Positions 1-64,000 of a stretch of DNA of 64,000 nucleotides are shown piece by piece (position 1 is the stretch's first letter; each line of letters starts with the position of its first letter). The position numbers were made by a program, and so were the translations under genes. A model generated the notes under the pieces. It had not been told where the DNA came from and did no database searches. It saw nothing but the letters and a program-made list of their open reading frames with translations. This DNA comes from Halothiobacillus sp. (GTDB lineage: Bacteria; Pseudomonadota; Gammaproteobacteria; Halothiobacillales; Halothiobacillaceae). Location: assembly GCA_016278265.1 (NCBI GenBank), contig JADQCE010000001.1:682001-746000 (forward strand). Reading direction: 5' to 3'.

Positions 1-967
1 CGTTTTCGGTGACGCTGCGCGCCAGTTGGCGCACGCTGCGGCGGATCAGCGGGCGGATGCCGCGACGTTCGGAGCTCGCCTCGACCAGTTCGGTGAACAG
101 GGCGGTCGCTCGGTCGTTGCACTGCTCGCATGCCTTGGGATCGAGGATGTCGAGCAGTCGTTCGATTCGGGTGATGGTCTGGCCGAGTCGTTCCAGTAGA
201 TGGGTCAACGAGATGCTGGTGCCTCGCGTGACCGCTCGCCGGTGCAGGCGCTCGACCTCCTCGCTGCATTGTTCGAGCAACACGCGGATGTGGGCGTCGT
301 CGTGGAAGTCCTCGAGCTTGCCGTCCATCCAGCCGACATAGTCACGCACGTACGCGCCCACCTCTCGCTGCAGCCCGATGAAACTCGAATCGCGGGTGGC
401 CATGCTCGGGTCGAGGCGCAGGATATCGGGCTCGAATTCCTCGGCCGCGATCCAGATGGCCAGCATCTCGACGGCGTAGAGGGTCTCGCGGGTCAGCCGG
501 TCCCTGCCTCTCTGGCCCGCCTCGTCAGGTGACCACGGCCAGAGTGTCCGCATCAGCCGCTGCCAGCAGGCGGGCGGCACCTGCGCCACCCACTCGGGGT
601 CATCCGCCTCGTGGAACGCGAGGTAGAACACGTCACGCACGCTCATCGGGTCGGCAGGCGCGGGATTCAGCCGCTCGTAGACCCGCTGACCCAGCTCGCG
701 CAGGAAGCCGCGTCGCGAGAACAGGCCCAGTCCGGCCAGGATCTGAAAAAAGCGCGCCTCGTCGAGCCAATCTCCGAGGCGCTCATGGAGGGTCGCCTGC
801 ACGTTGGGATCTGCCTCGAGCGCCGCCTGCAGTTGCTCGATGCGCTCGATGGCCGCCGAGGCATCCTCGTCCGAGTCGGGGCGCAGCCAGTCGATGATGG
901 CGACCAGCGTGCCGACCGGATCGTCCGCATGGCGTTCGGTGAGCGTCCGGAGCAGCGGCTGGGGCAT
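1..967 (-). CDS. Gcr-type 'site-specific recombinase' family protein, C-terminus beyond window
   Basis: An open frame starts at the ATG at 967 and runs leftwards off the window without a stop, so only the N-terminal 322 residues are visible. It begins MPQPLLRTLTERHADDP. It contains the helical stretches LVAIIDWLRPD, RFFQILAGLGLFSRRGFLREL and SFIGLQREVGAYVRDYVGWMDG. These match my memory of the N-terminal part of the SpecificRecomb family (Gcr of Neisseria gonorrhoeae). Despite the name, members are large membrane-associated proteins with no demonstrated recombinase chemistry. A cluster of cysteines (PKACEQCNDR) lies near residue 280. It lies 36 bases downstream of hflD on the same strand. The family call rests on recalled resemblance and would need the missing C-terminus to confirm. 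Confidence 0.6.
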   Translation of the reverse strand, partial: MPQPLLRTLTERHADDPVGTLVAIIDWLRPDSDEDASAAIERIEQLQAALEADPNVQATLHERLGDWLDEARFFQILAGLGLFSRRGFLRELGQRVYERLNPAPADPMSVRDVFYLAFHEADDPEWVAQVPPACWQRLMRTLWPWSPDEAGQRGRDRLTRETLYAVEMLAIWIAAEEFEPDILRLDPSMATRDSSFIGLQREVGAYVRDYVGWMDGKLEDFHDDAHIRVLLEQCSEEVERLHRRAVTRGTSISLTHLLERLGQTITRIERLLDILDPKACEQCNDRATALFTELVEASSERRGIRPLIRRSVRQLARSVTEN

Positions 968-1003
968 GGGTTGATCCTGTTAAGAAGGGCGGGGCGGTGG
1001 GAT

Positions 1004-1630
1004 TCAGAGGCGCCTAACCATCTCCTCGGCACGAGCCAGGTACTTGCCCCGCTGGAACAGCAGGCGCCAGCGCCGGCCACCCACCTGGTCGAACAGAATG
1101 GTCGCACGCACCCCGGCGAGCAGTAGACCGCGGACAGACGAGGAGATCGCCATGTCCTCGAGGTGATGCTTTTCGCCGTTGATGACGAATTTCTGTGGCA
1201 GGTTGCTCAGGGTGCCGCGGTAGAGGTTGTTCAGATCGGCCATCAGGCCACTGTCGGCACCGTGCTGGTCGAAGGCCGGCTTGAGTTCTTCAAGCCGGCT
1301 GAACACCTTGCCGGCCATTTCGTCATCGCGACGGAAGGCCTTGGTCATGGCGAACAGGGTGACCAGGTAGCGGGTCAACTCGAGATCACGCGGCGCGCGC
1401 GAGTTGCCGGCTAGCATCTCGGTCAGGCGCCTCATGCCAAAGCGTACGCCGGACACGGCGCCGTAGATGCTGGCCGTGTCGGGTGCATCGAAGGCGAACA
1501 GCGAGCCGATGCAGGCGTCGAATGCTTGCTGATCGGCGACGCGGCCCTCGTAGGCGAGCGTCTGGATCAACTGGACGGCCTGGGTCATGCCGGCCATGGC
1601 GATCAATTGGTCGTCGGTGTCTTGTGGCAT
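1004..1630 (-). CDS. hflD: HflD, high frequency lysogenization protein homologue
   Basis: The product has 208 residues, the normal length for the HflD (DUF489) family. It is all-helical, with family features such as the N-terminal MAGMTQAVQLIQTLAYEG stretch, the YGAVSGVRFGMRRL region near residue 60 and the C-terminal VRATILFDQVGG segment. In Escherichia coli HflD is a peripheral inner-membrane protein that sequesters lambda CII; in hosts without lambda its role is unclear. The gene follows mnmA by 26 bases on the same strand, as in enterics (mnmA-hflD), so the two are probably co-transcribed. No purB follows; the next gene is the Gcr-type protein. Confidence 0.93.
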   Translation of the reverse strand: MPQDTDDQLIAMAGMTQAVQLIQTLAYEGRVADQQAFDACIGSLFAFDAPDTASIYGAVSGVRFGMRRLTEMLAGNSRAPRDLELTRYLVTLFAMTKAFRRDDEMAGKVFSRLEELKPAFDQHGADSGLMADLNNLYRGTLSNLPQKFVINGEKHHLEDMAISSSVRGLLLAGVRATILFDQVGGRRWRLLFQRGKYLARAEEMVRRL

Positions 1631-1656
1631 GCGTCCCGCATCGGTTGGGTTGTTGA

Positions 1657-2784
1657 TCAGTCCCGGGGCAGGGCGCGGGTAATCACCGCACCGCCCAGGC
1701 AGATGGAACCATCATAGAACACCACCGATTGGCCGGGGGTGATGGCGCGTTGCGGCTCGGCGAACGTGGCGATCAGGCGATCGCCCGTCTGTTCGATGCT
1801 GACCGCCTGGTCGGGTTGCCGATAGCGGATCTTGGCGGTCAGTGGCCGGTCGGTCGGCGGCGGCTCGATCCAGTGGACCTGCTCGGCCTCCAGGCGGTCG
1901 GCGAACAGGGCCGGGTGGTTCCTCCCCTGGGCGACCAGCAGCGTGTTGGTCTCGAGATCCTTGCCCACCACGTACCACGGCGCATCGCCATGGGTCTTCG
2001 TGCCGCCGATACCCAACCCCTGGCGCTGGCCGATGGTGTGGTACATCAGACCCTGGTGGGTGCCTAGCCGTTCGCCCTCGAGGGTCTCGATCGGGCCCGG
2101 CTGGGCGGGCAGATAGGTCTTGAGGAAATCGGCAAACCGGCGCTCGCCGATGAAACAGATGCCGGTCGAATCCTTCTTGTCGGCCGTGATCAGATCGTGG
2201 GCAGCGGCGATCTCACGCACCCGCGGCTTTTCCAGCTCACCGACCGGGAAATAGGCCGCGCCCACCTGATCGCGCGTCAATGCGTGCAGGAAATAGCTCT
2301 GGTCCTTGTTGGCATCCACGCCCCGGGCCAGGTGCACGCCGGTCTCGCCATCGAGCCGCCGCACATAATGACCCGTGGCGATCGCATCCGCCCCCAGCGC
2401 CCGGGCATGGTCGAGAAAGGCGCGGAACTTGATCTCGCGGTTGCAGAGGATGTCCGGGTTGGGCGTGCGCCCGGCCTGGTATTCGGCCAGGAAGTGTTCG
2501 AAGACGCGGTCCCAGTACTCGCCGGCGAAATTGACGAAATGGAACTCGATGCCGAGCTTGTCGGCCACGGCCATGGCATCGAGCATGTCGTCCTTGGCGG
2601 CGCAGAAATCCTCGTCGTCGTCACCCTCCCAGTTCTTCATGAACAGGCCCTCGACGCGATAGCCGGCCTGTTTGAGGAGCAGGGCGGCCACCGAGGAGTC
2701 CACGCCGCCGGACATGCCCACCATGATGCGCGGGGCATCGGCCGGGGCCGGGGGGATCAGGTTGTCGAAGCGGGTATCGGTCAT
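1657..2784 (-). CDS. mnmA: tRNA-specific 2-thiouridylase MnmA
   Basis: MnmA activates U34 of tRNA-Lys, tRNA-Glu and tRNA-Gln with ATP and inserts sulfur delivered by the IscS/Tus relay. The 375-residue protein has the PP-loop SGGVDSS at residues 25-31. The first catalytic Cys is at about 114 in DILCNRE and the second at about 210 in STGICFIGE, with the usual spacing. The C-terminal beta-barrel ends in the conserved [10 protein letters not shown] stretch. The ATG at 2784 overlaps the stop of nudJ by one base, indicating translational coupling. The nudJ-mnmA-hflD order is common in gammaproteobacteria. Confidence 0.97.
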
Positions 2785-3509
2785 CAGAGCGAGTTCAGCA
2801 GGTCGAGGGGATAGCGGCGCCCCTGTTCGAAGTCGCGGATGGCGGCGGTGACGAACGGCGAGCGATGCGGAATGGTGGTGCGTTCGAGCGCCGCGCGGCC
2901 CATGAAATGCGCGGCGAGGATGCCATCGTCCAGCGGCTCGTCGTCCGGGGCCTCATTGATCTCGCCGATGATCGCCACCCGCAGCACGCGCCGCCCCTGG
3001 TGCGGGTTGTCATGGTACAGCCCCAGCAGTTCAGTCGGCTCGAAGGCAAAGCGGCTCTCCTCGCGCACCTCGCGGATCACCGCCTCGAGCAGGGTTTCGC
3101 CCGGCTCGACGTGCCCGGCTGGCTGGCAAAGGAAGGTCTGCACGAATGCCATGCCACTCTGGCCTGGCGAGCCGTTCGTGATCAAGGCGCGATGTCGCCG
3201 ACGTGCCGGCGGCCACGTCAAGACATCGCAACGCTGAGCACGGGCGGCCCGCCAGGCCCCTCTGGGCACGCGCTGAGCCGGACACCTGCTGCGTTGCTGT
3301 CCTTGGAAAGGGAATTGCCCTTCCGCGGCGGACAGTCGCCTTGCATCTGCCCGGCTCATCGCGCGCAGAGCGGTATGGCATTCGTGCAGACCTTCCTTCG
3401 GGTAGCGCTGGCCGTGGATCTGTTCCTCGACGATCAAGTACTCGTCGTCTCGATGGGCGATGCCCGCCACGGTAAGCGAGACAAGGGGGCGTTCGGTGGA
3501 ATGTTCCAT
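2784..3509 (-). CDS. nudJ: NudJ-like Nudix hydrolase carrying a 90-codon palindromic insertion
   Basis: The flanking parts match NudJ, a phosphatase acting on nucleotide and thiamine pyrophosphates that is typically encoded next to mnmA. The N-terminal strand reads [23 protein letters not shown]. The Nudix box begins [23 protein letters not shown], and the C-terminus GRRYPLDLL resembles that of E. coli NudJ. Between HGQRYP and CQPAGHVE, where E. coli NudJ continues directly (NGKALWNQPAGH), lie 90 extra residues. They are rich in Arg, Cys and Pro and have no relation to Nudix proteins. They correspond exactly to a 270-bp repeat at 3129-3398 that keeps the frame. Removing them gives about 151 residues from this start (E. 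coli NudJ has 153). The ATG at 3509 is chosen because it starts just before the first Nudix strand; an in-frame ATG at 3557 would add 16 residues. A TATAAT lies at 3516-3521. Whether the enlarged protein is active is unknown. Confidence 0.85.
3129..3398 (-). repeat. Palindromic mobile-like element, family A copy 1 (270 bp, inside nudJ)
   Basis: The two ends are inverted repeats of 33 bases (3129-3161 and 3366-3398), matching at 31 positions and beginning AAGGAAGGTCTGCACGAATG. The reverse complement of this copy aligns along its whole length, apart from small differences, with 60811-61082; I estimate roughly 80% identity by eye. Inside are further inverted arms, including a GAGCCGG pair and a GGCCTGGCG/CGCCAGGCC pair. 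The predicted fold is therefore a long terminal stem with two inner arms. The length is an exact multiple of three, so the nudJ frame continues through it. No transposase or target-site duplication is evident. I do not recognise the family. Confidence 0.9.
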
Positions 3510-3650
3510 GGGCTGATTATACCGGGGAAGGCAAGGGGTGCCGGTCGTGGGAGTCAATCGAGATAAATCGAATGCAAGCGTCGTAACGTCAAGACGTCAG
3601 GACGCTGCTACACTGTTGATCTGCTCGACATAGCCACCGGGAGCCCGAAC

Positions 3651-3884
3651 ATGACCACCGAGACGAAACGCTCCACCATTTACTTCGATGCGCAATTGCA
3701 TCAGGCCCTGCGGATGAAGGCCGCGCAGTCCCACCGCTCGATTTCCGAGATCGTCAACGACGCGGTCAAGGCGGCCCTGGCGGAGGATCAGGAGGATCTC
3801 GTCTCGTTCGATGAGCGAGTTGCCGAACCCACGATCAGCTATGAAGCCCTGCTCAAGGACTTGAAGGCGCATGGCAAGCTATAG
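3651..3884 (+). CDS. Ribbon-helix-helix antitoxin of a type II TA pair
   Basis: The 77-residue protein begins with an amphipathic strand (RSTIYFDAQLHQALRMKAA) followed by SISEIVNDAVKAAL, the strand-helix-helix layout of RHH/CopG DNA-binding antitoxins. The acidic, less ordered C-terminus (from about residue 45) would be the toxin-neutralising part. The stop codon lies inside the following toxin gene (14-base overlap), the usual TA arrangement. Such antitoxins normally bind their own promoter and repress it together with the toxin. The pair sits alone between nudJ and mutS, a typical accessory insertion. Confidence 0.85.
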   Translation: MTTETKRSTIYFDAQLHQALRMKAAQSHRSISEIVNDAVKAALAEDQEDLVSFDERVAEPTISYEALLKDLKAHGKL

Positions 3885-4131
3885 GCTGTGTTTCCGCCAA
3901 TCGGTCACTCGTGATCTTCGCCCCATACCTCGCCCCGACGTCGAGCGGATTCTCCGTCGGGTGGAAGCGCTTGCAGACGATCCGCGGCCACCAGGGAGCG
4001 AGAAGTTATCTGGCCAGGAGCGATACCGCGTTCGCCAGGGCAATTATCGAATTCTGTACGAGATCGTCGATGACGAACTGGTCGTCACGGTCGTCAAGAT
4101 CGGCCATCGTCGGCACGTCTACCGGCGTTGA
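3871..4131 (+). CDS. RelE/ParE-superfamily toxin
   Basis: The 86-residue basic protein has the RelE/ParE fold signature: an early strand (YRLCFRQSVTRDL), two helices (RPDVERILRRVEALADDP), then GSEKLSGQERYRVRQGNYRILYEI and the terminal VVTVVKIGHRRHVYRR. The last section matches the RelE-type C-terminal strand with basic residues and a Tyr near the end that act in ribosome-dependent mRNA cleavage in RelE homologues. It overlaps the antitoxin gene and ends nine bases before the convergent mutS stop. RelE (mRNA interferase) is favoured over ParE (gyrase inhibitor) by the GNYRILYE and IGHRRHVY motifs, but this is not decisive. Confidence 0.88.
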   Translation: MASYRLCFRQSVTRDLRPIPRPDVERILRRVEALADDPRPPGSEKLSGQERYRVRQGNYRILYEIVDDELVVTVVKIGHRRHVYRR

Positions 4132-4140
4132 TCGCCGGCG

Positions 4141-6804
4141 TCATTCCTGACGGTTAGCCTTCCATTCGTAAAGTAGATCCAGTGCGGCACGTGGGGAGAG
4201 CTCGTCCGGATCGAGGGCATCGATCGCCTCGAGCAACGGGTCGGGCTCGGGTTCGGCAGCACCGGTCGGGGCTTCGGCCGTGAACAGGTCCATTTGCGGC
4301 ACCTCGCCCCCGGCGTGCGATTGCCACTCGAGTTTTTCCAGCAGGCCGCGGGCGCGACGGATGGTGGGGCGGGGCAGGCCGGCCAGCCGCGCCACGTCGA
4401 TGCCGTAGCTCTGGTTGGCCGGGCCGTCCTTCACGCCATGCAGGAACACCAGCTCGCCGTTGTGCGTGATCGCCTCGAGGTGCACGTTGATCAGCGTCTC
4501 GAACTGATCGGAAAGCGTGGTCAGCTCGAAGTAGTGGGTGGCGAACAGCGTCATCGCGCGGTTTTTCTGCAACAGGTGCTCGGCGACCGCCCAGGCAAGC
4601 GCCAGGCCGTCGAAGGTCGAGGTGCCGCGGCCGATCTCATCGATCAGCACCAATGAGCGCTCGGTGGCGTGATGCAGGATCTCGGCGGTTTCGGTCATCT
4701 CCACCATGAAGGTCGAGCGACCGGAGGCCAGATCGTCGGAGGCGCCGATGCGGGTGAAGATGCGATCGATCGGGCCGATCTCGGCCCCCTCGGCCGGCAC
4801 GTGCGCCCCGGCGTGGGCCAGCAGCACGATCAACGCGGTCTGGCGCATATAGGTCGACTTGCCGCCCATGTTCGGGCCGGTGATGAGCAGCATGCGCCGG
4901 TCCGGTGCCAGTTCGGCATCGTTGGGCACGAAGACCGCCTGGCTGTTGGCCTCGACCACCGGGTGGCGGCCCTGGCGGATGTCCACGCCCAGTGCCTGGC
5001 GAAAGCTCGGTGCGTTCCAGCCGTGGCGTTCGGCGACGTCGGCCAGCGCGGCCAGCGTATCCAGGTCCGCCAGGGCATTGGCACGCCGGCGCAGCTCGCC
5101 CTGGTGGCCGGCCAAGGTGGCCAGTACTGCTTCGAAGCATTCACGCTCGCGTGCCAGCGAGCGGTCGCGTGCCGTGAGCACTTCCTGCTCGAAGGTCTTG
5201 AGGGTGTCGTTGGTGTAGCGCTCGACGGACTTGAGCGTCTGGCGCCGGGTGAAGGTCTCGGGCATGCGTGCCGACTGGCTGCGCGGTACCTCGAAGTAGT
5301 AGCCGTGCACGCGGTTGTAGGCGAGCTTGAGATTGTCGATACCCGACTGGCGCCGCGCGTCCTCCTCCATGGCGGTGAGCGTGGTATCTGCCCGCTCGGA
5401 CAAGCCGCGCAGGCGGTCGAGCTCCTCATCGAAGCCGCTGGTGATCACCCCGCCGTCGCGCAGCCAGACCGAGGGCTTTTCGGCAATCGCGGCATCCAGC
5501 AATTCGCGCACTTCGGGCAGATCGGCGAGCTCGTCGATCAGCGTGGTGAGCAGCGGCTGGTCACAGGCGGCCAGCGTGGCGGTCAGCGACGGCAGTTGGT
5601 GCAGGGAGTCGCGCAGGGCGGCCAGATCCCGCGGCCGGGCCGTGCCCAGCACGATGCGCGTGGTGATCCGTTCGATGTCGTTGACCTGTCGCAGGGCATC
5701 GAACAGGGCGGTCGGCAGGTCGCGTTCGCGTAGCTCGCCGATTGCCTGGTGTCGGGCGGCCAGCTGATCGTGGTCGCGCAGCGGGCGGGCCAGCCATTCG
5801 CGCAGGCGGCGCGCGCCCATGCCGGTGGCCGTGCGATCAAGCAGCCCGATCAATGCCCCGTCCGGGCGCCCCTGGCTGTCCTCGAACAGCTCGAGGTGGC
5901 GGCGGGTATGCACGTCGAGCAACAGGGCGTCACTGGTCTGCTCGACGGCCAGCCCATCGATATGGCCCAGATGCGTCTTCTGCGTGTCGCTGACGTACTG
6001 CCACAGCGCGCCGGCCGCACCCAGGGCCGCATCCAGTGCCTGGCGGTTGTCGGCATGGATGCCGAAGCCGGCGAGATCCCGGGTACCGAACTGGGCGCAC
6101 AGTCGTTCGGTGGCCGTCTCGCTCGAGAAGTGCCAGACCGGGCGTTCGCGGCTGAACCCGTCGGCGCGGAACAGGCCATCGGTCAACGCCTCGATGCGCA
6201 GCCCTTCGGGCAGCAGCAGTTCGCGCGGGTCGACGCGGGCCAGCTCGGTGGCCAGTTCGTCCGGCCCGGTCGGCGCCATGATGGCAAAGTGGCCGCTGGA
6301 AAGATCCAGGTGCGCCAGACCGAGCCGTTCACGGCCACGGTAACGGCTGCGCGCCACCGCCACCAGTCGATGCGCCTGACGCTGTTCGAGCAGCGCCTCG
6401 TCGGTGACCGTGCCCGGGGTGACCACCTTGACCACCTCGCGCTTCATCGGCCCCTTGGCCTGCACGTCGCCGACCTGCTCGCAGATGGCGACCGACTCGC
6501 CGGCCTTCAGCAGGCGCGCCAGGTACGACTCGTAGGCATGCACCGGCACGCCGGCCATCGGGATGGGCTCGCCGGCCGAGGTGCCGCGCTGGGTCAGGTT
6601 GAGATCGAGCAGCCTCGCTGCGTGGCGAGCGTCCTCGAAAAACAGCTCGTAGAAATCGCCCATGCGATAGAACAGCAGCACGTCCGGGTAATCTTGTTTG
6701 ATCCCGAGAAACTGCTGCATCATGGGCGTATGCGCGCTGAGAGGGTCGATCTCTCCGGTCGTCTCCGAGGACGGGGTGGGGCGGGGCGATGTCGGTTTCG
6801 TCAT
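4141..6804 (-). CDS. mutS: DNA mismatch repair protein MutS
   Basis: MutS recognises base mismatches and small loops and recruits MutL. The N-terminal mismatch-binding domain carries the Phe-x-Glu wedge (GDFYELF) about 50 residues in. The ATPase has Walker [10 protein letters not shown] near residue 643 and Walker [13 protein letters not shown] near 716, followed by the helix-turn-helix and a C-terminal tail ending [12 protein letters not shown]. The start at 6804 (MTKPTSP) gives 887 residues; the family is usually 850-880. An ATG at 6813 is also possible. A longer in-frame extension to 7113 runs antisense through pncC and is not credible. It is convergent with the TA pair and divergent from pncC. 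Confidence 0.97.
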
Positions 6805-6880
6805 GCGCGGCATTGTAACCAAAACCCCGTCCCCGGATTGATTCGGGGTTGATCGGCGGCACCAGGGACGAGCAAGCAGG

Positions 6881-7549
6881 ATGACCGAGCAAGAAGACAA
6901 CGAAACGCCCCAGCGACCGCCTAACTGGACGGGCTTTGACGCGATGAATGCGGACAGCCTCGATCGCCGTGCCCGTATCCAGTGTGTGGGTGAGGCCCTC
7001 CAGGCGCGTGGCCTGCATCTGGCCGTGGCCGAGTCCTGCACGGGCGGACTGTTGGCGGCGAATCTCACCGAGCAGTCCGGCAGTTCGACCTGGTTCGAGG
7101 GTGGCTGGGTCACCTACAGCAACCGAGCCAAACAGCGCGATCTGGCGGTGCCGTCGTCCCTGTTCGCCGAGGTGGGCGCAGTATCCGGCGAGGTGGTCAC
7201 GGCGATGGCGCGCGGGGCAATCCAGCGGGCGGATGTCGACTACGCGGTGGCCATCAGCGGCGTGGCCGGTCCGGGCGGTGGCAGCGAGGCCAAGCCGGTC
7301 GGCACCGTCTGGGTTGGCTGGGGGTATCGCCCATCTGTTGGGGGCGACGTGACCCACCCCCATGTCACCACCTTCGCCACCCGATTTCGTTTCCCCGGCG
7401 ATCGGCAGGCAGTGCGCGAGGCGTCGGTGGACGTGGCGTTGCGTGGCCTCTGCGCGCACCTCGGGGGCAAGGGCTGGAGCGAGCAGGTCGCCAGCGAGTG
7501 GTCATCGGCCCACTGGCCCGCCGCCGTTCTCAAGTGGTCGGAGGACTGA
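6881..7549 (+). CDS. pncC: CinA-like nicotinamide-nucleotide amidase PncC
   Basis: This is a stand-alone CinA C-terminal domain. PncC deamidates nicotinamide mononucleotide to nicotinate mononucleotide in pyridine nucleotide recycling. Conserved blocks are [17 protein letters not shown] near residue 50, [23 protein letters not shown] and [10 protein letters not shown]. The 222 residues are longer than the E. coli protein (165) because of an N-terminal extension of about 35 residues and an extended C-terminus. An alternative ATG at 6944 would shorten the first. The gene starts 76 bases from the divergent mutS start and is six bases upstream of ampD. Confidence 0.93.
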
Positions 7550-7555
7550 CCTGCC

Positions 7556-8116
7556 ATGAACATCGACCCCGCCACCCATCGACTGGATAGCGTGCGCTAT
7601 GTCTCGTCGCCCAATCACGATCTGCGCCCCCGCGACGAGCGCATTGAACTGGTGGTAATCCACGGCATGTCGCTGCCACCGGGCGAGTTCGGCGGTACGG
7701 CCATCGAGCGGTTCTTCACCAATTGCCTTGATCCGGCCGAACACCCGTACTTCGAAGAGATCCGTGATCTGCGTGTGTCCGCCCACGTCGTGATCTATCG
7801 TGACGGTTCGGTCACGCAGTTCGTGCCCTTCGACCGACGCGCCTGGCATGCGGGCCAGTCTCGATTCGGTGAGCGCATGCGTTGCAACGACTTCTCCATC
7901 GGCATCGAGCTCGAGGGTGTCGACACCGAACCCTACGCGGCGGTGCAGTACGAGGTGCTCGGCCAGGTGCTCGCCGCGATCAAGCGCGCCTATCCGAGCG
8001 TGCATGCAGTGCGTGGTCACAGTGACATCGCTCCGGGGCGCAAGACCGACCCCGGTCCGGTTTTCGATTGGGGGGATCTGGCCTCCCGATTGCCCGAGGG
8101 GCTCGCCACCGCATGA
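7556..8116 (+). CDS. ampD: 1,6-anhydro-N-acetylmuramyl-L-alanine amidase AmpD
   Basis: AmpD is the cytosolic zinc amidase that strips the peptide from anhydro-muropeptides during cell-wall recycling. In many bacteria its loss raises AmpC beta-lactamase expression. The 186-residue protein has the zinc ligands at His36 (VIHGMSL), His155 (RGHSDIAP) and Asp165 (GRKTDPGP), plus the substrate-contact block AWHAGQSRF. There is no signal peptide, as expected for the cytosolic enzyme. It is followed after 40 bases by ampE, the classical ampDE pair. Confidence 0.97.
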   Translation: MNIDPATHRLDSVRYVSSPNHDLRPRDERIELVVIHGMSLPPGEFGGTAIERFFTNCLDPAEHPYFEEIRDLRVSAHVVIYRDGSVTQFVPFDRRAWHAGQSRFGERMRCNDFSIGIELEGVDTEPYAAVQYEVLGQVLAAIKRAYPSVHAVRGHSDIAPGRKTDPGPVFDWGDLASRLPEGLATA

Positions 8117-8156
8117 CGTTGTCTTCATTCCTGTCAAACGTTGGGACATCCACGCG

Positions 8157-9068
8157 ATGAAACTCCTGATCCTGCTACTCGTTGTCGCCTTCGATCGGTT
8201 CTTGGAATTCTTCCAGCGATGGCGTGCCGATCGTTGGCCGCATCGCGCCACCATCGAGATATTCGACACGCTGGCCGGCATGATCGGCTCGACGGCCTCG
8301 CGCCTGATCGTCTGGCTGCTGCTGCCGGTGGTTCTGCTGGTGTGGCTGGGCCCGGGCGGTGACGGCTGGATCGGTTGGATCGTGTCGCTGGTCGTGCTGT
8401 TGCTGGTGATCACGCCGCGCAACACCTCGGAGATCAATCGCCAGTTGCTGGATGCGGCCGGTCGCGATGATCAGGAGACCGTCGAATCGGCACGCAAGGT
8501 GCTGTTCGACGGCACGCCGGTCGATCCGGCCGCGGCGACCACCCGCCAGACCGGCGAGCGCATCATCGTGCTGGCGTTCAGCGAATGGTTTCTGGTGCTG
8601 TTTTGGTTCGTGTTGCTCGGCCCGGCCGGCGCGCTGTTCTTTCGGCTGACCGAGTGGCTGGCGCGCGAGAGCGACCCGGGGGAGACAGACGAGGCCAAGC
8701 CAGGCTGGTTGCATCGCTGGCAGAAAAAGGCGCATGCGCTGCTCGTTCTGCCGGCGGCCCCGGTGTTCACCGTGCTGATGCTGCTGGCGGGTTCGTTCCA
8801 GCGGGGGGTGAATGCCTGGCGTGGCGATCCGGCTTTGGGCCGCGAACACGGCGCCATGGATGGCTGGGAGGCCGGGTCGATCGGCCTGATCGCGCGGGTG
8901 GGTCACGCTGTGATCGATGTCGAGCGGGCCGACGAATGCCTCGACGAGGATGCCTGTCTCGCCGACCAGCGCGCCTGGTATCGAGCCGCCCACGCCATCG
9001 TGTGGCGTGCCTTGTTGTTCGGATTGGCCCTGGTGGCCGTGCTCACCATGATTGGCTGGGTGCCGTGA
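8157..9068 (+). CDS. ampE: AmpE-like inner membrane protein
   Basis: The 303-residue polytopic protein begins MKLLILLLVVAFDRFLEFFQRWR. It has hydrophobic spans near residues 1-12, 42-80, 140-165, 195-215 and 280-300. It keeps the AmpE/CobD-like blocks ITPRNTSEINRQLLDAA, FSEWFLVLFWFVLLGPAGALFFR and FTVLMLLAGSF. AmpE accompanies ampD in many gammaproteobacteria and has been proposed to sense or transport in the muropeptide recycling pathway, but its molecular function is not settled. The start at 8157 is chosen as the first ATG before the hydrophobic N-terminus; the frame continues upstream only as an antisense-like overlap with ampD. Confidence 0.9.
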   Translation: MKLLILLLVVAFDRFLEFFQRWRADRWPHRATIEIFDTLAGMIGSTASRLIVWLLLPVVLLVWLGPGGDGWIGWIVSLVVLLLVITPRNTSEINRQLLDAAGRDDQETVESARKVLFDGTPVDPAAATTRQTGERIIVLAFSEWFLVLFWFVLLGPAGALFFRLTEWLARESDPGETDEAKPGWLHRWQKKAHALLVLPAAPVFTVLMLLAGSFQRGVNAWRGDPALGREHGAMDGWEAGSIGLIARVGHAVIDVERADECLDEDACLADQRAWYRAAHAIVWRALLFGLALVAVLTMIGWVP

Positions 9069-9199
9069 CCGAACGCCGGACTTGGTCGCTTGCCGCTCTC
9101 TTTCGGCACGCGACCAATCCGGCAGGTTTCAGACGCCCAAGCAGTGGTTGGGACGACCGCCTACACTTGAACCGGTTTCCCGCTCCAGGAGCAATCGTC

Positions 9200-9406
9200 A
9201 TGAAAACGCAGCAAATTATCGGCATCGCCCTGCTTGTGCTGGGTCTCATCCTCCTCTTTTTCGGCTACCAGGCATCGCAAGGTTTGGAAGACCAGCTCTC
9301 CGAGGCATTCACCGGCGAGTACACCGACAACACCATGATCTACTGGATTGCCGGTGGCGTGAGCGTCGTTGTCGGGCTGGTCATGCTGGTTGCCGGCAAG
9401 AAGTGA
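9200..9406 (+). CDS. DUF3185 small membrane protein
   Basis: This 68-residue protein has two membrane spans (IIGIALLVLGLILLFFGY and IYWIAGGVSVVVGLVMLVAG) separated by a hydrophilic loop with the conserved DQLSEAFTGEYTD stretch. The layout and the GYQAS...DQLSE..TG..TD..M pattern match the DUF3185 family, known across proteobacteria without a defined function. CAGGAG precedes the ATG. It stands alone between ampE and the histidine phosphatase. Confidence 0.85.
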   Translation: MKTQQIIGIALLVLGLILLFFGYQASQGLEDQLSEAFTGEYTDNTMIYWIAGGVSVVVGLVMLVAGKK

Positions 9407-9564
9407 CACTGGTCGGATAACCTCCTTTCCGATGCGACGGCGCCCGCCGTCGCTCGTCGTTTGCCGCAAGCCGCTCTCACCGGATTGCGGCGAACCGAGC
9501 TTCCCGCTCGGTGACCCTCGCGCGACTGTTAGACTCTCGCCTCGAATTCGAATCGCGAGCGTCC

Positions 9565-10194
9565 ATGCCCTCTCAAACCACCCGACTCGACCTGATTCGC
9601 CACGGCGAACCCGTCGGCGGCCGCCGCTTTCGTGGCGATGCCGTCGACGACCCATTGAGCGACCTTGGCTGGCAGCAACTCGAGCGACGCCTGGAAATGA
9701 TCGAGGCGCGCGGGCTGGCCGATTGGGACGTGGTCGCCACCTCGCCGCTGCGTCGCTGCAAGGCCTTCGCCGCGTCGGTCGCCGAGCGTCGCGGGCTGCA
9801 ACTGGTCGTCGATCCCGATCTGCGCGAGATCGGCTTTGGCCCCTGGGAGGGCTTGCGGCATGCCGAGATCCCCGAGCGCTACCCCGAACAGCACGCCGCC
9901 TTTCTCGCCGACCCGGTCGGCGGCCGTCCGCCCGGCAGCGAGCCAATGGCCGATTTCTTTGAGCGCGTCACGCGCGGGCTTGCCCGCCTGGAGGCCAATC
10001 ACGCCGGCCAGTCCGTCCTGGTGCTCTCGCACGCGATTGTCATGCGGGTCGCCTGCGCCTGGGTGCTGAATGCCCCGATGGCGGCGATCGCGCACGTGGA
10101 GACCGAATACGCCGCCATGCTTTCCATTCGCCACAATCATCGCGGCCGGCGGTTGCTCGGCCTGGACAATGCCTTGCCGGGTGACGAGGCGTGA
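9565..10194 (+). CDS. Histidine phosphatase superfamily protein
   Basis: The protein opens with the catalytic LIRHGE motif (residues 9-14 from the chosen ATG) and continues with SPLRRCKAFA, EIGFGPWEG and a C-terminal SHAIVMR block holding the second catalytic His. These features define the phosphoglycerate mutase-like histidine phosphatases. The overall pattern resembles alpha-ribazole-5'-phosphate phosphatase CobC, but no cobalamin genes lie nearby, so the substrate is open. The start at 9565 gives 209 residues with the motif near the N-terminus; an in-frame ATG at 9511 seems too long. The stop overlaps the next start by four bases. Confidence 0.85.
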   Translation: MPSQTTRLDLIRHGEPVGGRRFRGDAVDDPLSDLGWQQLERRLEMIEARGLADWDVVATSPLRRCKAFAASVAERRGLQLVVDPDLREIGFGPWEGLRHAEIPERYPEQHAAFLADPVGGRPPGSEPMADFFERVTRGLARLEANHAGQSVLVLSHAIVMRVACAWVLNAPMAAIAHVETEYAAMLSIRHNHRGRRLLGLDNALPGDEA

Positions 10195-11375
10195 CGCGCG
10201 GAATCGTTGACGTGGAACTGGGCGTACTGGGCCTTGACCCGCTGGATGCCTCGGGCGATGACCAGAGCGGCTTTTCGCACCCCGTCTGGACCTGGCCGAG
10301 AGAGGGGCTGGATGCCCCCGAGGCGGGCGGGCGCCCGTTGCCCCGTTTTCTCGGCGGCCGGTTCCAGCGTGGTGTATTGACCGTCGAAGGCCCTGACGAT
10401 ATCGCCTGTGACGATCCCGATGCGCTCGCGCTGGCGGCCGTGGACGAGACCGGGTCCGCCGATACGCCGCTTGCCATCACCGCCCCCGATTATCCCCTGG
10501 CTCGTGCTTTGGGCGATTGGCGCCTTGCCGGCGGCACGCGGGACGGGTTTGCCCAACAAGTGGCCGATTGGCGCGCGCAAGGTTTCGAGCGGTTGCTGTG
10601 TTTTGACCCGGTTCACCTCAAGCCCGAGACCGATCACGCCATCACCCTCGGCCCCCGCTATCTGGCGTTGACCGAGGGGGAGCTCGATGGGTTGCTATCC
10701 AAGCTCAACCCGTGGCTCGCCGAAGACGGCATGCAGGCCGTTCGCCTGGGGCGCCAGCCCTATCTGCTGGCCCAATTGCGCCCGGACGGGATCGGCCCGG
10801 CGAACGCAGCCCTCACGCGGGGCGGGGCGCCGCTGGCCTGCCTGCTGAACCGCAACGCCGGCGTGTTTATCGACGAGGAACACAGTGACCCCGTGCTGCG
10901 CCAATGGCTGACCGAGTTGCAGATGTGGCTCTACCCGCAACCGCTCAACGACCAACGCGCCGCCCACGGCCAACCCATCCTGAGCAGCTTCTGGCCGCAT
11001 GGGCTGAGTGCCCTGTCCGATGAACTGCCGTCACCGCCCGTCGGGGAGCGGCTGATCCTGACCGACTCGCCGGCCGTGCTCGCCGAGTGTGACGCCAACC
11101 CGTGGCGAGACGACGAGGTGGCGGCGACAAGCGAGGCGATCCGTGCCGGCAGGCCGGTGCGTGTCCTGCTGACCGAAGCGGCGTGGTGCCGACTCGAAGG
11201 CGACCTGGGTGGGTTCCAACAGGAGCTGGCCCGCATCGATGCCTGGCTCGAGCGATTGCAGGCCGAGTGTCCGGGCGTGCGGGTCCGCCTGGACGATGGC
11301 CAGGGCGGGGTATGGCAGCCTGAATCGTCGCTGAAACGTGCCTGGCACCGCCTGCTCCAGCGGGTGGGGCGATGA
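10191..11375 (+). CDS. Conserved protein upstream of recJ, function unassigned
   Basis: The 394-residue soluble protein overlaps the histidine phosphatase by four bases and recJ by four bases, so it is translationally coupled to both. Visible segments include PLAITAPDYPLARALGDWRLAGG, ERLLCFDPVHLKPETDHAITLGP and QPILSSFWPHGLSAL. The FDPVHL..TDH region and the position before recJ recall the conserved gammaproteobacterial protein often annotated as phosphoglycerate-mutase-like or regulatory. I cannot see a complete catalytic motif for that activity. No membrane span or signal peptide is present. Confidence 0.65.
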   Translation: MTRGIVDVELGVLGLDPLDASGDDQSGFSHPVWTWPREGLDAPEAGGRPLPRFLGGRFQRGVLTVEGPDDIACDDPDALALAAVDETGSADTPLAITAPDYPLARALGDWRLAGGTRDGFAQQVADWRAQGFERLLCFDPVHLKPETDHAITLGPRYLALTEGELDGLLSKLNPWLAEDGMQAVRLGRQPYLLAQLRPDGIGPANAALTRGGAPLACLLNRNAGVFIDEEHSDPVLRQWLTELQMWLYPQPLNDQRAAHGQPILSSFWPHGLSALSDELPSPPVGERLILTDSPAVLAECDANPWRDDEVAATSEAIRAGRPVRVLLTEAAWCRLEGDLGGFQQELARIDAWLERLQAECPGVRVRLDDGQGGVWQPESSLKRAWHRLLQRVGR

Positions 11376-13171
11376 CCACTGAGGCAAAAGCGGGTCCCAA
11401 GGCCGCGCGCGTTCTGGGTGTCGCCAGCATCCGTCGGCGTCCAGCATCCGAGCCGACCGAGGCATTGGCGCACCTCAACCCGCGGCTGGCCCGCGTGCTC
11501 GCTGCGCGTGGTATTACCCAGGCCGCACAACTCGATCATCGACTGCAGGCGGTCCTCCCGCCCGCCGGCCTGCCGGATCTGGACGAGGCCGCCCGCCTAG
11601 TCAGCGATGCCATCGAGCGCCACGAATCCATCCTGATCGTCGGTGACTTCGATGCCGACGGCGCCACTGCCACGGCCCTGTGCCTGCGTGGCCTGCGTGC
11701 CATGGGGGCCGAGCAAGTCGACTTTCTGATCCCCGATCGCCAGCGCCACGGTTATGGCCTGAGCCCGGCGTTGCTGGACGAACTCGACACGCCACCGGCG
11801 TTGATCCTCACCGTCGACAACGGCATCAGCGCCCACGCCGGGGTATCCGCCGCGAAGGCCGCCGGGTCGCGAGTGGTGGTCACCGACCACCACCTGCCCG
11901 GCGAGACGCTCCCCGCCGCCGATGCCATCGTCAACCCGAATCGCGCCGATGCGGCCTTCGGTTCGACGGCGCTGGCGGGGGTCGGCGTGGCCTTCTACCT
12001 GCTTGCCGCCGTGCGCAGCGAGCTCGACCGACGCGGCTGGTTCGCCGCGCGCGAGCGACCCAATCTGGCCAACTGGCTGGACCTGGTGGCCCTGGGCACC
12101 ATCGCCGACGTGGTCGAACTCGATGCCAACAACCGGCGCCTGGTTGCCCAGGGCCTTGCCCGCATCCGCTCGCACGCCTGCGCGCCGGGCATCCTGGCGC
12201 TGTTCGCCGTCGCCGGGCGCGACCCGCGCGAGGCGCGATCCAGCGATCTGGGCTTCGCCATCGGTCCGCGACTGAACGCCGCCGGGCGGTTGGAGAACAT
12301 GAGGCTGGGGGTCGAATGCCTGCTCGAAGACGACGCGGCCGAGGCCCGCCGGCTGGCCGGCACGCTCGACCAGATCAATCGTCAACGTCGCGACGTCGAG
12401 GCCAACATGCTCGACACCGTCGCCGCCGACCTAGACCGGGCGATGGCCGGGCAGGGCGATACGCCGCCGTCAAACCCGGCCGACTGGGTGCGCTTCGATC
12501 CGGGCTTTCACCCCGGCGTGATCGGCATCGTTGCCGGGCGCCTTAAGAGCCGCTGGGTGCGACCGGTGTTCGTCTTCGCCCCGGCCGAGGTCGGTAACAA
12601 TGACGGCCGGCTCAAGGGCTCCGGTCGCTCGATCCCCGGCATCCACCTGCGCGATCTGCTGGTTGAGATCGACGCCCGACAGCCCGGCCTGATCGATGGC
12701 TTCGGCGGACACGCCATGGCGGCCGGCCTGTCACTCGATCGCGCGCAACTCGATGCCTTTCGCCAGGCCTTCACGCAGGCCGTCGCTCGCCACCATGAGC
12801 GGCTACCCGACGGCCGCGAAGTGATCACCGACGGGCCTCTTGACGCCGCCGACCTCCACCTCGACTTCATCGACGCCCTCGACCACCACGGCCCCTGGGG
12901 CACCGGCTTTCCCGAACCGCTGTTCGACAACACCTTCGAGGTGCTCGAGAAAACCGCCCTGAAAGACGGCAAGCACTGGCGCCTCTCCGTCCGCCTGCTC
13001 GACCACCCGCACGCCCGATCCGTGGATGCCATCTGGTTCCGCGCCCCCGACCCACTCCCCCCCGGCCGCCACTGGCAGATCGCCTACCGCCCCGTGGCCG
13101 ACAGCTTTCGTGGCCGCAAACGCCTCAAGCTCTTCGTCGAGACAGCCTTGCCCATCACCGCTTCAGACTAG
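11372..13171 (+). CDS. recJ: Single-stranded-DNA-specific exonuclease RecJ
   Basis: RecJ is the 5'-3' single-strand DNA exonuclease of recombination and mismatch repair. The DHH-family metal motifs are clear: DFDADG at residues 92-97, VDNG at 148-151 and TDHH at 171-174. The DHHA1 nucleic-acid part carries GFGGHAMAAGL, and the OB fold lies at the C-terminus. At 599 residues it is slightly longer than E. coli RecJ (577). It is translationally coupled to the preceding gene and is followed within 12 bases of its stop by the first REP unit. Confidence 0.96.
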   Translation: MTTEAKAGPKAARVLGVASIRRRPASEPTEALAHLNPRLARVLAARGITQAAQLDHRLQAVLPPAGLPDLDEAARLVSDAIERHESILIVGDFDADGATATALCLRGLRAMGAEQVDFLIPDRQRHGYGLSPALLDELDTPPALILTVDNGISAHAGVSAAKAAGSRVVVTDHHLPGETLPAADAIVNPNRADAAFGSTALAGVGVAFYLLAAVRSELDRRGWFAARERPNLANWLDLVALGTIADVVELDANNRRLVAQGLARIRSHACAPGILALFAVAGRDPREARSSDLGFAIGPRLNAAGRLENMRLGVECLLEDDAAEARRLAGTLDQINRQRRDVEANMLDTVAADLDRAMAGQGDTPPSNPADWVRFDPGFHPGVIGIVAGRLKSRWVRPVFVFAPAEVGNNDGRLKGSGRSIPGIHLRDLLVEIDARQPGLIDGFGGHAMAAGLSLDRAQLDAFRQAFTQAVARHHERLPDGREVITDGPLDAADLHLDFIDALDHHGPWGTGFPEPLFDNTFEVLEKTALKDGKHWRLSVRLLDHPHARSVDAIWFRAPDPLPPGRHWQIAYRPVADSFRGRKRLKLFVETALPITASD

Positions 13172-13183
13172 TTGTCACACATC

Positions 13184-13357
13184 GGACCGCGGAGTTGCAC
13201 TCCGCGTAACGGGGAGCCCAACTCGCCGGTCCAAGGCAGAGGAAGGCGGTCGACCGTTGGATCGTGGAGTTGCACTCCGCGTAACGGCGAGTCCAACTCG
13301 CCGGTCCCAAAGCAAAGAAGGCGGTCATCCCTTGGATCGTGGAGTTGCACTCCACGC
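13184..13357. repeat. REP array upstream of the RAYT gene (75-bp period)
   Basis: Two full units (13184-13232 and 13259-13307) and a half unit (13334-13357) begin at exact 75-base intervals. Each full unit consists of two adjacent hairpins: one with stem CGCGGAGT/ACTCCGCG and loop TGC, the other with GGCGAGT/ACTCGCC. The unit is bracketed by GGACC or GGATC and GGTCC. The spacers are also related to one another (a shared AAGGCGGTC). This is the structure of repetitive extragenic palindromes grouped as a BIME. Confidence 0.9.
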
Positions 13358-13537
13358 AATCACGCCCAAAAACGCACCTCCCACCAGTAAATCCCGCTCC
13401 GACCGCGCGCCTGGAACCCTGCGGACCAGCCAATGGCTCTTCCCGGAATAGGGCTTCACAATCAAACAGATCCACCACTTGCCCGCTCAACGCGCCCCCG
13501 GCACCATGCCCCTTGGAAAAAGCAAGGAGGTCGACGC

Positions 13538-14149
13538 ATGCCGGCAAGGACGCCCGCACCGAACCGTTGGACCTGCCGTCATCTACCGCATGTGGATGCG
13601 CCGGGTCACTTTCAGCATGTCGCATTCCATCTGGCCGACTCGTTGCCGCGTGCCGCATTGCTCCGAATGGAACGCGACCTTGCCCATTTGCCCGCTTACC
13701 AACGGTCGCAAACGAAAGCCCGCCGCATTGAGGTCATGCTCGATGCCGGGCGGGGGTCCTGCCTGCTGGCGCAGCCGACCTGCGCCCGAATAATGGTCGA
13801 AACGCTGTTGTTCGGCGACGGCACCCGCTACCAACTGCATGCGTGGGTGGTCATGCCGAACCACGTCCACGTGCTGGTGCGGCAAGATGAAAACCACCCC
13901 CTGTCACGCATCGTCCAGTCCTGGAAACGCCATTCCTCCCGTGAGATCCGGCGTCTCGGCAACGACGCGAATCGCCAAACTGCAGGCCCACATGCCGGCA
14001 TCTGGCAACGCGACTACTGGGACCGTTACATCCGAAACGATCGTCATTTCGCCGCAGTCGAAGAATATATTCGTCTAAACCCCGTCAAGGCCGGACTGGT
14101 GCCGACCCCAGAAGACTGGCCGTATGGCTCGGCAGGGCGGGGCGAGTAG
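13538..14149 (+). CDS. REP-associated tyrosine transposase (RAYT)
   Basis: RAYTs are single-copy Y1 HUH nucleases related to IS200/IS605 transposases. They bind and cut REP hairpins as single strands and are thought to spread them. The 203-residue protein contains the metal-binding HUH motif as His109-Val-His111 (MPNHVHVLV), the RAYT helix SRIVQSWKRHSS, the QRDYWDRYIRND region with the candidate nucleophile Tyr160, and the terminal EYIRLNPVKAGLV. The start at 13538 is chosen because AAGGAGG lies seven bases upstream; the same frame extends to 13433 without that support. REP arrays flank it on both sides, so this is a complete REP-RAYT unit. Confidence 0.93.
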   Translation: MPARTPAPNRWTCRHLPHVDAPGHFQHVAFHLADSLPRAALLRMERDLAHLPAYQRSQTKARRIEVMLDAGRGSCLLAQPTCARIMVETLLFGDGTRYQLHAWVVMPNHVHVLVRQDENHPLSRIVQSWKRHSSREIRRLGNDANRQTAGPHAGIWQRDYWDRYIRNDRHFAAVEEYIRLNPVKAGLVPTPEDWPYGSAGRGE

Positions 14150-14163
14150 GAAAGTAACCGGCT

Positions 14164-14453
14164 ATGGACCGCGGAGTTGCACTCCGCGCCACGGCGAGTG
14201 CAACTCGCCACTCCCACCACCAACCATGGACCGTGGAGTTGCACTCCACGTCTCGGCGAGTGCAACTCGCCGCTCCGACGAACCCTGGACCGCGGAGCTG
14301 CACTCCGCGCTGGCAAACCCAATCGCCGCTCCCAGCATCCCACCATGGACCGTGGAGTTTCACTCCACGCCGGCGAGTACAACTCGCCGCTCCAACGAAC
14401 CATAGACCGCGGAGTTGTACTCCGTGCCGGCAAATCCAACTCGCCAATTCAGT
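14164..14453. repeat. REP array downstream of the RAYT gene (about 60-bp period)
   Basis: Five units start near 14164, 14226, 14285, 14345 and 14402. Each carries the GGACCG(C/T)GGAGTTGCACTCC(A/G)CG hairpin. It is followed, in full or decayed form, by the CGGCGAGTGCAACTCGCC hairpin and CTCC. Units 3 and 5 have partly lost the second hairpin. All point the same way as the units before the transposase. The array ends about 70 bases before the glmS start, so it lies in the glmS leader or promoter region. Confidence 0.9.
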
Positions 14454-14521
14454 CCCTCTAATCGGCCGCATTGAGATACAATCCCGCGCTATTCAATCCG
14501 AGTTAAATGGGAAGCGGATTC

Positions 14522-16375
14522 ATGTGCGGAATCGTCGCAGCGGTAGCCGAACGGCAAGTGGGCCCCATCCTCCTGGAAGGATTGCGTCGCCTGGAATACC
14601 GCGGCTACGACTCGGCCGGGGTGGCGTTGCTCGACGAGGGGCAGGGGCTGGCCTCGGCGCGTGCGGTGGGCAAGGTCGCCGCCCTTGCCGAGAAGCTTGA
14701 AGCCGCCCCCATCACCGGCCAGCTCGGCATCGCCCACACCCGCTGGGCGACTCACGGCGTGCCGGTCGAGCGCAACGCGCATCCGCATCTCGCGCCGAAC
14801 GGCGAGCACGGCCGGGTGGCGGTGGTGCATAACGGCATCATCGAGAATTTCGCCAAGCTGAAGGCCGAATTGGTCGATGGCGGCTGTGCCTTCGCTTCGG
14901 ATACCGATACCGAGGTCATCGCCCACCTCATCCATCACCAGCTCGAACTCGGCCTGTCGCCCGAAGCCGCCTTTCATGCCGCGGTGGACCGGCTTCAGGG
15001 CGCCTTCGCGCTGGCGGTAATCATCACCGATGCCCCCGAAACGCTATTCGTCGCTCGCCAGGGCAGCCCGCTGGTCATTGGTGTGGGCATCGGCGAGCAC
15101 TTTGCCGCCTCGGATGCCCTTGCGCTGCTGCCGGTGACCCAGTCGTTCATCTATCTGGAAGAGGGCGACCGGGCGGTCATCACCCGCGAGACGCTCGCCA
15201 TCACCGATGCGGCGGGTAACCCCGTCGAGCGCCCGGTGCGCCAGTCCGCCCAGCGCGCCGAAAGTGCCGATCGCGGCCGTTTCCGCCATTTCATGCTCAA
15301 GGAAATCCACGAGCAGCCGCAGGCCATCGCCAACACCCTGGAAGGGCGCATCGCCGACGGTCATATTTTGCCGGCGGCGTTCGGCGTGGGTGCCGACGAG
15401 ATCTTCGCCGGCGTCGAACGCGTGCAGATCATCGCCTGCGGCACCAGCTACCACGCCGGCATGGTGGCGCGCTACTGGCTCGAGGACATCCTGCGGCTGC
15501 CCTGCGCCGTCGAGGTGGCCTCCGAATTCCACTACCGCAACCCGGTCGTCAGCCCCAACACCTTGATCGTCGCGCTCTCCCAATCCGGCGAGACGGCCGA
15601 CACCTTGGCCGCCATCCGCATGCTCAAGCGCGAGGACCCGACGCGCCCGGTGCTCGCCATCTGCAACGCCCCCGAATCCTCTTTGGTCCGCGAGTCGGAC
15701 TTGGTGCTGATGACCCGCGCCGGCCCCGAGATTTCGGTGGCCTCCACCAAGGCCTTCTCCACCCAGCTCGTCTCTCTGGCCCTGCTGCTCCTTGCCATCG
15801 GACGGGCGAGTGGCCGCATGGAGGAAGCCGAAGAGCAACGCATCGTCGCCGGTCTGGAGAAGGTCCCCGGGCGCATCCAGGACGCCTTGGATCACGGCGA
15901 CCGCGTGCGCGAACTGGCCGAGCTGCTGGTGGAAAAGGAACACGCCCTGTTCCTCGGTCGCGGGCCGATGTATCCCATCGCCATGGAAGGGGCGCTGAAG
16001 CTCAAGGAAATCAGCTACATCCACGCCGAGGCGTACCCAGCAGGCGAGCTCAAGCACGGCCCATTGGCACTGATCGACGAGACCATGCCGGTAATCACCA
16101 TCGCCCCACAAAACGAACTTCTCGATAAATTGAAGTCGAATATCGCCGAGGTAACCGCACGCGGGGCCGAACTGTTCGTTTTTGCCGACGAGCGCGCCGG
16201 GTTGCACTCGGCAGATTTCACCCACGTACTGCCGGTGACCTCGAATGTCGGGCGCATCAGTGCGCCGATCATCTTCAACATCCCGCTCCAGTTGCTTGCC
16301 TATCACGTGGCTGTACTTAAGGGCACGGACGTGGACCAGCCGCGCAATCTGGCCAAATCGGTCACGGTGGAATAA
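14522..16375 (+). CDS. glmS: Glutamine-fructose-6-phosphate aminotransferase GlmS
   Basis: GlmS converts fructose-6-phosphate and glutamine to glucosamine-6-phosphate, the entry to UDP-GlcNAc and so to peptidoglycan, LPS and the amino sugars of the cluster that follows. The start at 14522 places the catalytic Cys at position 2 (MCGIVAAVAE); an ATG 15 bases upstream would bury it. The class II amidotransferase domain is followed by two SIS sugar-isomerase domains with CGTSYHAG, ALSQSGETADT and KELKHGP-like segments. It ends with LAKSVTVE. The 617 residues are close to E. coli (609). It is ten bases upstream of the Wzz gene. Confidence 0.97.
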   Translation: MCGIVAAVAERQVGPILLEGLRRLEYRGYDSAGVALLDEGQGLASARAVGKVAALAEKLEAAPITGQLGIAHTRWATHGVPVERNAHPHLAPNGEHGRVAVVHNGIIENFAKLKAELVDGGCAFASDTDTEVIAHLIHHQLELGLSPEAAFHAAVDRLQGAFALAVIITDAPETLFVARQGSPLVIGVGIGEHFAASDALALLPVTQSFIYLEEGDRAVITRETLAITDAAGNPVERPVRQSAQRAESADRGRFRHFMLKEIHEQPQAIANTLEGRIADGHILPAAFGVGADEIFAGVERVQIIACGTSYHAGMVARYWLEDILRLPCAVEVASEFHYRNPVVSPNTLIVALSQSGETADTLAAIRMLKREDPTRPVLAICNAPESSLVRESDLVLMTRAGPEISVASTKAFSTQLVSLALLLLAIGRASGRMEEAEEQRIVAGLEKVPGRIQDALDHGDRVRELAELLVEKEHALFLGRGPMYPIAMEGALKLKEISYIHAEAYPAGELKHGPLALIDETMPVITIAPQNELLDKLKSNIAEVTARGAELFVFADERAGLHSADFTHVLPVTSNVGRISAPIIFNIPLQLLAYHVAVLKGTDVDQPRNLAKSVTVE

Positions 16376-16384
16376 CCAACTCGT

Positions 16385-17251
16385 ATGAAAAAGGACCAAT
16401 CGATGAACGAAATCCGGCCCAGCCAGCCGCCTGCCCCCAATCCACCACGATTTCACGATGAGATTGACCTAGTGGATCTGGCGCTTGCCCTGTGGCGGCG
16501 TAAGTGGTTGGTGGTCTCGGTGACGTTAGCGGTCGTCGTGCTGGCAGCACTTTATGCATTTGCTCGCGGCGAAGCCGTGAAAGCCACCTCGTTCGCATCG
16601 ATTTACAGCCTTCCAAAGACCGTCGATCAACGCGGTGACGACCGTTACGTGATCGAGCCGGGCGCGGTGATGGAACTCACCCAGCGCGTTTTCGTGCCCA
16701 AGTCCTTGACCGAAGAGCGTGCGGCCAATGCCTCGGGAGACTTGCATGACTTGGAGGTCAAGCTCGATCAGCCCAAAGAGACGTCGCTGATTGTTCTCGA
16801 GACTGAAGCAACTGAAGGCGACTCCAAGCGTGTCGAGGCGCTGCATGAATCAATCACCGACCGGATTGGCGTGTTGGTCCAGGGTGAGGTGGATGATTTG
16901 CGAGCGAAGCTGGACCGTCGGATCGAGATGCTGGAAACGCGTCTCGCCAACGCGGAATCATTGGCGGAATCACTAAGCCAGGCGGGCGGCGATCTTGCAG
17001 ATATTTCCCTCGAATTAACGGAAATAAAGAAAGACCTGCTCTCGGCTGAACTGGAAAAGTCGTCGCTCGGTAATGGCCGTCTGGTCGAGCTGGGCCAGCA
17101 GCGTGAGTTGGATGGCGGTGTGTCCAGTACGTTGATCGTAGCCTTGGGCGCCATCCTCGGCCTCTTCGCCGGCCTCTTCGCCGCCTTGATGGCCAACTTT
17201 ATCTCCGCCGCCCGCGAGCGCCTGCATGGCGAACACGAAGTCGAAGAATAA
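16385..17251 (+). CDS. wzz: Wzz-family polysaccharide chain length regulator
   Basis: The 288-residue protein has the Wzz topology. A proline-rich cytosolic N-terminus leads to EIDLVDLALALWRRKWLVVSV and the first membrane span (about residues 39-58). A periplasmic helical domain with long coiled-coil segments follows (about 60-245). The second span (STLIVALGAILGLFAGLFAALM) precedes a short basic tail. Wzz proteins form inner-membrane oligomers that set the modal length of Wzy-made O-antigen or capsule. Its position at the head of the cluster fits. The LALWRRKW motif is typical of this class; GlmS lies directly upstream. Confidence 0.88.
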   Translation: MKKDQSMNEIRPSQPPAPNPPRFHDEIDLVDLALALWRRKWLVVSVTLAVVVLAALYAFARGEAVKATSFASIYSLPKTVDQRGDDRYVIEPGAVMELTQRVFVPKSLTEERAANASGDLHDLEVKLDQPKETSLIVLETEATEGDSKRVEALHESITDRIGVLVQGEVDDLRAKLDRRIEMLETRLANAESLAESLSQAGGDLADISLELTEIKKDLLSAELEKSSLGNGRLVELGQQRELDGGVSSTLIVALGAILGLFAGLFAALMANFISAARERLHGEHEVEE

Positions 17252-17270
17252 TTAACAAAACGACATTGAC

Positions 17271-18566
17271 ATGACGACAAGCAACACATTCCATCCCCCC
17301 AAAGACGTCAAGATCGCCATGGTCGGTCTCGGTTACGTCGGTCTCCCGCTGGCCGTGGCTTTCGGCCGCGTCCAGTCCGTGGTCGGCTTCGATATCAACG
17401 CCAAGCGCATCGCTGAGCTGAAAAACGGTATCGACCACACCCGCGAGGTCGAGCCGAACGAACTGGTCGAGGCAACACAGCTTTGCTTCACCGACCGCCT
17501 GGAAGACATCGCCGACTGCAATGTCTTCATCGTCACCGTGCCCACGCCCATCGACCGCTATAAGCGCCCGGACCTCAGTCCGCTAATCGCTGCGTCTAAA
17601 ACCGTGGGGAAGGTGCTGAAAGAAGGCGACGTGGTCATCTACGAATCCACCGTCTACCCCGGTGCCACCGAGGACGACTGTGTGCCGGTGCTTGAAGAGA
17701 CCAGCGGGCTGACGTTCAATCAGGACTTCTTCGCCGGGTACAGCCCGGAGCGGATCAACCCGGGTGACAAGGAACACCGCGTCGCCGATATCATGAAGGT
17801 CACGGCCGGCTCTACGCCTGAGGCCGCCAAGTTCATCGATGGCCTTTATCGCCGCGTCATCACGGCCGGCACGCACCTGGCCCCGGCCATCCGTGTCGCC
17901 GAGGCCGCCAAGGTGATCGAGAACACTCAGCGGGACGTCAATATCGCGTTGGTCAACGAACTGGCCATGCTGTTCAACAAGATGGGCGTCGACACCCAGG
18001 CAGTCCTCGAGGCCGCCGCCACCAAGTGGAATTTCCTGCCCTTCAAGCCCGGATTGGTCGGCGGGCACTGCATCGGCGTTGACCCGTACTACCTCACTCA
18101 GAAAGCCGAGGAGGTCGGTTATCATCCCGAAATGATCCTTGCCGGGCGGCGCACCAACGACGGCATGGGCGAATACGTCGCCGCAAAGGTGGTGCAGTTG
18201 ATGACCCGCAAGCGCGTGCAGGTCGTGGATTCCAAGGTGCTGATCCTTGGACTCACCTTCAAGGAAAACTGCCCGGATCTCCGCAATACCCGCGTGATCG
18301 ACGTAATCCGAGAATTGCGTGACTATAACGTTGACGTCCACGTCCATGACCCCTGGGCGGATCCCTCCGAGGCTTGCGATGAATACGATATCTCCCTGGT
18401 CGATCAACCGGCACAGGGCGACTATGACGCGGTCGTGATCGCAGTCGCTCACGATCAGTTCGTGCGTATGGGAGCGGAAGGAATACGGGCCCTCACCCGG
18501 AATGGCGGGCTCGTTTACGACATTAAGCACGTGCTTGGTCGTGAGGAAAGCGACGGCCGGCTGTAG
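17271..18566 (+). CDS. wbpA: UDP-N-acetylglucosamine 6-dehydrogenase (WbpA/TviB type)
   Basis: This nucleotide-sugar dehydrogenase oxidises C6 of UDP-GlcNAc twice with NAD, giving UDP-GlcNAcA, the first step to UDP-ManNAc3NAcA. The Rossmann motif [13 protein letters not shown] is near residue 19. The catalytic Cys is at about 266 in [12 protein letters not shown], and the C-terminal UDP-binding domain carries [17 protein letters not shown]. At 431 residues it fits the WbpA/WbpO/TviB group rather than the UDP-glucose dehydrogenases. The adjacent wbpB, wbpD, wbpE and wbpI homologues support UDP-GlcNAc as substrate. Confidence 0.92.
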
Positions 18567-18577
18567 CCCGCGCCTTG

Positions 18578-18626
18578 GGAGCGGCGAGTTGCACTCGCCG
18601 TCACGCGGAGTGCAACTCCGCGATCC
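18578..18626 (-). repeat. Single REP unit, inverted orientation
   Basis: One complete unit with both hairpins (GGCGAGTTGCACTCGCC then CGCGGAGTGCAACTCCGCG) lies between wbpA and wbpB. It is the reverse complement of the units beside the RAYT gene and sits 12 bases after the wbpA stop. It is a dispersed member of the family, probably mobilised in trans. Confidence 0.88.
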
Positions 18627-18782
18627 ATAGGGCTGGGATGAGCGCCTCTAGGCTCGATGCCATCGGTCTCGCACCAAATCGAGTGGGTCGGGCTTGGCAG
18701 CGGCAGCCCGGCGTAAGGGCTCCTCCTATCCGCCGACGACACAGCAAGACTTTTTGAACCTACCCAACAAAGACAAGACCAC

Positions 18783-19835
18783 ATGTTTGAAACGATAAAC
18801 GACCGCAAGATCCGCATGGCCATCGTTGGCTGTGGACGCATTTCAAGCAACCACTTCGGCTCGATCGAAAAGCACGCCGACAACATCGAATTGGTAGCGG
18901 TTTGTGATACCAACAAGCTCACGCTGGATGAGCACGCAGAGCGTTACGACGTTCCTGGTTACCAGAACATGGAAACCATGCTCGAATCGGAAGACATCGA
19001 CCTGGTGGCGCTGTGCACACCCAGCGGCATCCACCCTGATCAAGCCGAACTCGCGGCCCGGTACAAAGTCAACGTGATGACCGAGAAGCCCATGGCCACG
19101 CGCTGGTCGGACGGCATGCGCATGGTCAAGGCCTGCGACGACGCGCGGGTTCGTCTTTTCGTCGTCAAGCAGAACCGGAGCAACAGCACCCTGCAACTGC
19201 TCAAGCGAGCCGTGCAGGAGAAGCGCTTCGGTCGTATCCACATGGTCCACCTGAACGTCTTCTGGACGCGCCCTCAGGAATACTACGATGCCAGCAAATG
19301 GCGCGGCACTTGGGAACTGGATGGCGGCGCGTTCATGAACCAGGCCAGCCACTACGTCGACCTGCTCGATTGGCTGATCGGCCCGGTTGCCGACGTGCAA
19401 GCGATGACCGGCACGTTGGGGCGTGATATCGAAGTGGAAGACTCGGGCGTATTGAACGTGCGTTGGCGCACGGGGGCACTTGGCTCCATGTCCGTGACCA
19501 TGCTGACCTACCCGAAGAACCTGGAAGGCTCCATCACCATCCTCGGCGAGAAAGGCACCGTCAAGGTGGGTGGTGTTGCGGTCAACGAGATCGAGCACTG
19601 GGAATTCGACGAGCCGCGCGACTACGACGAGGACGTCCTCAAGGCCAACTACGAAACCACCTCCGTCTACGGCTTCGGGCATCCGCTCTACTACAAGAAC
19701 GTGATTGACACGCTGCGTGGCGACGCCGAGCCGGAGACCGATGGTCGAGAAGGCCTCAAGTCCCTCGAACTCCTCATCGCCGCCTACCTCTCCGCCCGCG
19801 ACCGGAAGACCATCTCCCTGCCGCTGGAGTATTGA
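18783..19835 (+). CDS. wbpB: UDP-GlcNAcA 3-dehydrogenase (WbpB/WlbA type)
   Basis: This is a Gfo/Idh/MocA-family oxidoreductase. WbpB oxidises C3 of UDP-GlcNAcA using bound NAD, which is recycled with 2-oxoglutarate in the P. aeruginosa pathway. The 350 residues start with the nucleotide motif MAIVGCGRISSNHF and continue with the family EKPMA block near residue 100. The substrate-side region WELDGGAFMNQASHYVDLLDW holds the conserved Lys/His environment typical of WlbA. The gene order A-B-D-E supports the assignment. Confidence 0.92.
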   Translation: MFETINDRKIRMAIVGCGRISSNHFGSIEKHADNIELVAVCDTNKLTLDEHAERYDVPGYQNMETMLESEDIDLVALCTPSGIHPDQAELAARYKVNVMTEKPMATRWSDGMRMVKACDDARVRLFVVKQNRSNSTLQLLKRAVQEKRFGRIHMVHLNVFWTRPQEYYDASKWRGTWELDGGAFMNQASHYVDLLDWLIGPVADVQAMTGTLGRDIEVEDSGVLNVRWRTGALGSMSVTMLTYPKNLEGSITILGEKGTVKVGGVAVNEIEHWEFDEPRDYDEDVLKANYETTSVYGFGHPLYYKNVIDTLRGDAEPETDGREGLKSLELLIAAYLSARDRKTISLPLEY

Positions 19836-19840
19836 ATTTT

Positions 19841-20286
19841 TGGCCACGGACGGCCACGGACGGCCACGGAAAGCACGGACAAGGAAATGTTGGAATGCGA
19901 AGATCTCACCTATGCCGTGAGAGGGGCGATATTCGAGGTGTCTCGGGAGTTGGGCTCTGGGTTTCTCGAATCCGTCTACGAGAAAGCGCTGGCGCACGAA
20001 CTGACCAATCGCGGCCTAACCGTTGAACGACAGGTCCCTGTGACCACGTACTACAAGAAGGTGCCGGTAGGCCAACACGTGCTTGATCTCTTAGTCGAGG
20101 ACGAACTGATTGTTGAATTGAAGGCCGTGCGCGGATTGTTACCGGAACACGAAGCCCAGTTGCTCAACTACCTGAAAGCAACGTCATATCGTGTGGGACT
20201 CCTGGTCAACTTCACGCACCCGAAAGCACAAATAAAGCGCATGGTTCTTTGAACAACAGTCCGTGATTTCCGTGACAGTCCGTGGC
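19841..20286. repeat. Inverted CACGGA repeats framing the GxxExxY gene
   Basis: The left flank (19841-19882) has three tandem GGCCACGGAC units followed by AAGCACGGACAAGG. The right flank (20259-20286) has the inverse, GTCCGTGATTTCCGTGACAGTCCGTGGC. Together they bracket the 121-codon gene, with four bases between left repeat and start and six between stop and right repeat. The 446-bp block therefore looks like a cassette inserted between wbpB and wbpD. The same motif recurs at 21806, 28434 and 29196. Confidence 0.75.
19887..20252 (+). CDS. GxxExxY family protein
   Basis: The 121-residue protein carries the eponymous motif as GSGFLESVYEKALAHEL near residue 24. It continues with a PD-(D/E)XK-like core: VLDLLVEDELIVELKAV near residue 62 and EAQLLNYLKATSYRVGLLVNF near 92. 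The family is widespread, sporadically distributed and often interrupts unrelated operons. A nuclease-like fold has been suggested but the function is not established. Nothing suggests a role in polysaccharide synthesis; the flanking inverted repeats suggest it is a passenger or driver of the repeat cassette. Confidence 0.88.
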   Translation: MLECEDLTYAVRGAIFEVSRELGSGFLESVYEKALAHELTNRGLTVERQVPVTTYYKKVPVGQHVLDLLVEDELIVELKAVRGLLPEHEAQLLNYLKATSYRVGLLVNFTHPKAQIKRMVL

Positions 20287-20303
20287 AAACAAGAAAGAGA
20301 TTT

Positions 20304-20879
20304 ATGAACTACCAAGTACACGAAACCGCCATCGTCGATGAAGGCGCCACCATAGGCGAGGGCACCCGGATTTGGCACTGGGTGCACGTCTGTGGCGGCG
20401 CCCGTATCGGCAAGAAGTGCTCGTTCGGCCAAAACGTATTCGTCGGCAACCGCGTCGAGATCGGCGATAACGTCAAGGTGCAGAACAACGTCTCGGTGTA
20501 CGACGACGTCACCCTTGAGGACGACGTCTTCTGCGGACCGAGCATGGTCTTCACCAACGTCTACAACCCCCGCTCGGCCGTATCGCGCAAGGACGAGTAC
20601 CGTCCCACACACGTCAAGCAGGGCGCGACTCTGGGCGCGAACTGCACCATCGTCTGCGGCGTCACCGTCGGACGCTATGCCTTCATCGGTGCCGGTGCCG
20701 TCATCAACCGTGACGTACCCGATTACGCCCTAATGGTCGGCGTCCCCGCCAAACAGATCGGCTGGATGAGCGAATACGGCGAACGCCTCGACCTGCCTCT
20801 GCAAGGGGATGGTGAGGCAGTCTGTGAGCACACGGGCAAGCGTTATAAGCTCTCGGGTGGTCAAGTAACGGCTGAGTGA
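20304..20879 (+). CDS. wbpD: UDP-2-acetamido-3-amino-2,3-dideoxyglucuronate N-acetyltransferase (WbpD type)
   Basis: WbpD acetylates the 3-amino group of UDP-GlcNAc3NA to give UDP-GlcNAc3NAcA. The 191-residue protein is a left-handed beta-helix acyltransferase, shown by imperfect hexapeptides ([58 protein letters not shown]). It ends with the acceptor-side [18 protein letters not shown]. Family members form trimers. It precedes wbpE, from which it is separated by an inverted repeat. Confidence 0.92.
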
Positions 20880-20880
20880 C

Positions 20881-20999
20881 TCTCGCTAAGGCGCAAAGTC
20901 ACAAAGGTAAAGAACAACGGTGGGTGTGGCAGGGATGTGCCGTCAGCCCATACGCATGGAACACAACAACCCTTAGCGTCTTAGCGCCTTGGCGTGAGA
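20881..20999. repeat. Inverted CGCAAAG/CTTAGCG repeat pair between wbpD and wbpE
   Basis: The left arm (20881-20907) reads TCTCGCTAAGGCGCAAAG... and the right arm (20971-20999) is its imperfect inverse, ...TTAGCGCCTTGGCGTGAGA. They enclose about 60 bases without a reading frame. The same pattern forms the inner stem of the element at 28434-28586, so it is a distinct dispersed repeat. The wbpE start lies 22 bases after the right arm. Confidence 0.7.
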
Positions 21000-21020
21000 C
21001 CAAAACGAAGATCAAAAAAT

Positions 21021-22154
21021 ATGCAGTTCATCGACCTCGCCGCGCAGCAGGCGCGCATCAAGGACAAGATCGACGCAAACATTCAGCGGGTGCTCGCTCA
21101 CGGCAAGTACATCCTCGGCCCGGAAGTCGCCGAGCTGGAAGAAAAGCTCGTCGACTTCACCGGCGCAAAGTACTGCATCTCCTGCGCCAACGGCACCGAT
21201 GCCCTGCAGATCGCCCAGATGGCCGTCGGCGTCGGTCCGGGCGACGAGGTCATTGTTCCTGGGTTTTCCTACATCGCCACCGCGGAAACACCCGCCGTAC
21301 TCGGCGCTAAGCCGGTCTATGTCGACATCGACCCCGTGACCTACAACATGGATCCGGCAAAGCTCGAAGCTGCTATTACCCCCAAGACCCGCGCGATCAT
21401 CCCGGTCTCCCTGTACGGTCAATGCGCGGACTTTGACGAAATCAACGCCATTGCGGAAAAGCACGGCATTCCGGTCATCGAGGATGGGGCTCAGAGCTTC
21501 GGCGCGACGTATAAGGGCAAGCGCTCCTGCAATCTGACCACCATTGGCACCACCAGCTTTTTCCCCAGCAAGCCGCTGGGTGCCTACGGTGACGGCGGAG
21601 CTCTGTTCACCAACGACGAAGAACTGGCCACAAAACTGCGCCAGATCGCTCGCCACGGCCAGGACCGCCGCTATCACCACCTGCGGGTGGGCGTGAACAG
21701 TCGCCTGGATACCCTGCAAGCCGCCATCCTGCTGCCCAAGCTGGAGGTTCTGGAAGAGGAACTTGACCTACGAAACGAGGCGGCGGCTAGATACAACAAG
21801 CTTCTGTCTGACACGGACGTTCACGGACAAGCACTGACAGAAACCCCGTCCGAGTCCGCCCGTGTTTTCCGTGGCCAAACCCCCGTCATCAAGGAACACA
21901 ACACCAGTGCCTGGGCGCAGTACACCATCCGCGTTCCCGATCGGGATGCGGTGCAGTCGGCGCTCAAGGAGGCCGGTATTCCCACAGCCGTTCACTACCC
22001 GATTCCCCTGAATAAGCAGCCGGCGGTTAGCGACGAAACCGTGTCGTTGCCCGAAGGGGATCGGGCGGCGGAACAGGTAATTAGCCTCCCGATTCACCCC
22101 TACCTTTCGCATCAAGACCAAGATCATATAGTGGCCGGAATTGTTGGGATATGA
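21021..22154 (+). CDS. wbpE: PLP-dependent aminotransferase, WbpE type (DegT/DnrJ/EryC1/StrS)
   Basis: WbpE transfers the amino group of glutamate to the 3-keto sugar made by WbpB. The start at 21021 (MQFIDLAAQQARI) matches family N-termini. The PLP pocket is visible as SCANGTDALQIA, EDGAQSFGA near residue 158 and the Schiff-base Lys in FFPSKPLGAYGDGG near 183. The product has 377 residues. Between LLSD and TPVIKEHNTSAWAQY, around residues 265-287, lie about 22 extra residues (TDVHGQALTETPS...) compared with what I recall of WbpE. They coincide with a CACGGA inverted repeat that keeps the frame. The site is before a surface strand, so activity may survive. Confidence 0.92.
   Translation: MQFIDLAAQQARIKDKIDANIQRVLAHGKYILGPEVAELEEKLVDFTGAKYCISCANGTDALQIAQMAVGVGPGDEVIVPGFSYIATAETPAVLGAKPVYVDIDPVTYNMDPAKLEAAITPKTRAIIPVSLYGQCADFDEINAIAEKHGIPVIEDGAQSFGATYKGKRSCNLTTIGTTSFFPSKPLGAYGDGGALFTNDEELATKLRQIARHGQDRRYHHLRVGVNSRLDTLQAAILLPKLEVLEEELDLRNEAAARYNKLLSDTDVHGQALTETPSESARVFRGQTPVIKEHNTSAWAQYTIRVPDRDAVQSALKEAGIPTAVHYPIPLNKQPAVSDETVSLPEGDRAAEQVISLPIHPYLSHQDQDHIVAGIVGI
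21806..21876. repeat. CACGGA inverted repeat inserted in frame in wbpE
   Basis: The left arm (GACACGGACGTTCACGGACAAGCACTGA) closely matches the left outer arm of the intergenic element at 28434. The right arm (CCGTGTTTTCCGTGGCC) matches that element's right end. They are about 20 bases apart and entirely inside the wbpE reading frame, which stays open. Confidence 0.75.
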
Positions 22155-22212
22155 GCCAAATTAATATTCGTTTTACTCTCCATGCCGTGACAAAAATCAG
22201 GTTTCGCAGGAA

Positions 22213-23292
22213 GTGAAAGTATTACTCTTGGCGCCAGCGAAGAACCCATTGATTCGCCGGCTTAAAGTGCGTCTGCTAGACAGAGGGTGTGAAGTATCGC
22301 TCGTCTCATTTGATGAAGGTGCGGATTACCGATTGAGGGGGGGCGGACGTTTCTCAGATTACCTCCGATTCTGGCTAATTCGCGACATTATCGAAAAAGA
22401 ATCTCCCGACTTGATTCATGCGCATGGTGTGAATCACTATGGCCTGCTAGCTAGTTTCCAGTGGTCCGTCCCAATTGTGTTAGCAGCGTGGGGTAGTGAT
22501 GTTTTAGGAGTGGCTAAAAGATCAAATCCGTTTGCTCGGATAGTTTTACGACTGATAAATGCGTGGTCGATCTTGCGCGCAACAAAGGTCCATTCATCCG
22601 CGCAACATGTTGTGGAGGAAGCTAGGCGACAGTCGGTGTTCGCAAACAAGGAAAAATTTTGTTCCTTTTATTGGGGGCTGCCGCCTGTTTGTGACGTTTC
22701 GAATGGGCCTGGTGACGTTGATCCCAATGCCTTTTTGTCCGGATACAGTCTGAAACCGGATGACCGCGTCGTACTCTTTCCGAGAGGACTGCGGGCGTTA
22801 TACAGTCCGCTGCTTGTTTTGGACTTGATAAGAAAATGGAATGTGGTGAATCCTGATCGAGTGTGTGTGGTTTTGAAGGCATTTTCGACAACCAGCGAAG
22901 AAGAGTTTTTCTTCTCAAATGCACGTGACACAAGGTTTGTTTATATCGATCGTTTGTTGAATGATAGTGAACTTTGCTGCTTATATAATCGAACTGATAT
23001 TCATGTCAACGTGCCTATCAGTGATGCTTTAGGTGGCGGGGTGGTTGAGCCGATTCAGTTTGGCAGTGTGCCGGTTTTGAGCGACTTAAAATCCTATCGC
23101 GAACTGTTAGCGGCGACGGAAGGAGTGATGATTGAAGGCCAATCTGATGAAGATCTAGAACTCGCGGTTACTAGGGCGGAGGGTCTTGCCAAACACCGAG
23201 ACAAGCATAGAGCTGGCAATTACTCGGCAATTAGAGTAGTGAGCAGGATAATAAAACTTTATGATGAGGCTATGGGGAGACGCTCGGTATGA
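22213..23292 (+). CDS. Glycosyltransferase (family 4-like)
   Basis: The 359-residue protein starts at a GTG preceded by CAGGAA. The N-terminal half has the donor-independent GT-B pattern MKVLLLAP..., DLIHAHGVNHYGLLA and LAAWGSDVLGVAKRS. The C-terminal half has DIHVNVPISDALGGGVVEPIQFGSVPVLSDL, the equivalent of the EPxGxxxxEA nucleotide-sugar site of family 4 enzymes. It would add one residue to the undecaprenyl-linked repeat unit; donor and acceptor cannot be read from the sequence. Codon use is AT-richer than upstream genes, and a G7 tract lies at 22337-22343. Confidence 0.82.
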   Translation: MKVLLLAPAKNPLIRRLKVRLLDRGCEVSLVSFDEGADYRLRGGGRFSDYLRFWLIRDIIEKESPDLIHAHGVNHYGLLASFQWSVPIVLAAWGSDVLGVAKRSNPFARIVLRLINAWSILRATKVHSSAQHVVEEARRQSVFANKEKFCSFYWGLPPVCDVSNGPGDVDPNAFLSGYSLKPDDRVVLFPRGLRALYSPLLVLDLIRKWNVVNPDRVCVVLKAFSTTSEEEFFFSNARDTRFVYIDRLLNDSELCCLYNRTDIHVNVPISDALGGGVVEPIQFGSVPVLSDLKSYRELLAATEGVMIEGQSDEDLELAVTRAEGLAKHRDKHRAGNYSAIRVVSRIIKLYDEAMGRRSV

Positions 23293-23347
23293 AGCGGCGG
23301 CATTCAATAGCACTTATGTTTTTCGCTTCCTAGCCTGGTGATTCGGC

Positions 23348-24685
23348 GTGAATGACCCGACACGCTTCGGAAGCATTCTTCGTCAAGGACCGCTATTTCG
23401 CGCGGGACTGGGGAGCGTTGTAATAAAGTTTTCCTCAAAAATCATGGCCCTTATTACAGTTGTTGTTTTGGCTAATGTTTTGGGTGCGAGTGATTTCGGT
23501 GTATTTGTATTTATTATCGCACTCACGGGTCTGTTAAGCATGCCCGCTCAGTTGGGTCTGTCAAACCTTGTGATGAAAGTGACCTCGGCCGAACTTGTAT
23601 CGCATGAATGGTCTGTAATAAAAGGAGTTTGGCGTTGGTCGTCGTATGTAAGCTTGGCTTCATCATCTATTATTGTCGTTACGGCAGTTGTTATATCGGT
23701 TGGGATCAGTGATTCTGTTCAAGAAACGTTGATTTATGGCTTTTTATTGAGTTTGCCATTAGTTCTGCTAGTGCCCCTCTCAAATATTCGAGGAGGGGCG
23801 TTGCGCGGCTTGCACCGGGTTAATTTAGGTCAGCTTCCTGAGCAAATACTCCGCCCAGGGTTGTTTTTGGCATTTGTGGCGTTGTCAATGGTGGTTGGCG
23901 CTGAATTGAGCGTTGAAATGGCGATCGCGATGAGCGTCACAGCCGCCGCCCTCGCCTTCATAATCGGCCAGTTTCTGTTGTCCAAATATACGCCTATCGC
24001 CGTGAAGTCAGCTAAGGCGGACTACTCGGGGTGGAAATATTGGCTTTATGCAGCGATCCCTTTGTCGCTTACGGAAGGGGCGTCATTAATAATGGCGAAC
24101 ACGGATTCCGTCATGCTCGGAATATTCACGACTTCCTCAGAGGTTGGAGTGTACAAGATTGCCGTCCAAGGTGCGGTCCTTATTGCCTTCGTTATGGATG
24201 CCTTGAGCATGGTGGCGGCGCCTTACTTTTCCAGGCTGCACGCTGCTGATAAAAGGTATGAATTACAAAGGTTGGCGTCATATACAAGTTTGGCATCGTT
24301 TGTTTTTGCGTTATGTGCATTTTTATTCCTGCTCATATTTGGGCGACCGTTGCTTGATCTATTATTTGGCTCCGAATTTTCTTTTGCCTATATTCCACTT
24401 TTAATTCTAGCGGTGTCGCACGTGGTGAGCTCATGGGTTGGGCCGGTTGGTGTCTTGCTGAACATGACAGGTAACCATAGAGTTGTTCTGGTTGCAGTTG
24501 CGTCAGCTAGTGTGTTGAACGTGGCGCTTAACTTTGTGCTGATTCCGATGTTTTCTTTGGAAGGGGCTGCGTGGGCAACCGGCGTATCTTTGGTATACTG
24601 GAAACTGTTTTTATGGGTGGCTTCGAAAAGACGACTTTTTATTAACAGCAGCCCCGTTCCATTATTTCGGGCATATTTTAGTTGA
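23348..24685 (+). CDS. wzx: Wzx-type lipid-linked oligosaccharide flippase
   Basis: The 445-residue protein has about 12 hydrophobic spans and starts with the Wzx/MATE-like amphipathic segment before FSSKIMALITVVVLANVLGASDFGVFVFIIAL. Later landmarks are NTDSVMLGIFTTSSEVGVYKIA near residue 255 and GVLLNMTGNHRVVLVAVASASVLNVALNFVLIP near 375, both usual in polysaccharide flippases. It would move the undecaprenyl-PP-linked repeat unit to the periplasm. The start is a GTG at 23348. AT-rich composition continues from the previous gene. Its stop overlaps the start of the broken epimerase gene. Confidence 0.88.
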   Translation: MNDPTRFGSILRQGPLFRAGLGSVVIKFSSKIMALITVVVLANVLGASDFGVFVFIIALTGLLSMPAQLGLSNLVMKVTSAELVSHEWSVIKGVWRWSSYVSLASSSIIVVTAVVISVGISDSVQETLIYGFLLSLPLVLLVPLSNIRGGALRGLHRVNLGQLPEQILRPGLFLAFVALSMVVGAELSVEMAIAMSVTAAALAFIIGQFLLSKYTPIAVKSAKADYSGWKYWLYAAIPLSLTEGASLIMANTDSVMLGIFTTSSEVGVYKIAVQGAVLIAFVMDALSMVAAPYFSRLHAADKRYELQRLASYTSLASFVFALCAFLFLLIFGRPLLDLLFGSEFSFAYIPLLILAVSHVVSSWVGPVGVLLNMTGNHRVVLVAVASASVLNVALNFVLIPMFSLEGAAWATGVSLVYWKLFLWVASKRRLFINSSPVPLFRAYFS

Positions 24686-25738
24686 ACATATACAATAGAA
24701 GAAGTAATTTCGAGGACAATGATTTGATTAAGCTTGCCGTGTTTATTTTGTTTGTATTTTCTCTTGTGGGAGCGGATTTCTGGCTTCATGACAAGCTAAC
24801 GAAGTATCCGAACTACTTTGGTTGGCGTGGGTTGTCGGAAACGGCTAATGCAGAGTACAAGAATCTGGGAGTGGAGATTAAAAACTTCGGATCTGGATAT
24901 TCTTATGATGGTCCGTACATGGACTATGGAAACGGTCGTTTCTTTAAACAATCAAAAGGTAGGATTCGGTTGGATGACTCGGGAATACCACAGGTTCGTT
25001 ATGGTGAGGAATTTCATTATAACCCGGTGACGACGGCTCAGTTTGCTTTAGCTGAATATAGTCGTGCGGAAGGTGTGTCCGATAAGTTCCTTGAAGTTGT
25101 CGATTCTCTCGTTTCTCGACAAGGTGAGGCTGGGGCTTTTCGGTATAACTTTTCTTTTAGAAAATACGCGCATGAAGAGGATTATGATCCTGGTTGGGCG
25201 TCGGCTATGGCTCAAGGGCAAGCGCTGAGCGCACTTGCACGAGCTTATGCGCTGACTGGCGATAAAAAATATTTAAATAGCGGGTGGCGTGCCTTTGACT
25301 ATTTGATGACCCCCTTTGAAGAAGGGGGGGGTGAAAACGGATCTGGGTAAACTTCGGAAAGATTGGTCGAGCGATATTTTTTTCATGGAATATCCGGCCG
25401 ATCCTCCCGTATATACTCTTAATGGGTATATGTTCGTAATCATCGGTTTGTATGACTGGAACGAAGTTGTCGGTGGTTCGGACGTGACTAAGAGCGCGCT
25501 GCAAGATTCGCTTTCGAGTTTTCGGAAAATTATCGGATTCTATGACCTGGGGTCGCTCAGCTCCTATGATTTGTCATTTATGACATTGCCCTATAAGAAG
25601 AGCGGGGAGTTACGGGTTCCTCATTATTCGCCTTAATACCACGCGGTCCATATCGAGCAGCTTACCTTGCTCCATAACATTTTTGGTGAGGACTATATGA
25701 AGGACACGGCAGATAGGTGGCGGCAGTATGTCAATTGA
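24682..25738 (+). pseudogene. D-glucuronyl C5-epimerase-like protein, frameshifted and interrupted by a stop
   Basis: The first part (24682-25350) has an N-terminal membrane anchor (LAVFILFVFSLVGADFWL) and then YNPVTTAQFALAEYSRA and GWASAMAQGQALSALARAYALTGDKKYL, features of the C5-epimerase fold. It ends early at a run of eight G (25324-25331). With seven G the frame would continue as GGVKTDLGKLRKDW...YPADPPVYTLNGYMFVIIGLYDW, the family's conserved C-terminal domain. After 25633 an in-frame TAA is followed by YHAVHIEQLTLLHNIFG up to 25738, plainly the rest of the same domain. Two lesions therefore separate three homologous parts. A TTG at 24682 or 24724 must serve as start. C5-epimerases convert glucuronate to iduronate residues in polymers; the present copy is probably inactive. 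Confidence 0.8.
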
Positions 25739-25773
25739 TGCGCTTGCGTTAATAATGTGACGAATTATTTGTT

Positions 25774-27243
25774 ATGGTTTATAATCCAAGCTATGGCTTT
25801 AATAGTGCGCCCTTGCGTCGTTTGAGTGTGCGCAATCCACTGATTTTTTTTGGCGCGCAGTTTGCGGCTCTAGCTGCCCTAGCGATGTTTATTCCTTTTT
25901 TGAATCAGTATGATTGGTTCATTTTGGCCATAATTCTCGTCCTTCTGGTGATTGGGTTCATATCCGCTCAGCGTTTAGAGCGCATATTTTCGCCCCTAAC
26001 AATTTTTTCAGTCTCCTATCTTGGATATGCGGTTGGGGCGGTTTATTACTCCGTTTCTGGAGAGGTGGGCAAGTTTTCAGTTCTAACGGGTACAGAGGTG
26101 GAATTCTGGTCATATGCGCCTGCGATAGATGCATTGCTGATCTGGTGCTTTGTGGGCTTCGGCCTCGGATATCTGCTGGGCGAGTATAGGTTTGGCTTGT
26201 TCCACCGAAGGCGCGTTGAAGAGGGGGAGCCGGCCTATCCACGCGGTTCGTGGATATTGTCGGTTTATAAACCCATAGTGCTTTCTAGTTTGTCGATTGG
26301 TGTCTTCTGGTGGCTGTATGTTGCCCACACGGTATCAGATAGCCTGTTTCAGTTTATAAAAGAGTTTCAGTTGTTTCCGCACAGAGTGGCTGAATACGGG
26401 GTCACGACTCTCCCTTATCATTTCTACTATGCGGGAATTTTCTTGTGGTTGTATTCAATATTCCTGAAAGACAAAAATCCTGGCGCTCTGTTCTGGTCGT
26501 TCTCATTGCTTGGTGTGTTGATTAATTTGACGCAAGGGCGGGTGATGTTGTCAGCGACGTTTTTGATGGCGTTGTTGATCGCTGTTGGTTTGTATCGTCC
26601 AGCATTGAGAACACGGATTGTGTACTCACTTCTTGCTGTTGTGGCTTTGGCCGTTGTGGCTTATTTCCTGAGAATTTATAGCAACTATGCGTACATTGGT
26701 AAGGAGTTTGACCTGTTTGAACGGGGTTTTTTTTCCTCTACTATTGGTTCGTTGGTCGCTGGGGGTAATGTTCCAGACCTTCAGCAATTGGTTATTATCC
26801 TTCATACCTGGGGGCACGGTAGCTTTTCTTATGGATTGACGTATGTTGATTCGGTTAAAAACTTGTTTTCTGGTATCTTCGGTTTTGAGTCTTCATCTGT
26901 TGGTCTTCAGATAAAGAGCTTGTATTTTCCTGACAGGTCAGGGCCGCCTACGCCGGGTGCGGTTGGGGAGGCGTATGTTAATTTTGGTTGGTTTTCACCC
27001 GTTTTCTTCTTTTTTGTTGGCTTTGTCTTCGCAAAAGTCTATGGATTTGTTTTTTATCGCAAGTCAGCACTGATTTATATAGTTTACGCGATATTTTTGA
27101 CCAGATTTGTATTCATGTATCCGAAAGTTGATTCTACAATGATTTCGAATTTTGTTTGGGGTGTTTCGCCGTTCTTGTCGTTATTGTTGCTCGCTTATTT
27201 TATGTGGTCGTTTCTTCGCACCAGTGTGTCGCGGAGAGTTTGA
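25774..27243 (+). CDS. wzy: Wzy-type O-antigen/oligosaccharide repeat unit polymerase
   Basis: The 489-residue protein has around 12 hydrophobic segments and a large periplasmic loop (about residues 300-400). The loop contains LVAGGNVPDLQQLVIILHTWGHGSFSYGLTY and then GPPTPGAVGEAYVNFGWFSPV. The TPGxxGEAYxNFG stretch is the hallmark of one class of O-antigen polymerases. It would join repeat units at the periplasmic face under Wzz control. The gene is AT-rich like its neighbours and starts with ATG at 25774 after a 35-base gap from the end of the epimerase remnant. Confidence 0.87.
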   Translation: MVYNPSYGFNSAPLRRLSVRNPLIFFGAQFAALAALAMFIPFLNQYDWFILAIILVLLVIGFISAQRLERIFSPLTIFSVSYLGYAVGAVYYSVSGEVGKFSVLTGTEVEFWSYAPAIDALLIWCFVGFGLGYLLGEYRFGLFHRRRVEEGEPAYPRGSWILSVYKPIVLSSLSIGVFWWLYVAHTVSDSLFQFIKEFQLFPHRVAEYGVTTLPYHFYYAGIFLWLYSIFLKDKNPGALFWSFSLLGVLINLTQGRVMLSATFLMALLIAVGLYRPALRTRIVYSLLAVVALAVVAYFLRIYSNYAYIGKEFDLFERGFFSSTIGSLVAGGNVPDLQQLVIILHTWGHGSFSYGLTYVDSVKNLFSGIFGFESSSVGLQIKSLYFPDRSGPPTPGAVGEAYVNFGWFSPVFFFFVGFVFAKVYGFVFYRKSALIYIVYAIFLTRFVFMYPKVDSTMISNFVWGVSPFLSLLLLAYFMWSFLRTSVSRRV

Positions 27244-27313
27244 TTTGATAGTTTTTCGGCTTTAATTGCGTTTTTGAGTGTGTTTTTGTCTTAAATCACG
27301 GGTGTGTCATTTT

Positions 27314-28432
27314 GTGATTATACATTTTAGTACAGTTCATTCGCGTGCCGATACGCGCATCCGGATCAAACAAGTCGCGTCGTTGGCTGGGTCTCTTGAA
27401 GTGCCGGTGGCGCTATATGTCCAAGACGGGAAGTGCAACGAGCGGGATGAGGCCCGTGGCATTAATGTGATCGATACGGGGGGGCCGTCGGGTGGGCGTC
27501 TTGCGCGCATGACGCAGGGGGCGTGGCGGATGTACCGAGTCGTGCGGTATGCACTGCCATCCGTGGCGCATTTCCATGACCCGGAATTGATCTGGGTAGG
27601 GCTGTTGTTGAAGCTTTCCGGCATCAAGGTGATCTACGACGTGCATGAGGACGTGCCGCGGCAGATCCTGGGTAAGCACTGGCTTCATCCCTGGTTGCGT
27701 CGTCCGATAGCGGCGATGGTCGAAGTGTTGGAGTGGTTCGCGGCAAAGGTGTTCGACGGGATCGTCACGGCGACGCCGACCATTTCGCGTCGCTTTCCGG
27801 CGCAGAAGACAGTCACCGTCCAGAATTTCCCGATACTCGCGGAATTGGTGCTGCCGGAACGTAAGCCGTTTGCTGATCGGCCGCCGCATGTGGTTTACGT
27901 GGGTGGAATCACAGCGGAACGCGGCGTGCGGGAAATGGTGAAGGCGGTGTCCCGGGTGGAAAATCCCCAAGCACGGTTGCAACTGGGGGGCACCTTCACA
28001 CCAACGGTCCTTGAAGACGAGGTCCGTGCCCTTAACGGGTGGGATCGCGTGGTGTCGCATGGCTGGATGGGGCGTAATGACGTTGCTGAAGTGTTGGGGA
28101 ATGTTCGGGCGGGCTTGGTGCTATTTCATCCTGCGCCCAATCACATGGATGCGCAGCCGAACAAGATGTTCGAGTACATGGCTGCTGGTCTTCCGGTGAT
28201 CGCCTCGGATTTTCCGTTGTGGCGGTCGATCATCGAGGGTGCCGGCTGTGGCCTGCTCGTCGATCCAATGAATCCGCGTGCGATTGCAGAAGCAATCGAC
28301 TGGGTGATTGATCACCCTGAAGAAGCCGAAGCCATGGGGCAGCGGGGCCGGAAGGCCGTCGAAGAAAAGTACAACTGGGAAAACGAGGCTGAGACACTCG
28401 TGAATTTCTACAAGCAACTTCTCGCCAAGTGA
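27314..28432 (+). CDS. Glycosyltransferase family 4
   Basis: The N-terminal VIIHFSTVHSRADTRIRIKQVASLA, then HFHDPELIWVGLLLK and VIYDVHEDVPRQI, is typical of GT4 enzymes of O-antigen clusters. The C-terminal domain has VVYVGGITAERGVREMVKA, then QPNKMFEYMAAGLPVIASDFPLWRSI with the nucleotide-sugar contact Glu. The start is uncertain: GTG at 27314 fits the family N-terminus, but the frame is open from a GTG at 27278. A G7 tract lies at 27478-27484. Base composition returns to the GC-rich norm within this gene. The sugar specificity cannot be read. Confidence 0.85.
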   Translation: MIIHFSTVHSRADTRIRIKQVASLAGSLEVPVALYVQDGKCNERDEARGINVIDTGGPSGGRLARMTQGAWRMYRVVRYALPSVAHFHDPELIWVGLLLKLSGIKVIYDVHEDVPRQILGKHWLHPWLRRPIAAMVEVLEWFAAKVFDGIVTATPTISRRFPAQKTVTVQNFPILAELVLPERKPFADRPPHVVYVGGITAERGVREMVKAVSRVENPQARLQLGGTFTPTVLEDEVRALNGWDRVVSHGWMGRNDVAEVLGNVRAGLVLFHPAPNHMDAQPNKMFEYMAAGLPVIASDFPLWRSIIEGAGCGLLVDPMNPRAIAEAIDWVIDHPEEAEAMGQRGRKAVEEKYNWENEAETLVNFYKQLLAK

Positions 28433-28433
28433 T

Positions 28434-28586
28434 TTTTGCCACGGATATTCACGGAAAGCACTGAAAGGTTCTCTTGCCAAGACGCAAAGCCGCCAAGGTT
28501 GCAGTCAGATCTATCTGTTACTTAGCGCCTTCGCGACTTTGCGTGAGCCTTTCAAATATCCGTGCTTTCCGTGGCCATCCGTGGCC
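28434..28586. repeat. Nested double inverted repeat (CACGGA outer, CGCAAAG inner) upstream of wbpI
   Basis: Outer arms (28434-28469 and 28548-28586) carry CACGGATATTCACGGAAAGCAC and its inverse GTGCTTTCCGTGGCCATCCGTGG. Inner arms (28471-28498 and 28521-28547) carry GCCAAGACGCAAAGCCGCCAAGG and an imperfect inverse ending CTTTGCGTGAG. The two repeat types that occur separately elsewhere in the cluster are here one inside the other. The block fills the gap between a glycosyltransferase and wbpI and could fold into a long hairpin in the transcript. Confidence 0.8.
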
Positions 28587-28605
28587 AATTGGATTAAATA
28601 ATCAT

Positions 28606-29745
28606 ATGCAACGAATACTCACGATCATCGGCGCCCGCCCGCAGTTCATCAAGGCGAGCGTGGTTTCCAAGGCCATACAGGCGCAGGAGGGCATCGAGGA
28701 GATCCTTCTGCATACGGGGCAGCACTTCGACGCCAACATGTCCGACGTGTTTTTCGATCAGCTAGGCATCCCTCGACCCGACGTACAGCTCGATATTCAC
28801 GGCGGTTCGCATGGGGCGATGACCGGGCGGATGCTTGAGCAGATTGAGGCGGTAATCCTGTCGGAGAAACCCGATCGGGTGATGGTGTACGGGGATACGA
28901 ACTCCACGTTGGCTGGTGCCTTAGCGGCGGCGAAGCTCCATGTGCCGGTTGCCCATGTCGAGGCGGGATTGCGTAGCTTCAACATGCGCATGCCAGAGGA
29001 GGTCAATCGCATCTTGACCGATCAGATTAGCGATCTCCTGTTCTGTCCGACGGACACCGCGGTGCGTAATCTGGCAAAGGAAGGGTTTGACGATAAGCCC
29101 ACCCAGGTGCTCAAGGTGGGTGATGTCATGCAGGATGCCGCTCTGTTCTTCGCTCAGCGAGCCGTGCGTCCTGCGGATATGCCTGCCGAGTTGCTGGCCA
29201 CGGACGAGCACGGAAAAGCGCATGCGGAAGGGAAGGAGGGTGCGTCTCAGGCCAACCCGTTTGTACTTGCGACGTTGCATCGTGCGGAGAACACGGATGA
29301 CCCGGTACGATTGGCGGGCATCGTGGAGGCGCTCAATCGTATTCACCAAGACGTCGCGCCCGTCTTGTTACCCCTGCATCCACGTACGCGCGCTGCGATC
29401 GCTCGACAGGGCCTGGAGTTGCTAACACATACGATCGACCCGGTCGGTTACTTCGAGATGATCTGGTTGCTGAATCACTGCGATCTGGTAATGACCGACA
29501 GTGGGGGCGTTCAGAAGGAGGCGTTTTTCTTTGGCAAGGCCTGCGTCACAATGCGGGACCAGACCGAGTGGGTGGAGTTGGTCGAGAATGGCGCCAACGA
29601 GCTTGTGGGTGCGGACACTGGTCGAATCGAGGAGGCCGTCAGAAGGCACCTTGGGCGTCGTGTCAAGGATGATGGCGAATTGTACGGTGGTGGTAAGGCA
29701 TCCGAGCGAATCGTCGAGCATTTGCTTCAGGGAGTCGATGCGTGA
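28606..29745 (+). CDS. wbpI: UDP-N-acetylglucosamine 2-epimerase family, WbpI type
   Basis: This non-hydrolysing 2-epimerase, in the context of WbpA/B/D/E, should convert UDP-GlcNAc3NAcA to UDP-ManNAc3NAcA, the final step of the pathway. Family landmarks are IGARPQFIKA at residue 8, HTGQHFD near 40, VYGDTNSTLAGALAA near 95, HVEAGLRSFNMRMPEEVNR near 121 and the late TDSGGVQKEAFFFGKACVTMRD. The 379 residues include extra residues ELLATDEHGKAHAEGKEGAS before NPFVLATLHRAENT, where a CACGGA repeat arm lies. WecB (UDP-ManNAc formation) is the alternative reading. The stop overlaps the next GTG start. Confidence 0.9.
   Translation: MQRILTIIGARPQFIKASVVSKAIQAQEGIEEILLHTGQHFDANMSDVFFDQLGIPRPDVQLDIHGGSHGAMTGRMLEQIEAVILSEKPDRVMVYGDTNSTLAGALAAAKLHVPVAHVEAGLRSFNMRMPEEVNRILTDQISDLLFCPTDTAVRNLAKEGFDDKPTQVLKVGDVMQDAALFFAQRAVRPADMPAELLATDEHGKAHAEGKEGASQANPFVLATLHRAENTDDPVRLAGIVEALNRIHQDVAPVLLPLHPRTRAAIARQGLELLTHTIDPVGYFEMIWLLNHCDLVMTDSGGVQKEAFFFGKACVTMRDQTEWVELVENGANELVGADTGRIEEAVRRHLGRRVKDDGELYGGGKASERIVEHLLQGVDA
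29196..29226. repeat. CACGGA repeat arm within wbpI
   Basis: GGCCACGGACGAGCACGGAAAAGC matches the left arm of the CACGGA repeats at 19841 and 28434. Only one arm is recognisable. It codes for ATDEHGK in a loop just before the NPFVLATLHRAENT strand, where homologues as I recall them are shorter. Confidence 0.55.
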
Positions 29746-30995
29746 GCGTGACTTCACGAACAATCTGGATCATCAACCAGTACGCTTCCTCGCCCTCAAC
29801 CGGATATGCTGGTCGTCATTACTATCTTGCGCGGGAATTGGTCGCACAGGGGCATCGGGTTTATGTTGTTGCGGCGAGCTTCACGCATCTGTTGCGGAAG
29901 GCGCCTGAGACAACGGGTGACATTACCCTCGAGAAAGCCGAAGGCTTTCATATGGTTTGGCTCCGCATGCCGCATTACCCCGATGCCCATTCCAAAAAGC
30001 GAGCCGCCAACTGGTTCCGGTTTGCGTGGAAGTTGCTAAAGCTGCCTCGTGTGATACCGGAAGTGCCTGACGTGGTGCTTTATTCGTCGCCTGGCCTCGT
30101 CGGCTTTTTGGGCGCGCAGCGCCTGGCTAAACGCTTCCGTGTACCTCTCATCTTCGAGGTGCGCGATATCTGGCCATTGACGTTGATGCAGGTGGGCGGC
30201 TATTCGCGCCATCACCCATTCATGCGGTTCTTGCAGTGGATCGAGGACAGGGCGTATCGGGACTCGGACCGGGTGATTTCGAACCTCAAGAACGCGGTCG
30301 AGCATATGCAGGCCCGCGGTATGGAACCGGGAAAATTTGCTTGGGTGCCGAACGGGTTTTCTATGGCTGAGGTTTCCTCGCCGCGGCCGCTGTCGGAAGA
30401 AGTTTCCAGGCGGTTGCCGAGGGACAAGTTCGTCGTGGGATACACCGGCACCCTCGGCGCAGCAAACGCACTTCACGTCTTTCTGGAAGCGGCCAGCCGA
30501 TTAAGGCAGCATGAAGATGTGGCATTTGTCCTAGTCGGTGGGGGTAAAGAGAAGCCGGAGCTCTTGGCCCAGGCGAAGACGCAGGGGCTGAATAATGTCA
30601 CGTTCATCGAACCCATCCCAAAGGCCCAGATTCAGTCGATGTTGCAACGCTTCGATGTATGCTTCATCGGCTTAACAAACGACCCCCTGTTTCAGTTTGG
30701 TGTTTCGCCGAATAAGTTGTTCGATTACATGGTGGCCGGCAGACCAATTATTTATTCGATTGGCTCGGGCAATTATCGCCCCGTCGATGATGCTAAATGC
30801 GGCGTGACAGTGGCGGCGGAGGACCCCGAGGCGATTTCAGAAGCGGTCTTACAGTTGCATAATGTGCCCAAAGAAGATCTGGACATGATGGGAGAAAATG
30901 GTCGCAACTATGCATTCCGAAACCACGAGTACGGTGCACTGGCGGGCCGCCTGTCGATGGTGATCGAAGAGGCGATAAATGAAGAGACTGTTTGA
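29742..30995 (+). CDS. Glycosyltransferase WbuB-like (family 4)
   Basis: The 417-residue protein opens WIINQYASSPSTGYAGRHYYLARELVAQGHRV, the pattern of WbuB and related N-acetylhexosamine transferases. It continues DVVLYSSPGLVGFLGAQRLAKRFRVPLIFEVRDIWPL, VGYTGTLGAANAL and FGVSPNKLFDYMVAGRPIIYSI. It likely adds the second sugar to the lipid-linked primer or a following residue. The GTG start overlaps the wbpI stop (GTGA), and the 3' end overlaps the pglC-like gene by 17 bases, so the three are translationally linked. Confidence 0.87.
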   Translation: MSVTSRTIWIINQYASSPSTGYAGRHYYLARELVAQGHRVYVVAASFTHLLRKAPETTGDITLEKAEGFHMVWLRMPHYPDAHSKKRAANWFRFAWKLLKLPRVIPEVPDVVLYSSPGLVGFLGAQRLAKRFRVPLIFEVRDIWPLTLMQVGGYSRHHPFMRFLQWIEDRAYRDSDRVISNLKNAVEHMQARGMEPGKFAWVPNGFSMAEVSSPRPLSEEVSRRLPRDKFVVGYTGTLGAANALHVFLEAASRLRQHEDVAFVLVGGGKEKPELLAQAKTQGLNNVTFIEPIPKAQIQSMLQRFDVCFIGLTNDPLFQFGVSPNKLFDYMVAGRPIIYSIGSGNYRPVDDAKCGVTVAAEDPEAISEAVLQLHNVPKEDLDMMGENGRNYAFRNHEYGALAGRLSMVIEEAINEETV

Positions 30996-31572
30996 TCTTG
31001 TTGCCTCGTTGCTTCTACTGATTGCCTTATCGCCCGTTATTCTGGTCCTGATAGGCCTTATTCGCTGGCGTTTGGGCGCGCCGGTCTTCTTTCGGCAGAC
31101 GCGGCCAGGTGTGGATGGACAGCCATTCGAGATGATCAAGTTCCGTACGATGCGAGAACTTGTCGATGAGGCAGGTCAGCCGTTGCCTGACGAGAGGCGG
31201 ATGACGCGTCTTGGGGCATTCCTTCGTTCAAGCAGCCTCGATGAGCTCCCCGAGTTGTGGAACGTACTGAAGGGTGACATGAGCCTGGTCGGCCCAAGAC
31301 CGCTGCTGATGGAGTATTTGCCTTTGTACAACGCCGAGCAGATGCGACGGCATGAGATGCGGCCCGGTGTGACCGGCTGGGCGCAGATCAACGGGCGGAA
31401 TGCTGTTTCCTGGGATGAGAAATTCAAGCTCGATGTCTGGTATGTGGACAATCGTTCATTCTGGTTGGACCTGAAAATACTGCTGTTAACTGTAAAGAAA
31501 GTTCTTCGGCGCGAAGGGATCTCCGGCGACGGTCACGTGACGGCGGATCGGTTCCGGGGGAATGACGAATGA
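30979..31572 (+). CDS. pglC: PglC-like undecaprenyl-phosphate sugar-1-phosphate transferase
   Basis: The 197-residue monotopic phosphoglycosyl transferase has a single N-terminal membrane segment (KRLFDLVASLLLLIALSPVILVLIGLI). The conserved catalytic domain follows: MIKFRTMRE, SLDELPELWNVLKGDMSLVGPRPLL with the Asp-Glu dyad, and RPGVTGWAQINGRN. The short form is that of PglC, which transfers phospho-diNAcBac to undecaprenyl phosphate. The adjacent pglD-, pglE- and pglF-type genes make the same substrate likely here. It would initiate repeat-unit assembly. Confidence 0.92.
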   Translation: MKRLFDLVASLLLLIALSPVILVLIGLIRWRLGAPVFFRQTRPGVDGQPFEMIKFRTMRELVDEAGQPLPDERRMTRLGAFLRSSSLDELPELWNVLKGDMSLVGPRPLLMEYLPLYNAEQMRRHEMRPGVTGWAQINGRNAVSWDEKFKLDVWYVDNRSFWLDLKILLLTVKKVLRREGISGDGHVTADRFRGNDE

Positions 31573-32186
31573 AGCTGGCAGTGCTAGGCGCGAGCGGCCA
31601 CGGCAAGGTGGTCGCCGATACGGCCAGGGCCGCCGGTTGGTCTGAAATCACCTTCTTCGACGACGCCTGGATGGGTAAGCGTTTCGTGACGCACCACCCG
31701 GTTGTTGGTGATGCGGCCGCACTATTTCGATCGGTTGCGGAGTATGACGGCGTAATCGTGGCGATCGGCAATAATCGCGTGCGTCTGGAAAAGACGCGGG
31801 CGCTAATCGACGCCGGAGCCAGAGTCGTGAGCGTGATTCATCCCGCCGCGGTTGTCAGTGGCTCAAGTACTGTCGGGGAAGGGTCGGTGATCATGGCTGG
31901 TTCCGTGGTTCAGGCCGATACCTGCCTTGGTGCCGCTTGCATCATCAATACGAACGCAAGCGTAGATCACGATTGCCGGTTGGCAGATGGAGTGCATGTC
32001 TGCCCTGGCGTAGCCATCTCCGGTGACGTGGTTGGTGGCGAGTGTGCGTGGTTTGGCGTGGGCGCCAGTGTTCGCCAGGGGATGAGAATCGGTGCGGATG
32101 CCGTGATCGGAGCCGGCGCCGCTGTGGTCAAGGATGTGGATGCCAAGACAACGGTAATCGGTGTTCCTGCTAAACCGGCTTCCTGA
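31569..32186 (+). CDS. pglD: PglD-like UDP-4-amino-sugar N-acetyltransferase
   Basis: The 205-residue protein has the PglD/NeuD layout. An N-terminal Rossmann-like domain (MKLAVLGASGHGKVVADTARAAG) is followed by a left-handed beta-helix (STVGEGSVIMAGSVVQADTCLGAACIINTNASVDHDCRL). The His-Asp of VDHDC is the expected catalytic base, and GVPAKPAS closes the chain. It would acetylate the 4-amino group of UDP-4-amino-4,6-dideoxy-GlcNAc to give UDP-diNAcBac. The start overlaps the pglC stop by four bases. Confidence 0.9.
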   Translation: MKLAVLGASGHGKVVADTARAAGWSEITFFDDAWMGKRFVTHHPVVGDAAALFRSVAEYDGVIVAIGNNRVRLEKTRALIDAGARVVSVIHPAAVVSGSSTVGEGSVIMAGSVVQADTCLGAACIINTNASVDHDCRLADGVHVCPGVAISGDVVGGECAWFGVGASVRQGMRIGADAVIGAGAAVVKDVDAKTTVIGVPAKPAS

Positions 32187-32232
32187 GCTTTTTGGTGGTC
32201 GTTGACCGCTACATCAAAACATTGGTTGATAT

Positions 32233-33408
32233 ATGTTGAATGGACCGTTTTCACCTTGGCCTTCGTTCACTGAGGAGGAGGCCGAGGCGGTGCAGCGTGT
32301 GCTGCTTTCCAACAAGGTGAACTACTGGACCGGACAAGAGGGGCGCGAGTTCGAACGCGAGTTCGCGGCCTATGCCGAGACGGATCATGCGATTGCCGTA
32401 GCCAATGGGACGGTGGCGCTGGACTTGGCGCTTAAGGGGCTGGGGGTCGGTGAGGGCGACGAGGTAATCGTCACCTCGCGGACGTTTCTCGCCTCGGTCT
32501 CGAGTATTGTCATGGCCGGCGCGGTGCCAGTCTTTGCAGACGTGGATCGTGATTCCCAGAACATAACGCCCGAGACGGTGGCCGAGATGATCACAACGCG
32601 CACGCGGGCGATCATGGCAGTGCATCTGGCCGGATGGCCGTGCGAGATGGACGGGCTGATGGCGCTGTCCGAGCAGCATGATCTCTATGTGATTGAGGAT
32701 TGCGCCCAGGCACACGGGGCGACCTACAAGGGGCGAAGCGTGGGTTCCATCGGTCATGTCGGTGCCTGGTCGTTCTGTCAGGACAAGATCATGACCACCG
32801 GCGGGGAAGGCGGCATGGTCACGACGAATGACCGCGGGCTTTGGAAGCGCATGTGGGCCTACAAGGATCATGGCAAAAGCTGGGAGGCGGTCTACGAGCG
32901 CGAACATCCGCCGGGTTTCCGTTGGCTGCACGAGTCCTTCGGTACCAATTGGCGGTTGACGGAGATGCAGTCGGCTATCGGGCGTATCCAGCTTGCGCGG
33001 ATGCCGGAGTGGACGGCGACCCGACGAGCGCATGCCGGGCGGATATGGGAAGCTGCAAGGCAGTGCGAGGGCGTGCGGGTGCCGAGCATTCCTGACGAGA
33101 TCGGTCACGCTGCCTACAAGTGCTATGTGTTCGTCGAGCCGGAGGCATTGAAGCCCGGCTGGGATCGCGACCGGATCATGCAGGCCATTCAAGCCGAGGG
33201 TGTGCCCTGTATGAGCGGATCCTGTTCCGAGGTTTATCTGGAAAAGGCCTTCGACGGGACCGGTTGGCGCCCGGACAAGCCCTTGCCGGTTGCGCACGAG
33301 TTGGGCGAGACCAGCTTGATGTTCCTGTGTCACCCGACGCTGACGGATGCGGAGATCGACCAGACGTGCCAGGTGCTGGGTGAGGTGATGGAACGGGCCG
33401 GCGCTTGA
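32233..33408 (+). CDS. pglE: PglE-like aminotransferase (DegT/DnrJ/EryC1/StrS)
   Basis: PglE-type enzymes convert the UDP-4-keto-6-deoxy sugar from the WbpM/PglF dehydratase to the 4-amino sugar. The protein begins GPFSPWPSFTEEEAEAVQRVLLSNKVNYWTG. The PLP site is seen in ANGTVALDLAL, IEDCAQAHGATYKG and the Schiff-base Lys of SFCQDKIMTTGGEGG near residue 184. It has 391 residues, close to the family norm. It lies 47 bases downstream of pglD. Confidence 0.9.
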   Translation: MLNGPFSPWPSFTEEEAEAVQRVLLSNKVNYWTGQEGREFEREFAAYAETDHAIAVANGTVALDLALKGLGVGEGDEVIVTSRTFLASVSSIVMAGAVPVFADVDRDSQNITPETVAEMITTRTRAIMAVHLAGWPCEMDGLMALSEQHDLYVIEDCAQAHGATYKGRSVGSIGHVGAWSFCQDKIMTTGGEGGMVTTNDRGLWKRMWAYKDHGKSWEAVYEREHPPGFRWLHESFGTNWRLTEMQSAIGRIQLARMPEWTATRRAHAGRIWEAARQCEGVRVPSIPDEIGHAAYKCYVFVEPEALKPGWDRDRIMQAIQAEGVPCMSGSCSEVYLEKAFDGTGWRPDKPLPVAHELGETSLMFLCHPTLTDAEIDQTCQVLGEVMERAGA

Positions 33409-33438
33409 CGGCAGTCGTTTTGGTGCCTTGGTGGATCT

Positions 33439-33531
33439 CTATCGGCGAGTACAACTCGCCGCTCCCGCCCGATGACGGGTGGCTTGGGCCTTGGAGTTGC
33501 CTCCGCGCCGGCGAGTGTAACTCGCCGCTCC
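33439..33531 (+). repeat. Two decayed REP units between pglE and wbpM
   Basis: A half unit with the GGCGAGTACAACTCGCC hairpin lies at 33439-33465. A second unit at 33490-33531 has a damaged first hairpin (GGAGTTGCCTCCGCG) and an intact second (GGCGAGTGTAACTCGCC), ending CTCC. They have the same orientation as the RAYT-flanking arrays. The rest of the 290-base gap before wbpM shows no gene. Confidence 0.8.
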
Positions 33532-33694
33532 AAGGGTTGCGGTGCCCGCGTCGTTTGTGGGTTGGGCTTTTAGTTCTTCTGGCGGCCGGGAGGCCGGTTT
33601 TCCCGTATTCTCGCGGCGGTGTGACAGAATCCCGGTTTCTGTGGGCGCGGCCGCTTAGCGGTGTGCGGTTTCCGATTTGCATGGTAGATATTCA

Positions 33695-35608
33695 GTGCCA
33701 TTGATTGTCCGTATCAAACATTTTCTCCGCGAGCTGTCCTCGGTCTACAAGCGCGGCCTGATGCTGGCCCTGGATCTGGTGCTGATCCCCCTGGCCCTCT
33801 GGGCGGCATTGTCGTTGCGTTACGGCGACTGGTTCACAGGGTTTGATCGCGCCGCGTTGGTGTTCGCGGGGCTGGTGGTGTTCACCATTCCCGTGTTCGT
33901 CAAACTCGGGCTGTATCGGGCGGTTATGCGTTTTCTGGGCTGGAAGGCGCTGGAGCAGATCGCGGTGGGGGTGGCGGCCTCCACCATGGTCCTGCTGGCG
34001 ATCATGCTGTTGCATCCGCAGGCACAGTTGCCCCGCTCGACGTTCGTCATCTACGGCCTGGTGCTGTTCTTCATGGTAGCCGGCTCGCGGTTCCTTGCGC
34101 GGCGCCTGCTCGGCGCGACGGTCAGCGGCAAGGACAAGGAGCGCGTGGCTATTTATGGTGCCGGGGCCAGTGGTCGGCAGGTGATCGGCATGCTGCGCCA
34201 GGGGCCGGACTACGAACCGGTTGTTTTCATCGATGACGACGAGTCACTCGATGGTCGGGAAATCGATGGCTTGCGTGTCGTTCATCCGAGCCGGCGGGAC
34301 CTCACCGCGTTTCTGCAACGCCTTGGGGTGGCCTCGATCCTGCTGTCGGTGCCCTCGGCCAGCCCCGCAACCCGTCGGGAGATCCTGAACTTTCTCGAGC
34401 CGCTACCGTTCCACGTGCGTACCGTGCCGGGTATCGAGGAGATCCTGTCCGGCAAGGCGCGCTTGGACCAGGTTCAGGAAGTCGACATAGAAGACCTGCT
34501 CGGCCGCGAACCGGTCCCGCCTCGCCCGGAGCTGTTGGGCAAGTGCATCACCGGCAGGACCGTGCTGGTGACCGGTGCCGGCGGTTCGATCGGCTCGGAG
34601 TTGTGCCGGCAGGTGGTGGAGCAGGGCGCGGCCCGTCTGGTTCTGTTCGATGTGTCCGAATTCGGGCTTTATCAGATCGACCACGAGTTGCGTGCGCTGC
34701 CGTCGGTGGCCAACGGCGAGGTCGAGTTGGTCGCCGCGCTGGGCAGCGTGCTCGACGAACGTCGCTTGCAGCGCCTGTTTGCCCGCTTTGCCATCGACAC
34801 GGTCTACCACGCGGCGGCGTACAAGCACGTGCCGCTGGTGGAGCACAATCCCATCGAGGGGCTTTCCAACAACGCGCTGGGCACGTTGATCGCGGCCCGG
34901 GTGGCGGCGCAGGCCAACGTGTCACATTTCGTGCTGATCTCGACGGACAAGGCGGTGCGTCCGACGAACGTAATGGGCGCGAGCAAGCGCCTTGCGGAGT
35001 TGGCGCTGCAGGCCTTGCAGCCCGAGTACACCGCCACGACGTTCAGCATGGTGCGCTTCGGTAACGTGCTGGGCTCGAGCGGGTCGGTGGTGCCCCTGTT
35101 CCGCCGGCAGATCACCGACGGTGGGCCGGTGACCGTCACCCATCCGGACATCACGCGCTACTTCATGACCATCCCCGAGGCCGTGCAACTCGTTATCCAG
35201 GCCGGCAGCATGGCGGAGGGCGGTGACGTGTTCGTGCTGGACATGGGCGAGCCCGTGAAAATCGCCCATCTCGCGCGGCGCATGGTGCATCTGAGTGGCT
35301 TGGAAGTGCGTGATGAGGAGCACCCGGATGGTGATATCGAGATCACCTACACCGGGCTGCGTCCGGGGGAGAAGCTTTTTGAGGAGCTCCTGATCGGCGA
35401 GGCGGTGAACGGCACGGGGCATCCTCGCATTATGCGCGCCAGCGAGGATTGTCTGCGCTGGCGCGTTTTCGAAAAGTGCCTATCGCGTTTGCAGAAGGAC
35501 ATGGAACGGCATGACCTCGAAGCCGTGCGTGAGCACCTGTCCGAACTGGTCAGTGGCTACCGGCCACACGAGCGGATTGAAGACCATTGCTGGCAGGGGC
35601 GTGTTTGA
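33695..35608 (+). CDS. wbpM: UDP-GlcNAc 4,6-dehydratase, WbpM/PglF type
   Basis: The large membrane-bound dehydratase has four N-terminal spans (about residues 15-130). A first nucleotide-binding-like domain (RVAIYGAGASGRQVIGML) follows, then the catalytic SDR domain with VLVTGAGGSIGSELCRQ near residue 290. The dehydratase site has Met-Lys in place of the Tyr-Lys pair, as is usual for WbpM: STDKAVRPTNVMGASKRLAEL. It makes UDP-4-keto-6-deoxy-GlcNAc for PglE. GTG at 33695 follows GGTAGA; a TTG at 33677 is possible. It is the last gene of the cluster, as wbpM is in Pseudomonas. Confidence 0.93.
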   Translation: MPLIVRIKHFLRELSSVYKRGLMLALDLVLIPLALWAALSLRYGDWFTGFDRAALVFAGLVVFTIPVFVKLGLYRAVMRFLGWKALEQIAVGVAASTMVLLAIMLLHPQAQLPRSTFVIYGLVLFFMVAGSRFLARRLLGATVSGKDKERVAIYGAGASGRQVIGMLRQGPDYEPVVFIDDDESLDGREIDGLRVVHPSRRDLTAFLQRLGVASILLSVPSASPATRREILNFLEPLPFHVRTVPGIEEILSGKARLDQVQEVDIEDLLGREPVPPRPELLGKCITGRTVLVTGAGGSIGSELCRQVVEQGAARLVLFDVSEFGLYQIDHELRALPSVANGEVELVAALGSVLDERRLQRLFARFAIDTVYHAAAYKHVPLVEHNPIEGLSNNALGTLIAARVAAQANVSHFVLISTDKAVRPTNVMGASKRLAELALQALQPEYTATTFSMVRFGNVLGSSGSVVPLFRRQITDGGPVTVTHPDITRYFMTIPEAVQLVIQAGSMAEGGDVFVLDMGEPVKIAHLARRMVHLSGLEVRDEEHPDGDIEITYTGLRPGEKLFEELLIGEAVNGTGHPRIMRASEDCLRWRVFEKCLSRLQKDMERHDLEAVREHLSELVSGYRPHERIEDHCWQGRV

Positions 35609-36304
35609 TGCGGGAGAGGCTTCTCACCGTATAGGGCTGCAGCTGCTAACGCCCCTCCGCCGTCATTCCCGCGGAAGCGGGAACCCAGATCAGTGCTCAG
35701 GTGGCTTCGTCCGGTGGATCCCCGCTTTCGCGGGGATGACGGACCGGTGGTTGATTTGGGGCTGTTGCGGGGGTGTCTTGGGTGCGGATTCTTCTGACCG
35801 GAGCGGCTCGGCCGACAAGCGTCATTCCCGTGTACGCGGGAATCCAGGCCCGTGTTCCGGTGGCTTCGATATGTGGATCCCCACTTCCGCGGGGATGACG
35901 GGCGAGGAACGAAGAGGATGTTTGGATGACCGTGGTGTTCTACACGAGGCGGGCGACATCCTCCGGCCCCACCGCGCCGTCGATCTCGTGCCGTTCTTGT
36001 GGGGATGTTGCCTCCGGTGAGGCCCTCTATTCGGCACATGAAAACGACTCTCTGTCATTCCCGCGAAGGCGGGAATCCAGGGGTTGCTGATCTGGCAGCG
36101 TCCTATGGATTGCCACGGCAGTGCGCATTACGAAGTGTCGCTGTGCGGACATCGAGCGCAATTGACCAACCCCAACCCTCGGTTTTTTGGTCCTGTCTCC
36201 TCGAACGTGCGCTGTGGCCTGCTATCCTCTTACGAGCTTTCGAACCTCCCGGCCGTGGGCGGGGAGGGCATCCTTGTTTGAGCAACCAAGAAGGAGATTT
36301 GTAT
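35609..36304. repeat. Gene-free stretch with five dRS3-like palindromes
   Basis: No plausible gene is present. Palindromes with the core GTCATTCCC(N8)GGGAATCC or its GATCCCC variant lie at 35661-35687, 35714-35742, 35819-35848, 35872-35902 and 36054-36079. The first four form two head-to-head pairs of about 80 bases, each enclosing a similar spacer (GTGGCTTCG). The last, single copy lies 225 bases upstream of the superoxide dismutase gene, whose promoter must lie between. Confidence 0.8.
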
Positions 36305-36913
36305 ATGGCTTTTCAACTCCCCGATCTGCCGTATGGCTACGGTGACCTGGAGAAGTCCATCGACGCACAGACGATGGAGCTGCACCACACCAAGCACCAC
36401 AACACCTACGTCACCAAGCTAAACGACGCCATCAAGGACTCCGAGTGGGACGAAAAGTCCATCGACGAGATCATGGCGAATATCTCCAAGCTGCCGACCG
36501 CGGTACGGAACAACGGTGGTGGTCACTACAACCACGACCTGTTCTGGAAGATGATGTCGCCGAATGGCGGTGGCAAGCCGAGTGGCGCGCTGGCCGACGA
36601 CATTGCCTCGACCTTCGGCTCGTTCGACGACCTGGTCGAGAAGTTCAACAACGCGGCTCTGACCCGTTTCGGTTCCGGTTGGGCCTGGCTGGTCGTTGAC
36701 GGCAGTGGCAAACTGCAGGTCACCTCTACCCCGAACCAGGACAACCCGGCGATGGACATTGCCGAGGTCAAGGGCAGCCCCATCCTGGGCCTGGACGTCT
36801 GGGAGCACGCCTACTACCTGCGCTATCAGAACCGCCGCCCGGATTACGTCAATGCATTCTGGGATGTGGTCAACTGGGACGAAGTGGTCAAGCGTTACAC
36901 CGCGGCCAAGTAA
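36305..36913 (+). CDS. Superoxide dismutase (Fe/Mn family)
   Basis: The 202-residue enzyme dismutates superoxide in the cytosol. Metal ligands are His27 (MELHHTKHH), His77 ([10 protein letters not shown]), Asp164 and His168 (LDVWEHAYY). The [10 protein letters not shown] and TPNQDNPAM blocks are those of manganese or cambialistic enzymes rather than classical SodB (which has NAAQxWNH and NAGTP), so metal use is best left open. An excellent AAGGAG lies nine bases before the ATG. A strong intrinsic terminator follows the stop. Confidence 0.95.
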
Positions 36914-36939
36914 GCACGGCCACAAAGGAAGAACTGGGA

Positions 36940-36966
36940 AACCGGGCTATTGCCCGGTTTTTTTTG
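36940..36966 (+). terminator. Intrinsic terminator of the superoxide dismutase gene
   Basis: AACCGGGC-TATT-GCCCGGTT forms an eight-pair stem followed by an uninterrupted run of T. Confidence 0.92.
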
Positions 36967-36987
36967 TGTTGGATGAGAAGCAGATAC

Positions 36988-37012
36988 AAAAAAACCGCCC
37001 GAAGGCGGTTTT
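36988..37012 (-). terminator. Intrinsic terminator of the FadL-like gene
   Basis: On the minus strand AAAACCGCC-TTCG-GGCGGTTTT is followed by T residues. It lies 20 bases after the fadL-like stop and back to back with the dismutase terminator. Confidence 0.9.
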
Positions 37013-37031
37013 GATTCGAAGCGGAAAGGGC

Positions 37032-38396
37032 TTAGAACTTGTAGGTGTAGCCTACGGTCGCCTCGTACTGCTTCATGTGGATGGTGAGATCCTGAGTGGT
37101 CGTGCCGCCGCTCAGCTGAGTCAGCAGCGGGTTCGAACCGTTGACCTCGACTTCGGGGGCGTACATGAACGCACCGTGCAGTTCGTGGTTCTTGCTGAAC
37201 GCGTAACTGAAGCCGGCGGTGTAGTGGTTCTCGACCACGCCCGGTGCGATGGTGTTGAGCAGCGCATCTTCCGAACTGATCGGGTTGTCGCCACGGTTCC
37301 AGCCGGCGCGCAGCTGCAGTTTCGGCGAGGCCTGCCACTGGACGCCCAGCTTGAAGACGTCCACATCGCTCCAGCCGAAGCCGGCGCCGTCGGAGCCGCC
37401 CAGGCACTTCGTGGTATCACCACCCATGCACATGAACAGGTACTCGTTCGACGGGTTGGAGATCGCCTTGACGTCGCTGTAGTTGATGCGCTGATAGTCG
37501 AAGGTAAGCGTGACATCGTCGATGACGTTCGCTGCCAGGCCCACGGTCCAGGTGGCCGGGATGTCGAAGTCGCCACCCTCGGCGAACAGACCGGAGTACT
37601 TGTCGAACTCGTCCGTGTCGATCTTCGACTGGTAGCTGGCCGCCAGGGTGATCATGTCGTTCGGCTTAAAGGTGACGCCGATCTTGCCGCCGTAGCCCCA
37701 GGCCTTGTCGTAGCCGTTGTTGGTCATGTTGGCCGGATCAACGGTAAACGGGGGCAGCGGGTAGGCTTGCGCGACCGGACCGGTGCCGTTGAAGTTGCCG
37801 AGGCCCTTGGCCTTGAACTTCTGGCGGGCGATGACCGCGCTCACGCCAACGTTCAGCTTGCCGTCCATAAACTTGTGGGCGTAGGTCGGCGTGATGAACA
37901 TCTGCTGCAGGTCGACGCCGGCCGGGCCGTCACCGTACGGGCCGCTGGCCGGAACGCCCGGGAAGCCGAGGTAGTTGCCGGAGTCGGCCGGGAAGTCGGT
38001 GTTCATGCCGCCGTTGCCATAGACGGCGATGCCGATGCTGTCCTTGTCGGTCAGCGAGTAGCTGAAGCCGAGGCTCGGGATGAAGAAGGATTCCTTGTCA
38101 CTGTCGCCGGATCCGGAAACCGTGCCCATCGGGCTGGTGGTGCTGTACTCGTAACCACGAACCGGCTTGAACCACGAGATGTCGACGTGGGCCTGGTTGC
38201 TGACGTCCGTCAGGCTGGCCGGGTTGGAGGCGATCGACATGACGTTGTCGTTGGCGAAGGCAACGCCGCCACCGGCCATGCCCATGCTCTTCACACCATA
38301 CCCATGTGAGAAGTAGCCGTTGGTGGCGTGAGCGGAACCGGCGGCGAAGGTCGCGCCGGTGATTGCTGCTGCAAGCAGGGTCCTTTTGAAGGTCAT
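37032..38396 (-). CDS. fadL: FadL/OmpP1/TodX-family outer membrane channel
   Basis: The 454-residue protein has a clear signal peptide (KRTLLAAAITGATFAAGSAHA) followed by TNGYFSHGYGVKSMGMAGGGVAFANDNVMSIASNPA, the N-terminal plug (hatch) signature of FadL. The rest is a series of amphipathic strands ending in the outer-membrane signal YEATVGYTYKF with a terminal Phe. FadL proteins import long-chain fatty acids or other hydrophobic molecules by lateral diffusion. The start at 38396 is chosen because GAGGA lies immediately upstream and the signal peptide starts there. No fatty-acid genes are adjacent, so the substrate is open. Confidence 0.92.
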   Translation of the reverse strand: MTFKRTLLAAAITGATFAAGSAHATNGYFSHGYGVKSMGMAGGGVAFANDNVMSIASNPASLTDVSNQAHVDISWFKPVRGYEYSTTSPMGTVSGSGDSDKESFFIPSLGFSYSLTDKDSIGIAVYGNGGMNTDFPADSGNYLGFPGVPASGPYGDGPAGVDLQQMFITPTYAHKFMDGKLNVGVSAVIARQKFKAKGLGNFNGTGPVAQAYPLPPFTVDPANMTNNGYDKAWGYGGKIGVTFKPNDMITLAASYQSKIDTDEFDKYSGLFAEGGDFDIPATWTVGLAANVIDDVTLTFDYQRINYSDVKAISNPSNEYLFMCMGGDTTKCLGGSDGAGFGWSDVDVFKLGVQWQASPKLQLRAGWNRGDNPISSEDALLNTIAPGVVENHYTAGFSYAFSKNHELHGAFMYAPEVEVNGSNPLLTQLSGGTTTQDLTIHMKQYEATVGYTYKF

Positions 38397-39193
38397 TCCT
38401 CTTTCCTCTCCTGTCGTCAATTCCATTGCCTGAAATTGTTGTTATCAAATCCATCTCGCCGACGTCATTGTCGGCATGCAGAGCACGTAGATCGGGCCTG
38501 GCATTTCCTTGCCAAGGCTGTCCTTGCGGCGGTCTGCATCCACCGGCCCGGATCTGTGACGGACGTCAACGTATCAGAAATCGGTAATTTGCCCATTCAA
38601 AAACATTAAGGCTTGATTAAAAATCCCTACCGTTGCTCATGAATCGGACTGCTTATATTAGGTACAACTGATGTAGCGCGGTGGCCTAGGTTGCATAACC
38701 TATTGATAATGCGAGTTTGTGGATGCGTTGACGGTGGTGCCTTCAAAGATCCTGAAAAGCAGTTTGAACATCAGAGGAAAGCCTGGCCGGATGGTGGAGT
38801 GTTGTTTTTAGGACGATAGGATGGGTTGGAGGTGTTCGATAGAACTCGACTGCCATCGATCGTTTTCGATCGGACCGTGGGAGACGGCAAGGGCAAGATC
38901 CTGCTTTAGAAAGGGATATTGCCTCGACGGATTGCCGGTGTGGTATTAAGCCTCGCCAGTTGTCCCACGCGTTCCATCGATCTGTCCCAACATGAATCGT
39001 TGCGTGATGGGAGCACGACGGAAGCGTGTTTGCGCTGACCGACCAGTGGTTCGGGCGACTTTTTCGCTTGTGTGCTCTCGGCGTGTTTGGTGGCCGGTCG
39101 GGCAAAAGCCGCAACAGCCAGTTGCCAGCAGCATTCGAGCCACTGTTCCGCTAGGGTTGGAGGTGGCGGTTGTGGGCATTCACAGGAGAGACG
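38397..39193. other. Intergenic region between divergent fadL-like and FAH-family genes
   Basis: About 800 bases carry no convincing gene. The segment 38560-38760 is distinctly AT-richer and probably holds the fadL-like promoter. Open frames here are arginine- and proline-rich or run antisense through the FAH gene, and none has a ribosome site. No repeats of the families seen elsewhere were found. Confidence 0.6.
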
Positions 39194-40057
39194 ATGAAAC
39201 TGGTGACGTATTCGTTGGAGGGTGAGCCCCGGGTCGGGGCGTGGTTGGATAGCGCATCGATCGTTGAACTGTCGGGCACCCCTGAGTTTCCCGATTCGAT
39301 GCTGGGGCTGATCCACGAGTGGGATGCGTGGCAGGAGCGTTTGCCGGCGTTGATTGAGCAAGGGCCGCGTCGTTCCCTGTCGGACGTGCGTCTCGAGGCA
39401 CCAATACCGGCTCCGCCGCGAGACATTCTGTGTGTGGGGAAGAACTACGTCGATCACGTTAATGAGGTGAAGGCGTTGGGATACGGTTCGATCCCGAGCC
39501 ACCCGATCGTGTTTTCCAAGGCGACGACCACCATCAATCGGCCCGAGGGATTGGTGGATATTTCGGCCGATCCGACCGAGACGACCGATTACGAGGGTGA
39601 GCTGGCGGTGATCATCGGGCGTGGCGGCCGGTATATCGATGAACGCGATGCGCGCGATCATGTCTTTGGCTACACGCTGATCAATGATGTTTCGTCCCGT
39701 GATCTGCAAGGACGGCACGTGCAATGGTTTCTGGGCAAGAGCATCGACGGCTATGCCCCGATGGGCCCGGTCGTGTTGACGGAAGAGGCGGCCGGCAATA
39801 TCCGCGATTGGCGCTTGCAGACGCAGGTGAACGGTGAGTTGCGCCAGGACGCGTCGATCAGCCAGATGATTTTCTCGGTCCCCGAGGTCATCGCCACCAT
39901 TTCCCGATACGTGACCCTGATGCCGGGGGACATCATCGCCACCGGCACGCCTTCCGGCGTGGGTGCGGGGCATGAGCCACCGGTCTATCTCAAGCCTGGG
40001 GATGAGGTGGTGGTGAGTTGCGACGCGATTGGGGAGCTGCGGTCTCGGTTTGTTTGA
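39194..40057 (+). CDS. Fumarylacetoacetate hydrolase (FAH) family protein
   Basis: The 287-residue protein has an N-terminal domain of about 70 residues and then the FAH fold. Landmarks are DILCVGKNYVDHVNEV, SADPTETTDYEGELAVIIGRGG with the acidic metal ligand, DVSSRDLQ, GKSIDGYAPMGP and GDIIATGTPSGVGAG. Members cleave or isomerise C-C bonds of 2-oxo acids with a divalent metal (fumarylpyruvate hydrolase, oxaloacetate decarboxylase, HpcE-type isomerases). No catabolic operon adjoins, so the substrate cannot be named. GGAGAG precedes the ATG. Confidence 0.9.
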   Translation: MKLVTYSLEGEPRVGAWLDSASIVELSGTPEFPDSMLGLIHEWDAWQERLPALIEQGPRRSLSDVRLEAPIPAPPRDILCVGKNYVDHVNEVKALGYGSIPSHPIVFSKATTTINRPEGLVDISADPTETTDYEGELAVIIGRGGRYIDERDARDHVFGYTLINDVSSRDLQGRHVQWFLGKSIDGYAPMGPVVLTEEAAGNIRDWRLQTQVNGELRQDASISQMIFSVPEVIATISRYVTLMPGDIIATGTPSGVGAGHEPPVYLKPGDEVVVSCDAIGELRSRFV

Positions 40058-40110
40058 TTTGGCCTTCGGTGCCTCCATGTCGACCAATTTGCCAAATTGA
40101 GGCCTCGTAT

Positions 40111-40343
40111 GGATTCCCGCTTTCGCGGGAATGACGAGACTGTTCACCACCGTCATCCCCACGCAAGCGGGGATCCCGCCGTTCGCCTTGAACGAAGTCC
40201 AGCACGTGGGGCGGTGGTCTTGTCGTTCACCCGTCCTTGGTGATGGCGCACCACTGATCGTCATCCCCCCGCGAAAGCGGGGATCTACTCTCTTTTGCTG
40301 CCTGATGACATGTCTGGATTCCCGCTTGCGCGGGAATGACGGG
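40111..40343. repeat. Four dRS3-like palindromes between convergent genes
   Basis: Palindromes at 40111-40136, 40151-40177, 40259-40285 and 40316-40343 alternate in orientation (GGATTCCCGC...GGGAATGACG, then CGTCATCCCC...GGGGATCC). They fill the space between the ends of the FAH gene and the beta-CASP gene. The imperfect symmetry and mixed ATTCCC/ATCCCC cores match those at 35.7 and 43.2 kb. Confidence 0.85.
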
Positions 40344-40375
40344 GTAGGGTGGGTCATCGGAGATGGGATGCCCGT

Positions 40376-41779
40376 TCATAGGTCGATGGACTCCCCCTGT
40401 TCCGGCATGAGCACCTTGGTGCCGTGCAGCGACTCGGCGAATGCCGTCATGGCCTTTTCCTCGCCGTGGACGAGGATGGTGCGCTCCGGCTTGATCGCGC
40501 CGTGCCAGGCCAGCAGTTCGTTGCGGTCGGCGTGGGCGGAGAAGCCGTTGATGGTGTAGATGCGGGCATTGACGGGGATGTCGTCGCCGAACAGGCGCAC
40601 CTGGGGCTTTTTGTCTTCCTGCGTACTGCTGTCGATGATGCGGCGGGCGAGGGTGCCGGGGGCAGCGAAACCGACGAAGATCACGCTCGCCTCGCGTTTC
40701 CAGAGGTTGTGGCGCAGGTGGTGGCGCACGCGCCCGCCGGTACACATGCCCGACCCGGCCATAATCACCGCGCCCCCAGACAGCCTGTTGAGTGCCATCG
40801 AGTCGGCCGTCTCGCGGGTGAAGTGGACCCCGGGCAGCCAGAACGGATCGATGCCCTTTTCGAAAAGCGCCTGCGCCTCCTCGTCATAGGCTTCCGGGTG
40901 ATGTCGGAAGATCTCGGTGGCGGAGATGGCCATTGGTGAGTCGAGGAAGACTTGTAGGGTTTTTGGCAGGGCGCCTGACTCGACGCCTTCTCGCAGGTGG
41001 TAGAGCAGTTCCTGGGCGCGTTCGAGGGCGAAGGTGGGGATGATGACATTGCCGCCGCGGGCCATGGCCTCGTTGATGGCATCAAAGAACTCCACGATCG
41101 ACGGACCCAGCGGCTTGTGGTCGCGATCCCCGTAAGTGGTCTCCATGACCACGGTTTGTGCCGCGGGCGGCACGTGTGGATCGCGCAGCATCGGGCGGTC
41201 GCTGCTGCCGATGTCGCCGGAGAAGATAATGGCCTTGTCCTGCTCGCCGTCGCGGTAGCTCAGCCGAATACTGGCCGAACCGAGGATGTGCCCGGCGTCA
41301 TAGAAGGTGGCACTGATGCCCGGGGCCAGCTCCACGGCCTGCTCGTAATGCGCCTTGCGACCGAACAGGTCCATGGCATTGAGCGCATCGAGCTCGCCGT
41401 AAAGGGGAGCCTCGGCCCGCTTGCCGCGGCGCTTGGCCTTGCGGGCGTTGCGTTCGGCCTCTTCCTCTTGCAAGTGGGCGGAGTCCAACAGGATCACGCG
41501 TGCAAGCTCACGGGTGGCCGGCGTGGCAATGATCTCGCCGGTAAAGCCGCGCTTGACCAGCAGTGGGATGCGACCGCAGTGATCGAGGTGGGCGTGGGTC
41601 AGGAGCAGGATGTCGATCTCGCGCGGATCGAAGCCGAAGTCCGCGGCATTCTCCTCGTCGATCTCCCGCCCGCCCTGAAAGAGCCCGCAGTCGACCAGCA
41701 CCTTGAGCCCGTCGAGTTCCAGCAGGTGGCAGGAGCCGGTCACACCCCGGTTCGCTCCGTGAAAGGACAGCCGCATCAT
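40376..41779 (-). CDS. MBL-fold beta-CASP ribonuclease-like hydrolase
   Basis: The 467-residue protein has the metallo-beta-lactamase metal motif LLTHAHLDHCGRIP near residue 58. Then come DAGHILGSASI and FSGDIG, the beta-CASP motif segments (PTFALERAQELL, DSPMAISATEIF, SGMCTGGR), and the C-terminal RNA-specificity part with INGFSAHADRNELL and ILVHGEEKAM. It resembles archaeal and bacterial CPSF-73-like exonucleases (YsgH-type) that process RNA. It is convergent with the FAH gene and divergent from nothing close. Confidence 0.9.
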   Translation of the reverse strand: MMRLSFHGANRGVTGSCHLLELDGLKVLVDCGLFQGGREIDEENAADFGFDPREIDILLLTHAHLDHCGRIPLLVKRGFTGEIIATPATRELARVILLDSAHLQEEEAERNARKAKRRGKRAEAPLYGELDALNAMDLFGRKAHYEQAVELAPGISATFYDAGHILGSASIRLSYRDGEQDKAIIFSGDIGSSDRPMLRDPHVPPAAQTVVMETTYGDRDHKPLGPSIVEFFDAINEAMARGGNVIIPTFALERAQELLYHLREGVESGALPKTLQVFLDSPMAISATEIFRHHPEAYDEEAQALFEKGIDPFWLPGVHFTRETADSMALNRLSGGAVIMAGSGMCTGGRVRHHLRHNLWKREASVIFVGFAAPGTLARRIIDSSTQEDKKPQVRLFGDDIPVNARIYTINGFSAHADRNELLAWHGAIKPERTILVHGEEKAMTAFAESLHGTKVLMPEQGESIDL

Positions 41780-41891
41780 GTTTGTTCTCCCTTGCCGTCG
41801 AGAATGATCGTGCCTTTATTCAAGCACGGACCGGGCTCGGGTGCGCAGGGACATCGTGAATGAGCCGAAAAATCGACAAGCGCCGGAAACG

Positions 41892-41918
41892 AAAAAGGCG
41901 ACATCCGCGGATGTCGCC
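41892..41918 (-). terminator. Terminator of tRNA-Leu
   Basis: On the minus strand the perfect inverted repeat GGCGACATCC-GC-GGATGTCGCC is followed by TTTTT, 19 bases after the tRNA 3' end. Confidence 0.88.
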
Positions 41919-41936
41919 TCAATCGTCATTCTATTC

Positions 41937-42023
41937 TGGTGCCGAGGGTCGGACTCGAACCGACACGGTATCTCTACCGGCGGATTTTGAATCCGCTGCG
42001 TCTACCAATTCCGCCACCCCGGC
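41937..42023 (-). tRNA. tRNA-Leu (anticodon CAA)
   Basis: The 87-base minus-strand sequence folds as a class II tRNA. The acceptor stem pairs GCCGGGG with CCTCGGC, and the encoded 3' end is ACCA. The D region is TGGCGGAATTGGTAGACGC and the anticodon stem-loop is GCGGA-TTCAAAA-TCCGC, giving anticodon CAA. A long variable arm (CGGTAGAGATACCGT) and the T arm (GTCGGTTCGAGTCCGAC) follow. The variable arm and discriminator A fit leucine; this reads UUG codons. Confidence 0.96.
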
Positions 42024-42148
42024 AGGGGAGCGAAAGGTAGCGCAACTGTGGTACAAAGGCAAGCCGCCGAGCGGGGTGCCAGCGCCGTTGGCGCGCGGCG
42101 AGCTAGCCTCGGTAACGAAACGGTTTCGATGAAGGACGACTGACGCTG

Positions 42149-42484
42149 ATGTGGACCCTTGGGGACGTATTCATATTGATCCTGGTGCTGGCTGCGGTCG
42201 GCCTTTGGGTGCAGCACGACCGGTTTCGTCGCCGGGCGTTGTCGTTGGCGCGGCAGGCAACTGAAAAGGCCGACGTGCAGTTGCTCGACCAGAGCGTGAG
42301 CCTGCGCCGTGTCGGGCTGGGGCGAGATGATCGGGGCTGGCCGCTAATTACGCGTCGGTTCGGCTTTGAATTCTCGCGCAGTGGGTTTGATCGTTATCGG
42401 GGGCACGTGGCGTTTCGTGGCCAGCACCTCACCGAGGTCGAACTCGATCTGGGGGACCCGCATTGGCGCCACGAAAAGAACTGA
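42149..42484 (+). CDS. DUF3301 family membrane-anchored protein
   Basis: The 111-residue protein has an N-terminal membrane span (LGDVFILILVLAAVGLWVQHD) and then a cytosolic domain. That domain has DVQLLDQSVSLRRVGLGRDDRGWPLITRRFGFEFS and ends RHEKN. This is the DUF3301 pattern seen in many gammaproteobacteria, without a known function. It starts with ATG after GACTGACGCTG, with no strong ribosome site. The next gene is separated only by a hairpin-rich repeat element. Confidence 0.88.
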   Translation: MWTLGDVFILILVLAAVGLWVQHDRFRRRALSLARQATEKADVQLLDQSVSLRRVGLGRDDRGWPLITRRFGFEFSRSGFDRYRGHVAFRGQHLTEVELDLGDPHWRHEKN

Positions 42485-42489
42485 CATGC

Positions 42490-42796
42490 AGGCGCCTCGA
42501 GAAACCTGTCGTGCCACCCGATTGCGGCGTCGCGTGCGGACTCGGCGCGTCCATGCGCCTCGCGAGCGCAAGCTAAGCTTGCGTCCGGCATGGCACCCCG
42601 GCCATGCCGTCACTCGCTCCTACCGATTTGCATGGAGCAAATCGGAGCGCGCCGAGCGCGTGCGTAGCAGGCAGGCCATGGATGGCCTGTGCCTTCCTAT
42701 CCTGTTGACATGTCTCGTCGCTCGTTGGATGCGAAGCAGGCGTAAGCCAGCGGCTCCTTCTTCTCGGGCGGCTCACGACGCTTTTTCGAGGCGCCT
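42490..42796. repeat. Multi-hairpin palindromic element, family B (307 bp)
   Basis: The ends are perfect 11-base inverted repeats (AGGCGCCTCGA at 42490-42500 and its inverse at 42786-42796). Inside are several strong hairpins: CGCAAGCT/AAGCTTGCG, GGCATGGC/GCCATGCC, CCGATTTGC/GCAAATCGG and CAGGCCAT/ATGGCCTG. No gene is encoded. The last base of the right arm touches the ATG of the following gene. It is unrelated to family A and seen once in this window. Confidence 0.75.
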
Positions 42797-43138
42797 ATGG
42801 CTTTGAGCGAGCTGGACCAGCGCCGGATCGAGAAACAGGTCGGCGAATTCGTCGAGGCGCGTCGACCACCGTCAGAGATTCGCCCGCAGCTCGATATTGG
42901 GTATCGGCTGGATCGGCAGGCCGTCGAGTTGTTCGAGGTGCGTCGGTCGATGCGGGGGCATCGGATCGAGGAGGAGTTTGCCCGGCTGGTGTACGTGAAG
43001 TCACGTGATGTCTGGACGCTTTACTGGAAGCGTGCCGATTTGAGATGGCATCGCTACACCCCGTTTCCGGAGTCGACCCGGTTGGACGTGCTGTTGCAGG
43101 AGATCGACGAGGATCCGAACGCCTGCTTTTTTGGGTGA
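42797..43138 (+). CDS. DUF3024 family protein
   Basis: The 113-residue protein matches DUF3024: an N-terminal helix ELDQRRIEKQVGEFVEARRPP, then strands SVELFEVRRSM-like, IEEEFARLVYVKSRDVWTLYWKRADLRWHRY and a C-terminal LDVLLQEIDEDPNACFFG. Function is unknown. Its ATG directly abuts the right end of the palindromic element, so any ribosome site must lie in that element's terminal repeat; only AGGCG is visible. Confidence 0.88.
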   Translation: MALSELDQRRIEKQVGEFVEARRPPSEIRPQLDIGYRLDRQAVELFEVRRSMRGHRIEEEFARLVYVKSRDVWTLYWKRADLRWHRYTPFPESTRLDVLLQEIDEDPNACFFG

Positions 43139-43191
43139 GTCCAGGTTCGATCTTTCGGGGGTAACCGGGAACGGTGATGGCCTCGCTTGCT

Positions 43192-43260
43192 GGGTTCCCG
43201 CTTTCGCGGGAACGACGTGAGGGGGCTCGTCGTTGTCATCCCCGCGAAAGCGGGGATCCA
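43192..43260. repeat. dRS3-like palindrome pair
   Basis: Two palindromes (43192-43217 GGTTCCCGC...GCGGGAACGACG and 43235-43260 GTCATCCCCGCG...GGGGATCCA) lie head to head in the 208-base space between the DUF3024 gene and the convergent helicase gene. Confidence 0.85.
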
Positions 43261-43314
43261 TCTTCCCCGGCTCCGTTTTAAGCGAGTCGGCCAGTTGATG
43301 CGAAGGGCCAACCA

Positions 43315-43342
43315 ATAAAAAGGCCACCTTGAAGGTGGCCTT
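43315..43342 (-). terminator. Terminator of the DEAD-box helicase gene
   Basis: On the minus strand AAGGCCACC-TTCAA-GGTGGCC is followed by TTTTTAT, five bases after the helicase stop. Confidence 0.9.
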
Positions 43343-43346
43343 AAAC

Positions 43347-45089
43347 TTAGCGTCGGTCGAAATTACGACGTGGCGGACGTCCCTTGCCGGGATGGCCACC
43401 GGGGCCACCCGGGCCACCCGGGCCGCCGGGTTTGCGACGCGGTCGGCCGGCGGGTGCCGGGCCGATTGCCTGCAAGCCGAGCTTGATGCCGAACAGATGG
43501 ATGTTGCTCATCTGCTGGACCAGGCGGTCGGGCATGCCGCCGGGCAGGTCGACGAAGCTGTGATCCTGCTCGATCTCGATCGCGCCGATCTGCTTGCCGT
43601 TGATGCCGCCCTCGTTGGTCAGCGCGCCGACGATGTTGCCCGGCGTGACGCCGTGCTCGCGGCCCACGTTGATGCGGTAGCGAATCTTGTCGCTGTCGTC
43701 GCGCGGGCCGCTGTCGCGTTCCTGCATGGCCGGCGGCGGGGCCATGTCCTTGATCTGCTCGGCGATCACCGGGCGGTCCTTCTGCAGCAGGAAAGCCAGC
43801 GCGGCGGCCACCTCGGCCATCTCGATGTCGTGCTCGTTCTGATAGTCGTTCAGCATCTCGACGAACGGCGTCAGTTCCTCGGCCTCGCGGACCTCGGTGA
43901 TCTGGTCCTTGAGCTGCGAGCTGCGCTTGCTGGCGATGTCGGTCGCGCTCGGCAGGCGCATCTGCTCGATCGGCTGGCGCGTGGCCCGCTCGATCGCCTT
44001 GAGCATGCGCTTTTCACGCGGGGTGACGAACAGGATCGCCTCGCCCGAGCGCCCGGCACGGCCGGTACGGCCGATACGGTGAACGTAGGCCTCGGTGTCG
44101 TAGGGGATGTCGTAGTTGATGACGTGGCTGATGCGCGGCACGTCGAGGCCGCGGGCGGCGACGTCGGTGGCGACGATCATGTCGAGTTGCCCGTTCTTGA
44201 GCTTCTCGACCGTCTTTTCACGCTCGGCCTGGCCCATCTCACCCGACAGCGCCGCGGCCGAATGGCCCCGTGCCTTCAGGCGCTCGGCCAGGTCATTGGT
44301 CGCCTGACGGGTACGCACGAAGATGATCGCCGCGTCGAAGTCCTCGACCTCGAGGATGCGGGTCAGCGCGTCGGGCTTGTGCATGCCCGAGACCGGCCAG
44401 AACCGCTGGCGAATCGCCGAGACGGTGCTGGTGCTGTTCTTGATCTTGATTTCCTGCGGGTTGCGCAGGTGACGCTGGGCGATGCGGCGGATCGGGTCGG
44501 GCATGGTCGCCGAGAACAGGGCCACCTGGCGTTCGGCCGGTACCTCGGCGAGGATTGCGTCGACATCGTCGATAAAGCCCATGCGCAGCATTTCGTCGGC
44601 CTCGTCGAGGACGACCATGCGGATCTGATCGAAGGCGAGCGTGCCGCGACGCAGGTGATCCTGGATGCGGCCCGGGGTGCCGACGACCACGTGCACGCCA
44701 CGCTGCAGCAGCTTGCGCTGCTGGAACATGGCCTGTCCGCCATAGATCGGCGCGATGTGGAAGTCGGGCATGTGGCGGGCGTAGTTCGCCATCGCCTCGG
44801 CGACCTGGATGGCCAGTTCGCGGGTCGGGGCAAGGACCAGCATCTGGGGTGCGCGCACCTTGAGGTCAATGCGGCTGAGCAGCGGCAGCGCAAACGCAGC
44901 GGTCTTGCCGGTGCCGGTCTGGGCCATGCCGATCAGGTCGCGGCCTTCCAGCAATGGCGGGATGCTCTGCGCCTGGATCGGCGAGGGGGTTTCGTAACCG
45001 ACGTCTTCGATTGCCTGCTGGATGGCAGGGCTCAGATCAAGATCGGCAAAGCGAACCGAGGGTTGCTCGGTAGCGGGGGTATCGGACAT
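43347..45089 (-). CDS. deaD: DEAD-box RNA helicase, DeaD/CsdA type
   Basis: The 580-residue protein has all helicase motifs. Q motif region: FADLDLSPAIQQAIEDVGYETPSPIQ. Motif I: AQTGTGKTAA near residue 56. DEAD appears as VLDEADEM near 155, SAT near 186, and HRIGRTGRAGR near 333. After the core comes a DbpA-like RNA-binding domain (YRINVGREHGVTPGNIVGALTNEGGINGKQIGAIEI), then a glycine/proline/arginine-rich tail (GGPGGPGG...) that would bind RNA nonspecifically. This is the CsdA arrangement linked to cold adaptation, ribosome assembly and mRNA decay. It is monocistronic, with its own terminator. Confidence 0.95.
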   Translation of the reverse strand: MSDTPATEQPSVRFADLDLSPAIQQAIEDVGYETPSPIQAQSIPPLLEGRDLIGMAQTGTGKTAAFALPLLSRIDLKVRAPQMLVLAPTRELAIQVAEAMANYARHMPDFHIAPIYGGQAMFQQRKLLQRGVHVVVGTPGRIQDHLRRGTLAFDQIRMVVLDEADEMLRMGFIDDVDAILAEVPAERQVALFSATMPDPIRRIAQRHLRNPQEIKIKNSTSTVSAIRQRFWPVSGMHKPDALTRILEVEDFDAAIIFVRTRQATNDLAERLKARGHSAAALSGEMGQAEREKTVEKLKNGQLDMIVATDVAARGLDVPRISHVINYDIPYDTEAYVHRIGRTGRAGRSGEAILFVTPREKRMLKAIERATRQPIEQMRLPSATDIASKRSSQLKDQITEVREAEELTPFVEMLNDYQNEHDIEMAEVAAALAFLLQKDRPVIAEQIKDMAPPPAMQERDSGPRDDSDKIRYRINVGREHGVTPGNIVGALTNEGGINGKQIGAIEIEQDHSFVDLPGGMPDRLVQQMSNIHLFGIKLGLQAIGPAPAGRPRRKPGGPGGPGGPGGHPGKGRPPRRNFDRR

Positions 45090-45401
45090 GGATATCTCAA
45101 CAACTGGCGGCAGGGGCCGCGGGGACTGGCGGGCGCGGGGCCCTCACATCGGAGCGCTCCGGAAATGATCCGGGGCTCTTTGGCGGGCTCTTGGCTCGGC
45201 GGAAACCCTGAGGTCGTGCCGGATCGCGGGGCGATACAAGGTGGCGATTCTCAAGGAACCCGGGATTCTAACGCGCCTGGCGGTTTTTGTCCCGAACTAT
45301 CGTGGGTTTTCCGGATGGGCGTCCGACGCGACGGCCGGTTCGCTGCTATGTTGACGTGGTGCGCGCGCCTCTCGCGTCACTCGCGTCACTCGCGTATTGC
45401 A
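45090..45401. other. Divergent promoter region between helicase and MscS-type genes
   Basis: The 312 bases have no gene. They should contain the helicase leader (cold-shock helicase messages often have long ones) and the channel promoter. A nine-base tandem repeat (TCGCGTCAC, two full copies and a partial third) lies at 45372-45398 just before the channel start. A 1327-codon plus-strand frame crossing this region is an antisense artefact of the helicase. Confidence 0.55.
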
Positions 45402-47312
45402 ATGGAGTTTGCCATGGTCCACGGGTTCAAGTCGTCTCTTTCCTTGCGCCGGTGGCCTTGGTTTGCCCATTCCCCGGTTTGGCTCTACCTGTGGTTTTGG
45501 CGCGTCCTGGCGATTGCCGGGCTTCTGATACTGGCGGCACCATTGGGCGCGGCTCCGACCGGCGCACTGACGCCGGGAGATGGATCGTCAGCCGCCGAGA
45601 AAACGAGTGACGACAAGCCGCCGGAACCGAGTCTCGATGCGCGCCTCTACGAGCCGGACGGGGAACTGCGCTCCCCGGCGATCGGGGATCTTGGCACGCC
45701 GCGCGGGGTCCTGATGAACCTGACAACGGCGGCGGGCGATGGTGATTTTTCGCAGGCCGCCAAATCGCTGCAACTGCCGGACGGCATGACCGAGGCACAA
45801 GCCGAAGATGTCGCCGGCAAGTTGACTTACGTGCTGCGTCAGCGTCTGCAATTGCAGGAAGGCGTGTTGCCGAGCGATGGTGACGGATTGCGCGAAGAGG
45901 AGCGTGAACAGGGACGGTCGCCGCGAGAGTCGATCCTGTTGACGGAGTTCGAGGTGGCGGGGGAACAGGTGCCGGTGCGGCTTGTGCGCACCGTGTCCGG
46001 CGAGGACGTGCGCTGGTGGTTCGATGCCGAGACCGTGGCGGCCACCAACATGCTCTATGAAAATACGGGCATTGGGAAGATCGTCTCCGCGCTGCCGTTC
46101 TACCGGATCAAGTACGAGGTGCTGCGCAGCGATATGTTTCGACTGGGCGTCGCGCTTTTCGGCGTGACGCTCAGCGTGGTTTTGGCCTTTTTCATCCGTT
46201 GGGCGGGGTTTCGCCTGCTTAGACGGTTCCTCCCCGGCGATGTCGTAGGGGACTGGGTGCCTTATCTGAAGCGCTATGTGGGCTTCGGATTCCTGTTGCT
46301 GGTCTTCTTCCTGCTGCTTGGGTCGGTGTCCCGCCCGCTGGTCGTGCTGCCGACCTTCGGGCACGAGCTCTACAATTCGCTCGTCTTCGTCGGCGTGATC
46401 GCTTCCCTGACCTGGTTGCTGATCAACGTGGTGCGCATGTATTTCTCCACTTACGGCCGGCGCAAACTGCGACGGCTGGAGGAAAGCAGCATCTTCCAGG
46501 CCCGCACGTACAACACCAAGATGACCGTGCTCAGTCGGTCGTTGATCGGGGTGATTTTCTTCGTCGGTGTGATTGTCGGGTTATCGACCTTCGACTGGTT
46601 TGCCGCGCTGGGCCTCTCGCTGCTGGCCTCGGCTGGTTTGATCAGTCTGCTCATCGGCATTGGTGCCCAACGCAGCATCGCCAGTCTGTTTGCGGGGCTG
46701 CAGGTGGCGCTCACCCAGCCGATGCGCATCGGGGACCTGGTGATTTTCAAGGGCGAGTGGGGCTATATCGAGAACATCACGTACACCTATGCCGTGATCC
46801 GGATATGGGACCTGCGTCGGCTTACCGTGCCGTCGACGATGTTGATCGACGAGCCGATCTACAATTACTCGTATGCCAGCGAGGATGGCGATCTCAACGT
46901 CTACGGCGAGGTGTTCCTGTACCTCGATTACACCGTGCCGATCGATCCGATCCGGGAAAAACTCGCCGAGCTGGTCAAGGATGACGTTAACCATGACGGC
47001 GCCGTGGCCAGTGTCCTGGTCACGGACTGTCGTGACTGGACCGTGGAGGTTCGGGCCCTGGTGAGCGCAAATGATGGGGTGGCGGCCTGGTACCTGCGTT
47101 GCAAGGTGCGCGAGGGGCTGATCCGTTTCCTGCAGGACCTCGATGGTGGCCGTTACCTGCCGCGTTCACGTGTGGTGCTCGAGCGAGAGCCGGGCGATGG
47201 CCAGTCCGGCGGAGAGTCGGCTGGCGAGAACGGCGAGGCTACGCTTCAGCGGTCGCAGGAAGAGCGTCACGGAGTCGGCGCACGTCCCGACGATATCGAC
47301 GAGGCCACCTGA
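45402..47312 (+). CDS. MscS-family mechanosensitive channel with periplasmic N-terminal domain
   Basis: The 636-residue protein begins with a hydrophobic signal/anchor (VWLYLWFWRVLAIAGLLILAAPLGA). A periplasmic domain of about 200 residues follows. Several membrane spans lie between about residues 240 and 430, ending in the pore helix LGLSLLASAGLISLLIGIGAQRSIASLFAGLQVA. Next is the MscS beta domain (PMRIGDLVIFKGEWGYIENITYTYAVIRIWDLRRLTVPSTML). Such channels release solutes on osmotic downshift. The long extra N-terminus is of the YnaI/YbdG-like or MscK-like sort rather than minimal MscS. It starts at 45402 or the in-frame ATG at 45414. Confidence 0.9.
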   Translation: MEFAMVHGFKSSLSLRRWPWFAHSPVWLYLWFWRVLAIAGLLILAAPLGAAPTGALTPGDGSSAAEKTSDDKPPEPSLDARLYEPDGELRSPAIGDLGTPRGVLMNLTTAAGDGDFSQAAKSLQLPDGMTEAQAEDVAGKLTYVLRQRLQLQEGVLPSDGDGLREEEREQGRSPRESILLTEFEVAGEQVPVRLVRTVSGEDVRWWFDAETVAATNMLYENTGIGKIVSALPFYRIKYEVLRSDMFRLGVALFGVTLSVVLAFFIRWAGFRLLRRFLPGDVVGDWVPYLKRYVGFGFLLLVFFLLLGSVSRPLVVLPTFGHELYNSLVFVGVIASLTWLLINVVRMYFSTYGRRKLRRLEESSIFQARTYNTKMTVLSRSLIGVIFFVGVIVGLSTFDWFAALGLSLLASAGLISLLIGIGAQRSIASLFAGLQVALTQPMRIGDLVIFKGEWGYIENITYTYAVIRIWDLRRLTVPSTMLIDEPIYNYSYASEDGDLNVYGEVFLYLDYTVPIDPIREKLAELVKDDVNHDGAVASVLVTDCRDWTVEVRALVSANDGVAAWYLRCKVREGLIRFLQDLDGGRYLPRSRVVLEREPGDGQSGGESAGENGEATLQRSQEERHGVGARPDDIDEAT

Positions 47313-47362
47313 CTCGCCTGAGGGTGTGCAGGGTGTTGGGTCGGCGCCCCGATGCCGACCAA

Positions 47363-47389
47363 TAAAAAACCCGGCCGATGGGCCGGGTT
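47363..47389 (-). terminator. Terminator of grxD
   Basis: On the minus strand ACCCGGCC-CATC-GGCCGGGT is followed by six T. It lies 29 bases after the grxD stop. Confidence 0.9.
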
Positions 47390-47417
47390 GATGGTCGGGC
47401 GGCCTTTGGTTTGCCGC

Positions 47418-47768
47418 TTACTCGGCCTTGTCGGCTTCCTTGTCGCCTTCAGCCTTGGCAGCCGCTTCCTCGAACAGGGGCTTGAGCTCGCCACGCTCGT
47501 ACATCTCGATGGTGATGTCCGCGCCGCCGATCAACTCGCCGTTGACGTAGACCTGCGGGAAGGTCGGCCAGTCCTGGTAGCTCGGCAGGGCCTGCATGAT
47601 CTCCGGGTCGGCCATCACGTTGACGTAGCCGAACGGCACACCGCAGCCCTTCATGGCCTCGGCCGTACGGCTGGAAAAGCCGCAGGTCGGGAACTGCGGG
47701 GTCCCCTTCATGAAGATGAGAATGGGGTTTTCTTTGACGAACTGGTCGATGCGCTCAAGAGCATCCAT
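47418..47768 (-). CDS. grxD: Monothiol glutaredoxin GrxD
   Basis: The 116-residue protein has the monothiol CGFS site with Cys29 in FMKGTPQFPTCGFSSRT. The glutathione-contacting WPTFPQVYVNGELIGGADI segment follows near residue 70. GrxD binds [2Fe-2S] clusters with glutathione and passes them to target proteins. The C-terminus has an extra acidic, alanine-rich tail (EEAAAKAEGDKEADKAE), a common style in halophiles. GGAGAC precedes the ATG. Confidence 0.96.
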   Translation of the reverse strand: MDALERIDQFVKENPILIFMKGTPQFPTCGFSSRTAEAMKGCGVPFGYVNVMADPEIMQALPSYQDWPTFPQVYVNGELIGGADITIEMYERGELKPLFEEAAAKAEGDKEADKAE

Positions 47769-47902
47769 GGTGATGGTCTCCCGTCTAAGTCGGTGTCTGG
47801 AGGCCCCGCCGATGGATAGGTGGGCCGAATGACTTTATATGGGACCAAATTCGTACCCATTTGGCAAGGCCTGGGAGGACTCGTGTCTTCACGCGGCCAT
47901 GC

Positions 47903-49516
47903 TTAGTCGTCGTAGTGGCGCGCCTTGACCTGGTTGCGCCCGGCCTGCTTGGCGGCGTAGAGGGCGCCGTCGGCGGCACTGATGATTTCCTGCGGGGTGA
48001 TGTGTTCCGGGTAGCCGGCCACCCCGGCACTGAACTGGCAGTGGATGGTGTCACCGGCCTCGGTGGTCACGGCGATGTCGGCGAATTGCTCGCGCAGCCG
48101 GTCGATCAGTTCCACGGCCGCCTCGATCTCGGTGGCTGGCAGGACGACCATGAATTCCTCGCCCCCATAGCGCCCGACGCCGTCGTATTTGCGCAAGCGG
48201 GTGTTCAGCAGGGTGGATAACCGACGGATGACACGGTCGCCGCTCGGGTGGCCGTGGGTGTCGTTGACGCTCTTGAAGTTGTCGATGTCGATCATCACGA
48301 CCGACAGCGGCTGCTCCTGACGGATGGCGCGGTCGAGCTCGCTGTCGACCAGGTTGGTGATCGCTCGGTGGTTGAGCAGCCCGGTGAGCGAGTCGGTACG
48401 ACGTTCGGCACGTGCCTGGCGGTAGCGTTGCGCGCGGTAGCGCACCATGCGGATCAAATCGTCGCCGGCGATCGACTTGTTGAGAAAGTCGTCACCGCCC
48501 TGGAGCTTGGCCTCAAGTCGGTGCTGGTCGCGTTCCTCGGTCGACATGAACAGGATGGGCACGTCCGAGAGCTGCGGGTGCTCGCGGAAGATGCGCGCCA
48601 GATCCACGCCGTCCATCTCCGGCATGTAGAGATCCAGCAGGATCACGTCGGGTTGTTCGGCAAGTGCCGCGTCGAAGGCGGCCTGGGGGCGGGTCTCGAA
48701 CAGCAATCGGACATTGGCGCGGGCGAACTGCTTGCGCCAATACATGCCCGCGGTGGCCATGTCGTCGACCAGGAGAACGGTGATCTGTTCGTCGCATTCG
48801 TAGGCGCGTGCGCCGGTCAGGAGGGTGTTCAGGCGCGCGGAGTCGATCGGATAAGTGATCACGTGGTCGATGCCGGCGCGCACGGCGGCTGCGCGGATGG
48901 CAAAGTCGTCGCGCTGACTGACCATCAGTGACTGGGCGCAGGCGGACATGCGTTTTTTCAGCTCGGCGAGCTGGCTGAATTCGCGCTCGTGGTCGGCGTC
49001 GTCCTGCGCCAGATAGATCAGCAGGCCGGTGTGCTCCAGCAGGGCCGGGTCCGGGTTTTCCAGGTTGATCGGGTGAGCGCCGAAGCCGCTGCGCCGCAGG
49101 GAGTCTTCCAGCAACTCGGGGACGTCGGTGCTGCCGGTGTAGAGGGCGATGGCCTCCGGGGTATCGTCATGCGTCTTTTGCAGGTGCTGGACCAGGCGAT
49201 CGAAGTAGCGGATCAGCCGATTGAGCCGCGAGAGGTCGGCCGAGCCCTGGGCGTGTTCACGCGCGATTTCCTGATCGATGCGGTTGAGCACGCCCAGCAG
49301 CACTCGCAGCTTCTGGTGGCGGGCGCGTTGGATCAGGCAGCGAATCTGGCTCTGCAGGTCGGCCAGTCGCGTCGCTCGGCGGGCGGTGGGGTCGTCGACG
49401 GTCGCCCGCAGCGAGGAGGCCGCCATGGGCCAGTCGCGTGGGCCCGCGTCCCAGTCGGGGAGGTCGATGGGGTCGGGCTCGGTCAGGGCGTTCTCGGGCA
49501 TTGTCGCTCGGTCCAT
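47903..49516 (-). CDS. Diguanylate cyclase with tandem receiver-like domains
   Basis: The 537-residue protein lacks membrane spans. A helical N-terminus is followed by a degenerate receiver-like segment (about residues 120-235). A standard receiver domain comes next (ITVLLVDDM ... VILLDLYMPEMDG with the phosphoacceptor Asp, about 245-360). The GGDEF domain is C-terminal, with active-site GGEEF and the product-inhibition site RKYD five residues upstream. The enzyme should make cyclic-di-GMP under phosphorylation control and be subject to feedback. It resembles PleD/WspR-like response regulators. No cognate kinase is encoded nearby. An internal ATG at 49501 could be the start. Confidence 0.92.
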   Translation of the reverse strand: MDRATMPENALTEPDPIDLPDWDAGPRDWPMAASSLRATVDDPTARRATRLADLQSQIRCLIQRARHQKLRVLLGVLNRIDQEIAREHAQGSADLSRLNRLIRYFDRLVQHLQKTHDDTPEAIALYTGSTDVPELLEDSLRRSGFGAHPINLENPDPALLEHTGLLIYLAQDDADHEREFSQLAELKKRMSACAQSLMVSQRDDFAIRAAAVRAGIDHVITYPIDSARLNTLLTGARAYECDEQITVLLVDDMATAGMYWRKQFARANVRLLFETRPQAAFDAALAEQPDVILLDLYMPEMDGVDLARIFREHPQLSDVPILFMSTEERDQHRLEAKLQGGDDFLNKSIAGDDLIRMVRYRAQRYRQARAERRTDSLTGLLNHRAITNLVDSELDRAIRQEQPLSVVMIDIDNFKSVNDTHGHPSGDRVIRRLSTLLNTRLRKYDGVGRYGGEEFMVVLPATEIEAAVELIDRLREQFADIAVTTEAGDTIHCQFSAGVAGYPEHITPQEIISAADGALYAAKQAGRNQVKARHYDD

Positions 49517-49626
49517 TGAGTCAGTTCAGCGTTTCCTGATATTCACTCTAACGCAATCCAAGGGTCGTCTGTACCGCCGTGATTTGATTGTCCATAAGGC
49601 CAGATAGTGGCGCTATGCGATCGGCT

Positions 49627-51393
49627 CTATAACCCCTGTTCCTGCAACCACAGTTCGAACACGGCCAGGTGCCAGATCTTGGCACCCTGCAGGCGGGTGA
49701 AGTGCCGGTCGGGCTCGGCCAGCAGTTTCTCCACGTAGGCCGGTTCGAACAGGCCCCGGGCCCGGGCGGTGTCCGAGGTGAGAATCTCGCGCATGAACTC
49801 GAGGAACGGGCCGCGGACGAACTTGAGGGCCGGTACCGGAAAATAGCCCTTGGGCCGGTCGATCACCGCATCCGGAATGCGCCCGCGGGCGATGGTCTTG
49901 AGGATACCCTTGCCGCCCTGGGCGAGCTTGTGTTCCGCCGGCACGCGCATGGCCGCCTCGACCAGACTCGTATCCAGGAAGGGCACGCGTGCCTCCAGGC
50001 CCCAGGCCATCGTCATGTTGTCGACGCGCTTGACCGGGTCGTCGACGATCAGGGTGCTGGCATCGAAACCCAGCACGCGGTTGGCGAACGAGCCGCGACC
50101 GGCCCCCGCCAGCCCTTTTTTCACCAGCTCGCTGGTCGCATCCGGGCCGCGGAAGCGCTCGGTTACCATCGCCATCAGTTCCTCGTGGCTGCGATCGAAG
50201 TAGTACGGCGCGAAGCGCTCCAGGTCCGAGCCTTCCGCATCGCGCATCTTCGGGTACCAGAAGTAGCCACCGAAGACCTCGTCGGCGCCCTGGCCGGAGA
50301 GCACCACCTTGACCTCGCGGGCGACCTGCTCGGAGAGCAGGTAGAAGGCCACCGCGTCCTGACCGAACATGGGTTCGTTCATCTCGCGCACCGCCTCGGG
50401 CAGGCGGGTGAGTACCTGCTCGTTGGGCACGTGAAAGCGGAAGTGCTCGGTCTGGTAGCGCTCGGCGACCGGGTCGGCGAATTCGAATTCGCTGCCCTTT
50501 TCCTCGGGTTGGTCCTCGAAGCCGATGGTGAAGGTCTTCGGCGTGACGCCCGCCTCGTGGGCGAGTGCCACGATCAGCGAGGAGTCCAGCCCCCCGGAGA
50601 GCAGCACGCCCACCGGCACGTCGCTGATGGCCAGGCGCTTTCTCACGGCGTCGAGCAATCGCTCGTGGATCAGCTCCGGCCACTCGTCGGCCGGAACATC
50701 GTGATCCTCGGCGGTGTCGATGGCCCAGTAGCGCTTCAACTGGCGGTTGCCGTTGCGATCGACCCGCATCCAGTGGCCCGGCGGCAGCTTGTTCACGCCA
50801 CGAAAGATGGTGCGCGGGGCGGGAACCACGGCATGCAGGGTGAACTGGTGGTGCAGGGCGCTGGGATCGAAGTCCGTATCGACGTTGCCGGCGGCCAGCA
50901 GCGCCGGGATGCTCGAGGCGAAGCGCAGCGGGCCGTCCCCAACGGTGTGGTAGAGCGGCTTGATGCCCTGGCGGTCGCGGAACAGGAAGAGCGACTGGTC
51001 GCGCATGTCCCAGATGGCGAAGGCGAACATGCCGTCCAGGCGGGCCACGCAATCCGGTCCCCATTCGCGGAAGGCCGTCAAGATCACTTCGGTGTCGCCG
51101 GTGGAGGCGAAGCGATGACCGAGCGACTGCAACTCCTCGCGCAGTTGCGGGTGGTTGTAGATGGTGCCGTTGAAGACGATCGCCAACCCGCGCTCGCGGT
51201 CGACCATCGGTTGATGACCGTGGAAGGACAAATCCAGGATCGACAGCCGGCGGTGGCCGAAGGCCAGGGGGCCGTCCGAGAAACTGCCCTCGTGGTCCGG
51301 TCCGCGCCGCTCCAGCCGGCTCATCATCCGCCGTACCGCGGTCAGGTTGCCGTCACGCGTTCCGGTTTCCAGCCATCCGCAAATGCCACACAT
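49627..51393 (-). CDS. Asparagine synthase-family amidotransferase, N-acetylglutaminylglutamine amidotransferase-like
   Basis: Cys2 (MCGICGWLE) and FNGTIYNHPQLREEL mark a class II glutaminase. LLSGGLDSSLIVALAHEAG near residue 265 is the synthetase PP-loop. The 588 residues, the HAVVPAPRTIFRGVNKLPPGHW block, EFEFADPVAERY and VVLSGQGADEVFGGYFWYPKM are closer to what I recall of the N-acetylglutaminylglutamine amide (NAGGN) osmolyte amidotransferases than to plain AsnB. NAGGN genes normally sit beside a GNAT/ATP-grasp synthase and a peptidase, which are absent here. Plain asparagine synthetase therefore remains possible. Confidence 0.82.
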   Translation of the reverse strand: MCGICGWLETGTRDGNLTAVRRMMSRLERRGPDHEGSFSDGPLAFGHRRLSILDLSFHGHQPMVDRERGLAIVFNGTIYNHPQLREELQSLGHRFASTGDTEVILTAFREWGPDCVARLDGMFAFAIWDMRDQSLFLFRDRQGIKPLYHTVGDGPLRFASSIPALLAAGNVDTDFDPSALHHQFTLHAVVPAPRTIFRGVNKLPPGHWMRVDRNGNRQLKRYWAIDTAEDHDVPADEWPELIHERLLDAVRKRLAISDVPVGVLLSGGLDSSLIVALAHEAGVTPKTFTIGFEDQPEEKGSEFEFADPVAERYQTEHFRFHVPNEQVLTRLPEAVREMNEPMFGQDAVAFYLLSEQVAREVKVVLSGQGADEVFGGYFWYPKMRDAEGSDLERFAPYYFDRSHEELMAMVTERFRGPDATSELVKKGLAGAGRGSFANRVLGFDASTLIVDDPVKRVDNMTMAWGLEARVPFLDTSLVEAAMRVPAEHKLAQGGKGILKTIARGRIPDAVIDRPKGYFPVPALKFVRGPFLEFMREILTSDTARARGLFEPAYVEKLLAEPDRHFTRLQGAKIWHLAVFELWLQEQGL

Positions 51394-51459
51394 CGATTCG
51401 CTCGCCTGTCGTCGGTTTGGGTTTAATCAAGGCCAAGGAGTCTAGCGCACCCGCCCACC

Positions 51460-52182
51460 TCATAGGCCGATGATGCCGTACTCGGAAAGGGTGGGTTCCC
51501 AGCGGCGCCAGTCGGGGTAGGCGTCATCCATCACGGCGTAGAAGCGACGATTGTGGCCGCGCTCGATCAGGTGGGCCAGTTCGTGGACCACGACCAGGTC
51601 GATCACCTCCACCGGCATGCGCGCGAGTTCGAGGTTCAGCCAGATGCGCCGGTCACGGATATTGCAGGTGCCCCAGCGGGTGCGCATGCGTCGGATGCGA
51701 TGGATCGGTGTCGCCAGGCCCATCGCTCGGGCCCAGGGCTCGACGCGCCGCTCGAGCTGCGTGCGGAGCAGGTCGCGGCAATGCTCGCGCAGGGCCAGAC
51801 GGGCGGTTTGCCGGGCCGCCTGCGGGTCGTCCGAGCCGCAATGAATGCGCACGCGGTCGTCATCGAGCGTGACGCGCGCCCGCCCGGCGGGCAGGTCGGG
51901 GCAGGTGACCCGTTCGAGGGCATGGGCCCGGCCCAGCAGATGGATGGTGTCGGGCAAGGTGGTGGCGCCGAAAATGGGCGGCCGTTCGGCCTGCCGCGCC
52001 CGCTGGCGCTCGATCCAATGCGCCCGGTCGTCGATGAACGCCAGCACCTCGGCGTCGCTGAGTCGCCGAGGTGCGCTCACCCGCAGGGCGCCGGACTCGG
52101 CATCCAGTCGCAGATAGAGGTGGCGGATGGCCTTGCGCGTGACCTGTATCTCGCCCAATGGGTGGGCCAGCCGGCGGATCAC
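51460..52182 (-). CDS. YgjP-like M48 family metallopeptidase
   Basis: The 240-residue protein has the zinc motif HELAHLIERGHNRRFYAVM near residue 200, followed by the conserved DAYPDWRR. The upstream MRTRWGTCNIRDRRIWLNLELARMPVEVIDLVVVHE block is also conserved. This is the signature of the YgjP/DUF45 family, predicted zinc proteases of unknown substrate that are sometimes coupled with type I restriction genes. There is no membrane span. The start overlaps the MFS gene stop by four bases. Confidence 0.9.
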   Translation of the reverse strand: MIRRLAHPLGEIQVTRKAIRHLYLRLDAESGALRVSAPRRLSDAEVLAFIDDRAHWIERQRARQAERPPIFGATTLPDTIHLLGRAHALERVTCPDLPAGRARVTLDDDRVRIHCGSDDPQAARQTARLALREHCRDLLRTQLERRVEPWARAMGLATPIHRIRRMRTRWGTCNIRDRRIWLNLELARMPVEVIDLVVVHELAHLIERGHNRRFYAVMDDAYPDWRRWEPTLSEYGIIGL

Positions 52183-53426
52183 GTCGTCTTCTCCGTTTGC
52201 GGGCGCGGGGTCACGGCTGTCCAGGCCAGCATGGTCGCCCCCGCCAGATAGCCGGCGAGTATCAGGGCGATCGCCTCCATGGACAATCCGCCGTCAAGCG
52301 CCACCCCGATCGCGACGGGGGTGATCGCCGTCGAAATGATCAGGGTGGCGTGAACCAAGGCACGGATCGCTCCGAGATGCGCCACGCCGTAGAGTTGTGG
52401 CCACAACGCGCCGAGCAGTGTGCCGGCTCCGCCCAGCGACAGCCCCATCAACATCATGAACAGCCAGGCGGCCGCTGGCTGGTCGACGGTGGCGACGATG
52501 GCCAGGCCGGCGGCCATGGGCCATAGGAAGCCTCGCAGCAAAGGACGGGCGCCATGACGGTCGAGCAGGGGGCCGGCGACCAGCAGCCCGACCACATGGG
52601 CCAGGGCGAAGCCGGTAAAGCTGCCGGCGAGCCAGCCCATGCTCCAGCCCTTGCCGTCGGCGAGAGCAGCGAGGTGGAAGAGCATGCCGGTGACGGTCAG
52701 CGGCGCGGCCATCATCACGGGCAGGACCCGGTAGAAGCGCGGATCGTGCAGGACCTCGGCGCGGGTCCATTGCCGGGCCGCGGTGTTAACGCCGAGTTCC
52801 TCGGCCTGCGAATGGCGGTGGGCCATGTGCGCCTCTTCGCGTCGCCCTTGCCCCCGAAGCAGCCACAGCAACAGGGGAATGGCGAGCAGCAGCATGAATG
52901 CCGCCGACAGGTACCAAGTCTGTCGCCAGCCGATGGCCGTGATCAGGGCCACGGCAATGGCGGGCATGATCGCCTCGCCCAGCGGCAGGCCCTTGGCAGC
53001 GATACTCACCGCCTTGCCGCGATTGGCATCGAAATACCGGCCCATGCTGGTCGCCGAGACATGCGTGAACAGGCCCTGGCCGCAGAACCGCAGCAGGAAA
53101 AGCGCCAGTCCCAACATGACCGCGGTCTGCGCCGAGGCGAGCAGCAGGCAGCCGAGTGCCACGCCGAGGCCCACGAAGGTGACGAAACGGGGCAGCGGCA
53201 TCCGGTCGAGTTGTCGGCCCGCCCAGATGATCAGCAGGCCACTGCCCAGGGTGGCCAGCGAATAAAGTAGCCCGTACTCGCCGTGGGTCAGGTCGAAGGT
53301 CGCGCGCAGTTCCCCACCGAAGATGGCGATGTAGAAGGTCTGGCCGAACCCGGACAGGGTGGCGGCCAAGGTGCCGAAGGCCAGAAACCGGGCGTTGGCG
53401 AGGGAAAAGCGCAGGTAGCTCGTCAT
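52179..53426 (-). CDS. Major facilitator superfamily transporter
   Basis: The 415-residue protein has about 12 hydrophobic segments split by a hydrophilic central loop near residues 195-235. The MFS motif A equivalent is WAGRQLDRMPLPRF between spans 2 and 3. SFTGFALAHVVGLLVAGPLLDRHGARPL is its repeat in the C-terminal half. Family members move small organic solutes with protons or other ions; the substrate is not evident. The ATG at 53426 is chosen because the upstream frame runs through an 11-base tandem repeat and would give an implausible leader. Confidence 0.88.
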   Translation of the reverse strand: MTSYLRFSLANARFLAFGTLAATLSGFGQTFYIAIFGGELRATFDLTHGEYGLLYSLATLGSGLLIIWAGRQLDRMPLPRFVTFVGLGVALGCLLLASAQTAVMLGLALFLLRFCGQGLFTHVSATSMGRYFDANRGKAVSIAAKGLPLGEAIMPAIAVALITAIGWRQTWYLSAAFMLLLAIPLLLWLLRGQGRREEAHMAHRHSQAEELGVNTAARQWTRAEVLHDPRFYRVLPVMMAAPLTVTGMLFHLAALADGKGWSMGWLAGSFTGFALAHVVGLLVAGPLLDRHGARPLLRGFLWPMAAGLAIVATVDQPAAAWLFMMLMGLSLGGAGTLLGALWPQLYGVAHLGAIRALVHATLIISTAITPVAIGVALDGGLSMEAIALILAGYLAGATMLAWTAVTPRPQTEKTT

Positions 53427-53476
53427 GGGGGCTGCAGTGTACCCGAGCTTCAGGCGGCGTTTCCGGGCATTCCCGG

Positions 53477-53542
53477 ACAAACCTGGGGCGAACCTGGGGC
53501 GAACCTGGGGCAAACTTGGGACAAACCTGGGGCAAACCCGGC
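53477..53542. repeat. Six tandem copies of an 11-bp repeat
   Basis: Six consecutive 11-base units, consensus GC(A/G)AACCTGGG, run without gaps from 53477 to 53542. They lie in the 177-base space between the divergent MFS and TerB-like genes. The unit length is about one helical turn, so each copy presents the same face of DNA. Confidence 0.9.
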
Positions 53543-53603
53543 CCACTCTGGGCTAAGGTTGGTGGTCACAACCGACACCCTTTGGCCCATTTGGCAGAAA
53601 ACC

Positions 53604-54059
53604 ATGCTCAAGACCCTGCAAGCCCTGTTTTTCCCGGATGACCCGACCAGGGAAACTACCGTTGAAACCCGCGTCGATGCGGCGGTGGCCATTCTCCTAA
53701 TGGAGGTGGCCCGGGCAGACTTCGATGTCGCCGACGACGAGCTCGAGGTGATCCGCCGCACCCTGATCGACGATTTCGCCATGACAGCCGACGCTGCGGA
53801 CGACCTGGTCCGTCACGCCGCGGCCGAGGTGGACGATTCGACCGGCTTGTTCCCGTTCGTGCGGGTACTCAACGAGCAACTCGATCCGGAGCGGAAACGT
53901 CGGGTCGTGGAAACCCTCTGGCGGGTCGCCTATGCCGATGCCGGCAAGCACCATCTGGAGGAGTCGATCATCCGCCAGATCGCCGACTTGCTCTACATAC
54001 CGCACAGCGAGTTCATTCGGGCACGGCTGCGCGCCGAAGAATCGGTTCCGCCCGACTAA
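53604..54059 (+). CDS. TerB-like (tellurite resistance/TIM44-associated) helical protein
   Basis: The 151-residue all-helical acidic protein has paired helices VDAAVAILLMEVARADFDVADDELEVIRRTL and KRRVVETLWRVAYADAGKHHLEESIIRQIADLL. Each carries the acidic metal-binding pattern (ARAD..., YADAG) of the TerB fold. Such proteins are cytosolic and implicated in stress responses or membrane-associated metal sensing; tellurite resistance itself is not implied. It ends RAEESVPPD. A bidirectional terminator follows. Confidence 0.88.
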   Translation: MLKTLQALFFPDDPTRETTVETRVDAAVAILLMEVARADFDVADDELEVIRRTLIDDFAMTADAADDLVRHAAAEVDDSTGLFPFVRVLNEQLDPERKRRVVETLWRVAYADAGKHHLEESIIRQIADLLYIPHSEFIRARLRAEESVPPD

Positions 54060-54091
54060 GGTTTCCCGTGATATGTCCCTGCGCGGCCGGC

Positions 54092-54124
54092 AAAAAAAGC
54101 CCCGCAACCGATCGGTTGCAGGGC
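54092..54124 (-). terminator. Terminator of the chemoreceptor gene, possibly bidirectional
   Basis: GCCC(T)GCAACCGATCGGTTGC(G)GGGC forms an 11- to 12-pair stem with one mismatch. On the minus strand it is followed by seven T. It lies 24 bases beyond the chemoreceptor stop and 32 beyond the convergent TerB-like stop. Confidence 0.9.
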
Positions 54125-54148
54125 TTGTTCGTGGGCGTTTCCGGGCCG

Positions 54149-56068
54149 TCAGGTGCGGAACTGGTTGACCAGTTTTTGCAACTGGGAAGCCAGCTCTGCC
54201 AGCTCGTGACTCGCCGTGGAGGTCTGCGCACCGCCCTCGGCCGATTGTGAAGCGGCCTCGTTGATATTGGTGACGTTGCGGTTGATCTCCTCGGCCACCT
54301 GACCCTGTTCCTCGGCCGCCGAGGCGATCTGGTGGTTCATGTCGGTGATCGTCTCGATCGCGCGGGTGATGGTCACCAGCGACTGACCGGCCTCGCGGGC
54401 CTGGTCGGCGGTCTTGCGGGCATGTGTCTGGCTGCTCTGCATGGCACCGACCGCCTGCTTGGAGCCGCCCTGGATGCTCTCGACCATCTCGCGGATCTCC
54501 AGGGTGGAGGCCTGGGTCTTGCTGGCCAGTGAGCGGACTTCCTCGGCCACGACCGCGAAACCGCGGCCGTGCTCGCCGGCGCGGGCCGCCTCGATCGCCG
54601 CGTTCAGCGCCAGCAGGTTGGTCTGCTCGGCGATCTCGCGGATCACGTCGACTACCGTGCTGATCTTCTCGCTGGCCGATTCGAGGTTGACGATGATCCT
54701 GCCGGCTTCCTCGATCTCGTCGGCCAGGGCAGCGACGTGGTCGATCGTCTCGTTGACTACGCGCTGACCGTCCTTGGCCTCCTCGTCGGCATTCTGGGCG
54801 GCGTCGGCTGCACCGGAGGCGTTCTGCGCGATGTCCTGGACCGTGCTGGTCATCTCGTTCATTGCGGAGGCGACCATCTCGGTCTCCTCACGCTGGCGTT
54901 GGACGCCCTCGTTGGTGTCGGCCGTGATCTGCGAGAGCTCCTCGGCCGAGGCGGAGAGCTGGCTGGTGGAATTGGCGACCTCGTGGATCGAATCGCGCAT
55001 CTTGCCGGCAAAGCGATTGAAGGCGGCCGACAGGTCGGCAATCTCATCGCGGCCGCTCTCGTCGAGCTTCTGGGTGAGATCGCCGTCACCGGCGGCGATG
55101 TCGTCCATCGCACGAACGGTGCGGCGCAGCGGGCGAGTGATGCTGCGGGTGATCAGAAAGCCAATAATGGCGGCAATCGCGATCGCCACGGCCATCACGG
55201 AGATGACCTTGTTGCGTGCCGCGGCCTGGAGCGCTACGTACTCGCTGCGATCCATGCTCACCGCAAGCACGCCCACCGGATCGCCCGAGAAGTCGGCGAT
55301 GGTATGGGCGTAGGTGACCGTGGGCGTTTCGCCCACGCGGTGTTCCCAGATGGTGGTTTCATCCTGGGCGGCACGCAGTTGGTCGGCATCAAGTGTGGCC
55401 GGGTCCTTGAGGGTCGAGCCGAACGCCTCGAAGTTGCCGCCGTCGGTCTCAAGGTACAGGCCGATGTCGACGCCGTAGCCATTCTTGAACTTGTCGAAGA
55501 AGGGCTGACCGAAACTCATGCCGAACTCGACACTCCCCTGGTGCTCGCCCTGGTAGCTGATCGGCGAGATGCCGCGCATGCCGAGACCGGCCACGCCCCG
55601 TTCCAGCCCGCGCACGCGTTTGCCTTCATTGTTGGTCGCCAGGACGGTCTTGCGAAAGCCGGAGAGGTCGTCGCCGAACTTTGCCGGCTTATGGGCGCGG
55701 AAGAACGACACGGCGGGTGCCAGGTGGAAGTGAAACTGGCGTGCGCCAAAGTTTTCCTTGAGCGGCGGGAAGATCGGCTGGGTCATTGCGGCGAGTCGCT
55801 CGCGATCGCGCTCGGCCATGGCCTGCCCGACGTCCGGGATGCGTGAAATGGCCACGCTCAGCGCCTCGGCCAGTCGGCCCTCGGCCCCGATTTCCGCCTG
55901 CGCGCTCTCGAACAGCCCTCTAAGTTCGCGTTGCTGCGCCTGCTTGATCGTGGCAGAGAACTCGGTGATCACCAGCGGGATGATCAGGGCCGCGATGAAA
56001 ACAATGACCAGGGCAAATCCGAGGGCGAGTCGGGCACCGATGGTCAGGTTCTTGAACAGGGCTGGCAT
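54149..56068 (-). CDS. Methyl-accepting chemotaxis protein with double Cache sensor
   Basis: The 639-residue chemoreceptor has a first membrane span ([21 protein letters not shown]) and a periplasmic sensor of about 250 residues. The sensor blocks [36 protein letters not shown] and [29 protein letters not shown] match the dCache_3 type. A second span ([19 protein letters not shown]), a HAMP domain and a signalling domain with the hairpin tip [29 protein letters not shown] follow. It would signal through CheW/CheA; the ligand is unknown. The start at 56068 avoids a 12-residue leader before the first span. Confidence 0.94.
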
Positions 56069-56396
56069 GCGTTGGCTCCGCGTGTGCTGGTTCTGGGAAA
56101 GCAAATGAATCGGGACTCATGACATCGGCCGGTCGACCGGAATCTTTAGCCTTAGCGATTTACTGGGTAATGGGCCGCGAACAAGACAGGGCGGCACCCA
56201 TGCATGGGGCGACCGGTATGGCTGGAGTATCCCAAAAGGTCGGGGAGGCTATCGGAAGGCCGGTATGGCGTCCACTCGAGCCCGCGGGCTTGCGGTGGCC
56301 GTTGGCGCGAGCATATCTCGCCGGAACGTGCCTGCTTGACCGCGATAAGTTGCGAGAACAGAGACTTGGGTGAGGCGTGCCGGGTTTGCCGGCGGA
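56069..56396. other. Gene-free stretch between chemoreceptor and uup
   Basis: About 330 bases show no gene with a credible start or composition. Small palindromic pieces occur (ACCCATGCATGGGG and GGCGCGAGCATATCTCGCC), but none recurs in the window. The chemoreceptor promoter should lie at its left end. Confidence 0.5.
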
Positions 56397-58301
<1,905 letters not shown>

Positions 58302-58384
58302 AAGATCGGTGCTTGAAGCTATAGGCTGAAAGGGGTGTGCATTGTACGCGGTTGCTCCGCGTCAAGGCGGGCGGATTCTCCTTC

Positions 58385-58843
58385 TCAGCGCCGTTCGCGG
58401 AAGAACTGCGTGAGGAGTTCGGCGGCCTCGGTTTCGCAGGGGCCGGTATCGATCACGGGACGGAAGTGGTGCCAGTCGGCCCGGTTGAGGTCGATGGCAG
58501 AACCGCAGGCGCCGGCGCGCGGGTCGGGTGCGGCGTAAACGATGCGGGCAAGGCGGGCATGCGAGGCGGCGGCCAGGCACATCGGGCAGGGCTCGAGTGT
58601 GACGTAGAGGGTGCAGTCGTCGAGGCGATAGTTGGCCAGGTGCCGGCCGGCCTCGCGCATCGCCAGTATCTCCGCGTGGGCGCTGGGGTCGTGCAGGGCG
58701 ACCGGACGGTTGTGGCCGCGGCCGATGATCCTGCCTTCTCCATCGACCACGATGGCACCGACCGGCACCTCGCCCAACTCGATCGACTGGCGGGCGAGGG
58801 AGAGGGCTTCGGTCATGTAGTGGCGGTCACGGCGGTGAGTCAT
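58385..58843 (-). CDS. tadA: tRNA-specific adenosine deaminase TadA
   Basis: TadA converts A34 of tRNA-Arg(ACG) to inosine. The 152-residue protein has the zinc site HAE at residues 56-58 (catalytic Glu58) and PCPMC with Cys86 and Cys89. Nearby are the conserved NRPVALHDPSAHAEI and VYAAPDPRAGACGSAIDL blocks. It ends in FFRERR, as many TadA proteins do. The gene follows guaA by 282 bases on the same strand, an arrangement common in gammaproteobacteria. Confidence 0.96.
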   Translation of the reverse strand: MTHRRDRHYMTEALSLARQSIELGEVPVGAIVVDGEGRIIGRGHNRPVALHDPSAHAEILAMREAGRHLANYRLDDCTLYVTLEPCPMCLAAASHARLARIVYAAPDPRAGACGSAIDLNRADWHHFRPVIDTGPCETEAAELLTQFFRERR

Positions 58844-58954
58844 TCGCTTGCCTGGGACGATGGAAAGTGCCTGCTCGGAGACGACCCCGGTGGAACGGTT
58901 CCGGCCGTCGAATCTGGCCTGATCCTATTGCTACTCTGGGTGTGCGACGGCCGG

Positions 58955-58989
58955 GGCGGTTTTCTTTGCTCGTGCGAAAGAAAACCGCC
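58955..58989. repeat. Perfect 13-bp hairpin between guaA and tadA
   Basis: GGCGGTTTTCTTT and its exact inverse AAAGAAAACCGCC are separated by nine bases. There is no T run next to the stem, so it is not a typical intrinsic terminator. It lies about 140 bases beyond the guaA stop in a 282-base spacer with no gene. Confidence 0.8.
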
Positions 58990-59125
58990 GAAAAGCAACG
59001 CGCCGGATGTCTCATTGCACTGCGTGCACTCCCCTGCGCTTCTCGCTCCGGCCTCCACTGCGATGCTCGGGGAGGCATACGGATCCAGAGAGCTCCGTTC
59101 AGCCCCGAAGCCGATCGTCGTCAGA

Positions 59126-60727
59126 TCATTCCCACTCGATGGTGCCGGGCGGCTTGCCGGTGACGTCGTAGACGACCCGCGAGATGCCGCGGACTTCGTT
59201 AACGATGCGCAGCGAGACCTTTTCCAGGAAGTCGTAGGGCAGGCGGGCCCAGCGGGCGGTCATGAAGTCGATCGTCTCGACCGCGCGCAGGGCGACCACG
59301 TAGTCGTAGCGCCGACCATCGCCCATCACGCCCACGGAACGGACCGGCAGGAACACGGCGAAGGCCTGCGAGACCTGGTCGTAGAGGCCCGCTTCACGCA
59401 GCTCGTGGATGAAGATGGCATCGGCGCGGCGCAGCAGTTCGGCGTATTCGTGCTTGACCTCGCCGAGGATGCGCACGCCCAGCCCCGGGCCGGGGAAGGG
59501 GTGGCGCATGATCATCTCGGAAGGCAGGCCCAGTTCCAGGCCGATCTGGCGGACCTCGTCCTTGAACAGCTCGCGCAGCGGCTCGACCAGGCCGAGCTTC
59601 ATGTGCTCGGGCAGGCCGCCGACGTTGTGGTGTGACTTGATCACGTGGGCCTTGCCGGTCTTGGAGCCGGCCGACTCGATCACGTCGGGGTAGATGGTGC
59701 CCTGGGCCAGCCATTGGGCGTTCTCGCGCCTGGAGGCCTGTTCGTCGAAGATGTCGATGAAGGTGTTGCCGATGATCTTGCGCTTTTTCTCGGGGTCGGC
59801 CTCGCCGGACAAACGGCCGAGGAACTGGTCCTCGGCATCGACGCGGATCACGCGCACGCCCAGGTGCTCGCCGAAGGTGCGCATGACCTGGTCGCCTTCG
59901 CCCTCGCGCAGCAGGCCGTTGTCGACGAAGATGCAGGTGAGCTGGTCGCCGATGGCGCGGTGGAGCAGGGCGGCGACGACCGACGAGTCCACGCCGCCGG
60001 ACAGGCCGAGGATGACTTCCTCGTCCCCGACCTGCTCGCGGACTTGGTCGATCATCGTCTCGATGATGGCCTCGGAGCGCCACAGCCCCTGCGTGTCGCA
60101 GATCTCGCGAACGAAGCGATGGATGATGCGCGCGCCCTGACGGGTGTGCGTGACCTCGGGGTGGAACTGCAGGCCGTAGAAATGGCGAGACTCGTCGGCC
60201 ATGCCGGCGATCGGCGCGTTGTCCGAGGAGGCCATCAGCTTGAAGCCTTCGGGCAGGTCGACCACGTGATCGCCGTGGCTCATCCAGACGTCCAAAAGCC
60301 CGAAGCCTTCCTCGGTGACCTCGTCCTCGATGTCCTTGAGCAATGCCGTGTGGCCGCGGGCGCGCACCTTGGCAAAGCCGAACTCCTGGTGGCTGGCGTT
60401 CTCGACCCTGCCGCCGAGCTGGGCGGCCATGGTCTGCATGCCGTAGCAGATGCCCAGCACCGGCACGTCCAGGGTGAACACCAACTCGGGCGCGCAGGGG
60501 GCGTTCTGTGGGTCGATCACCGACTCGGGGCCGCCGGAGAGGATGATGCCGGTGGGATTGAAGTCACGGACGAAGGCGTTGTCGACATCCCAGGAATGGA
60601 TTTCGCAGTACACCCGCGCCTCGCGGACGCGCCGGGCGATCAGTTGCGTGTACTGCGAGCCGAAATCCAGGATCAGGATGCGCTCGGCGTGGATATCGGG
60701 ATGTGGGATGGTCGAGGAAGCGGTCAT
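59126..60727 (-). CDS. guaA: GMP synthase (glutamine-hydrolysing) GuaA
   Basis: GuaA aminates XMP to GMP with glutamine and ATP. The 533-residue protein has the class I amidotransferase site Cys in [10 protein letters not shown] near residue 100 and the His/Glu pair in [10 protein letters not shown]. The ATP pyrophosphatase motif [19 protein letters not shown] follows near 244, and the dimerisation domain ends with [10 protein letters not shown], the invariant C-terminus. It is downstream of guaB on the same strand; the intergenic space holds a family A palindromic element. Confidence 0.97.
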
Positions 60728-60810
60728 CGTCAGGTCCGTGTTGTTCAGGCAAGGGCGGCTTGGCCCTGTAACAAGTCGACCCGGCAGGCTAGGCCGGGTC
60801 GATGGGTGTT

Positions 60811-61082
60811 AGGAAAACTCTGCACGAATGTCATGTCGCTCTGCGTGCCTTGAGCCGGGGCAGATGCAAGGCGTTCGTCCGTCGCGGAAGAGTGGTTCTC
60901 TTTCCAAGGACGATAACGCAGCAGATGCCCCGGCTCAAAGCACGCCCTTCGGGGCCTGGCGAGCCGCCCGTGCTCGGCGTTGCGCCGTCTTGACGTGGTC
61001 ACCGACACGCCGGCGACGACGCGCCTTGATCACGAACGGCTCGCCAGGCCAGAGCGGCATGACATTCGTGCAGAGTTTCCCT
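60811..61082 (+). repeat. Palindromic mobile-like element, family A copy 2 (272 bp, between guaB and guaA)
   Basis: Terminal inverted repeats of 33 bases (60811-60843 and 61050-61082) match at 31 positions and share CTGCACGAATG(T/C)CATG with the nudJ copy. Inner arms are clear here. One pairs GCGTGCCTTGAGCCGGGGCA (about 60844-60863) with an inverse near 60930, one mismatch in 20. Another pairs GGCCTGGCGAGCCG (60953-60966) with a perfect inverse at 61037-61050. The whole could fold as a three-way junction. The two-base length difference shifts the frame midway relative to the nudJ copy, so the element itself is not coding. Confidence 0.9.
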
Positions 61083-61111
61083 GGGCACCCCGCGGCGGGC
61101 GGGGTCGTGGA

Positions 61112-62659
<1,548 letters not shown>

Positions 62660-62776
62660 TCAGGTACTATCCGGATGCGGCTTTGGCTGGATAAGAGGGG
62701 GTTGTTGGCATCCCGAGTTTGATTGCGCTAAAGTCGGACTCGCTACCAGAGCAAACCACCTAGGAGGCAGTAAATA

Positions 62777-63097
62777 ATGATTAAAACAGCACGCGTTGTT
62801 GCCGCAGCAGCGGGCTTTGCCCTGATCGGTTCGGTTGGCATGGCCAACGCCGCCAGCGAAGCAGACTACGAGAAGGCCAAGCAAGAAGCGCAGGCCGCCA
62901 TTGACGCCGTTCAGGAGAAAGGTTACCTACCGTGGAGCCCGCACCCGAAGAGCGACCTGTTCGGCGATGCCGACAAGCTGGCCAAGAAGGGCGATTACGA
63001 GAAGGCCATCGAGAAGGCCGAGTACATCGAGGAGCTGCAGGCACTGGCCGAGAAGCAGTGGGCCGAGCAGGACGCCGGTCCGTACAAGGCCTGGTAA
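62777..63097 (+). CDS. Small secreted helical protein, SoxXA-binding (SoxK)-like
   Basis: The 106-residue protein has a signal peptide (MIKTARVVAAAAGFALIGSVGMANAA) giving a mature acidic helical protein of about 80 residues. The paired pattern SEADYEKAKQEAQAAIDAV ... PWSPHPKSDLFGDADKLAKKGDYEKAIEKAEYIEELQALAEKQ resembles the small SoxXA-binding proteins of sulfur oxidisers (W...T..L...A..LA..GDY..A...A). I judge this from pattern only. GGAGG nine bases before the ATG and a strong terminator suggest high expression. No sox genes are in the window, so the family call is tentative. Confidence 0.6.
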   Translation: MIKTARVVAAAAGFALIGSVGMANAASEADYEKAKQEAQAAIDAVQEKGYLPWSPHPKSDLFGDADKLAKKGDYEKAIEKAEYIEELQALAEKQWAEQDAGPYKAW

Positions 63098-63160
63098 GGG
63101 CTTGAAGGTTCGGGTCGGCCCTGACGGGCTGGCCAACCGCCAGAAACAGCAAGACACCCC

Positions 63161-63190
63161 GGGCCGCGAGCGTTGTTCGCGGCCTTTTTC
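63161..63190 (+). terminator. Terminator of the small secreted protein gene
   Basis: GGCCGCGA-GCGTTGT-TCGCGGCC is followed by TTTTT, about 65 bases after the stop. Confidence 0.9.
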
Positions 63191-63251
63191 GTGCCCTAAA
63201 CTCCGGGGCGACCCGAGTCCCCTTCGTTTTTTCTCATCACGGACCACACCC

Positions 63252-64000
63252 ATGTCATGTCCCACCGGATCCACCGCGCTGTCGGTCACCCAGATCAATA
63301 AGCAGGCCGGCGATTTGCTCGGTCAGGTGTTCGGGGTGGTCGAGGTGATCGGCGAGATCAGTGAGCACAAACGGGCGGCGTCGGGCCATCACTACTTTGC
63401 GCTCAAGGATGATCGCTCGCAGTTGCGCTGCGCCTTTTTTCGCGGCAACGCCATGCGCAATGCTCACCCTTTGCGCGAGGGCGAGGAGGTGGTCGTCACG
63501 GGGCGGCTGGGAATCTACACCGAGCGCGGTGCCTACCAGCTGATCGTCCAATCGATTGCGCCGGCGGGTGAAGGCCGGTTGGCCGCCGAGTTCGAGCGGC
63601 TCAAGCAACGCCTGCTGACCGAGGGATTGTTTGCCGCAGAGCACAAGCGGGACACGCCCGAGTTGCCGCGACATATCGCCGTGATCTCCTCGGACACCGG
63701 TGCGGCGATCCACGACGTGCGCGTCACCCTGGCCCGTCGCCTGCCGCTGGCACGGGTCACGCTGTTCCCGGTGCGGGTACAGGGCAGCGAGTCCGCCGGT
63801 GAGTTGTGTCAGGCGGTGTCGCAGCTCACGAGTGATGTCTTCGATGTCGCGTTGATCGTACGCGGTGGTGGGTCGCTCTCGGATTTGTGGTCGTTCAACG
63901 ACGAGACGCTGGTCCGTGCCCTGTACGACTGCCCCGTGCCCGTGATCAGCGGGGTTGGCCACGAGACCGATACCACGCTCTGCGATCTGGTTGCCGATCG
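63252..64000 (+). CDS. xseA: Exodeoxyribonuclease VII large subunit XseA, N-terminal part
   Basis: The frame from ATG 63252 is open to the window end (249 codons). It begins MSCPTGSTALSVTQINKQAGDLL, then the OB-fold with VEVIGEISEHKRAASGHHYFALKD and YTERGAYQLIVQSI. The catalytic-domain entry is PELPRHIAVISSDTGAAIHDVRVTLARRLP, followed by ALIVRGGGSLSDLWSFNDETLVRALYDCPVPVISGVGHETDTTL. These blocks are characteristic of XseA, which with XseB degrades single-stranded DNA to oligonucleotides. The C-terminal part lies beyond the window. Confidence 0.96.
   Translation, partial: MSCPTGSTALSVTQINKQAGDLLGQVFGVVEVIGEISEHKRAASGHHYFALKDDRSQLRCAFFRGNAMRNAHPLREGEEVVVTGRLGIYTERGAYQLIVQSIAPAGEGRLAAEFERLKQRLLTEGLFAAEHKRDTPELPRHIAVISSDTGAAIHDVRVTLARRLPLARVTLFPVRVQGSESAGELCQAVSQLTSDVFDVALIVRGGGSLSDLWSFNDETLVRALYDCPVPVISGVGHETDTTLCDLVAD

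Follow-up and report, generated by a model that had tools for sequence, protein, structure and literature searches.

A structured MITE inserted between guaB and guaA belongs to a dispersed element family of Guyparkeria and relatives with co-evolving ends

We analysed an inverted-repeat element that separates the purine genes guaB and guaA in a 64,000-nucleotide stretch of a Halothiobacillus sp. genome (hereafter the window; Table 1). An original prediction, made from the letters alone, had described an element with 33-bp ends and inner hairpins at this place. The arms at 60811-60843 and 61050-61082 are indeed 33 nt long and 94% complementary, and they enclose hairpin A (inverted repeat 60843-60880/60908-60945, 76%) and hairpin B (60953-60975/61028-61050, 87%). 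From either strand the element folds into one Y shape, an outer stem bearing two hairpins, with energies of -195.4 and -188.5 kcal/mol for the two strands (z = -15.7 and -15.4; none of 200 shuffles per strand folded as well). Both its structure and its repetition are far beyond chance. At the Rfam gathering threshold the window yielded a tRNA only and nothing at the guaBA element, where four sub-threshold matches to miRNA models (60700-61200, E 0.029-0.51) were taken as generic hairpins.

Table 1. Features of the guaBA locus and the second copy of the element in the window
Feature	Position	Strand	Basis
guaA, GMP synthase, downstream in transcription	59126..60727	-	Pfam GMP_synt_C and GATase
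Short native hairpin TCGACCCGGC..GCCGGGTCGA before guaA	60776..60802	-	By eye, gap alignment of ten genus genomes
Left target repeat TTAG	60809..60812		Empty site TTCG in closest congener L175; family consensus CTAG
Mobile element proper, 268 bp	60813..61080	+ (reference orientation)	Empty site and family-wide 4-bp target repeat
Left terminal arm (outer stem 5' side)	60813..60843	+	Inverted-repeat search, alignment
Inner hairpin A	60843..60945	+	Inverted repeat, fold, consensus structure of copies
Inner hairpin B	60953..61050	+	Inverted repeat, fold, consensus structure of copies
Right terminal arm (outer stem 3' side)	61050..61080	+	Inverted-repeat search, alignment
Right target repeat CTGG, unlike left copy	61081..61084		Empty-site alignment, family flanks
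guaB, IMP dehydrogenase, upstream in transcription	61112..62644	-	Pfam IMPDH and CBS
Second copy at NUDIX (nudJ) gene, opposite orientation to guaBA copy, without matching target repeat (CAAA / TTCG)	3131..3396	-	

A second copy lies at the nudJ gene, as had also been noticed, with a similarity estimated by eye at about 80% in opposite orientation; BLAST gives 84% identity over query positions 9-270, in that orientation. The two copies align as three ungapped inverted pieces of 81-85%, which fits the earlier remark that their frame relation changes midway, and what was seen is consistent with an element that is structural rather than coding. At nudJ itself, the upstream reading frame of the NUDIX ORF (2784-3557, minus strand) stays open through the copy; the Pfam NUDIX match spans residues 144-224 only, so the true NUDIX start may lie after the element.

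The element at guaBA is an insertion. Located through the first 100 residues of GuaA, which gave one strong match each in 10 of the 11 genus genomes, the guaB-guaA gap measures 384 bp here and 111, 111, 112, 112, 113, 124, 124, 170 and 181 bp in nine congeners, which bears out the gap of about 112 bases that had been predicted for the locus without the element; the remaining genome, a 64%-complete draft (G003), gave a weak GuaA match of 25% identity and was left out. The site is empty in all nine, and in the closest it reads GGGTGTTCGGCACCCC. Since 384 - 112 = 272 = 268 + 4, the difference corresponds to a 268-bp element plus a 4-bp duplication of a TTCG-like sequence, although the repeat is imperfect today (TTAG and CTGG against TTCG in the empty site).

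The duplication is clearer across the family. When the 4 bases adjoining the GGAA...TTCC core were compared between the two sides, 35 of 128 independent loci had identical flanks, against 8.6 expected, and 0 of 2000 shuffles reached that number; the other 93 loci had no identical pair. No clear excess appeared at widths of 1-3 or 5-7, and the position preferences of the target spell CTAG. A first subset gave 25 of 65 against 7.2 expected; it comprised the 79 stretches of a paired-end scan after removal of one with a short flank (L090) and 13 with poor arm matching (L088, L089, L092, L094, L099, L101, L103, L107, L112, L122, L126, L133 and L139). L112 nevertheless entered the later set of 147 copies because both of its ends are GGAACCTCTGCACGAAT.

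That scan covered genome contigs from one genome per species in 84,980 species, and 66 of its 79 stretches come from records titled Guyparkeria, Halothiobacillus or Halothiobacillaceae. In the element's own genome, BLAST returned 33 rows, inverse self-matches included, of which 12 (among them the guaBA element) span at least 260 of the 272 bases, and 27 copies have both ends, although a 115-bp one among these is doubtful. For the end core CTGCACGAA we counted 36 + 34 occurrences, compared with 10 + 17 for the reversed control. Requiring GGAANNNCTGCACGAAT-like sequence at both ends gave a set of 147 distinct copies in all; they are 42-359 bp long, with 116 of them at 265-268 bp, and reduce to 129 independent loci. 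These copy numbers are minimum values, the scan having been confined to fetched loci. The original prediction of a repeated structural element splitting guaB from guaA thus holds for a dispersed family, and further copies, whose absence from this and related genomes was to speak against it, are abundant in both.

With at most 13 candidates scored per genome, BLAST recovered the element from every genus genome but G003 (10 of 11). Beyond the genus it recovered none from the 16 further genomes of Halothiobacillaceae and one marginal match (E = 9e-4) from 30 genomes of other families. The end motif alone is present in 14 of the 27 Halothiobacillaceae genomes and in 6 of 369 in a sample of the class, and paired ends also occur in a record titled Nitrosomonas europaea (L112). 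Viral contigs contained 27 stretches with the end motif and none with an inward-facing pair; among plasmids and phages the best listed match had an E of about 0.07, and in no record did one place reach 80% coverage. The element is short and lacks a transposase gene of its own, for which 268 bp would not suffice, and terminal inverted repeats, a target duplication with empty sites and dispersed copies are all present. It is therefore a member of a dispersed transposon-like family, a structured MITE, of the sulfur-oxidising genus Guyparkeria, as the genus is named from record titles, and relatives. Searches of the literature on Guyparkeria repeats and Halothiobacillus inverted repeats, mostly outside subscription journals, showed no report of it among the papers listed, and the main text of the genus pangenome paper (PMC9032823) makes no mention of transposases, mobile elements, insertion sequences or MITEs. 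The family is unreported in the literature searched; structured bacterial MITEs are already known as a class.

Several copies vary in form. The copy in L125 carries CTACACGTAT on both arms, so that its end motif is rewritten and its arms still match. Another Halothiobacillaceae genus has elements of 152-173 bp (L359 in G021, L365 and L368 in G019) with unlike left and right ends, one of which is mirrored locally as GGAAGGTCTGC..GCAGACCTTCC. At the orthologous site L095/L239, a 266-bp and a 92-bp copy share the same ends, indicating an internal deletion or gain. Finally, CTGAAG/CTTCAG replaces CTCTG/CAGAG where the outer stem meets the interior, on both arms in L100, L102, L138, L280 and L300, and on one arm only in L072, L075, L109 and L117.

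A target duplication of fixed length is the mark of a DDE transposase, and the fixed 4-bp duplication leads us to infer such an enzyme as the mobiliser. In a search that covered three Pfam families in the 11 genus genomes and the fetched loci, we found no autonomous partner with the same ends. PF13546 was found in 0 of 11 genomes, PF05598 in one (G003 only) and PF01609 in one, as an unrelated IS4-type gene in G000 whose surroundings contain no element ends; the IS4-type gene (L183) had no plasmid match. Among end pairs 430-3500 bp apart in fetched non-viral loci, four stretches were followed up by ORF lists, and no transposase was recognised in them by eye. The loci examined from other carriers of the end motif, namely G015, G019, G021 and G024 (other genus of the family), G172 and the genome of L112, held no full IS; in other genera of the family and in G172 the scan covered the end motif only. 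The mobiliser would act in trans and may now be lost, rare or too diverged to find.

The two ends of one copy co-evolve. The ten core positions CTGCACGAAT were compared in the 141 copies that reach 150 bp or more (1410 cells). We counted 19 changes on the left arm only, 26 on the right only, 30 matching double changes and 0 other double changes, where the make-up of the columns predicts 1.4 matching ones. With orthologues reduced to one, 124 independent loci gave 19, 24, 27 and 0, against 1.3 expected. The 27 matching changes represent 13 distinct combinations of position and base, so shared ancestry alone is insufficient to explain them, although it still inflates the count. Among the variable positions, 127 of 130 copies have matching arms at position 18 (48.6 expected) and 125 at position 20 (47.8 expected). 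At position 23 the arms match no more often than expected (53 against 59.8). Counting G-U, the arms pair at 97% in register and at 30-45% when slid by 1-3 columns.

Changes in place were followed in 24 orthologous pairs, which are not independent and include one ambiguous pair (L278/L004). Of the changes in their outer 22 positions, 16 are confined to the left arm and 14 to the right; 7 are matched doubles and 1 is another double, where 1.0 double change is expected. The seven matched changes come down to three distinct events. At position 8, L260 and L282 have T and L265 and L003 have C; at position 18, L068 and L316 have T and L308 has G; the third event, at position 14, belongs to the ambiguous pair. 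Replacement of one copy by another could mimic such compensation. Out of 17 clusters, we accepted 12 as one insertion each; those set aside were three of neighbouring copies within one locus (L075, L117, L129), one of different sites (L294/L312) and one that is ambiguous (L278/L281/L004). The interior can also be reversed: that of L111 has to be inverted to align with those of L074 and L120, and then does so at 97% identity, while the near flanks are 92-97% identical. L278/L004 offers a possible second flip, with 86% inverted identity, a downstream near flank at 0.90 and an upstream one at 0.54.

Homogenisation of the arms at the DNA level would account for their matching and would also explain the interior flip. 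One arm would template the other, by template switching or gene conversion, and the arms would stay complementary. Template switching between inverted repeats is described as yielding both homogenised arms and inverted spacers in passages of PMC8604942 and PMC8794818, and the yeast data presented in the former favour short spacers. This counts against it here, where the spacer between the element's arms is 206 nt, unless the inner hairpins fold the spacer away, which could bring the arms together.

The distribution of mismatches, compared on the reference strand over 78 independent rows of the main subfamily, bears on the level at which pairing is kept. In the outer stem, the 26 columns with a Watson-Crick majority contain 27 GU and 22 AC (p = 0.57), and inclusion of two columns with near-fixed mismatches (24:263, where 64 of 78 rows have A-C, and 27:260, where 59 have G-U) brings the count to 86 of each. 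Such a balance agrees with a process indifferent to strand, and the two persistent mismatches show that homogenisation, if acting, misses some positions; the window copy has G-C at both. The corresponding columns of hairpin A contain 94 GU against 32 AC (p = 3e-8) and the 21 of hairpin B 68 against 29 (p = 9e-5), an excess that is carried by few columns with non-independent cells and is tilted by the choice of columns from an RNA fold, which admits GU but not AC. In a subset of 16 of the 21 columns of B, the count was 23 to 24, which the full set reverses. The absence of a strand preference in the outer stem, together with the interior flip, favours homogenisation at the DNA level, while the GU excess in A and B, the two near-fixed mismatches and an orientation bias among copies speak against it and leave room for some RNA-level constraint; on the specific point that the arms are kept complementary by DNA-level copying rather than by RNA selection, we regard the scales as close to level.

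The alternative of an element retained for its function as structured RNA, for instance an RNase III processing site or a 3'-UTR stabiliser whose pairing is maintained by selection on the transcript, draws on several of these observations. Matched double changes exceed expectation throughout (156 against 34.3 in the outer stem, 73 against 22.6 in A, 74 against 25.3 in 16 columns of B), the folds are very stable, and the GU excess in A and B is what selection on reference-strand RNA would produce. Furthermore, copies between tandem genes are sense in 37 cases and antisense in 17 (p = 0.009), gene orientation being called by a home-made codon-usage method, which gave no call at 29 of 138 sites and passed over nine whose flanks were short; the window copy has the minority, antisense orientation. 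However, such selection does not predict the balanced mismatches of the outer stem or an A-C pair fixed in most rows, and the excess in A ignores gene orientation (26 GU and 17 AC in sense copies, 12 and 3 in antisense ones, all small numbers). Copies also lie between genes called divergent (31) or convergent (14), and the nine congeners with a measured gap do without an insertion at guaBA. We consider this explanation unlikely overall, even if it has a real claim on part of the data.

A second alternative is spread that depends on shape, in which the mobiliser or the copying process recognises or passes through a folded single strand and matched arms outweigh the exact letters. The matched, rewritten arms of L125 and the locally mirrored ends in the other genus point in this direction, and if it were true, arm correction and flipping would be by-products of movement rather than of ordinary replication. 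We give this idea a slim chance. Slimmer still is the chance that the interior is a programmed invertible switch, flipped by a recombinase acting on the inverted ends. Its case is L111 against L074 and L120, with the same flanks and an inverted interior, and perhaps L278/L004, but the 12 accepted orthologous clusters include one clear flip, no promoter pattern appears at 60600-61300, and inversion has already been reported for Correia elements, as noted in PMC10969869.

REP and BIME elements are moved by RAYT proteins, with a RAYT in the carriers and no target duplication. That the present element is of this type, moved by a Y1 transposase, seems highly improbable. It is a palindromic intergenic repeat, and Y1_Tnp genes occur in 6 of the 11 genus genomes, one of them within the window; yet four of the ten carriers (G004, G005, G006 and G008) have no Y1_Tnp match at E <= 0.001, G006 and G008 being drafts less than 90% complete, the family makes a 4-bp target duplication, and the palindromic repeat beside the window's RAYT is a different one. 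This IS200-like, RAYT-like gene (13433-14149, plus strand, Pfam E = 3e-12) is accompanied by the repeat GGACCGCGGAGTTGCACTCCGCG / CGGCGAGTGCAACTCGCCG at 13176-13356 and 14158-14452, found again at 18553-18652 and 33435-33536, an arrangement that resembles a RAYT accompanied by REP elements. A further palindromic repeat, GTCATTCCCGCG..CGCGGGAATGACG, has several paired copies at 35661-36081, 40098-40341 and 43179-43262. Local duplication of the nudJ copy, or chance similarity, might be suggested by two copies in one 64-kb window, but it is already refuted by the many further copies in this genome and its congeners, of which the closest (L002, 91%) lies on the same contig outside the window and surpasses the nudJ copy.

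We therefore consider it likely that the element is a non-autonomous transposon, a structured MITE placed by a DDE transposase, with its arms homogenised more probably at the DNA level. A DDE-type transposase would have placed it between guaB and guaA with a 4-bp CTAG-like duplication, probably since the divergence of this species from the congeners sampled. In the guaBA transcript the insert would form a large double-stranded hairpin. An effect on guaA expression, for which the original prediction suggested a transcript hairpin or termination, is plausible by analogy: RNase III cuts Correia elements in transcripts, and ERIC alters how stable a transcript is, according to sections of PMC10969869 and PMC2229807; from these analogies, processing between guaB and guaA is our first guess, and cleavage or a change in stability there would be the likeliest effect, rather than termination. 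A pattern scan of 60600-61300 found 0 terminator-like and 0 promoter-like signals where shuffles give 0.5 and 0.1, and so says little. Additionally, the short native hairpin before guaA is present in all ten aligned gaps and is left intact by the insertion; it may be a leader or attenuator of guaA.

The family provides many natural copies of one long-armed inverted repeat in sequenced congeners, some of them orthologous. It makes testable whether paired changes in a stem arise from RNA selection or from DNA template switching, and it warns against taking compensatory changes by themselves as proof of a functional RNA. Locally, the guaBA site shows cleanly how a MITE has entered a conserved pair of purine genes.

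Among known insertion sequences, IS5 has a YTAR target and a GGAAGGTGCGAA-like end. IS701 resembles the element in its target duplication, which is exactly four bp in almost all cases according to PMC2266710. IS701 and the IS5 subgroup are possible parents; in the 11 genus genomes no such IS carrying the element's ends was found (PF13546 in none, PF05598 and PF01609 in one each, the surroundings of the latter without ends). The CIR elements of Caulobacter and Brucella likewise have two hairpin arms and a linker, but a footnoted table entry in PMC2229807 marks them as lacking a terminal inverted repeat, whereas here a stem formed by the 5' and 3' ends encloses both arms. ERIC, or IRU, of enterobacteria is similarly an intergenic MITE that can lie between co-transcribed genes and alter transcript stability (excerpts of PMC2229807 and PMC10969869); it differs in its 127 bp, its 7-bp terminal repeat and its 5'-TA-3' termini (PMC2229807).

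The Correia elements (NEMIS) of Neisseria are likewise small non-coding inverted repeats with many copies and a transcript hairpin (parts of PMC2649163, PMC10969869 and PMC2229807), with symmetric end variants, reported inversion and, in the passages of PMC2649163 and PMC10969869 drawn on here, no mobilising mechanism determined. They are mostly 104-108 or 153-157 bp long (PMC2649163) with 5'-TA-3' termini (PMC2229807), in contrast to 268 bp and a 4-bp CTAG-like duplication, and the two inner hairpins give the present element its Y shape. Co-evolution of the arms is the point worth following in the present family; symmetric end variants and inversion are already shown for Correia elements in sections of PMC2649163 and PMC10969869.
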